Below are positions 1 to 33,872 of a DNA stretch of 33,872 nt, one piece after another. Below the pieces are notes generated by a model. It was not told where the DNA came from and ran no database searches. It saw only the letters and a program-made list of their open reading frames with translations. The stretch's first letter is position 1; every line of letters starts with the position of its first letter. Made by a program: the position numbers and the translations under genes. This DNA comes from Candidatus Woesearchaeota archaeon (lineage in GTDB: Archaea; Nanobdellota; Nanobdellia; Woesearchaeales; GCA-2686295), in contig JADHVI010000008.1 in NCBI GenBank assembly GCA_016784125.1, positions 1 to 33,872 on the forward strand, in the 5' to 3' direction.

Positions 1-2
1 AG

Positions 3-119
3 AAACAACTTGAAGAATACCTCCCAGACATCAAAGCTGTAACAAATGCGGAAAAAATAGAGTTTAACAAAGGTACTGTTAAACTTGATTGTGATATAAA
101 GATAAAAGTTGAGATATAA
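3..119 (+). CDS. C-terminal end of an unidentified CDS (5' truncated)
   Basis: An open frame enters from the left edge and ends at TAA 117-119, giving the last 38 residues of a protein, KQLEEYLPDIKAV... ending in DIKIKVEI. The charged, beta-rich tail with 'DIKAVTNAEKIEF' resembles the C-terminal end of class I aminoacyl-tRNA synthetases of the Val/Ile type, but the fragment is too short to be sure. The next gene starts 55 nt downstream with its own TATA box, so this is a separate transcription unit. I would not assign a function without the upstream sequence. Confidence 0.55.
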   Translation, partial: KQLEEYLPDIKAVTNAEKIEFNKGTVKLDCDIKIKVEI

Positions 120-143
120 TTTCCTTAATAATACTTCTAAAGC

Positions 144-153
144 TTTAAATATA
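144..153 (+). promoter_or_regulatory. TATA box of the nop5-fibrillarin operon
   Basis: TTTAAATATA lies with its centre about 26 nt before the ATG at 174. This is the archaeal TBP-binding geometry for a leaderless or nearly leaderless transcript. No ribosome binding site precedes the ATG. The same arrangement recurs at many genes in this window. Confidence 0.65.
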
Positions 154-173
154 CATCCATCACTCTAGTCATT

Positions 174-908
174 ATGGAAGAACTTGATAAGCTAAGAGAA
201 AAGAACATTCTCGCAGCTAAAAAGAAGATTGCCGAATCTGTTAATGAAGATGATTTTATTATTCACACAATTAACAATATAGAGGAATTGGCTAAAGTAA
301 CTAATGTCCTAACAAAAAGACTTAGAGGATGGTATGCAATTTATTTACCAGAATTCTCTAGAAAAGTTTCAGACAACGAAGCTTTCGTCAATTTAATTCT
401 TGAAAAAGATCGTAAAGCCTTAATGCAAGAGATGAAGATAAATATTTCCATGGGTATGGATCTTTCAAAGAGAGATTTGAAACCAATCATGGATTTAGCA
501 TCACAAATAAAATCCTTGTATGATTTAAGGGATGAATTGAAATCCTACTTGGAAATAGTTATGAGTAATTATTGTAAAAACATGTTTTCCATTACTGGTG
601 CTTTGCTTGGCGCCAAACTGTTAAAAGAAGCCGGTTCCTTAAAAAAATTGTCAAGAATGACTTCTTCTATAGTTCAATTACTTGGTGCTGAAAACGCTTT
701 GTTTAGACATTTGAAAACAGGTGCACTTCCACCAAAACACGGAGTTATTATACAACACCCACTAGTTTCATCTGCAAAGAAGAGTCTGCGAGGAAAACAT
801 GCAAGGGTGTTAGCTGATAAAATTAGCATCGCTGTAAAAACAGATTATTTTAAAGGCGAGTTTATTGGTGACAAATTGAAAAAAGATATCGAGACAAAAT
901 TAAGATGA
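174..908 (+). CDS. nop5: Nop5 (Nop56/58) C/D-box sRNP core protein, short form lacking the N-terminal domain
   Basis: Nop5 bridges L7Ae-bound C/D-box guide RNA and the methyltransferase fibrillarin in archaeal 2'-O-methylation complexes. The protein is 244 aa. Residues 1-65 match the start of the coiled-coil region of Nop5 (the segment with 'LTKRLRGWYAIYLPE'). Residues about 130-244 form the RNA-binding Nop domain, with signature 'GAENALFRHLKTGALPPKHG' at 171-190. Archaeal Nop5 is usually about 360-410 aa, so roughly the first 110 residues, the fibrillarin-binding domain, are absent. The 55 nt between the previous stop and this ATG cannot hold them, and the TATA box fits this start. The gene overlaps fibrillarin by 4 nt (ATGA), as expected for a partner pair. 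Confidence 0.9.
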   Translation: MEELDKLREKNILAAKKKIAESVNEDDFIIHTINNIEELAKVTNVLTKRLRGWYAIYLPEFSRKVSDNEAFVNLILEKDRKALMQEMKINISMGMDLSKRDLKPIMDLASQIKSLYDLRDELKSYLEIVMSNYCKNMFSITGALLGAKLLKEAGSLKKLSRMTSSIVQLLGAENALFRHLKTGALPPKHGVIIQHPLVSSAKKSLRGKHARVLADKISIAVKTDYFKGEFIGDKLKKDIETKLR

Positions 909-1567
909 AGCCTTTCAACAAGAAATATGCAAACATATACTTCGACAAAAAAACTCTTTACACTAGAAGTTTAGATAAAAACAAATTCTTCGATGAAAGA
1001 ATTGTTTCATTCAGTGGCAATAGTTTTCGAGAGTGGGAAGCAAAAAGAAGTAAGTTAGCAGCTGGTTTGATGAAAGGATTATCCCAAATTGGCTTAAGAC
1101 ACGGATCAGTTGTTTTGTATTTAGGTGCATCACACGGCTACACACCTTCATTTGTATCCGACATCGTCGGTAAAAGCGGCTTTGTTTTTGCGATTGATAT
1201 TGCTCCTGAAGTAACAAGAGATTTAGTAGCTATTTGTGAACAAAGAAAAAATATGGCTCCAATTCTTTGTGATTGTAACCACCCTGAAGAATACAAAGAT
1301 TTCGTTACAAAAGTTGATATTGTTTATCAGGATATCTCTCAGAAAAACCAAGTTCAAATCTTCTTGAAAAACTGTGACATGTTTTTGAAGAAAGATGGCT
1401 TTGGTTTGTTAGCCATAAAATCTAGAAGTATTGATGTTACTAAGAGCCCTAAGGAAATCTACGCACGGGTTAGAGAAGAATTAGAGAAGCACATCACAAT
1501 TGTTGATTACCGCGAACTTGATCCTTACGAAAAACATCACGCGATGTTCGTTGTAAAGAAAAAGTAA
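905..1567 (+). CDS. flpA: Fibrillarin-like rRNA/tRNA 2'-O-methyltransferase
   Basis: Fibrillarin is the SAM-dependent catalytic subunit of the C/D-box sRNP, methylating ribose 2'-OH groups in rRNA and tRNA. The 220 aa length is normal for archaea. Motif I is 'VLYLGASHGYTPS' at about 70-82 (family consensus VLYLGAxxGTTxSH, with HGY here replacing a Gly-Thr-rich stretch). The catalytic K-D-K-H set is visible as a Lys near 50, Asp143 in 'YQDISQ', Lys172 in 'AIKSRSID' and His212 in 'YEKHHA'. Translation is probably coupled to nop5 through the 4 nt overlap. The T-rich stretch after the stop (1568-1600) may end the transcript. Confidence 0.95.
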   Translation: MKPFNKKYANIYFDKKTLYTRSLDKNKFFDERIVSFSGNSFREWEAKRSKLAAGLMKGLSQIGLRHGSVVLYLGASHGYTPSFVSDIVGKSGFVFAIDIAPEVTRDLVAICEQRKNMAPILCDCNHPEEYKDFVTKVDIVYQDISQKNQVQIFLKNCDMFLKKDGFGLLAIKSRSIDVTKSPKEIYARVREELEKHITIVDYRELDPYEKHHAMFVVKKK

Positions 1568-1640
1568 TTTTTCTTTATTCAAAAATTCTTGATTTTTGTT
1601 TTTAAAAAGAAATAAAAAGACCATGACAATTCTAAACAGT

Positions 1641-2531
1641 ATGAAATACTCAAGACAAGAAATTCTATCTAAAAAAACAGTCGCAGTTGTAGGCGTGGGA
1701 ACTATTGGTACGGTAACTTCTGCATTAGTTAATAAATTAGGAGTTAATCTGATTCTGATTGATAGAGACGTTGTTGAAATTCATAATCTGGAAAATCAAA
1801 TATTGTACGCAAAAGAAGATGTTGATAAACCAAAAGCCATAGTTGCTGCTGAAAAATTAAGGGATGTTAATCCCAGGATTAAGATAGAGAGTTTCTGTGA
1901 AGATTTAACGTTTGAAAATATTGATTTATTGGACAAAGCAGATATAGTGCTTGATTGTACTGATAATTTAGAGACAAGATTTTTGATTAATGATTATTGT
2001 TTATCCAAAAATAAGCCTTGGATATACGCCGCAGGCATCAAAACAAAATGCACATTGATGAACTTTACTGGTAAAGGTGTTTGTTTCAGATGTATCTTCA
2101 AAGAAACTACTGGTTTAGGTACTTGTGAAACAGAAGGTATTGCAAATCAAACAGCTATCGCAGTCGGATCCTTGCAAGTAAAAAATGCACTGCAAATACT
2201 TGTTGGTGAAACAGTTGATGAAGAAATGCTCAGATTAGATATTATGACGAGTAAGATGGAAAAGATTAAAGTTCAGAAGAGAAAAGACTGCAAGGCTTGC
2301 GCAGGAGAATATGAATTCCTTGAAGGACGAAAAGGAACTAAAGCAATCAAACTATGCGGCAAAGAAATTTATCAAATAAAAGAAACAGTTGATTTCAACA
2401 AATTCAAGAAAGATAATTCATACTTCGTAACAATTAAAAATATTACTTTGTTCAAAGATGGAAGAGCACTAGTAAAAGCTAAGAACGAGAAAGAAGCCAG
2501 GAGTGCGTACTCAAAATTAATAGGAAACTAA
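1641..2531 (+). CDS. ThiF/MoeB/E1-type adenylyltransferase
   Basis: E1-like enzymes adenylate the C-terminal glycine of ubiquitin-like or sulfur-carrier proteins (MoaD/ThiS/SAMP). The Rossmann ATP-binding motif 'VGVGTIGTVTS' follows the family N-terminus 'YSRQEIL'. 'LIDRDVVEIHNLENQ' (family D-x-D-x-V-x-x-x-N-L-x-R-Q) and 'ADIVLDCTDNLETR' are conserved. Two Cys pairs, 'CFRC' and 'CKAC', fit the structural zinc site. The last 60 residues are an extra lysine-rich tail without a recognised domain. Starts are possible at TTG 1596, ATG 1623 and ATG 1641. I chose 1641 because TTTTTAAAAA at 1599-1608 places transcription start near 1630 and the family begins at YSRQ. The partner ubiquitin-like protein is not in the window. 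Confidence 0.85.
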   Translation: MKYSRQEILSKKTVAVVGVGTIGTVTSALVNKLGVNLILIDRDVVEIHNLENQILYAKEDVDKPKAIVAAEKLRDVNPRIKIESFCEDLTFENIDLLDKADIVLDCTDNLETRFLINDYCLSKNKPWIYAAGIKTKCTLMNFTGKGVCFRCIFKETTGLGTCETEGIANQTAIAVGSLQVKNALQILVGETVDEEMLRLDIMTSKMEKIKVQKRKDCKACAGEYEFLEGRKGTKAIKLCGKEIYQIKETVDFNKFKKDNSYFVTIKNITLFKDGRALVKAKNEKEARSAYSKLIGN

Positions 2532-2543
2532 GGAGGAATAAAT

Positions 2544-3689
2544 ATGTCAGATTTTGTTTTTCAAAACCCAACAAAAATAATTTTTGGAAAAGGAAAAATT
2601 TCGTTAATTGGTGATGAGATTAAAAACAATGGTTACAAAAAAGTGTTGTTGCTTGCAGGCGGCGGTTCTATTAAGAAAAACGGCGTTTATGAGCAAACAA
2701 TAAAATCATTAGACGCGGCAGGAATTGGATGGGTTGAATCATGGGGTGTAAAGCCAAACCCTGAATTAAATAAAACCAACGAAGCCATTAGACTTGCTAA
2801 GAAAGAGGAAGTTGATTCCATTCTCGCAGTTGGTGGTGGGAGCGTTATTGATACTGCGAAAACAATTGCTGCAGGTTACTACGTTGATGATGTTTGGAAA
2901 TGTTTTGAAGGAACGCAGAACATTGACAAAGCATTACCAATTTTCACAATTCTAACAATATCTGCTACTGGCACTGAAATGAATTGCTTTGCAGTATTAA
3001 CAAAAGAAGAAGAACATAAAAAGTGGCATATTGACAGTCATTTATTATATCCAAAGGTTTCAATACTAGATCCAGAAACTCAATTCACATTGCCATGGAA
3101 TCAAACAGCCAACGGAGCAATTGACGCATTATCACACATAATGGAATTCTATTTCATGGGAACAAAAGAAGAAACTGCTTTGGCATTAGACGAATCTCTA
3201 ATGAGAACAATCATTAAAGTAACTGATACACTAAAGAATAATCCGTCTGACTATGAAGCCAGATCAAGTTTGGCTTGGGCCGCAACTCTTGCTTTAAACG
3301 GCATCAGCGGTGCAATGCTTCACTATGGAGATTGGTCAACTCATACATTGGAACATGGAGTTAGTGCTTTCAAAACAGATGTTGCTCATGGAACGGGCCT
3401 AGCAATATTATTTCCGGCATGGATTGCTTATTGTAAAGATGCAAATCTGGATACTTTCAAACGCTGGGCTAAAAATGTTTGGAATGCTGATTCTGTTGAA
3501 GAAGGAGTTTTAAAGATGAAAGCCAAGTATGCTGAGTGGGAAACACCAATTTCATTGACAGAGATAGGTGTTAAGGAAGAGGATCTTGAAGAGATTAGAA
3601 ATATAACTATCAATCGTTTCAAAAAGTTCGGTGCATTAAAACAACTGGACGGCGAGGATGTCTTAGAAATACTTAATTTGGCTTTATAA
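2544..3689 (+). CDS. Iron-containing alcohol dehydrogenase (YqhD/BdhA-like, NADPH-type)
   Basis: Group III metal-dependent alcohol dehydrogenase that probably reduces aldehydes to alcohols with NAD(P)H in the cytoplasm. The 381 aa length is typical. The N-terminal nucleotide domain has 'GGGSIKKNGVYE' (39-50) and 'VGGGSVIDTAK' (96-106). The YqhD-like Gly/Ser around 38-42 favours NADPH. Metal ligands fit Asp194 and His198 in 'GAIDALSHIME', His267 in 'STHTLEH' and His282 in 'VAHGTGLA'. 'LNGISGAMLHYGDW' is the subgroup signature. A strong ribosome site (AGGAGG) precedes ATG 2544, and the gene sits 12 nt after the E1-like gene. In an anaerobic fermenter it could dispose of reductant, but that is inference. 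Confidence 0.93.
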   Translation: MSDFVFQNPTKIIFGKGKISLIGDEIKNNGYKKVLLLAGGGSIKKNGVYEQTIKSLDAAGIGWVESWGVKPNPELNKTNEAIRLAKKEEVDSILAVGGGSVIDTAKTIAAGYYVDDVWKCFEGTQNIDKALPIFTILTISATGTEMNCFAVLTKEEEHKKWHIDSHLLYPKVSILDPETQFTLPWNQTANGAIDALSHIMEFYFMGTKEETALALDESLMRTIIKVTDTLKNNPSDYEARSSLAWAATLALNGISGAMLHYGDWSTHTLEHGVSAFKTDVAHGTGLAILFPAWIAYCKDANLDTFKRWAKNVWNADSVEEGVLKMKAKYAEWETPISLTEIGVKEEDLEEIRNITINRFKKFGALKQLDGEDVLEILNLAL

Positions 3690-3691
3690 AA

Positions 3692-4168
3692 ATGAAAATA
3701 TGTTTCGTATGCACGGGAAATATCTTTAGAAGTATGAGTGCAGAATATTGTCTGAAAAAATTCTTAGAAGAAAAAAGTGTTAAAGGAATAATTGTATCTT
3801 CAGCAGGAACTTGGGATGGTGAAATCTATGAGTTTGAACCAGGAGTTCTTGAAACACTCGATTCATCTGGTATAAACCCAAAAGCACACAAACAACGAAG
3901 AATTAATCAGAATATCATTGATGAAAATGATTTGGTAGTTGCGATGTCAACAAATCATAAGGCATTCATAAAGGAAAATTTCAATATTGACATTCCAATG
4001 TTCAAAGAGATTTGCTATAAAGACACCAGTCCTCTTCTTGATAATAATGAAGCAATAGAAAATTGGGACTGGAATTCAGATGAGAGTAAAGCTTATAACA
4101 TAAAAATGGTTAAATATATTCATAAATCCATTCCTTTCTTCGTGGCTAATTACAAAGAATACATTTAA
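3692..4168 (+). CDS. Low-molecular-weight protein tyrosine phosphatase family protein
   Basis: The N-terminal 'CTGNIFRS' (Cys7, Arg13, Ser14) is the C-x5-R-S phosphate-binding loop of LMW-PTP, which is also the fold of arsenate reductase ArsC. The 158 aa length is normal. 'SSAGTWDGE' and 'VAMSTNHKAFI' are family positions. The usual C-terminal 'DP' general-acid loop is not recognisable; 'NWDWNSDE' occupies that region, so the catalytic Asp is uncertain. Only 2 nt separate it from the dehydrogenase stop, so the two are co-transcribed. The substrate could be a phosphoprotein or another phosphate ester. Confidence 0.85.
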   Translation: MKICFVCTGNIFRSMSAEYCLKKFLEEKSVKGIIVSSAGTWDGEIYEFEPGVLETLDSSGINPKAHKQRRINQNIIDENDLVVAMSTNHKAFIKENFNIDIPMFKEICYKDTSPLLDNNEAIENWDWNSDESKAYNIKMVKYIHKSIPFFVANYKEYI

Positions 4169-4196
4169 AAACATACAAACAATTCTTTTTCTTATG

Positions 4197-4235
4197 AGAA
4201 CTAAAGCGCTTTTTAATTCTGTTAAAGCTAGTTCT
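4197..4235. promoter_or_regulatory. Inverted repeat flanking a candidate TATA element upstream of dys
   Basis: AGAACTA (4197-4203) and TAGTTCT (4229-4235) are a perfect 7 bp inverted repeat. Between them lies the self-complementary AAAGCGCTTT, running into TTTTTAATT, the best TATA candidate for the dys operon. The arrangement suits a dimeric repressor flanking or covering the promoter. It could equally be a hairpin in the end of the preceding transcript. Confidence 0.35.
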
Positions 4236-4270
4236 TAAACTATTATTATTCTAATATATAGGTGATTTTT

Positions 4271-5209
4271 ATGAAGTATGTTAAAGATTTTAATTGGAAA
4301 AAAGGAATGAGCGTTAAGAGTTTTGTAGAGGAACTCGGCGGTATTGGATTTCAAGCTATTGAGTTAAAAGCAGCATCTGAGATTATTGAAAAGATGAAAA
4401 CATCTGGCTCAAAAATTTATCTTAGTTTTACATCCAACATGGTTACTTCTGGCTTAAGAGGCTTCTTTGCTCAAGTAATAAATCTGGGGATGGCAGACAT
4501 TATTGTTACAACCGCTGGCGCCATTGAAGAAGATATTATGAAATCTTTTGGTGAAAAGTTTGACATTGTTAGTTTTAATGCAGACGACATTGCTCTTCAT
4601 CAAAGAGGCGAAAATAGAGTGGGAAATTTAGTCATAAGAAATGAGAGTTATATGAAATTTGAGGATTGGATGACTGAGGTATTAGAAAAGCTATATACCA
4701 AACAAAAACATTGGCCTGTTTCTGAGTTGATGAAAGAAATTGGATTATTGTTAAAGGATGAGAACTCAATTTTGTTTCAAGCAGCTAAAAAAGATGTGCC
4801 TATTTTCTGTCCTGGAATTACGGATGGTGCAGTCGGGTTTCATTTATTCATGTTTCAACAAAAACATCCTGATTTCATAGTTGATGTTGTAAAGGATTTC
4901 AAGAATATTATGTTTGCAACAAGTCATGATGATACAAAGGGTTTTATTGCTTTGGGAGGCAGTATTTCTAAGCATCATGCTGTTTTCGCAGGTTTACTAA
5001 GTGGTGGTTTCGAATACGCGGTGTATATGACTACTGCTCATAGGTCATCCGGTAGTATGTCAGGAGCAAGCACAAACGAAGCAAAATCTTGGGGAAAAAT
5101 AAAAGATGATTCTGATGCAGCAACAATTATTGGAGATGTTTCCATCACATTTCCTTTAGCTATGATTAGTGCATTGGAAAACTTGGCTGAGAAGGGAATT
5201 ATAAAATGA
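4271..5209 (+). CDS. dys: Deoxyhypusine synthase
   Basis: Transfers the 4-aminobutyl group of spermidine to one lysine of initiation factor aIF5A, the first step of hypusine formation. The 312 aa protein carries 'VTTAGAIEEDIMK', 'CPGITDGAVGFH', 'GGSISKHHA' and the active-site 'TNEAKSWGKI', whose last Lys (276) is the expected covalent intermediate. I chose ATG 4271 rather than GTG 4262 because that GTG lies inside a GGTGATT ribosome site with correct spacing to the ATG. The next gene overlaps by 4 nt. A related family, homospermidine synthase, shares this fold and lysine, so the acceptor could differ, but the archaeal context favours aIF5A. Confidence 0.94.
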   Translation: MKYVKDFNWKKGMSVKSFVEELGGIGFQAIELKAASEIIEKMKTSGSKIYLSFTSNMVTSGLRGFFAQVINLGMADIIVTTAGAIEEDIMKSFGEKFDIVSFNADDIALHQRGENRVGNLVIRNESYMKFEDWMTEVLEKLYTKQKHWPVSELMKEIGLLLKDENSILFQAAKKDVPIFCPGITDGAVGFHLFMFQQKHPDFIVDVVKDFKNIMFATSHDDTKGFIALGGSISKHHAVFAGLLSGGFEYAVYMTTAHRSSGSMSGASTNEAKSWGKIKDDSDAATIIGDVSITFPLAMISALENLAEKGIIK

Positions 5210-6228
5210 AAGCACATTTTGTTTTAAGCAAAAAGAAAGTTATTGAACAGTTTAGTAAATTGAATAATTTAGGAGTTAAAGTTTCATACTCTGTGAAAAC
5301 AAATAAGGAAGTGGGTAAAATCTTAGAAAAGGAAACTGATTGTTTTTTTAGTGTTCATAATATCAAGGAAGGTTTTGTCGATGCAAAAAGATCATGGTTT
5401 TTTTCTCAGGCTTGGAGCATAGATGACTTAAAAGAGATTTTTGAAAAAGGTTATAGAAACTTCGTTGTTGATAATGATAAAGATTTAGAAACATTATTGA
5501 CTTTTATCAAAGAAAAGAACTTGAAGATTAATCTGTCTCTTAGGATGAAATTCAAAGAGAATAGAATCCATACAGGAAAATATTTTGTTTATGGAATGTC
5601 AAGTAGAAGAATTAATAAACTAATTTCTGAAATTAAAGAAAATTCTTTTATTGAAAAATTAGGCGTTCATATTCATAGAAAAACTCAAAATACAAGCGAG
5701 TGGACAATAAAGAAAGAATTAGAGGAAGTGCTTGAAAAGGAAAGTTTAGAAAGAATTAATTTCATTAACTTAGGTGGCGGATATCCAGTTAAGTATCGAA
5801 ACTACATGTCTGAAGTTCAAGATTATATCTTCAAAAGAATTAAAGAGACTAGTGATTGGTTAAATACTATGAATATCAAAACATTTGTTGAACCTGGCAG
5901 ATTTATAGCTGCGCCACCAGTCAATCTTGTGACAGAAATAATTCAAATTTATGACCACAACATAATTTTAAATTGTTCACTATACAACGCGCAAATTGAT
6001 ACACTTCTTGAAAACATTCGCTTATTAGAAGAAACAGAATTAGAAGAGGGTGGAGAGCTCTATCTTATCAAAGGTAATACTCCTACCAGAGATGATATTT
6101 TTCGTTATAGAATACGCTTGCCAAAAAAGAATGTTGGTGACAAGATAGTGTTCTTGAATGCTGGAGCATACAATTTCTGGAGCGAATTTTGTGATCTTGA
6201 AAAAATTGAAACAAAGGTGGTTGAATAA
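5206..6228 (+). CDS. PLP-dependent fold-III (Orn/DAP/Arg) decarboxylase, lacking the usual catalytic Cys
   Basis: An alanine-racemase-fold decarboxylase of 340 aa. The PLP lysine is Lys31 in 'YSVKTNKE', the phosphate-binding loop is 'NLGGGYP' (188-194), and 'EPGRF' (229-233) is the conserved Arg-containing motif. The C-terminal domain ends with 'GDKIVFLNAGAY'. The usual 'GxxC(D/E)SxD' active-site cysteine motif appears as 'GNTPTRDD' (290-297) with no Cys. Placement between deoxyhypusine synthase and a ureohydrolase suggests polyamine synthesis (Arg, Orn, carboxynorspermidine or related substrate). Diaminopimelate as substrate is less likely from context. The exact substrate cannot be read from the sequence. 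Confidence 0.85.
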   Translation: MKAHFVLSKKKVIEQFSKLNNLGVKVSYSVKTNKEVGKILEKETDCFFSVHNIKEGFVDAKRSWFFSQAWSIDDLKEIFEKGYRNFVVDNDKDLETLLTFIKEKNLKINLSLRMKFKENRIHTGKYFVYGMSSRRINKLISEIKENSFIEKLGVHIHRKTQNTSEWTIKKELEEVLEKESLERINFINLGGGYPVKYRNYMSEVQDYIFKRIKETSDWLNTMNIKTFVEPGRFIAAPPVNLVTEIIQIYDHNIILNCSLYNAQIDTLLENIRLLEETELEEGGELYLIKGNTPTRDDIFRYRIRLPKKNVGDKIVFLNAGAYNFWSEFCDLEKIETKVVE

Positions 6229-7022
6229 TGCACTTCATGAACTTAGCAGAAAATTATTGCACAGACAATTCAGAATTTCAAATCTTACCAATTGAATATG
6301 AAGGAAACGTGAGTTATGGAAAGGGTGCTTCAAAAGGTCCAAATGAGATTATTAAAGCTTCAGAACAGCTTGAGTATTACGATGAACAGTTTGATTGTGA
6401 ACCATTTGTTAAAGGAATTAAAACAATAAACAAGATTGAAGATATAAAAAATAAATTTACAGTTGCATTAGGTGGCGATCATTCTGTAACTATTGATGTG
6501 ATAAAAGAACTTGAAAAAGAAAATGATTTCTCAGTTATAATTTTGGATGCTCATCCTGACATGTTTTATTCTTGGAATGGTTCTCAACATAATCATCGAT
6601 GCGTTGCTCAAAAAACAAGCGAAAAACATGAAACTCTCATCGTTGGTGTTCGATCAATGGATGTTGATGAAAAAGAGTTAATTGAAAAAAAAGAAAATGT
6701 GAGTATCATAAAGAGTTATGAGTATGACCACGAAACTCTAAAAAAAGAGCTAAAAAAATTAAAGAAAAGTGTTTATCTTTCAATTGATGTGGATGTGTTT
6801 GATCCTTCTTTCATCAGAAATACAGGCACACCTGAGCCAGGTGGATTTTCTTGGAATGAAGTAATCAACATTCTAAAAACTGTTTTCAGAGAAAAAAACA
6901 TTATTTCTGCAGACATAGTTGAATTCGCACCAAATCAGAATTTTGAATCAGAAGCTTATTCTTTAGCAAAACTTGCTTACAAACTCTTCAGCCTGAAGCA
7001 AAAACTCAAAAGCAATCCATAA
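6228..7022 (+). CDS. speB: Agmatinase/arginase-family ureohydrolase
   Basis: A binuclear-manganese ureohydrolase of 264 aa that hydrolyses guanidino compounds such as agmatine (or N1-aminopropylagmatine) to the amine and urea. Metal-binding motifs are 'GGDHS' (82-86), 'DAHPD' (107-111) and 'SIDVDVFDP' (185-193). 'GTPEPGG' (200-206) is a family signature. The start overlaps the decarboxylase stop by one base (TAATG). A second in-frame ATG at 6237 is possible. Context makes it the urea-releasing step supplying putrescine or spermidine for the deoxyhypusine synthase in the same operon. Arginase or formiminoglutamase activity cannot be excluded by eye. Confidence 0.88.
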   Translation: MHFMNLAENYCTDNSEFQILPIEYEGNVSYGKGASKGPNEIIKASEQLEYYDEQFDCEPFVKGIKTINKIEDIKNKFTVALGGDHSVTIDVIKELEKENDFSVIILDAHPDMFYSWNGSQHNHRCVAQKTSEKHETLIVGVRSMDVDEKELIEKKENVSIIKSYEYDHETLKKELKKLKKSVYLSIDVDVFDPSFIRNTGTPEPGGFSWNEVINILKTVFREKNIISADIVEFAPNQNFESEAYSLAKLAYKLFSLKQKLKSNP

Positions 7023-7024
7023 TG

Positions 7025-7042
7025 TTTATAAACTCTAAGAGT
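7025..7042 (+). promoter_or_regulatory. TATA box with adjoining palindrome before the nucleotidyltransferase gene
   Basis: TTTATAAAC (7025-7033) is followed by the odd palindrome ACTCTAAGAGT (7032-7042). Transcription would start near 7055, just before the GGTGATT ribosome site (7056-7062). A palindrome between TATA box and start site is a common archaeal repressor position, but this one is short and may be chance. Confidence 0.4.
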
Positions 7043-7064
7043 TTCTCTAGAACAGGGTGATTAA

Positions 7065-8066
7065 GTGAAAGTTATTATTCCTACAGCAGGAAAAGGGACA
7101 AGGTTAAGACCTCATACCCATACTAAAGCTAAACCGCTTGCTCATGTGGCAGGCAAACCAGTTCTCGGACACATTTTAGATCAACTAAAAAAAGAAGATG
7201 TTTCTGAAATCATTTTCATAATTGGTTATTTAGGAGATCAAATCAAGGATTATGTTAATGAAAATTATGATTTCAAAACTCGATTCATTGTTCAAAAAGA
7301 GTTGAAAGGACAAGCTCACGCAATTAAATTAGCAAAAGAGTTTGTTGATGAAGATGTTCTTATTTGGTTTGTTGATACTATTAGTGACGCTGATATTTCT
7401 AAGTTAAAAAATATTAAAGCCGATGGTATGATTTATGTAAAAGAACATGAAGACCCAGAGAGATTTGGAATTGTTTTTCCTGACAAGAATAATGTTGTTG
7501 AGAAAATTGTTGAAAAACCAAAAAATCCTCCTTCAAATCTTGCCAATATTGGTCTTTATTATACAAAGGACTTCAAGTTATTGTTTGAATGTATTGACTA
7601 CTTAATTGAACATGACATGCAAACAAAGGGTGAATTTTACTTGGTAGACGCTTTCAACTTAATGATTAAAAGAGGAACAAAATTCTTAGCTGAAAAAGTG
7701 CATATATGGGAGGATTGCGGAAAAAGAGAAACAATCCTAAAAACCAATAGATACTTACTTGACAAGATGCATAATAATAAGAAATATGATAATATCACTG
7801 GAAGTTTAATTATCAAACCTGTATCCATAGAAGACGGAGTAGAAATCAAAAACTCCATAATTGGACCTTATGTTTCGATTGCTAAAGATGCAAAGATAAA
7901 AGATTCTGTTGTAAAGGATTGCATCATTGGTAAAGGCGCAGTGGTTAATGCGGCTCAATTGAAAGAATCTTTAATTGGTGATTACGCAGTTGTAAAGGGT
8001 TTTTATAAACGACTTAATGTTGGTGACAATTCAGAAATAATTTATGGCAAGGATGAAGGTAATTAA
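7065..8066 (+). CDS. Sugar-1-phosphate nucleotidyltransferase with C-terminal beta-helix
   Basis: Activates a hexose-1-phosphate (glucose-1-P or similar) with NTP to form an NDP-sugar. The N-terminal 'AGKGTRLRPHTHTKAKPL' (8-25) is the nucleotidyltransferase signature. 'FVDTISDAD' supplies the metal-binding Asp, and 'EKIVEKPKNPPSN' is the usual lid segment. From about residue 240 hexapeptide-type repeats ('SIIGPYVSI', 'CIIGKGAVV', 'SLIGDYAVV') predict a left-handed beta-helix, as in long RmlA/GlmU-like proteins. It starts with GTG at 7065 after an AGGGTGATT ribosome site. It overlaps the next gene by about 23 nt, linking sugar activation with glucan breakdown. The sugar and nucleotide are not determinable here. 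Confidence 0.88.
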   Translation: MKVIIPTAGKGTRLRPHTHTKAKPLAHVAGKPVLGHILDQLKKEDVSEIIFIIGYLGDQIKDYVNENYDFKTRFIVQKELKGQAHAIKLAKEFVDEDVLIWFVDTISDADISKLKNIKADGMIYVKEHEDPERFGIVFPDKNNVVEKIVEKPKNPPSNLANIGLYYTKDFKLLFECIDYLIEHDMQTKGEFYLVDAFNLMIKRGTKFLAEKVHIWEDCGKRETILKTNRYLLDKMHNNKKYDNITGSLIIKPVSIEDGVEIKNSIIGPYVSIAKDAKIKDSVVKDCIIGKGAVVNAAQLKESLIGDYAVVKGFYKRLNVGDNSEIIYGKDEGN

Positions 8067-9855
8067 TAAGCTCGGAACCCGAGCTATAAAAAAAGAGGGT
8101 GGGGGAAGTTTCCTTCTCACAAACAAAACAGGATCATTTTTATCTCTTGGTAGCAAGCGGAATATTAGCCATACACAGGGCTTGTTTCATTTGAACAAAA
8201 ACTGGGACATGTACAAATCCTTAGAAAATATCTATCTTGACAAAGAAATAACAGAACTAGAAAACAGCTTTGACCATGTTTGTAGGAGATATGGTAATAC
8301 AAGTGAAAGATTTTTCTTATCATCAACAGCCCTAATTTATGAAGTAAAAAATTATTCTGGCCATATTAATCTAGAACTTGACTTTAGAGAAATGTTCAAT
8401 TTCAACGACAAAGAAAGAGTTTACACAATTGAAAACAAAAATGACTTAATAATAATTCATTACAAGAAACATAAAAATTATCTTGTTATCAAAGGCGCAA
8501 GTAATTATGAACAAACCGGTCAATGGGAACACAGAGATTATTCTTATGACAGAACCAGAAATACAAAATCTGATTTCTATATCTACAAAGCTTTAAGAAT
8601 TTGGTGTGATAAAGACATCAAATTATTTATTTCATTTTCTGAAACTAAGAAAAAAGCAATCCAACAAGTAGAATCAGCTTGTCAGAACATTGAAATTATA
8701 AAAGATAGCTTGCGCATTAGAAGAAAAAACACTTGCAGAAAAAAAAATCTGGCAGAAAACACTGCATTGTACGCGCTGGATAGTTTGAAGACAATTGTTG
8801 GTAAGGGCGACCACAAACTTGAAGGAGTAATGGCTGGGTTACCATGGTTCCATCAGTTCTGGTCAAGGGATGAACTGATTTCTTTGAAAGCATTCATGAT
8901 ACAAGGAAATTTTGACTTTGTTAAAAAAAGATTAATTTGCTATCTTAACGCCATTAATGACAATGGAAGAATTCCAAATAGATTACCACACGCAGATCTT
9001 TCAAGTGCAGATGCAATTGGTTGGCTTTTCAAAAGACTTTATGATTTACTCATAACATTGGAAAAGCACAAATGTCTTGAAAGTTATTTCTCCCAAGAAG
9101 AATTAGCAGATATAAAACACAAACTTCATTTTTGTATTGAAGAACAAATGGTTCAGTTCATGAAAGATTATATTATGTACAGCGGAGAGAAAGAAACATG
9201 GATGGATACAACAATCCAAGGTCAAGATGGACGAACAGGTGCATGCATAGAAATCCAAGCATTATTTCTTTCATGCTTTAAATTAATGAAAGTACTTTGC
9301 AAGAATCTGAAAATTACTTACTATGGATACGGCTCTTTAGAAAAAATGTTTGTCAAAAAAATAAGAGCAGAATTTTTCAAAGACGGATTTTTGTATGATC
9401 GTTTAGGAGACAAAACAATTAGGCCGAATGTATTCATAACATATTATGCATACCCTGAGTTACTAAAAAAACATGAGTGGAAAATCGTTTTCAACAAAGC
9501 TATAAGAGGATTATGGCTTGATTGGGGTGCCTTGTCATCAATCGATGTAAAGAGTGAGTTTTTCCAAGAGTATCACACAGGTCACAATAATTTAAGTTAC
9601 CATAATGGCGATAGTTGGTTTTGGATTAATAATTTGGCTGCTACTTGCATGCAACATTTAGATGCAAAGAAATACAAATATCACATTGAAAGGCTTTACA
9701 AGTCAAGCGAGGAAGAAATGTACTCTTCCGGGTTCATAGGTCACTGTGCAGAAATTAGTTCTGCAAAAGAGATGAGATCAGAAGGTTGTATGACACAAGC
9801 TTGGAGCGCCGCCACATTCATAGAATTATGTGAACAATTAAAGAAAAAATCATAA
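8044..9855 (+). CDS. Glycogen-debranching-type amylo-alpha-1,6-glucosidase
   Basis: A 603 aa (alpha/alpha)6-barrel hydrolase of the archaeal/bacterial glycogen debranching enzyme C-terminal family. Key segments are 'GLPWFHQFWSRDELIS' (265-280), where the family has PWFxxWGRDxxI, then 'KETWMDTT' (383-390) with catalytic-region acidic residues, 'GACIEIQALF', and 'GCMTQAWSAATFIE' (581-594). The N-terminal 200 residues form the beta-rich domain of the family. It may start at ATG 8044 or ATG 8053; both overlap the upstream gene. It probably trims branch points of storage glucan or a related surface polysaccharide. It ends 6 nt inside the convergent radical SAM gene. Confidence 0.85.
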   Translation: MARMKVINKLGTRAIKKEGGGSFLLTNKTGSFLSLGSKRNISHTQGLFHLNKNWDMYKSLENIYLDKEITELENSFDHVCRRYGNTSERFFLSSTALIYEVKNYSGHINLELDFREMFNFNDKERVYTIENKNDLIIIHYKKHKNYLVIKGASNYEQTGQWEHRDYSYDRTRNTKSDFYIYKALRIWCDKDIKLFISFSETKKKAIQQVESACQNIEIIKDSLRIRRKNTCRKKNLAENTALYALDSLKTIVGKGDHKLEGVMAGLPWFHQFWSRDELISLKAFMIQGNFDFVKKRLICYLNAINDNGRIPNRLPHADLSSADAIGWLFKRLYDLLITLEKHKCLESYFSQEELADIKHKLHFCIEEQMVQFMKDYIMYSGEKETWMDTTIQGQDGRTGACIEIQALFLSCFKLMKVLCKNLKITYYGYGSLEKMFVKKIRAEFFKDGFLYDRLGDKTIRPNVFITYYAYPELLKKHEWKIVFNKAIRGLWLDWGALSSIDVKSEFFQEYHTGHNNLSYHNGDSWFWINNLAATCMQHLDAKKYKYHIERLYKSSEEEMYSSGFIGHCAEISSAKEMRSEGCMTQAWSAATFIELCEQLKKKS

Positions 9856-10905
9856 ATTTTTATCTATATCTTTTGGATTCTGAAATTTTTTAAGGTATAA
9901 AACGAGTTTCTTTTTCATTTCTTCTTTCAACTCATTCTTGATTGGTAATTTATCAATTTCTCCATCCCAATCAATATTTGGAAGCACGGATAGATTGCTT
10001 ACAAAATCTCTTTTCTCTGCTTTGATTAATTCTTCAACAAATTTTGCTTTCTTTGTTCCAAATTGTTTTGTTGCTGGAAACTTTGTTATTGCATTTGCAC
10101 CTGCTTTCATCAAATAACCCACTTCTTCCGCTCTTCTAAGATTGGTGCCTGCAATTATTTCTAACTTAGGAAATCTAATTCTCAAACTAGCAATCCAACT
10201 AAGATTATCATCGGGTTCAGGACCTTCTGTAAATGGTGTGTCTGCAACAGGTTTCAAAGCATAAACAGTTATTCTGTCAAGTTCATGTTTTTCTACAAAG
10301 TCAAATAGATATTGGATATCCTCTAATTGTTCTCCTAGCCCAACAATAATTGCCGCGCTTTTTTTGAAACCCTTGAGTTTCGAAAACATTTCATCATACG
10401 GTTTGATTGGTTTCTTTGGACAAACTTTTTCATGTAGATTCGGGTTAAGTGTTTCCATTGAAGCACAAATGCCTTTGACGTATGGTCTGCATTTTTCTAA
10501 TCTTTCATCATTTAAAACACCTAAGTTCAACCAAATTTTCTCACCATATACATCACTAACAGTTTTCATTACTTCAACAAGTTCGTCATATGGAATTATA
10601 TCATATCCTCCTGTTAAAAATTCTATTCGCCAGTTAAAAATTTTGCAAAATAATGCTTCTAATAAAACCGATGCCAAGGATCTTCGTGAATCTTCAGCAT
10701 GCATATGTTTATGTTTGTCTGTTGATCTAAAACAGAATGAACAAGTTGCATTGGAACAGTACCAACTAAGAAAGATACATCTACCGTACCAAGTTTTACC
10801 ATCAAAATTCTCCCAATAAATCTTTCCAGCTTTCTCAACTAACTCAATTGTTTTTTCTGATAATTTAATTTGACTTACTCGTAAAAACTTATTTGGATTA
10901 TACAT
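9850..10905 (-). CDS. Radical SAM enzyme with CX4CX2C cluster motif (BioB/HmdB-like)
   Basis: A 351 aa radical SAM protein. The cluster motif is 'CSNATCSFC' (Cys50, Cys55, Cys58), one residue longer than the canonical CX3CX2C. It is followed by 'EFLTGGYD' (the GGE-like SAM contact) and a TIM-barrel pattern ending near 'AGTNLRRAEEVGYLMKAGA'. That ending resembles the BioB/HydE/HmdB branch. No extra iron-sulfur domain is visible. The substrate is unknown; no cofactor genes (hydrogenase, biotin or lipoate) are nearby. ACTTTAAAAA at 10930-10939 (minus strand) gives a leaderless start at 10905, so it may be transcribed separately from the transporter 33 nt upstream. Confidence 0.85.
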   Translation of the reverse strand: MYNPNKFLRVSQIKLSEKTIELVEKAGKIYWENFDGKTWYGRCIFLSWYCSNATCSFCFRSTDKHKHMHAEDSRRSLASVLLEALFCKIFNWRIEFLTGGYDIIPYDELVEVMKTVSDVYGEKIWLNLGVLNDERLEKCRPYVKGICASMETLNPNLHEKVCPKKPIKPYDEMFSKLKGFKKSAAIIVGLGEQLEDIQYLFDFVEKHELDRITVYALKPVADTPFTEGPEPDDNLSWIASLRIRFPKLEIIAGTNLRRAEEVGYLMKAGANAITKFPATKQFGTKKAKFVEELIKAEKRDFVSNLSVLPNIDWDGEIDKLPIKNELKEEMKKKLVLYLKKFQNPKDIDKNL

Positions 10906-10938
10906 TTCAAGAAGGATATCAAAGGTTTGTTTTTAAAG

Positions 10939-11946
10939 TTAGTCCAAATGATTGTGTTCTATTAACAAAAATTTGAATAACACTATGAGAAGCGTTAATA
11001 TCATTGGACCAAGAATTATTCCTGTAAAGCCAAACACACTCAATCCACCAAGCACACCTACCAAAATTATTACTGGATGAACCTTTGCTTTGTCGCCAAT
11101 AAGTTTAGGTCTTAAGAAATTATCAACATTCATAATAATCGTAAAGCCTAATATTAATAACAAAATTCCTGTTACATAATGACCCATTAACAATTCTATT
11201 ATAGCTGCAGGCAACCAAACAATTGGAGTTCCAACAAATGGTATTATCGCCAATATAATCATTATAAAACCCCAAAAAACAGGGTTTGACACTCCCAGAA
11301 TCCAGAATATTAATCCGCCAATTGATCCTTGAATGATGGCTGTTAAAATATAACCGTAGAGAACTGCTTTGGTTATTGACTCAGTATTTTTTATTAGCTT
11401 GTTAGTATATTCTTTTTTCAGAGGCATCCTTTCCTTAATACCCTCAATCCATTTCTTACCATCAATAAACGAGTAGAACATCACAAAGAACATTATGAAC
11501 AGTCCAAGGAATGTTTCAGCCACCGAACCAATAATATCTGGCGCATATCCAACAATGAAATCTCTTACTTTTAAGAGGCCTTCACTAATATAACCTTTCA
11601 CATCACCATCAGACGCTATTGTTCCTGGCAAAAACTCATTAACCTTATCAAAATCTACGCTCTGAAAAAGTGTATATGCAGATTGTGTTTCATGTATCAA
11701 AGAATTCACAACATATATTCCTGGCAGGATAAGAATTATCAATATAAAAATAACCATTATCCATGCAGCCACACTCTTATACTTCAACCTATTTTTTAGC
11801 CATTCATAGATTGGGTAGAAAGCAAAAGCCAGTACAAAACCCAAAACCATGCTTTTGAATACAGGCATTAAAGTGACTACGGCCAAATATACAAATATTA
11901 AGAGCAATGCAATTAAGAAATACTTTGTGAATCTCGAATCCCTCAT
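10939..11946 (-). CDS. AI-2E/PerM-family membrane transporter
   Basis: A polytopic membrane protein of 335 aa in the UPF0118 (AI-2E transporter, PerM) family. About seven hydrophobic segments are visible: two near the N-terminus, a soluble loop of about 100 residues, then several in the C-terminal half including 'GFIMIILAIIPFVGTPIVWL' and 'GLSVFGFTGIILGPM', the conserved family region. I placed the start at ATG 11946. A longer reading to 12048 would run through a tRNA gene, and the TATA box TTTATAAAT (11969-11977) is about 27 nt before 11946. The transported substrate is unknown; members export signalling molecules or exchange sodium and protons. Confidence 0.88.
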   Translation of the reverse strand: MRDSRFTKYFLIALLLIFVYLAVVTLMPVFKSMVLGFVLAFAFYPIYEWLKNRLKYKSVAAWIMVIFILIILILPGIYVVNSLIHETQSAYTLFQSVDFDKVNEFLPGTIASDGDVKGYISEGLLKVRDFIVGYAPDIIGSVAETFLGLFIMFFVMFYSFIDGKKWIEGIKERMPLKKEYTNKLIKNTESITKAVLYGYILTAIIQGSIGGLIFWILGVSNPVFWGFIMIILAIIPFVGTPIVWLPAAIIELLMGHYVTGILLLILGFTIIMNVDNFLRPKLIGDKAKVHPVIILVGVLGGLSVFGFTGIILGPMILTLLIVLFKFLLIEHNHLD

Positions 11947-11968
11947 AAGATACAGGCAGAGAATATTG

Positions 11969-11999
11969 TTTATAAATATTTTGAAAGAAAGATTTAAAA
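11969..11999. promoter_or_regulatory. Divergent promoters: AI-2E transporter (minus) and tRNA-Arg (plus)
   Basis: TTTATAAAT at 11969-11977 sits 27 nt from the minus-strand ATG at 11946. TTTAAAA at 11993-11999 sits about 29 nt before the first base of tRNA-Arg at 12025. The two back-to-back TATA boxes leave no space for further regulatory sites. Confidence 0.6.
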
Positions 12000-12024
12000 G
12001 AAAAGCCTGTTTTTCAACAGATAT

Positions 12025-12099
12025 GGACCTATAGCCTAGCCTGGACAAGGCGACGGCCTTCTAAGCCGTAGATCGAGGGTTCGAATCCCTCTAGGTCCA
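12025..12099 (+). tRNA. tRNA-Arg (UCU)
   Basis: A complete cloverleaf can be folded. The acceptor GGACCTA pairs with TAGGTCC, the D stem is GCCT/AGGC, the anticodon stem is ACGGC/GCCGT and the T arm is GAGGG-TTCGAAT-CCCTC. The seven-base loop CTTCTAA gives anticodon TCT (12060-12062), reading AGA arginine codons. The discriminator base is A and CCA is not encoded. No intron is seen. Confidence 0.95.
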
Positions 12100-12107
12100 T
12101 ATATTTT

Positions 12108-12180
12108 GCGGAGGTGGCCAAACGGCTAAGGCGAGCGCCTGCAGAGCGCTAGGTTGGGGGTTCGAATCCCTCCCTCCGCT
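12108..12180 (+). tRNA. tRNA-Cys (GCA)
   Basis: The acceptor GCGGAGG pairs with CCTCCGC. The anticodon stem AGCGC/GCGCT encloses CTGCAGA with anticodon GCA (12141-12143). The T arm is GGGGG-TTCGAAT-CCCTC with one G-U pair. The discriminator is U, the known cysteine identity base, supporting the call. CCA is not encoded. It lies 8 nt after tRNA-Arg and probably shares its transcript. Confidence 0.95.
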
Positions 12181-12194
12181 TATATTTATAAAAA

Positions 12195-12950
12195 ATGGGC
12201 AAAAAACTTCTTATCAAAAAAGAGAGAAAAGTAAATACTGGTGATAGAGATATAGTTGTTTCTAAATTCGAAAAACATCTCATAGACGACAATAACAATT
12301 TCGGCACACAGTTTGGCATAATTAAGAAAGCTGATTTAAAGAAGAATAAAGTCAAAGTTGGTAAGGAAGAATTCTACATTTTAGAGCCTGTTTTCTTGGA
12401 TTATTATAAACGAATTAAAAGATTAGCTCAAATTATTACCTTGAAGGATATTGGCATTATTATCTCAAACACTGGAATGACTAGAGATTCCGTAGTTTTA
12501 GAGGCTGGTACTGGTTCTGCAGGGCTTTCCTGCTTCTTAGCAAATATTGTGAAAAAAGTGGTTAGCTATGACCTCAACAAGGAACACCAAGCAGTTGCTG
12601 AGGAGAACATAAAGGATTTGGGAATAAAAAATATTGATTTGAAGCAAGGAGACATTTTCAAAGGAATTAAAGAAAAAGATTTTGATATCATGGTATTGGA
12701 TGTCACCGAACCTTGGAAAGCTATAAAAACGGTGGAGAAGGCTTTGAAAAAAGGCGGTTTTCTCGTTTCATACAGCCCCAACATCAATCAGGTTCAAAGA
12801 TTTGTTAAATCATTATCTGATAAGTTTCTATACGAACGTACAATCGAGGTTATTGAGCGAGAATGGACTGTTAAAGATTTAATTCTGAGGCCTAAGATGA
12901 AAGATATTGGTCACACAGCTTTTTTGACATTTGTTCGCTTGATAAAATAA
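12195..12950 (+). CDS. trmI: tRNA (adenine-N1) methyltransferase, TrmI/Gcd14 family
   Basis: A SAM-dependent enzyme that methylates A58 (and A57 in some archaea) in the tRNA T loop. The 251 aa protein has an N-terminal beta domain (1-60), the linker 'SNTGMTRDSVVLEAGTGS' with the SAM loop at 103-112, 'LDVTEPWK' as the catalytic-region Asp motif, and the family ending 'DIGHTAFLTFVR'. It begins 15 nt after tRNA-Cys. The TATA-like ATTTATAAA at 12184-12192 is too close to serve this ATG, so read-through from the tRNA promoter is likely. That would link a tRNA modifier to its own substrate genes. Confidence 0.92.
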   Translation: MGKKLLIKKERKVNTGDRDIVVSKFEKHLIDDNNNFGTQFGIIKKADLKKNKVKVGKEEFYILEPVFLDYYKRIKRLAQIITLKDIGIIISNTGMTRDSVVLEAGTGSAGLSCFLANIVKKVVSYDLNKEHQAVAEENIKDLGIKNIDLKQGDIFKGIKEKDFDIMVLDVTEPWKAIKTVEKALKKGGFLVSYSPNINQVQRFVKSLSDKFLYERTIEVIEREWTVKDLILRPKMKDIGHTAFLTFVRLIK

Positions 12951-12953
12951 ACA

Positions 12954-12962
12954 TTTAAAAAT
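12954..12962 (+). promoter_or_regulatory. TATA box of the RAM-domain gene
   Basis: TTTAAAAAT lies just after the trmI stop, about 42 nt before ATG 13000. Start of transcription is expected near 12984, leaving a short leader that includes a GGGGGATT ribosome site at 12984-12991. Confidence 0.5.
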
Positions 12963-12999
12963 GAGTATTCTTTTTATAGTGTTGGGGGATTGATAAAAA

Positions 13000-13227
13000 A
13001 TGTTAGCATATATTTTGATTGGAATACTTGAATGCGATGAACAACAATGTTTAGACAGTATTCTCTCTTACAAAGAGGTTGTCGAAGCTCATATCTTATT
13101 TGGAGAATGGGATATCGTTGCTAAGATTGAAGTTGATAATCCTGAGGATGCAGGCACTTTTGTCATGGAAAATATTAGATCCTTGCCAGATGTTAAGATT
13201 ACAAGCACATTGATAGTTGCTAAATAA
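13000..13227 (+). CDS. Stand-alone RAM (Lrp/AsnC ligand-binding) domain protein
   Basis: A 75 aa protein made only of the alpha/beta RAM effector-binding domain: 'AYILIGILECD' opens it and 'GEWDIVAKIEVDNPEDAGTF' is the conserved centre. No DNA-binding helix-turn-helix is present. Stand-alone RAM proteins form ring-shaped dimers or octamers, bind amino acids, and can modulate full-length Lrp regulators or enzymes. It has its own TATA box and a GGGGGATT ribosome site. The ligand cannot be deduced. A length of about 75 aa is normal for such SraM-type proteins, so it is not a truncation. Confidence 0.88.
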   Translation: MLAYILIGILECDEQQCLDSILSYKEVVEAHILFGEWDIVAKIEVDNPEDAGTFVMENIRSLPDVKITSTLIVAK

Positions 13228-13280
13228 GTTTCTTATTTTGAGACTTCAAAATTATTTGAATTTGGTATGTGGCTAAGTAA

Positions 13281-13835
13281 TTAATATTTCCATTTAATAC
13301 TACAACCCATTGATTCTTTTTCTTCTACTTTTATTTCTTTATTTTCTAAGAATTCTCCAATAGCCCTATATAATTCATGATCATTTGCAGGCGATGAACC
13401 ATGAGTATCATCAATTCTACCATGAAAAACTAATTTGAAATCAGAATCAAACAAAAATGGATCAGGTGTACATACCGCACCATATGTCTTTGCTATTTCC
13501 TGACTTTCATCTCTTAAATAGACAAAGTTTATATCTTCTTCTTCTACCAATTTTTGCATATTTTCAAAACTGTCTTCGGGATAGTTTTTATCTTCATTAG
13601 GATTTATTCCTACAACAACTAATCCTTTATCCTTGTAATCCATAGTTATTCGTTTCAACTCTGCAATTTTTGGAATTACATATGGACAATGATTACACAT
13701 AAAAACTATTAATAATGCTTTTGCACCTTTAAAGTCTTTCAAAGAATATATTTTTCCATCCGTCGCGGGTATTGTAAAGTTTGGAGCTATCTCCCCATGT
13801 TTCATATGTTCATAATCAGATCCCATTAAAACCAT
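13281..13835 (-). CDS. Thioredoxin-fold redoxin (AhpC/TSA-like)
   Basis: A 184 aa cytoplasmic redoxin. 'APNFTIPATDGKIYSLKDF' is the typical AhpC/TSA start. 'FMCNHCPYV' holds a CxxC pair (Cys47, Cys50), and 'YGAVCTPDPFLFD' holds a cis-Pro-like and third Cys region. The tail 'GCSIKWKY' is characteristic of a thioredoxin-like subfamily widespread in bacteria and archaea. It probably acts as a thiol oxidoreductase or peroxidase against oxidative stress. It starts after a GAGGTGATT ribosome site. An upstream TTTTTAAATAT element on the minus strand supports an independent promoter. No signal peptide is visible. Confidence 0.88.
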   Translation of the reverse strand: MVLMGSDYEHMKHGEIAPNFTIPATDGKIYSLKDFKGAKALLIVFMCNHCPYVIPKIAELKRITMDYKDKGLVVVGINPNEDKNYPEDSFENMQKLVEEEDINFVYLRDESQEIAKTYGAVCTPDPFLFDSDFKLVFHGRIDDTHGSSPANDHELYRAIGEFLENKEIKVEEKESMGCSIKWKY

Positions 13836-13880
13836 TTTTAATCACCTCATTTTTCTTTAACTTGCAGATATTTAAAAACT

Positions 13881-14540
13881 TTAAGGTAACATTCGCTTCT
13901 TAATTTTATTTTTTATTATTTGTGGTACCATCACAATCACAGATATTAGTAATGAAGATACTATTGATCTTAGGAAGAACGCCTTAAAGAATGATTCTGA
14001 AAACATCGTTATTAGTAATGAGTTTTCTGGAAAACTATAGTTTCCTTGTGGGAAAAATGATTTGTGAAAGTTTCCAAACGTCGATGTAAAATTCAAAGAT
14101 GCCAAAAGCATCAAGACTACAATAACAAATGAGCACAAGCCTGATAAAAATACTATTTTGAAAATATTATCTTTGAAGTCTTTCTTGTTAATAAAGAACA
14201 TCGCCACTAAAGAAGCTATGAATGCAATTATTACTATGTAAAATGTGAGAAAAGATTTGTCTAATAATTCTTTTACATCTTCTAGGTGTGAACGTTCATT
14301 TTCCTCAAAGTATCGTAGTTCTTCTCCTCTTTGGAAAAAATTCAACAGATTTTCAAGAATTATATCTGCATTTTCAACTTCGGTGTAAACACCTGTTCTG
14401 TAAAAACGGTTTTTGTAATAATCATCGTCAAAAATCAATAATTTTGCCGGGACAAGTAAAATTATTATCATTAGAAAAATTACCGTCAATGCAAAAAGTG
14501 ATTTCTCGATTTTTTTCATTTGAGATTTTTCGGACTCCAT
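13881..14540 (-). CDS. Integral membrane protein, DUF1461/TIGR01906-like
   Basis: A 219 aa membrane protein with one N-terminal hydrophobic segment (about 13-35), an external loop rich in charged residues, then three more membrane segments (about 93-116, 126-148, 190-210). The segment around 152-184, with 'NFHKSFFPQGNYSFPENS' and 'LLITMFSESFF', matches the conserved block of DUF1461 (F-x2-FF-x-x-G-x-W/Y-x-F). Function of the family is unknown. It is divergent from the lamin-tail protein gene, with 93 nt between starts. ATG 14519 is an alternative start. Confidence 0.75.
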   Translation of the reverse strand: MESEKSQMKKIEKSLFALTVIFLMIIILLVPAKLLIFDDDYYKNRFYRTGVYTEVENADIILENLLNFFQRGEELRYFEENERSHLEDVKELLDKSFLTFYIVIIAFIASLVAMFFINKKDFKDNIFKIVFLSGLCSFVIVVLMLLASLNFTSTFGNFHKSFFPQGNYSFPENSLLITMFSESFFKAFFLRSIVSSLLISVIVMVPQIIKNKIKKRMLP

Positions 14541-14605
14541 GTTTTTCTTCCGAATTTTATTTGATAAAACTTATTAAGTGTCTTTGTTAAAAAATGTTTC
14601 GGGCA

Positions 14606-14616
14606 TGTTGGCAACA
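14606..14616. promoter_or_regulatory. Palindrome near the expected start site of the lamin-tail gene
   Basis: TGTTGGCAACA is an odd 11 bp palindrome. It lies about 20 nt downstream of a TATA-like GTTAAAAAAT (14585-14594) and just before the GGAGGG ribosome site. The position suits a repressor operator, but the site is short. Confidence 0.3.
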
Positions 14617-14633
14617 CAAGGAGGGAAATAAAT

Positions 14634-15884
14634 ATGAAAAAATTGCTTATTTTGCTATGTGCACTGCTTATCTGCCAACCAGTTTTTGGTAGCGTTATGA
14701 TTGCTGAAGTGTTATATGATCCAATCAACACTGAGAATGGTGGTGAAGCGGTTTTGCTTTACAATGATAACGTAGAACCCGTTGATGTTTCTAATTGGAT
14801 ATTGGCCACTAAAGCTTCTTCTGCAGATGTAGTTCTACCCCCGGATACCTCAATTCTGGCAGGAGGATATTTGTTGATAGCTGACTCAGGGTTCAGCCTA
14901 GACAAAGACGATTCCTCCTGGCCAGATCCGGATTATGAAGAAGCAATGACTCTTGCAAATACTGATGCAGGCGTTGCGTTGATGTTTGAAAACATAACTA
15001 TTGATGCAGTTGGTTGGGGAAATACTAATGAATTCTACGAAGGAAATCCTCATCCAGGAGTTATTGAAGGAGAAAGTCTTAGAAGAATCTCAGATACAGG
15101 AGATAATTCCATTGACTTTGTTGCCGGAACGCCTGTTTTCTACGATTCAGGGCCTGATCCTTTAGAAATTATAATCGATGTCGAAATCAATATCACCAAT
15201 AATAATCCTGAGATTTTACGCATTGAAATTTTAGATGATGATAATACATCGGCTGACGGAATTCAAATAAAACCTTTGGCTGACGAAGTAAAAACTTTTG
15301 AAGTAATGATAGAAGCCTTTGATGCAGACAATAGTAGTGAAGTTGAAACAGCCACTTTGATTCTTGATGGTATAGAGTTTGAAATGATTAAAGGTGAAAA
15401 CAATGATACAAATGTGTTTTTCTTGGGTAATGTATCAATGAACTATTTTGATGAAGCTCAAGAATATAATCTCACTGCAATAATCACTAGCGGTAATCAA
15501 GAGTTTTCAAACATAACTAGTTTTGAATACACTTCTTTAGCAGCTTTGAGCACCAATACATGGCTTGGATCAACTTTTCCTCCTGGAAATAGCAGTATGG
15601 AAACAATTACCATTAGAAACATTGGAAATCAGGCATTGCTTGTTTCTGTTAAAGGAAGCAACTTGTTGAATGGTAATAATCAGATTAGTTTGGAAAACAT
15701 TCAAGTCTCTGTTAACAACTTTGAAAATAGTTTTACATTGAGTGAGAATTACCAAGAAGTTGCTGAGTATCTTGCAATTGGTGAGAATTCCGAGTTAGAA
15801 ATAACCTTTAATATAAGCACAGATGAAGGATTATCTTCCGGAAGCTACCATGGACAATTCAGAGTTAAAGGAGAAATAATTTAA
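14634..15884 (+). CDS. Secreted lamin-tail-domain (LTD) protein
   Basis: A 416 aa exported protein. Residues 1-19 are a signal peptide (KK, then a leucine-rich core ending 'PVFGS'). Residues about 20-130 fit a lamin tail domain, an Ig-like fold common in prokaryotic surface proteins: 'VMIAEVLYDP', 'VDVSNWIL' and 'YLLIADSG'. The rest is beta-rich and acidic with many Asn-x-Ser/Thr sites, suggesting glycosylated surface Ig-like domains. No C-terminal membrane anchor or sorting signal is visible, so it may be released or held by other surface proteins. A strong AAGGAGGG site precedes the ATG. A T12 tract directly follows the stop. Confidence 0.8.
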   Translation: MKKLLILLCALLICQPVFGSVMIAEVLYDPINTENGGEAVLLYNDNVEPVDVSNWILATKASSADVVLPPDTSILAGGYLLIADSGFSLDKDDSSWPDPDYEEAMTLANTDAGVALMFENITIDAVGWGNTNEFYEGNPHPGVIEGESLRRISDTGDNSIDFVAGTPVFYDSGPDPLEIIIDVEINITNNNPEILRIEILDDDNTSADGIQIKPLADEVKTFEVMIEAFDADNSSEVETATLILDGIEFEMIKGENNDTNVFFLGNVSMNYFDEAQEYNLTAIITSGNQEFSNITSFEYTSLAALSTNTWLGSTFPPGNSSMETITIRNIGNQALLVSVKGSNLLNGNNQISLENIQVSVNNFENSFTLSENYQEVAEYLAIGENSELEITFNISTDEGLSSGSYHGQFRVKGEII

Positions 15885-15896
15885 TTTTTTTTTTTT
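15885..15896 (+). terminator. T12 tract, likely archaeal intrinsic terminator
   Basis: Twelve consecutive T follow the lamin-tail stop codon directly. Oligo-U transcripts are the archaeal intrinsic termination signal. The tract also reaches the stop codon of the convergent ABCE1 gene (15895-15897). On the minus strand it is an A tract and would not terminate that gene. Confidence 0.6.
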
Positions 15897-17658
15897 ACAC
15901 ATAGTACAGCTTGCCTTTGGATTTTTGTTCTCTGTCAAGCTGTGAATCTTTTTTATTTGCTCTTGGTCTATTGTTCTCATCATCTCTTCTGAATGTGAGC
16001 TCAATGTCTTTTAGAAAAATATTCATTCCTTCTTCCATATCAAATGGGCCATTGACTTCTCCACTTATGGCCGGTTCACCGTCAAACACTATTAAGTTGT
16101 CTGATAAATAATCAAGGAATAATAAATCGTGGTCAACTATTAATGCTGATTTTCCTGTGTGTTCAATTACATCTCTGATGACTTTTGATATTTCCAGTCT
16201 TTGTTCAACATCTAGATAAGCAGACGGTTCGTCCATCAAAATAATGTTTGATTCTTCGGCTAAACATTTTGCAATCATAACTTTTTGTAATTCACCACCA
16301 CTCAACTCAGATAATTTTCTCATCATCAAATCTTTCAGATTCAATGTATCAATTATCGCTGTTTTGTATTTTCCCATCGCCTTTTTCAAAGTGATGGCAA
16401 CTAATTCATCTGATACATCTAAGTATTGTGGTTTATAAGAAATTTTGAGTTTCTCTATCTTATCTTCTGTTTCTATTTCGCCCGCGAGAATTTTTACAAA
16501 TGTCGTTTTTCCTATTCCATTTTCACCCATTATACCAACGGTTTCACTTTTGTACAAAATTCCTTTGTTGACTTTCAAATTGAATATTCCTTGTTTATGC
16601 TCTAATTTGTCCCATGAAGCCATTTCATGAGTAGATTGTTTTTTTATAGGTGGTTTTTTCAAAAATTTTATTGCGTTAGCTCTAAATCGCATGTTTTCCT
16701 CCCGTAAAAATCCTGATAAGTAGACATTGATGCCTGCTTTAGTAGTTTTAATCTGTGAGACTATTCCATAAGCCGCTTCTTTTCCATACATTAAATGTGT
16801 GAAATCAGTCATATAGTCCAGAATTATTAAATCGTGTTCTATAACTATTACTGCAGTGTTTTCATCTGCTAATGTACGTATGAACGTTGAAATCTTTAAT
16901 CGTTGTTTTATATCGAGGTAAGATGTTGGTTCGTCAAAAAAGTAAACGTTTGCTTTCTTCAATACGGTTGCCGCAATCGCAACTCTTTGGAGTTCTCCGC
17001 CAGAAATATCTTTTATTTTGTGACCTAATATTTTTGTTAGTTCAAGTTTTTCGGATATTTCTTTTAAAGCATTTTTTTCATCTATTTTTTCTAGTAGCTC
17101 TTTAACTGTTCCGTCAAATTGTTTTGGTATCATATCAACTTGTTGAGGTTTGTAAGCAATTTTTATTTCTCCTTTCTTTCTTTTTTCGAAGAATCCCTGT
17201 GCTTCGGTTCCTTTGAAATAATTGATTAATTCTTCATGGCTTGCTTTGTATTCCTCATCTTCTACTTTGCCAAGGTTTGGTTCTAAAACATTCGCTAATA
17301 TTTTTATGGCGGTTGACTTTCCAATACCATTCCTCCCAATTATACCCACAACTTTTCCAAATATGGGTATTGGCAAGTTGTAAAGTGCAAATCCATTTTT
17401 TCCATATCGATGAATTGGTTCTTTATCAAGCTCTTCTGGAAGGTTAATCATTTCTAAAGCATGAAACGGACATTTGTTAGCAGCAATTCTATCACCATCA
17501 GTTATGACTTCTTCGTTCACCATAACTTTACCATCAGGTGATTTCATGATTGCATCTTTTCCAGCGCGATTGCTAGGACTAACTCGCATACAGAGATAGC
17601 CACCACAACCCTCAGGGTTGCACTTCTCTTTCTTCACAATCATAATTCTTTTATGCAT
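15895..17658 (-). CDS. rli1: ABCE1/Rli1 ribosome-recycling ATPase with a single predicted Fe-S cluster
   Basis: ABCE1 splits post-termination ribosomes using twin ATPase domains and an N-terminal Fe-S domain. Residues 1-70 hold only four cysteines: Cys13, Cys18, Cys23 and Cys63 (the 'KCPF' Cys), instead of eight. NBD1 has Walker A 'GIIGRNGIGKST' (105-116), signature 'SGGELQ' (219-224) and Walker B 'FFDEPTSYLD' (240-249). NBD2 has Walker A 'GIMGENGIGKTT' (375-386), signature 'SGGELQ' (453-458) and 'MDEPSAYLD' (475-483). The 587 aa length is normal for archaea. A lysine-rich tail follows. The ATPase part looks fully competent; only the Fe-S domain is altered. It is leaderless from a TATTTAAATC element shared with the divergent Nudix gene. 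Confidence 0.96.
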   Translation of the reverse strand: MHKRIMIVKKEKCNPEGCGGYLCMRVSPSNRAGKDAIMKSPDGKVMVNEEVITDGDRIAANKCPFHALEMINLPEELDKEPIHRYGKNGFALYNLPIPIFGKVVGIIGRNGIGKSTAIKILANVLEPNLGKVEDEEYKASHEELINYFKGTEAQGFFEKRKKGEIKIAYKPQQVDMIPKQFDGTVKELLEKIDEKNALKEISEKLELTKILGHKIKDISGGELQRVAIAATVLKKANVYFFDEPTSYLDIKQRLKISTFIRTLADENTAVIVIEHDLIILDYMTDFTHLMYGKEAAYGIVSQIKTTKAGINVYLSGFLREENMRFRANAIKFLKKPPIKKQSTHEMASWDKLEHKQGIFNLKVNKGILYKSETVGIMGENGIGKTTFVKILAGEIETEDKIEKLKISYKPQYLDVSDELVAITLKKAMGKYKTAIIDTLNLKDLMMRKLSELSGGELQKVMIAKCLAEESNIILMDEPSAYLDVEQRLEISKVIRDVIEHTGKSALIVDHDLLFLDYLSDNLIVFDGEPAISGEVNGPFDMEEGMNIFLKDIELTFRRDDENNRPRANKKDSQLDREQKSKGKLYYV

Positions 17659-17680
17659 GGAGGAGGATAGAATAGCTTAT

Positions 17681-17709
17681 TATTTAAATCTAGTGGAAAG
17701 ATTTAAATA
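17681..17709. promoter_or_regulatory. Symmetric divergent TATA boxes between ABCE1 and the Nudix gene
   Basis: TATTTAAATC (17681-17690) and GATTTAAATA (17700-17709) are exact reverse complements separated by 9 nt. Each lies about 25-29 nt from a start codon: 17658 on the minus strand and 17732 on the plus strand. Both genes are thus served by one 29 bp symmetric promoter. Confidence 0.6.
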
Positions 17710-17731
17710 TGTTCTCGACTAATGATACTGT

Positions 17732-18391
17732 ATGAGTGAAAAGTTAGAAATATATGATCTTAACGGAACACTTCTTGGTCTTCAAGATAGACATGAATTC
17801 TATAAAGAAATTGAAGCTGAATATGAACAAACTGGCAAGATAACTAAAAAAGTTAAATCAATAAGATTACTATTAATGAATTCTAAAGGAAATCTTTACA
17901 TTCAACTTAGAAGCGATGAAAAAGAAAGAAATCCTGGATTGTTTGATAAAACAATTGGTGGACATTTAAAAGTTGGTCATACATGGGATCTTACAGTTGT
18001 TAAAGAATGTCATGAAGAGCTTGGTTTTCCTGCAGTTGTTCTTACAGATGAAGAATTCAGAATGGCTTTTGATGCAACAGATCTAAAAATTATTGGATTG
18101 GTTCGTAAATTAGAACACATGGAAAATTTTTTGTCAGTGAATGATCTTCGTAAAGAAAGATTTGAACAACCTTTTATCACCACATTTTATTTGGGTTATT
18201 ATGATGGATCCATAAACTTCTGCGATGGTGAATCAACAGGAATACAAGTTTACTCATTGAAAAAACTTCAAGCAGCCATTAAAAAGAATCCTGCACAATT
18301 TACTGAAGATTTAAAATTCATGATTAAAAGATATAAAAAGTTTCTAGTACCGCCTGATAAAAGAGGGGGCGAAACCATTAAAGGTTTTTAG
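17732..18391 (+). CDS. Nudix hydrolase-like protein with altered Nudix box
   Basis: A 219 aa protein whose centre reads as a Nudix box: 'GHLKVGHTWDLTVVKECHEE' followed by LGF (77-99). The canonical G-x5-E-x7-REUxEExGU is altered at two places, His83 for the first Glu and Lys91 for Arg, while the metal-binding E-x2-EE is kept. 'LYIQLRSDEKERNPGLFDKT' upstream is typical of the IPP-isomerase/YfcD-like Nudix branch. It might hydrolyse or isomerise an isoprenoid or nucleoside diphosphate, but the substrate is uncertain. The C-terminal 50 residues are helical and basic. TATA box at 17700-17709, no ribosome site. Confidence 0.8.
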   Translation: MSEKLEIYDLNGTLLGLQDRHEFYKEIEAEYEQTGKITKKVKSIRLLLMNSKGNLYIQLRSDEKERNPGLFDKTIGGHLKVGHTWDLTVVKECHEELGFPAVVLTDEEFRMAFDATDLKIIGLVRKLEHMENFLSVNDLRKERFEQPFITTFYLGYYDGSINFCDGESTGIQVYSLKKLQAAIKKNPAQFTEDLKFMIKRYKKFLVPPDKRGGETIKGF

Positions 18392-18404
18392 TTCTTCCAC
18401 TAAC

Positions 18405-18412
18405 TTTAAATA
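18405..18412 (+). promoter_or_regulatory. TATA box of the DNA polymerase gene
   Basis: TTTAAATA is centred about 27 nt before ATG 18435, giving a leaderless transcript for polB. This separates it from the Nudix gene, whose stop is only 43 nt upstream. Confidence 0.6.
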
Positions 18413-18434
18413 ATCTCATCCATTCTTATAACTC

Positions 18435-20735
18435 ATGAAGGGGTTTGTTGTTTACCCAACTTATAGGGTTACTGATAATAAGGCATATGTTTATTTATTT
18501 GGCAGATTAGAAAATGGTGAATCTTTCTTAACAATAAATTTTTTCAGACCATATCTCTTTATCAAAGAGAAACATTTGAAGAAAGCCTTGAAAATTAATG
18601 TCTTTGAATATGAAAAATGCGATTTAAAAACTTTTGACAGAGATACTGTTGTTAAAGTAATTATGAATGTTCCAAGGGAAATTCCCGAGCTAAGAAAAAA
18701 ACTTGTTGAAGAAAAAATTGACTGCTACGAAGCAGATATTAGGTTTGCGTATAGATACATGATGGATTTGGGTATCAAAGGTTCATTAAATATTGAAGGT
18801 GATTTCAAAAAGGGTGATTTTGTCGATCGAATTTATGAGGACCCCGAATTATCTTCAGCTGATTGGATTCCTAAGCTCAAAATTTTGTCATTTGATATTG
18901 AAACTGATAGGAATGTAAAAAATTTATTCTCAATATCACTACACACGAATAATTTTTCTAAAGCAATGATTATTTCTGATAAAAAATTAAAAAATGCTAT
19001 TAGTGTTTCTGACGAAAAAGAATTATTGGAACTTTTCAAGAAAAAGGTTTTGGAATTAGATCCTGATATAATCACAGGTTGGAATGTTGTTGATTTTGAT
19101 TTATTAAAGTTAGAAGCAAAATTCAGAGAATATAATATTCCCTTTCAACTTGGCAGGATCGATTGGGATTGTAAAATTAGAAAAGAAGAATCTTTCTTCC
19201 GTGATTCTACAGCCAACATACCTGGTAGAGTTGTACTTGATGGAATTCAACTTCTAAAATTATCTTTTGTTAAACTACCTAATTACAAGCTTGATACTGC
19301 AGCTCAAGAACTTCTTGGAGAAAAAAAACTTATTGGCCAAGATAATAAGGGCGAAGAAATTGAAGATGCTTTTAAGAATGATCCTCAAAAACTCGCAGAT
19401 TATAATTTGAAAGATTCTGTGCTAGTCACTAAAATTTTAGAAAAAACCGGCGTTATTGGATTGACAGCTCAACGTTCTTTGTTAACAGGCATCCAACTTG
19501 ACAGAGTTAAAGGCAGTATCGCCTCTTTTGATTCTTTGTATTTAAGAGACTTGAGAAAAAAAGGTTATGTTGCACCATCAGCTCACTTTGGAGAAAGGGA
19601 AGAGAGGATTAAAGGCGGTTTTGTAATGAAATCCAAACCTGGTATTTATGAATATGTCATTGTTTGTGACTTCAAGAGCCTGTATCCAAGCATTATTAGA
19701 ACTTTCAATATTGATCCATTCACATTTGTTCCAGATGGTAAAGGTAAAGATTTGATTAAAGCCCCTAATGGTGCTTGTTTTCGAAAAGAAGAAGGGATTT
19801 TATCGAATATGATTCAAAGGTTATGGGACGCAAGAGATGAAATCAAAAAAAAGAAAGATGCCACAGGTAGTTATGCTATAAAAGTTGTTATGAATTCAAT
19901 GTTTGGTGTGATGGCCAACCCTGTTTTCAGATTCCATAGCATTGACATGGCAAACGCAATTACTTATTTTGGTCAATATTTGATAAAGCTCACAACAAAA
20001 AAAATTGAAGAGAAAGGTTTTGAAGTTATTTACGGAGACACTGATTCTGTCTTTGTTAATTTAAAAGTTGAAAACGAAGAAGATGCAAATAAAGTGGGAA
20101 AAGAGATTGAAAGAGAAATCAACAAATTTTTTACTGCTCACATCACCAAAAAGTATGGTGTTAAAAGTTTCTTAGAATTAGAATTTGAAAAGACTTACAA
20201 GATGTTTCTCATGCCAAAAGCTCGTGGTTCGGAAGTAGGCAGCAAAAAACGATATGCAGGTTTAATTATTAAGGATGGCAAGGAAAAAATGGATTTTGTT
20301 GGGTTGGAGTTTGTCAGACGTGATTGGACAGGACTAGCAAAGAAATTTCAGTTAGAATTGTTGGACAAAATTTTTCACAAACAAGAAATTGCTGAATACG
20401 TCAAAAACTTTGTCAAGGATTTAAAAAAAGGCAAATACGATGATCTGCTTGTATATAGAAAGTCTATTAGGAAAAATTTAGCCGAATATACAAAAACCAC
20501 ACCACCACATGTCAAGGCGGCGAGGATGCTGAAAGAATTGAAGAGTAATGTTATTGAATATGTTATGACAACTAATGGTCCGGAGCCTTTGGAGATTCAG
20601 AAAGATAGATTAGATTATGACCATTACATCGAAAAACAAGTTAAACCTTTAGCTGATTCTGTGCTTGGCTTTTACAACACTAACTTTGATGATATAATCA
20701 ATAATAGTAAACAAAAAACATTGTTTGGATACTAG
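18435..20735 (+). CDS. polB: Family B DNA polymerase (replicative, with 3'-5' exonuclease)
   Basis: A 766 aa archaeal PolB, close to the usual length of about 775. Exonuclease motifs are intact: Exo I 'FDIET' (153-157), Exo II 'ITGWNVVDFD' (213-222) and Exo III 'YNLKDS' (323-328). Polymerase motif A is 'DFKSLYPSII' (412-421), motif B 'KVVMNSMFG' (483-491, Phe where most have Tyr) and motif C 'YGDTDS' (533-538) with both catalytic aspartates. 'KKRYAGL' in the thumb-proximal region is also conserved. It should be an active, proofreading chromosomal polymerase. It neighbours the MCM-like genes, so this is a replication-associated locus. No intein is present. A C-terminal 'TLFGY' may be a PCNA-interaction tail (inference). 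Confidence 0.97.
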   Translation: MKGFVVYPTYRVTDNKAYVYLFGRLENGESFLTINFFRPYLFIKEKHLKKALKINVFEYEKCDLKTFDRDTVVKVIMNVPREIPELRKKLVEEKIDCYEADIRFAYRYMMDLGIKGSLNIEGDFKKGDFVDRIYEDPELSSADWIPKLKILSFDIETDRNVKNLFSISLHTNNFSKAMIISDKKLKNAISVSDEKELLELFKKKVLELDPDIITGWNVVDFDLLKLEAKFREYNIPFQLGRIDWDCKIRKEESFFRDSTANIPGRVVLDGIQLLKLSFVKLPNYKLDTAAQELLGEKKLIGQDNKGEEIEDAFKNDPQKLADYNLKDSVLVTKILEKTGVIGLTAQRSLLTGIQLDRVKGSIASFDSLYLRDLRKKGYVAPSAHFGEREERIKGGFVMKSKPGIYEYVIVCDFKSLYPSIIRTFNIDPFTFVPDGKGKDLIKAPNGACFRKEEGILSNMIQRLWDARDEIKKKKDATGSYAIKVVMNSMFGVMANPVFRFHSIDMANAITYFGQYLIKLTTKKIEEKGFEVIYGDTDSVFVNLKVENEEDANKVGKEIEREINKFFTAHITKKYGVKSFLELEFEKTYKMFLMPKARGSEVGSKKRYAGLIIKDGKEKMDFVGLEFVRRDWTGLAKKFQLELLDKIFHKQEIAEYVKNFVKDLKKGKYDDLLVYRKSIRKNLAEYTKTTPPHVKAARMLKELKSNVIEYVMTTNGPEPLEIQKDRLDYDHYIEKQVKPLADSVLGFYNTNFDDIINNSKQKTLFGY

Positions 20736-20756
20736 AAAACACAATTCACAAAATAT

Positions 20757-21029
20757 CTATGATAGTTGTACATAGCCTATGTCAGGCTTAATAAGCATTC
20801 CATCTGATGTCAAAGCATCAAGTGTTGCAAGAACTTCTGATTCGGCCAATCCTTGTGCCGCTCCTTCAAGAATAACTGCTTCAACTTGTATTTTTTTGCC
20901 AGGTCTTGTTGTTAAATCGTTTAATATGTCTAAAATCTTTATTTTATTATCTACTTCGGACTCCTGTCTAATTCTCGAGGCAGTCATCCTTTGTATTTCC
21001 ATCAACTTGTCAAAGTCAAAATCGTCCAT
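20757..21029 (-). CDS. Detached MCM-type C-terminal winged-helix domain protein
   Basis: A 90 aa protein. The first 25 residues ('FDFDKLMEIQRMTASRIR') resemble the DxDxIMTG linker that joins the AAA+ core of archaeal MCM to its C-terminal winged helix. Residues 30-90 fit the winged helix itself: 'KIKILDILNDL', then 'AQGLAESEVLATLDALTSDG', then the wing strand 'IKPDIGYVQL'. It is divergent from the MCM-like ATPase gene, whose product ends exactly where this domain would begin. A TATA-like TTTTTATATAC on the minus strand (about 21075-21085) supports expression. A generic DNA-binding winged helix remains the alternative. Confidence 0.7.
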   Translation of the reverse strand: MDDFDFDKLMEIQRMTASRIRQESEVDNKIKILDILNDLTTRPGKKIQVEAVILEGAAQGLAESEVLATLDALTSDGMLIKPDIGYVQLS

Positions 21030-21136
21030 TTTAGAATATTTCTAACTATTCCCCCATATCAGTATAGGTTTGTGTATATAAAAATGTTTTGGAAAAATGG
21101 AGGAAAAAAGTATATTAATATGAGAATCCCGAAAAC

Positions 21137-21143
21137 TTTATAT
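21137..21143 (+). promoter_or_regulatory. TATA box of the mini-MCM operon
   Basis: TTTATAT is centred about 35 nt before ATG 21175. A GAGG ribosome site at 21167-21170 sits at the right spacing, so the transcript probably has a leader of roughly 9 nt. The opposite-strand TATA for the winged-helix gene is about 55 nt away. Confidence 0.5.
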
Positions 21144-21174
21144 GGTAGTGTAAATTATTAGTTTATGAGGGAAC

Positions 21175-22341
21175 ATGTCATTCGTAAAATTGCTTTTTCC
21201 GCTATCTGGTAAAAAGAAAAAAGAATTAGATAAGCTAAAGCCATACTTGGAAATTAATGATTTCAAGAAAGTAAACAAACTTCTAAAACAAGGAAAAATC
21301 GGGCTAGCAAGTTCATCTTTAAAAGTTTCCAACAAACTCATTCCTGACAAACAGTTTCCAATAATAAATACGGCTATTGAAGATTCTGATATAACAACAC
21401 TTGCCCAAAATTGGAGTGATATAGTTGAACAAAGGGTGCGCGAAGAAAAATATGAAGAATTTTCACTCATAGCCGAACAAAAATTAATGGAATTTATTGC
21501 ACCACACTTAGTTGGATTAGAAGATGTCAAAGAAGCAGCACTCTTATCACTATTCTCACTAGATAAAATTCATGTTTTGCTGCTTGGAGATCCCGGTACA
21601 GGAAAAACAGATATTTTAAGAGCAATTGATGAAGTTGCACCAATTTCATCATTTGGATTAGGATCTGGAACTAGCAGCGCAGGACTCACAGTCACATTTA
21701 AAGGAAATGAACTTATAAAAGGACTCTTACCAATGGCAGATAATGGAATTTGTTGTGTTGATGAGTTAAACCTTATGCGATTAAGAGATCGTGGCTCATT
21801 GCTAAATGCTATGGAAAAAGGTTTTGTCACATATGATAAAGGTAATAAACACATAAAACTTGATGCAAGAATCAGCTTGCTTGCCACTGCAAATCCAAAA
21901 GGAGATAAATTTGTTGGGCGAACTCCTGACACTTGGTTAAAACAAATACCCTTTGATCCAGCCCTACTATCCAGATTTCATTTAGTATTCTTTCTCAGAA
22001 GACCTGGAACTAAGGAATTTATTAATATTGCTAAGAAGATTGTTAGTGAGAGAACAAAAAACTTAGATGTCAATGATGCGTTATTCATAAGGGATTACAT
22101 TGTGTTTTCGCAGATGATTGATGTTGGATTTGATGAAAAACTAAAGAGACAAATAGTGGAATTCGCAACTAAGCTCAAGAAAGATGAAAAAAAATTCTTA
22201 GTTGAAGTCAGTCCAAGATTAGTTCTTGGAATTATGAGACTTGCAAAAGCTTCTGCCAGAATGGAATTAAGAAGGATTGTGGAGCAAAAAGATCTTAAGA
22301 AAGTATTCACACTTTATGAAAAAAGCTTATACATAAAATGA
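21175..22341 (+). CDS. Mini-MCM: MCM-family AAA+ ATPase core without N-terminal OB/zinc domain
   Basis: A 388 aa AAA+ protein of the MCM clade. Walker A is 'GDPGTGKT' (138-145), 'SSAGLTVTF' (167-175) matches the MCM helix-2 insert, Walker B is 'GICCVDEL' (191-198) and sensor 1 is 'LLATANP' (235-241). The arginine finger is 'LLSRFHLVF' (264-272) and sensor 2 'SPRLVLGIMRLAKASARM' (346-363). The first 110 residues are helical and contain no cysteine, so the usual N-terminal OB fold and zinc site are missing. The C-terminal winged helix is also absent. Canonical archaeal MCM is about 650-700 aa. It could be a helicase relying on partners, or an accessory ATPase if a canonical MCM exists elsewhere. 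It overlaps the next gene by 4 nt. Confidence 0.85.
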   Translation: MSFVKLLFPLSGKKKKELDKLKPYLEINDFKKVNKLLKQGKIGLASSSLKVSNKLIPDKQFPIINTAIEDSDITTLAQNWSDIVEQRVREEKYEEFSLIAEQKLMEFIAPHLVGLEDVKEAALLSLFSLDKIHVLLLGDPGTGKTDILRAIDEVAPISSFGLGSGTSSAGLTVTFKGNELIKGLLPMADNGICCVDELNLMRLRDRGSLLNAMEKGFVTYDKGNKHIKLDARISLLATANPKGDKFVGRTPDTWLKQIPFDPALLSRFHLVFFLRRPGTKEFINIAKKIVSERTKNLDVNDALFIRDYIVFSQMIDVGFDEKLKRQIVEFATKLKKDEKKFLVEVSPRLVLGIMRLAKASARMELRRIVEQKDLKKVFTLYEKSLYIK

Positions 22342-22892
22342 ATAATCTGAAAAAATTCGGAGTTATAATTAGTATAACCATATTATTTGCAATATTTATA
22401 TTTAGCTTAATAACTGCTGTTCAAGAAAGACCTGATTATGATGATTTTTGTAACACTCTATCCATGCCTGTCAAAGTTCAAGTTGAAAATCTTAATTGCC
22501 CAGAAGCTGATTTTTCTGAATTAAACGCAGAATCCTGTCAATCAGAACGTGGAGATTATCTTCCTAAGTATGAAAATGGTTGTATAACAAATTATGAATG
22601 TGAAACTTGTTCTAGAGATTATGACCTTGCTCAAAAAAATCATAACTTTTTAATTTTCATAATTTCAACTATTTTGGGACTAATAGTTGTTTTACTAAGC
22701 ATATATCTTCCTCATAAAAAAGATTCTTTAAAAGAATGGGTTTTAATAGGCTTATTGCTTGGAGGACTAATAGCAATATTTGTTGGTACAGGACAGTATT
22801 TCAGCGACATTCATAGAATTCTCCGGCCAATAGTAATTTTACTAGAAATAGTCTTAATTATTTTTGTTGCCTATAAAAAAATGAAAAAATGA
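22338..22892 (+). CDS. Membrane protein with six-cysteine external loop
   Basis: Unrecognised protein of 184 aa. One N-terminal membrane segment (about 8-27) is followed by a loop (28-100) with six cysteines (38, 54, 67, 82, 88, 91), then three further membrane segments (about 104-124, 134-152, 162-178). Even cysteine number in a likely external loop suggests disulfides. It overlaps both the mini-MCM (4 nt) and cutA (4 nt), so all three are translated from one message. I see no domain that assigns function. The operon pairing with a replication-type ATPase is odd and may reflect only gene compaction. Confidence 0.75.
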   Translation: MNNLKKFGVIISITILFAIFIFSLITAVQERPDYDDFCNTLSMPVKVQVENLNCPEADFSELNAESCQSERGDYLPKYENGCITNYECETCSRDYDLAQKNHNFLIFIISTILGLIVVLLSIYLPHKKDSLKEWVLIGLLLGGLIAIFVGTGQYFSDIHRILRPIVILLEIVLIIFVAYKKMKK

Positions 22893-23191
22893 TTATTTAT
22901 TACACTACTTGCAAAAATAAAATCGAAGCAAAGAAAATCGCCAAAGCATTGCTAAAAGATAAGCTCATTGCATGTGCAAATATTTTTGAAGTTAATTCTT
23001 TGTATGAGTGGGATGGTAAGATGCAAGATCATAATGAGGCCATTCTTTGGGTAAAAACAATTGATAGGAGAACAGAGGAAGTAAAAGATGCAATTAGAAA
23101 GCTTCACTCATACGACATTCCTGCAATTGTTGAGATTAAAACCAGAGTTAATGCAGAGTATCTTGCGTGGGTTGAATCTCAGATAAAGTGA
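22889..23191 (+). CDS. cutA: CutA1 divalent-cation tolerance protein
   Basis: A 100 aa trimeric PII-like protein. The family signature runs 'LIACANIFEVNSLYEWDGK', then 'EAILWVKT', and the closing 'YDIPAIVEIKTRVNAEYLAWV'. CutA1 is widely conserved and was linked to copper tolerance in bacteria; its molecular role is unresolved. It overlaps the membrane-protein gene by 4 nt. Length and motifs are complete. Confidence 0.95.
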   Translation: MIIYYTTCKNKIEAKKIAKALLKDKLIACANIFEVNSLYEWDGKMQDHNEAILWVKTIDRRTEEVKDAIRKLHSYDIPAIVEIKTRVNAEYLAWVESQIK

Positions 23192-23200
23192 CCATAAAAC

Positions 23201-23210
23201 ATTTAAATAT
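23201..23210 (+). promoter_or_regulatory. TATA box of the mscS gene
   Basis: ATTTAAATAT is centred about 25 nt before ATG 23231, directly after the cutA stop. The gene is therefore a separate leaderless unit. Confidence 0.6.
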
Positions 23211-23230
23211 ATCAGAACGAATAGATTATT

Positions 23231-24283
23231 ATGATCGCGTTTTTAGAACACACTTATTTTGGTAATACACTAATTAGGTATTTAGTTTTCATAATAATAA
23301 TAATTATAGCTGCAGTTGTAGGAAAAATTGTTTTTTATATTAGCAGAAATGTCTTACAGAAGAAAGCAGCTAGGACAAAGAATAGAATTGATGATTTGTT
23401 GGTTCAAACCTTAGAGAAACCTCTTGTTTTCTTAATATTCATTATCGGTTTAAGCATTGCTCTGAAAACACTAACATTTTCATCCAGTGCAGACACTTTT
23501 TTCGGAAATGTTGTTGAAATAATATTAACCATAGATATTTTCTGGTTTGTGATTGTATTTATAGACGCCTTGATTGTGAATTACGTAGCTCCTTTAACTG
23601 CTAAGACAAAATCAGATTTAGATGACGTACTTTTACCGGTTGTCAGAAAGATCGTTAAAGTAACCATAACATGCTTGGCCATAATAATAATCTTTGACAA
23701 CTTCGGTTACGATGTAACTTCACTTATTGCAGGTCTTGGTATTGGCGGATTGGCGTTTGCTCTTGCAGCCAAAGATATGTTAGCAAATTTGTTTGGTGGC
23801 GTTACAATAATGACCGATAAACCGTTCAAACTTGGTGACAGGATCAAAATCGAAAGTTATGATGGCATAGTTGAAGATATTGGATTGAGAAGCACCAGAT
23901 TAAAAACTTTAGATGGTTTTCAATTGGTTGTACCAAACGCAACAATTGCTAATTCCATCTTAGAAAATGTTACTAAAGAAAAGAGTCGAAAAGTAAAAAT
24001 GAATATTGGCGTTGAGTACTCTACTTCCATGCAGAAAATGAAAGAAGCAAAAAAAATAATTGAAGAAATTGTAATTAAGAATGAAGACACTGATGACAAA
24101 TCAATTGTTAGCTTCAATATGTTTGGCGAAAGTGCATTAAATTTTCTTATTATTTACTGGATAAAGAATCTGGATAACATATTAAATGCACAACACAATA
24201 TTAATATGGAAATTAAAAGAAGATTTGAAAAAGCCAAGATAAATATTGCCTTTCCTTCAACAACTGTTTATCTAAAAAAATAA
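23231..24283 (+). CDS. mscS: Small-conductance mechanosensitive channel (MscS family)
   Basis: A 350 aa membrane channel that releases solutes on hypo-osmotic shock. Hydrophobic segments lie at about 12-35, 65-85, 95-120 and 140-160. The pore helix and following stretch read 'GLGIGGLAFALAAKDML' and 'FGGVTIMTDKPFKLGDRI', the family hallmark. The beta domain and C-terminal alpha/beta vestibule domain follow. There are more transmembrane segments than minimal E. coli MscS, as is common in archaea. Confidence 0.95.
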   Translation: MIAFLEHTYFGNTLIRYLVFIIIIIIAAVVGKIVFYISRNVLQKKAARTKNRIDDLLVQTLEKPLVFLIFIIGLSIALKTLTFSSSADTFFGNVVEIILTIDIFWFVIVFIDALIVNYVAPLTAKTKSDLDDVLLPVVRKIVKVTITCLAIIIIFDNFGYDVTSLIAGLGIGGLAFALAAKDMLANLFGGVTIMTDKPFKLGDRIKIESYDGIVEDIGLRSTRLKTLDGFQLVVPNATIANSILENVTKEKSRKVKMNIGVEYSTSMQKMKEAKKIIEEIVIKNEDTDDKSIVSFNMFGESALNFLIIYWIKNLDNILNAQHNINMEIKRRFEKAKINIAFPSTTVYLKK

Positions 24284-24340
24284 TTGTTTATGCTTTTTCT
24301 ATATTGACATATCTTTTTCGTCTTGGAAAAGCAAAAGATT

Positions 24341-24350
24341 TTTATATAAA
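24341..24350 (+). promoter_or_regulatory. TATA box of the small protein - GAPDH operon
   Basis: TTTATATAAA precedes a GGGGTGATT ribosome site by about 20 nt. Expected transcription start is near 24371, so the leader is very short. Confidence 0.55.
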
Positions 24351-24381
24351 TCTACTAACTATTATTTAAGGGGTGATTCAG

Positions 24382-25637
<1,256 letters not shown>

Positions 25638-25642
25638 TTAAT

Positions 25643-25650
25643 TTTTTATA
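25643..25650 (+). promoter_or_regulatory. TATA box of pgk
   Basis: TTTTTATA is centred about 26 nt before ATG 25673, only a few bases after the GAPDH stop. This gives pgk a separate leaderless promoter despite its position behind gap. Confidence 0.5.
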
Positions 25651-25672
25651 CTATTAACTCTTCTATTTATTC

Positions 25673-26806
25673 ATGAGAACACTTACACAAGTTGATATAA
25701 CTAATAAACGAGTTCTTTTGAGAGTAGATATGAATGTTTCTTTAGACGAGAATGGGAACATAACTGATGATTTTAAGATTAAACAGAGTATGCCCACAAT
25801 TAGACACATTCTAAAAAGAGCAAAACAATTAATAATTTTTACCCATATGGGTCGTCCAAAAGGTACTGTTATTCCTAAATTAAAAACTGATAAATTAGCT
25901 ATTTGTTTAATGAAGCACATCGGACAAAATATTGTTAAATTGGATGATTGTATTGATGTGATTATTCCTGATAATAAGATTGTTCTTCTTGAAAATGTTC
26001 GTTTCCATAAGGAAGAAACAGATAATGATGAAGAGTTTGCTAAGAAGCTAGCTTCTCACGCAGATGTTTTTGTGAATGATGCATTTGGAGCTTCATACAA
26101 CAAACATGCAGGCATTGTTGGTATTCCAAAATTCATTCCTTCCTGTGCCGGATTATTGATGGAGAAAGAAATAAAGCATTTGAATTTTTCAAAAATGGAA
26201 AGACCGTTGGTAGTTATAATGGGCGGAGTGAAATTTTCAAATAAATTTCCTGCTATAAACATGTTGCTTCCAGTAGTTGACAAGCTATTATTGGGTGGAG
26301 CGATGATTTTTACATTTTACAAAGCTAAAGGATGGAATATAGGCAAATCATTATGTGAAGATGAACAGTTGACAACTGCAAGATTGTTGTTATACAATGA
26401 AAAGATTGTTTTGCCAACAGATATAGTCATCGCTCCTGAAATAAAAGAGGATGCAAAGGCTAAAACTGTTGATGCAAATAAGATTCCTAAAACTCAAATT
26501 GGTTTGGATATTGGCGAGAAAACTATTGATTTATTCAAAAAAGAGCTTAAAGGTGCGAAAACAATTTTTTGGAATGGACCAATGGGTGTTTATGAAATTG
26601 AAAAGTTTGCGAGAGGCAGTGAGGAATTAGCCAAATATCTTGCTAGTTCAAAAGCCAAAGTTATTGTTGGCGGTGGAGACAGTGTTACCATCATTGATAA
26701 ACTCGGTTTGAAGAATGAATATTTCTATGTTTCAACTGGTGGTGGAGCAACTTTAGAATACATTAAAACAGGCACATTGGCGGGAATTGAAGTTCTGAAG
26801 AATTAG
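25673..26806 (+). CDS. pgk: Phosphoglycerate kinase
   Basis: Transfers phosphate from 1,3-bisphosphoglycerate to ADP, directly after GAPDH in glycolysis. The 377 aa protein is slightly shorter than the usual 390-410. 'KRVLLRVDMNVSLDENGNI' is the N-terminal signature. 'FTHMGRPKG', 'LENVRFHKEE' and 'NDAFGASYNKHAG' form the 3-PG site. 'FWNGPMGVYEIEKFA' and 'VGGGDSVTII' form the nucleotide site. It ends 4 nt inside the convergent nip7 gene. The gap-pgk pair suggests a functional lower glycolysis. Confidence 0.97.
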   Translation: MRTLTQVDITNKRVLLRVDMNVSLDENGNITDDFKIKQSMPTIRHILKRAKQLIIFTHMGRPKGTVIPKLKTDKLAICLMKHIGQNIVKLDDCIDVIIPDNKIVLLENVRFHKEETDNDEEFAKKLASHADVFVNDAFGASYNKHAGIVGIPKFIPSCAGLLMEKEIKHLNFSKMERPLVVIMGGVKFSNKFPAINMLLPVVDKLLLGGAMIFTFYKAKGWNIGKSLCEDEQLTTARLLLYNEKIVLPTDIVIAPEIKEDAKAKTVDANKIPKTQIGLDIGEKTIDLFKKELKGAKTIFWNGPMGVYEIEKFARGSEELAKYLASSKAKVIVGGGDSVTIIDKLGLKNEYFYVSTGGGATLEYIKTGTLAGIEVLKN

Positions 26807-27240
26807 TGTTCTCTTCTCAGATAATTTCCTCTATCTAACAAATTTTTTATCTCGTATATTCCTTTTCTTTTTTTAATTAAACCGTATCCTATATTTTCAT
26901 CTTTTTCATTTTGAACTAAAATTAGTCCTTCTGTAACATTTGTTTTTATTATGCTTTCTCCAAGTATATCTCTTCCGCAAAGGAAAAGCCATTCTGCTTT
27001 TTTATTCACAAATGCTTTTTTATCAGAATGTTTCGCGATAATTTCAATTAATGCTGGTGTTGGCTCAAATTTTTTTTTTTGTTCTCCAAAAAACATCCCT
27101 ATCGAAAATAAATCTCGATCTATTTTCTCACTTAGTTTTATCTGTTCTTCATTGGCACAATAGTATCTTCGACCCTTTTTTACTATGCCTTCAATCTTGA
27201 AATTTGTAAATTCAGAAATAAAAGTGTTGATTTTATCCAT
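26803..27240 (-). CDS. nip7: Nip7-like ribosome biogenesis protein (PUA domain)
   Basis: Nip7 is a small RNA-binding protein of large-subunit rRNA maturation. The 145 aa protein has an N-terminal pre-PUA domain ('KKGRRYYCANEEQIKLSEKI', 'FSIGMFFGE') and a C-terminal PUA-like domain with 'KAEWLFLCGRDILGESI' and 'IGYGLIK'. It closes with the Nip7-type ending 'NLLDRGNYLRRE'. Archaeal homologues are about 155-165 aa, so this is slightly short. Its start overlaps the end of the coiled-coil gene by 8 nt, indicating coupled translation. Confidence 0.85.
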   Translation of the reverse strand: MDKINTFISEFTNFKIEGIVKKGRRYYCANEEQIKLSEKIDRDLFSIGMFFGEQKKKFEPTPALIEIIAKHSDKKAFVNKKAEWLFLCGRDILGESIIKTNVTEGLILVQNEKDENIGYGLIKKRKGIYEIKNLLDRGNYLRREH

Positions 27241-28447
27241 CCATAATCACCGAGAATTCTTTGAGCAAATCTCTCACTTGTTGTTTTATCAAACGCGGAT
27301 TGATTCGGTCTATGTAGTTCTCCGTGTTTTCAATTTCTTGTTCTTTTTCTTTTATTCTGTGCTCAATGTTCTCAACCCAATTTTCTTGTTCAGAGATACT
27401 CATGACTGATGTATTTGATAATAACCTTTTTTTGTTTTCTTTTTGTTTTTCCAAGGTTTGTTGCAGATGAGTTTGCATATTCTTTAACAGTTCTCTACTC
27501 AGGTTTCTTATTTCTTCCTTTGTTTTCTCTGCTTTTTTATCTTTTAGTTCTAGTTTATCTAATGATTGTATCATTTTATCCATGACAATTGATATTTTGA
27601 ATTCCTCATCTTTCAAAAGAGCATCAGCAGGATTATTCAGATATTTATCGATTGTTTTTTCATCTAAAGACATGCGTTTATATTTCTTGAAAGCCTTTTC
27701 TAATGTAGAAAAATGTGTTATGATTTCTTTTTTTACAGCTTGCTCTTCTTTTTCCGAGTCTTCCTTTGCTTGCGTTAAAGATTTATATTCTTTATATCCT
27801 GGCGCTTGTTTTAATTCATCTATTTTTTTCCGAGTTTTTTTATTCTTACTCTTTAACTCTTCAAGTTCTTCCTTTTGTTTCTCTTTTTGTTCTTTTAAAT
27901 TTGCCAATGTTTCCTTGGAATTATGATAATCAGATACTTTTTGTTTCATTTCTTCTAATGTATTTATATTCTCTTTTTCGATGTCTTGTCTAAACTTTAT
28001 TGCACTTTTTTCAATTTCTTTTATCTTCTTCGCCACCCCTGCTAATTCTGTTTCTAAGAATTCTTTTAAAACAAAATAACTTTTCTGTGTTTCTCCTGTT
28101 AATTTATCTAGATCTTCAGTTATTTTTTTTGAGAATTCTCTTATTTGTAAATACTCATCCGGAGGATTAATATTTTCTATAAATAAATTTATTTTTCTAA
28201 TATAATTGTCCCTATTGCCCTGCATTATGTGTTTGACTCTTTCAGGAATATTTTCATTCATCAAACTAGCGTCTTGCAGTTTTTGTAGTAGAATATTTAC
28301 TTCGTCTATTTTTATTTTTAGGTCTTGTTTGAATAGTTCTAGCTTCTTATCTAAATTTTTTTCTTTCAGATAACTATTAATCCAACTTTCTACTTGATTA
28401 AATTTAATTATTTCTTCCTTTTTTTTTAGAAACGAAAAGATCCCCAT
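27233..28447 (-). CDS. Long coiled-coil protein, function unknown
   Basis: A 404 aa soluble protein dominated by lysine/glutamate-rich helices. The strongest coiled coil covers about 150-230 ('EEMKQKVSDYHNSKETLANL', then repeated KE blocks), with another at about 310-385. The N-terminus 'MGIFSFLKKKEEIIKF' may be an amphipathic anchor. There are no cysteines and no ATPase motifs, so it is not an SMC protein. It is co-translated with Nip7, which suggests but does not prove a role near ribosome assembly. No family is recognised. Confidence 0.75.
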   Translation of the reverse strand: MGIFSFLKKKEEIIKFNQVESWINSYLKEKNLDKKLELFKQDLKIKIDEVNILLQKLQDASLMNENIPERVKHIMQGNRDNYIRKINLFIENINPPDEYLQIREFSKKITEDLDKLTGETQKSYFVLKEFLETELAGVAKKIKEIEKSAIKFRQDIEKENINTLEEMKQKVSDYHNSKETLANLKEQKEKQKEELEELKSKNKKTRKKIDELKQAPGYKEYKSLTQAKEDSEKEEQAVKKEIITHFSTLEKAFKKYKRMSLDEKTIDKYLNNPADALLKDEEFKISIVMDKMIQSLDKLELKDKKAEKTKEEIRNLSRELLKNMQTHLQQTLEKQKENKKRLLSNTSVMSISEQENWVENIEHRIKEKEQEIENTENYIDRINPRLIKQQVRDLLKEFSVIMDG

Positions 28448-28492
28448 CCTGTTATTGTTAGACAGTTCTGATTTATAACGCTTTTGATTAAA

Positions 28493-28502
28493 TTTTTATA
28501 AA
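28493..28502 (+). promoter_or_regulatory. TATA box of rnp4
   Basis: ATTTTTATAA-type element centred about 25 nt before ATG 28523, in the 75 nt divergent gap with the coiled-coil gene. No ribosome site is present, so translation is leaderless. Confidence 0.5.
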
Positions 28503-28522
28503 GTGCACTCTTTTATTATGTT

Positions 28523-28834
28523 ATGGTTCGAAAATACTCAAAAAAACCAGGTGATCAACTTGAGATTGCTAATAAACGTATTGAGATACTTTTCTGTCAA
28601 GCAGATAAAATATTTAGTGAGGATTCGAGTTTGGCTGATCGTTATGTTGATTTAGCAAGGAAAATTGCTATGAAGTTTAAAATTAGTCTTAAATCCGAAT
28701 ATAAGCGTAAATTTTGTAAACATTGTTATAAGTATTTGAGACCAGGCAGTAATTCTCGTGTTAGAACTCAAACTGGCAAACTTGTTTATTCTTGTTTTAG
28801 TTGTAAAAAATTTTCTCGTTTCCCTCTAAAATAA
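28523..28834 (+). CDS. rnp4: RNase P protein component 4 (Rpr2/Rpp21)
   Basis: One of the archaeal RNase P proteins that assist the catalytic RNA in 5' processing of tRNA precursors. The 103 aa protein begins with two helices ('DQLEIANKRIEILFCQADKI', 'LADRYVDLARKIAMKFKISL') that pair with Rpp29. It continues with a zinc ribbon of Cys65/Cys68 ('CKHC') and Cys91/Cys94 ('CFSC'). 'KYLRPGSNSRVRT' is the family signature between them. Length is normal. The other RNase P proteins and the RNA are not in the window. Confidence 0.93.
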   Translation: MVRKYSKKPGDQLEIANKRIEILFCQADKIFSEDSSLADRYVDLARKIAMKFKISLKSEYKRKFCKHCYKYLRPGSNSRVRTQTGKLVYSCFSCKKFSRFPLK

Positions 28835-28870
28835 AGATTAACTACTTCTAAATAGTTAAAAAAACGAAAG

Positions 28871-28880
28871 ATTTAAATAC
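28871..28880 (+). promoter_or_regulatory. TATA box before two very small acidic ORFs
   Basis: ATTTAAATAC is followed 25 nt later by GAGAGGT (28906-28912), a ribosome site correctly placed before ATG 28918. This is a complete promoter plus translation signal and supports the small genes behind it. Confidence 0.6.
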
Positions 28881-28917
28881 GAGTTATTACATTTTAACTA
28901 CCATTGAGAGGTAAAAA

Positions 28918-29034
28918 ATGGATTTAGACTCACTACTCGACTACAAAGTTTCAAAAGACCTGCAAAAAAAGGCAGATGATGAAGCAGAGTATGAACAGAT
29001 AAAGGAAACATCCTGCCTCTACAAATCAGATTAA
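28918..29034 (+). CDS. Very small acidic protein (38 aa), unknown
   Basis: A 38-codon ORF beginning MDLDSLLDYKVSKDLQ and ending CLYKSD. It has a clear TATA box, a GAGAGGT ribosome site 5 nt upstream and ATG start, so it is probably real despite its size. The composition is acidic with an N-terminal amphipathic 'LDSLLDY' and one cysteine. The next small ORF starts 1 nt after its stop. I recognise no family. It might bind a larger partner. Confidence 0.5.
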   Translation: MDLDSLLDYKVSKDLQKKADDEAEYEQIKETSCLYKSD

Positions 29035-29035
29035 A

Positions 29036-29173
29036 ATGGAAGAATGCTTATTAATGGAAGAAGAAGAGGAAATAAAGAGAATAAAAAGCTCTGTACAGAA
29101 AAAAAGTGTTTGTGACCTTAATAGGAAAAATTTAAGTGACGACGATCTCGACGAGATTTTTTGCGAATTCTAA
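29036..29173 (+). CDS. Very small acidic protein (45 aa), unknown
   Basis: A 45-codon ORF starting one base after the previous stop, so reinitiation is likely. It contains 'MEEEEEIKRIKSSVQKKS', then the acidic 'LSDDDLDEIF', and three cysteines (4, 26, 43). The pattern LxxxDLDEIF looks like a short docking helix. Together with the 38 aa ORF it forms a small bicistron between rnp4 and bud32. No known domain. If the ORF is not translated, the region is an untranslated spacer. Confidence 0.45.
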   Translation: MEECLLMEEEEEIKRIKSSVQKKSVCDLNRKNLSDDDLDEIFCEF

Positions 29174-29190
29174 TATTACAAAGAAAACCC

Positions 29191-29200
29191 TTTTAAATTT
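29191..29200 (+). promoter_or_regulatory. TATA box of the bud32 - Lon-like operon
   Basis: TTTTAAATTT is centred about 25 nt before ATG 29221, giving a leaderless message. Confidence 0.55.
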
Positions 29201-29220
29201 AGCACTTTTCTTAGCTATCT

Positions 29221-29799
29221 ATGAAAATAATAGGTTCGGGTGCTGAAGCAACAATTTATCTTGACAATAACAAGGTAATAAAGAAGCGAATAAAAAAAAG
29301 TTACAGAATTAAAGAGATAGACGAAGCTTTAAGAAAAAATCGTACTCGTGTAGAATCAAAAATTCTTGATAAAATATCTATAAAAGCCCCTAAACTTTTG
29401 AAAACCGATCGGAAAGAAACCATTGAGATGGAATTCATTGAAGGTCCAAAAATCAAAGACTTATTAGATAAAAAACCCTCTCTTGCAAAAGAAATAGGAG
29501 AGAAAATTGCAACCATGCACAACGAGGGAATAATTCACGGGGACTTAACAACATCCAACATGATTCTCAACAAAGAAATATTTTTCATCGATTTTGGTTT
29601 ATCGTTTTTTTCAGAAAAAATAGAAGACAAAGCAGTAGATATACATCTATTTAAACAAGCTTTAGAAAGTAAACATTACCAAGTGGACGAAAAAACATTT
29701 GACGCATTTAATCAAGGTTATAAAAATGCTCATCATTACAAAGAAATAATGGATAGACTCAAATCTGTCGAGGAGAGGGGCCGGTACAAGAAAAAATGA
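29221..29799 (+). CDS. bud32: Bud32 kinase/ATPase of the KEOPS complex
   Basis: A small atypical kinase that, with Kae1, Cgi121 and Pcc1, makes the t6A modification at tRNA position 37. The 192 aa protein has 'GSGAEATIY' (5-13, glycine loop), 'EMEFIEG' hinge, 'IHGDLTTSNMIL' (105-116, catalytic loop), 'FIDFGLSF' (122-129, DFG) and the KEOPS-specific 'EDKAVDIHL'. The tail 'VEERGRYKKK' is the conserved Bud32 ending. It is encoded apart from kae1 here, whereas many archaea fuse them. It overlaps the Lon-like gene by 4 nt. Confidence 0.96.
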   Translation: MKIIGSGAEATIYLDNNKVIKKRIKKSYRIKEIDEALRKNRTRVESKILDKISIKAPKLLKTDRKETIEMEFIEGPKIKDLLDKKPSLAKEIGEKIATMHNEGIIHGDLTTSNMILNKEIFFIDFGLSFFSEKIEDKAVDIHLFKQALESKHYQVDEKTFDAFNQGYKNAHHYKEIMDRLKSVEERGRYKKK

Positions 29800-31472
29800 A
29801 ACATTCCAATATAATAATACTAATATTAATGGTCTTGTTAATACTGCCGATTGTGTCTGCCAAAACAGGACATATGAACTTACTTACTATTAGTGGACCA
29901 AATCTTACAGATGGAGGGGTTGCAGATCTATACTTGGAAGTAAAACCCGGTAGAGGAAGTATATATATTGATTCATATCCTTTAACAAAATTAGACACTC
30001 AGATTTCAACCAGATTTGCAAATGAAGTAGCATGTGATTTCTTGAAAAAAGATTGCAGTAAATACGATTTTTTCTATAAAATCAGGGCTGAAGCAAGCAT
30101 AGTTGGGGGTCCTAGTGCAGGAGCCGGCATAACCATTCTCACTATAAGTGTTTTATCAGATCTCAAAATGAATGAAGAGGCAATCATTACCGGAAGCATA
30201 AATTCAGGTGGCTTAATCGGACCGGTTGGAGGAATTGAAGGTAAAGTGAACGCAGCCATTGATAATGGATTTACAACCATCATAATTCCAAAATGGCAAT
30301 CTTCTATTAACACTTCAAAGATACAGGAAAGAGGCCTTGATGAAAAAATAACTATTGTTAAGGCCAAGAACCTTGAAGAAGCACTATTTCATTTCACAGG
30401 CAAAGATTTCTCTAAAAAACAAATTAATGTTTCTGTTTCCAAAGAATATACGAGAATCATGGCTTCAGTAGCCGAAACATTATGTCAAAGAAGCGAAAGT
30501 ATTCTCGCCAACATTAATGATACTAACAGTTCAATACGAGCAATTGCAGACAATTTCCTTAATAGATCCGAAATAGCTAAGAATACCACGAACCATTATT
30601 CTAGAGCTAGTTATTGTTTCTCGGCGAGCCTTAGACTTAGAAACATCGAGTTTTCAAAAAAAGGAGAAACAGAATTACAAATTATTTATGATGAACTAAA
30701 AGATCAAATAAGCTCTGTTGAAAATGAAGTTGACAATATTAATTTTACTTCCCTTTCAGAATTAGAAACATATATGATTGTGAAAGAACGATTAACAGAA
30801 GCCAGAAACTATTTTGATAATATTGAATATGATAATATATCCAGCTCTTCTTTGGCCTATACTAAAGAAAGATTTTTCAGCGCTGTTGCGTGGTCTGCAT
30901 TCTTTGAATTAAATAGTAGAGAGATTAATCTTAATGAGGAGCATTTGAGAGAGAGTTGCATAAATAAGATTGGTGAAGCAGAAGACAGGGTTAATTATAT
31001 TGAAATATATTTGCCAGAGTTTGTTGAAGATATTAAAAAACAAGTTGATGATGCAAGGTACAAATACGAATTAAAAGAGTATGCTCTTTGTTTGTTCAAA
31101 GCTAGCAGAGCCAAAGCAGAAGCTAACATTCTGCTTACTGGTTTAAGCATAAAGCAGGAAGATATGAGGCCCGTACTTCTAGAAAAATTAGAAGCCATTA
31201 GAAATATTCTTGTTGAACAAGAATCCAAAGGTTTTTTCCCGCTCTTAGGATATAGTTATTATGAATACTCAAATTCATTGATTGATCATGATCTAGTATC
31301 AAGTTTGACATTTGCTGAATACTCCTTAGAATTAAGCCGATTAGATATGTACTTCCCAATAAATGACGGATTCAATTTTCATATTCAAAACGAATTATTA
31401 CTAACATTCATATTGGGTTTTATCGCAGGAGTATTAGTTATTACCTTTGTTAGTTTAAGAAGAAAATCATGA
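29796..31472 (+). CDS. Membrane-anchored extracytoplasmic Lon-type (S16) Ser-Lys protease without ATPase
   Basis: A 558 aa protein. A signal sequence at 1-22 ('IIILILMVLLILPIVSA') is followed by a Lon proteolytic domain: 'GGPSAGAG' with Ser107 and 'GGIEGKVNAA' with Lys150. The 43-residue Ser-Lys spacing equals that of E. coli Lon. No AAA+ ATPase domain exists. Residues about 210-525 are helical and may be TPR-like or coiled. A C-terminal membrane segment (about 533-553) is followed by RRKS. The topology puts the protease outside, anchored at its C-terminus. It is co-translated with bud32. Substrates are unknown; cleavage of surface proteins without ATP is the natural guess. Confidence 0.85.
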   Translation: MKHSNIIILILMVLLILPIVSAKTGHMNLLTISGPNLTDGGVADLYLEVKPGRGSIYIDSYPLTKLDTQISTRFANEVACDFLKKDCSKYDFFYKIRAEASIVGGPSAGAGITILTISVLSDLKMNEEAIITGSINSGGLIGPVGGIEGKVNAAIDNGFTTIIIPKWQSSINTSKIQERGLDEKITIVKAKNLEEALFHFTGKDFSKKQINVSVSKEYTRIMASVAETLCQRSESILANINDTNSSIRAIADNFLNRSEIAKNTTNHYSRASYCFSASLRLRNIEFSKKGETELQIIYDELKDQISSVENEVDNINFTSLSELETYMIVKERLTEARNYFDNIEYDNISSSSLAYTKERFFSAVAWSAFFELNSREINLNEEHLRESCINKIGEAEDRVNYIEIYLPEFVEDIKKQVDDARYKYELKEYALCLFKASRAKAEANILLTGLSIKQEDMRPVLLEKLEAIRNILVEQESKGFFPLLGYSYYEYSNSLIDHDLVSSLTFAEYSLELSRLDMYFPINDGFNFHIQNELLLTFILGFIAGVLVITFVSLRRKS

Positions 31473-31516
31473 TTATAAACCCTGGAAGATTCCAAGAATA
31501 TCGGAATCTTCCCGGG
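31472..31516. promoter_or_regulatory. TATA box plus 10 bp perfect inverted repeat (operator or hairpin)
   Basis: TTATAAAC (about 31473-31480) is followed by GGAAGATTCC (31484-31493), a 9 nt loop, and GGAATCTTCC (31503-31512). CCC (31480-31482) and GGG (31514-31516) can extend the stem past one mismatch. It sits just after the Lon-like stop and just before a ribosome site. It could be an operator covering the start site, or an RNA hairpin ending the upstream message. Confidence 0.6.
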
Positions 31517-31535
31517 AAAAAGAGGTGAGTATTAA

Positions 31536-31598
31536 ATGAATATTAGTAATGTTAGAATCGCATCCCCCTCTTTATTTACCTCTGAAATTCAGATATGA
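31536..31598 (+). CDS. Possible 20-codon ORF with strong ribosome site
   Basis: AGAGGTGAG (31521-31529) is correctly spaced before ATG 31536, opening 20 codons (MNISNVRIASP... to TGA). The ribosome site could pair with ACCTCT at 31578-31583, which would hide it. It may be a leader peptide, the decayed start of a lost gene, or chance. There is no recognisable product. Confidence 0.25.
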   Translation: MNISNVRIASPSLFTSEIQI

Positions 31599-31604
31599 AG
31601 CAGA

Positions 31605-31614
31605 TTATATAAAT
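31605..31614 (+). promoter_or_regulatory. TATA box of the basic-protein gene
   Basis: TTATATAAAT lies about 40 nt before ATG 31650, leaving a short leader without a ribosome site. Confidence 0.45.
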
Positions 31615-31649
31615 GTTTCGATTTATGACCATTTCAAAATAGTAACAAA

Positions 31650-32102
31650 ATGAAAACACAAAACATCAGCACTAAAATAGAGAAAAAAACTAGAAAAAGC
31701 ATTCGCGTTAATAGGAAAATAAAAAAAGAAAAAATTATAGAATTATTAGATGATGGGTCAAAAGAATTTAGAGTCGCAAAGCTAATTCTGAAAAATATAT
31801 TTGGAAAAAACAAAAAAATACGAACAGTTAAGAAAATATCCAAACAAACTTTAATACCAACAAATCTTGATAGAGAAATCAAAGAAAAATTAAACTGCTA
31901 TTTGAATAATAAAACTCACAAATATGAAGGAATTAAAATTTTGGAAAATATCTTGGAAGATGAAATAATTGGATTTTGTAAAACAAATAAGATAAAAATT
32001 GGCACTAAAGAAAAAAGAAACGATTTAATTGAAGCAGTAGAAAAATTACAGCCAAGAACAAAATATGCGTTGGCAAAAAGCTTGGAGAAAATCTTCCCGT
32101 AA
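31650..32102 (+). CDS. Basic hypothetical protein (150 aa)
   Basis: Unrecognised, very lysine-rich protein, predicted helical throughout. The first 60 residues are strongly basic and could bind nucleic acid. The C-terminal half ('YEGIKILENILEDEIIGFCK', then 'LIEAVEKLQPRTKYALAK') is amphipathic helical. It has no signal peptide and no metal motif. Its TATA box and an intact frame support expression. It ends 55 nt before the lipoprotein gene, whose own TATA box lies in that gap. Codon use matches neighbours, so I see no sign of recent transfer. Confidence 0.6.
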   Translation: MKTQNISTKIEKKTRKSIRVNRKIKKEKIIELLDDGSKEFRVAKLILKNIFGKNKKIRTVKKISKQTLIPTNLDREIKEKLNCYLNNKTHKYEGIKILENILEDEIIGFCKTNKIKIGTKEKRNDLIEAVEKLQPRTKYALAKSLEKIFP

Positions 32103-32128
32103 ATATTTCGAAAAATTCTCAAAAGACA

Positions 32129-32136
32129 ATATAAAA
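32129..32136 (+). promoter_or_regulatory. TATA box of the PLD-like lipoprotein gene
   Basis: ATATAAAA is centred about 26 nt before ATG 32158, supporting that start over any upstream one. Confidence 0.5.
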
Positions 32137-32157
32137 CCTCAAATCCAAGCCTATTAT

Positions 32158-33057
32158 ATGAAACTAATTTGTATTATTACAACATTAATTCTATTAACTG
32201 CATGCACAAATACGTTTAGAGAACAAGGATTTATAGAATTATACTTTTGTCCAGGAGATGACTGTGAAGAAGCCATAATTAGGTATTTAGAAGGCGCAGC
32301 AGATGCAAAGTGTGCATTCTATGATTTAGATTTGCAAAGATTGGAACAACATCTTGAAGGATTTGAAGTTTTAATATATGAAGAAAACTTTGAATCAATC
32401 GGAATATCAGTAGGTAGTAAAGGATTAATGCATAATAAGTTTTGCGTTATTAACAAAGAAATAATCATTACAGGATCATTTAACCCTACTAAGAATGGCA
32501 ACTTAAAGAATAATAATAACTTAATCATAATTGAATCCAAACTATTGGCACAAAATTATTTGGATGAATTTGAGGAATTAAAAAAAAGAGAAATTAAGAA
32601 AACCAAAAAAACAACTCTAATCTTCAACGGGTTCTTGATTGAAAACTATTTTTGTCCTGAAGATGATTGCCAAGAGAAAGTTTTAGAAACAATAATGGGT
32701 GCTGAAAAAAGCATCGTATTTATGATTTTTTCTTTTACCGATACAGATATTGCGAATGCATTAATTGAAAAAAATGATTTTGTAAAGGTTGAAGGTGTTA
32801 TGGAGAAAAAAAGGATTAATATGAATTACAACTTATTTCATCGTATTAACAATTCAGGAATAAACGTACTTCCTGATAATAATTCTGGCACGATGCACCA
32901 TAAGGTTTTCATAATAGATAATAAAACCGTAATAACCGGCAGTTATAATCCAACAAAAAATGCTAATGAAAAAAATGATGAGAACATTTTGATTATTCAT
33001 AGCGAAATCGTGGCTGAAAAATATCTTGAAGAATTCAATAAAATAGTAAAGTATTAA
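32158..33057 (+). CDS. Lipoprotein with duplicated phospholipase-D/nuclease domains
   Basis: A 299 aa exported lipoprotein: signal 'LICIITTLILLTAC' with lipobox Cys16. Two PLD domains follow. The first has 'MHNKFCVIN' (91-99), where the HKD aspartate is Asn99, and 'GSFNPTKN'. The second has the complete 'HHKVFIID' (247-254) and 'GSYNPTKN'. Each domain opens with the repeated 'YFCPxDDCxE' (near 29 and 164), a CX4C pair. In PLD enzymes two HKD histidines act together, so the altered first motif may still supply its His92 and Lys94. It is likely an external nuclease or phosphodiesterase. I start at ATG 32158 because the signal peptide begins there. Confidence 0.85.
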   Translation: MKLICIITTLILLTACTNTFREQGFIELYFCPGDDCEEAIIRYLEGAADAKCAFYDLDLQRLEQHLEGFEVLIYEENFESIGISVGSKGLMHNKFCVINKEIIITGSFNPTKNGNLKNNNNLIIIESKLLAQNYLDEFEELKKREIKKTKKTTLIFNGFLIENYFCPEDDCQEKVLETIMGAEKSIVFMIFSFTDTDIANALIEKNDFVKVEGVMEKKRINMNYNLFHRINNSGINVLPDNNSGTMHHKVFIIDNKTVITGSYNPTKNANEKNDENILIIHSEIVAEKYLEEFNKIVKY

Positions 33058-33080
33058 AGAAAGATTGCAGAACCAATAGC

Positions 33081-33872
33081 ATGAAACATGAGTTAAGTGT
33101 CACTTTAATTATTATATTCATATTCTTCTTGACACAAATATTTGGATTGTTTCTCATACAAGAAGACATTAGCAGTGTTGAAGAAATAAATGGAACAATA
33201 GTAATTAATCATGGAGACACATCTCTTGGAGAAAGACCCGACACTACGGGCTTTGGATCATTTTTATATTTGGTTGTTGCAATCATTGTTGGAACAGCAC
33301 TTTTATTGCTAATAATGTATTGGAATAAGATGCTTGTCTGGAAAATTTGGTTCTTCATAGCAATATTTTTTGCCATGAGTATTGCTTTAGGAGTTCTGAT
33401 GAATTTTGCCATCGCCTTTCTTGTAGCATTCATTTTTTCATTACTGAAATTTTTCAAAAAAAACATTTTTATCCATAACATTACAGAAATATTAATTTAT
33501 TCTGGTCTGGCAGTTTTGATTGTACCTATGTTTGACCTATTATGGATTATTATATTGTTAATTGTTATCTCAGGTTATGACATGTATGCTGTTTGGAAGA
33601 GTAAACACATGGTTAAAATGGCCAAATTCCAAAGCAAAAGCGAATTATTTGCTGGCTTGATGATTCCTTATGAAAAAAAGAAGATTCATATTGAAATGCC
33701 TAAAAAACCGTTAGTTGGAAAAACAAAAAAAAGAGTTAAGAATGCAATTCTGGGCGGAGGAGACGTTGCGTTCCCATTAATATTTGCAGGTGTAGTAATG
33801 GAAACATTAATCAGACAAGGATTGAGTTTGCAAATCGCATTTTTACAAACTTGCATCGTGGCAGTATTTGCA
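33081..33872 (+). CDS. Presenilin-like intramembrane aspartyl protease (A22 family), 3' truncated
   Basis: An open frame from ATG 33081 runs to the window edge (264 codons seen). It is strongly hydrophobic with about seven membrane segments visible so far. The two catalytic motifs are 'GYDMYAVW' (Asp167) and 'GGGDVAFPLIFAG' (Asp228), the YD and GxGD signatures of presenilin and signal peptide peptidase. A short external loop (about 28-58) follows the first segment. It begins 24 nt after the lipoprotein gene and may be in the same operon. It would cleave substrates within the membrane, such as signal-peptide remnants. The C-terminal PAL motif would lie beyond the window. Confidence 0.9.
   Translation, partial: MKHELSVTLIIIFIFFLTQIFGLFLIQEDISSVEEINGTIVINHGDTSLGERPDTTGFGSFLYLVVAIIVGTALLLLIMYWNKMLVWKIWFFIAIFFAMSIALGVLMNFAIAFLVAFIFSLLKFFKKNIFIHNITEILIYSGLAVLIVPMFDLLWIIILLIVISGYDMYAVWKSKHMVKMAKFQSKSELFAGLMIPYEKKKIHIEMPKKPLVGKTKKRVKNAILGGGDVAFPLIFAGVVMETLIRQGLSLQIAFLQTCIVAVFA

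Follow-up and report, generated by a model that had tools for sequence, protein, structure and literature searches.

A core-only MCM paralog and a free-standing MCM-type winged-helix protein encoded beside PolB in Woesearchaeales

Described MCM systems and the locus

Archaea and eukaryotes use MCM as their replicative helicase, and loading and guiding DNA is believed to require its OB collar. The extra MCMs of Thermococcus kodakarensis and the Methanococcales and the eukaryotic MCM8/9 keep the OB-fold N-terminal half. Extra MCMs occur in other archaea (PMC3307487, PMC3984812), and the literature searched, with incomplete coverage, describes no extra archaeal MCM that lacks the OB half. The MCM winged helix (MCM-WH) reportedly binds Orc1 and controls the ATPase and helicase activities of MCM, in work cited in PMC11686378. 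The winged helix of Rpa2 (Rpa2-WH), a part of RPA, is a replisome protein–protein adaptor that binds primase and PolD and shows no substantial binding to PolB (PMC11686378).

The window, a 33,872-nucleotide stretch of Candidatus Woesearchaeota DNA (contig JADHVI010000008.1), comes from a 0.95 Mb archaeal genome that is 84% complete. It encodes a 388-residue MCM-class ATPase (mini-MCM) and a 90-residue winged-helix protein as a divergently transcribed, head-to-head pair with an intergenic gap of 145 bp (Table 1). Compared to the archaeal replicative MCM (NF040949; PF00493 and PF17855), the mini-MCM shares the AAA+ core and lid, the catalytic and trans-acting residues, and the PS1-hairpin lysine. 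It differs in carrying an unrelated ~100-residue domain rather than the A/OB/zinc collar, in having no winged helix and a shorter helix-2-insert loop, and in coexisting with a full-length MCM. The extra MCMs and MCM8/9 are likewise second MCMs, presumably dispensable or specialized, but the mini-MCM retains only the core and has diverged much further. The 90-residue protein has a sequence profile and fold in common with the MCM winged-helix domains 2m45 and 2ma3, but it is free-standing, has a predicted long helix, and is encoded beside PolB instead of being attached to MCM. Its closest fold is the Pyrococcus Rpa2 winged helix (9f26, 9f2a; TM 0.66/0.74, rmsd 1.7), with which it has no detectable sequence match.

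Table 1. Features of the mini-MCM locus in window coordinates.
Feature	Coordinates	Strand or direction	Description
PolB gene	18435..20735	+	DNA polymerase of family B; lies tail to tail (convergent) with the winged-helix gene here and in 11 other families
Stand-alone MCM-type winged-helix gene	20757..21029	-	90 aa; predicted long N-terminal helix, then winged helix
Divergent intergenic region	21030..21174		Archaeal-type promoter elements, conserved across the window's family; promoter assignment by inspection
TATATAAAAA element	~21075-21084	Oriented toward the winged-helix gene; - strand reading TTTTTATATA	Promoter element by inspection
CGAAAACTTTATATG element	~21130-21144	Facing the mini-MCM gene	Promoter element by inspection
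Mini-MCM gene	21175..22341	+	388 aa; AAA+ ATPase of the MCM class, its N-terminal domain specific to the family
Membrane protein gene	22338..22892	+	184 aa; start overlaps the mini-MCM stop

Both open reading frames lie where the initial annotation had placed them, on the same strands and with the same lengths. They are conserved protein-coding genes, with identities of 62–78% (mini-MCM) and 59–79% (winged helix) across all eight genomes of the window's family (f1). The named relatives at 62–78% identity are Woesearchaeota/Nanoarchaeota metagenome bins. No dedicated family for either protein was found in Pfam, NCBIfam, or PHROGs, and no description of either was found in the literature searched, the coverage of which was incomplete. 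The genes had also been described as adjacent to polB, and the ends of the PolB and winged-helix genes are indeed ~21 bp apart. Both candidate promoters in the gap, recognized by inspection, are TATA-like and conserved in the window's family. The overlap of the 184-residue membrane protein gene with the mini-MCM stop makes cotranscription probable in this family; this adjacency is not kept in other families. Downstream of the mini-MCM (22338-24283), the membrane protein and CutA genes follow with overlapping start and stop codons, and an MscS channel gene comes next. The four genes are probably one transcript in the window's family, and their order is not kept outside it.

The mini-MCM and the full-length MCM

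The mini-MCM matches the Pfam MCM family (PF00493) with an E-value of 3.7e-40 and 137.8 bits against a cut-off of 23.3, and MCM_lid (PF17855) with an E-value of 2.9e-10 and 40.9 bits against a cut-off of 27.4. Mg_chelatase (31.2 bits), AAA_5, and other families score far lower than MCM. The best 60 PDB matches are all MCM. An AlphaFold model derived from 29 sequences has a pLDDT of 91.8, and only MCM-containing chains are among the 50 Foldseek matches listed for it. A MoxR/Mg-chelatase identity was ruled out by the Pfam scores and the tree described below, and together with the Foldseek result these sustain the original assignment to the MCM class. The score against the archaeal MCM model NF040949 is 159.8 bits, which is below the curated full-model score of 940 bits.

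The chain consists of an N-terminal domain (residues ~1–100), the AAA+ core (~101–291), and the lid (~304–385). The MCM-specific motifs read from the sequence by the initial annotation are all present (Walker A GDPGTGKT, the SSAGLT region, GICCVDEL, LLSRF, and SPR), and the first cysteine is residue 193. The protein had been thought to end at the sensor-2 helix; instead, positions 2–87 of the 87 in PF17855 align to residues 304–385, giving a complete lid. The chain ends with this lid, and a C-terminal winged helix is absent from it. In 29 homologs with 41–78% identity, Walker A residues Gly143 and Lys144, Asp196 and Glu197, sensor-1 Asn240, the arginine finger Arg267, sensor-2 Arg348, and the PS1-hairpin Lys222 are invariant. 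The catalytic residues are also intact in a pairwise alignment with the organism's own MCM. As the residues that bind ATP, hydrolyze it, or act across subunits do not vary, the mini-MCM very probably forms rings and is active as an ATPase.

No Pfam domain matches the mini-MCM before residue 102, so an A/OB/zinc domain was not detected, and MCM_OB was found only in the other MCM of the genome. The modeled N-terminal domain consists of helices at residues 3–7, 12–20, and 27–38, a hairpin (42–48/60–66), and a helix at 71–97. Residues 1–100 are unrelated to the MCM N-terminus of the organism group by hhalign (probability 0.2%), and nothing was found in comparisons with the MCM C-terminus and the 90-residue protein. 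There is no Pfam match to this domain and no convincing match among PDB chains. The lack of a detectable relative shows that the N-terminal half was replaced and not just cut off. The absence of the OB/zinc region claimed earlier thus holds, but the region was not simply discarded; an unrelated domain stands in its place.

A search of the same genome for a full MCM, proposed as a check in the initial annotation, located a complete 674-residue MCM on another contig (G000:C26). It carries MCM_OB, the AAA+ domain, and its own C-terminal winged helix, and the mini-MCM core is ~34% identical to it. Among 99 related genomes at the order level, 34 encode the mini-MCM, and most of these also yielded a full-length MCM. 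Very diverged mini-MCM candidates occur in three more genomes (G024, G050, G055). In a few mini-MCM genomes, such as G009 and G058, the full-length MCM was seen only in pieces (split matches in long frames) or not listed; missing data or inteins are possible explanations. Five genomes (G027, G058, G063, G067, G091) have full MCM frames of ~890–1100 residues in which the AAA+ match is in separated pieces, the pattern that an intein within the ATPase domain of MCM would produce.

Phylogenetic analysis placed 22 full-length MCMs in one clade (support 100/100) apart from every mini-MCM, with MoxR far off. After the longest branches were removed, the mini-MCMs fell on one side with a support of only 41. 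By these sequence comparisons, the mini-MCM is a deep, separately conserved paralog of archaeal MCM. In a phylum-wide sample, 42 of the 43 carriers belong to the same order as the window genome or are closer to it, and a wider search, which found the mini-MCM mainly in this order, also gave a few in other parts of the class. The mini-MCM also appears in records labeled Methanosarcinales, Euryarchaeota, Nanohalarchaeota, and Aenigmatarchaeota, which are likely mislabeled or mixed bins.

The winged-helix protein and its genomic neighborhoods

The 90-residue protein aligns to positions 613–680 of the 682 in NF040949 (E-value 3.8e-4), and 20 of 23 members of its family match this model. Its alignment to the C-terminus of the organism's MCM scores 73, compared to 29.8 ± 5.5 for shuffled sequences. 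A PDB search using the 23-member profile returned the MCM winged helix 2m45 first (E-value 7e-6), with 2ma3 at 0.01; a profile was needed, as the single-sequence search gave only a chance P-type ATPase match. The hhalign comparison of the profile to 22 MCM C-termini gave a probability of 97.9% and an E-value of 3.7e-13. The model match, the shuffle score, and the profile results make the homology to the MCM C-terminal winged helix solid, as the initial annotation had suspected. The structural model (pLDDT 87.7) has a 37-residue helix (residues 3–39) followed by the winged helix, and nothing in the matched part of MCM corresponds to this predicted helix. The closest fold found by Foldseek is the Pyrococcus Rpa2 winged helix bound to primase or PolD; MCM 2ma3 ranks lower in the list, which also includes MarR-type matches.

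The head-to-head pair is kept in all eight genomes of the window's family, including genus g2, where PolB is ~2.4 kb away, and was never seen in any other family; the conserved adjacency sought earlier therefore exists only within this family. The winged-helix gene is convergent with PolB in 11 other families, at spacings from overlapping to ~5 kb (G066, G074, G075, G043, G027, G064, G060, G093, G034, G079, and G042). In the last of these (G042:C21:317-590), the gene is apparently frameshifted, and its two halves match the profile in separate frames. Three of the PolB-linked cases (G027, G064, G060) have no mini-MCM. The order contains two very different family B polymerases, with ~42–78% and ~30% identity to the window's PolB, and nearly all stand-alone winged helices accompany the ~42–78% type.

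The usual mini-MCM site in other families adjoins a divergent ~185-residue gene with a PIN-like gene behind it, lies upstream of oapABC, which encodes an Era-like GTPase plus OapB and OapC, or does both. The conserved divergent block has the PIN-like (~233 aa) and ~185-residue genes on one side and oapA/oapB/oapC (arvABC) on the other, and in some genomes the mini-MCM or other genes are inserted in its gap. Neither the 185-residue nor the PIN-like protein has a convincing match in Pfam. The block occurs without the mini-MCM in G041 and G056. In G044 and G089, the 185-aa/oapA gap is filled by a 371-residue gene (L234:833-1948) and a 678-residue HerA/VirB4-like ATPase gene (L235:1123-3159). OapA is ArvA, a vesicle GTPase (PMC10927574). 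This identity, and the existence of the block without the mini-MCM, mean that the neighborhood gives no replication evidence, and an 'origin-associated' role was dropped. HerA/Mre11-like genes further from the mini-MCM in some loci were too sparse to use.

The 185-residue gene is not detectable in the window's family. G072 looks intermediate: its 185-residue gene is followed by the mini-MCM and then GAPDH-PGK, which also lies downstream of the mini-MCM in the window. A simple reading is that a rearrangement placed PolB and the winged helix where the 185-residue gene had been.

Across the 99 genomes, 19 have both the mini-MCM and the winged helix, 15 only the mini-MCM, 5 only the winged helix, and 60 neither. 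The two genes co-occur more than expected (p = 1.8e-4, one genome per family; p = 0.018 among genomes with the window's PolB type only), and genomes with the winged helix tend to lack the 185-residue gene and vice versa (family-level p = 3.7e-4). The window's PolB type is present in 23 of 24 winged-helix carriers (family-level p = 1.8e-6), a stronger association than that with the mini-MCM; all these tests collapse families only, and deeper shared ancestry remains in the p values. Several genomes that carry one gene without the other are nearly complete. The proposal that a single MCM was broken into pieces does not survive these data: a full MCM is present, the mini-MCM is an old paralog, and each gene occurs without the other. 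An ATPase/DNA-adaptor pair, also proposed initially, is possible only within the window's family.

Functional interpretation

With moderate confidence, we favor a model in which the mini-MCM is an accessory ring ATPase beside the replicative MCM and the 90-residue protein, an MCM-type winged helix from a separate gene linked to PolB, is an adaptor or trans-regulator, the two genes having been joined by rearrangement. The full-length MCM would load and unwind as usual. The mini-MCM would retain the motor alone, consisting of AAA+ core and lid, and carry its own N-terminal domain in place of the OB/zinc collar. Most likely, it would assemble through its conserved trans residues into a homohexameric, ATP-driven ring that would translocate on or remodel DNA as an accessory to the intact replicative MCM, and the N-terminal domain would set the target. 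The 90-residue protein probably works as a small adaptor in the replisome or as a trans-regulator, with PolB, Orc1/Cdc6, or the full-length MCM as its target. This role is proposed because, according to PMC11686378, MCM-WH is reported to bind Orc1 and control MCM activity, and Rpa2-WH to bind polymerases. In the window's family, the rearrangement would have created the divergent pair, each gene with its own promoter. Against the accessory DNA ring, a helicase that lacks the OB/zinc collar might be wholly unable to process DNA, and the mini-MCM could instead be a regulator or a non-DNA remodeler. Against the PolB-adaptor role, a tail-to-tail neighborhood is weaker than an operon, and Rpa2-WH, the closest fold, did not bind PolB substantially (PMC11686378). 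Against separate genes, the co-occurrence and the pairing in eight of eight family genomes would fit a functional pair.

That functional pair would be a two-part MCM in which the winged helix supplies the C-terminal regulatory domain to the mini-MCM in trans, possibly coupled to PolB. We consider it unlikely. The invariable pairing within the family, even in g2 where PolB is distant, the shared conserved promoter region, the positive co-occurrence, and the profile-level homology to the MCM winged helix all speak for it. However, the winged helix is absent from 15 of 34 mini-MCM genomes and the mini-MCM from 5 of 24 winged-helix genomes, no other family has the adjacency, the association with PolB is the stronger one, and the predicted 37-residue helix has no equivalent in the matched MCM part. 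An extended form of this idea is rather doubtful: the core-only ring and the free-standing winged helix would be a two-protein helicase module coupled to a family B polymerase in a second, repair- or restart-type replisome. If it were true, reduced archaea would have a second replisome beside the normal one.

It is improbable that the 90-residue protein locally regulates transcription of its own gene and of the divergent mini-MCM gene. The regulator–target layout, the conserved intergenic region, the winged-helix fold, and the MarR-type Foldseek matches are consistent with this idea, but the sequence relatives of the protein are MCM C-termini and not transcription factors, other families have the gene by PolB without an adjoining mini-MCM, and TATA/BRE-like elements account for the conserved intergenic blocks.

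The idea that the mini-MCM, like the multiple MCMs of the Methanococcales, is selfish or belongs to a mobile element is disfavored and very improbable. Links to mobile elements are common among extra archaeal MCMs (PMC3307487, PMC3984812), the mini-MCM occurs patchily, and the 185-aa/oapA gap is a site of insertion, with other genes in it in G044 and G089. Nevertheless, no mini-MCM relative was found in 2.9 million viral contigs, the plasmid matches seen are annotated ordinary MCMs with ~31% identity, and the mini-MCM has chromosomal housekeeping neighbors, strictly kept catalytic residues, and its own lineage. The initial suggestion that the pieces make up the main replicative helicase of a reduced lineage, with which the reduced 0.95 Mb genome is consistent, is refuted by the complete MCM with OB, AAA+, and winged-helix domains at G000:C26.

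A conserved, catalytically intact MCM family without the OB collar is a natural test of the motor alone. The PolB-tied, free-standing MCM-type winged helix suggests that, in DPANN archaea, modules that regulate helicases and modules linked to polymerases can be interchanged.
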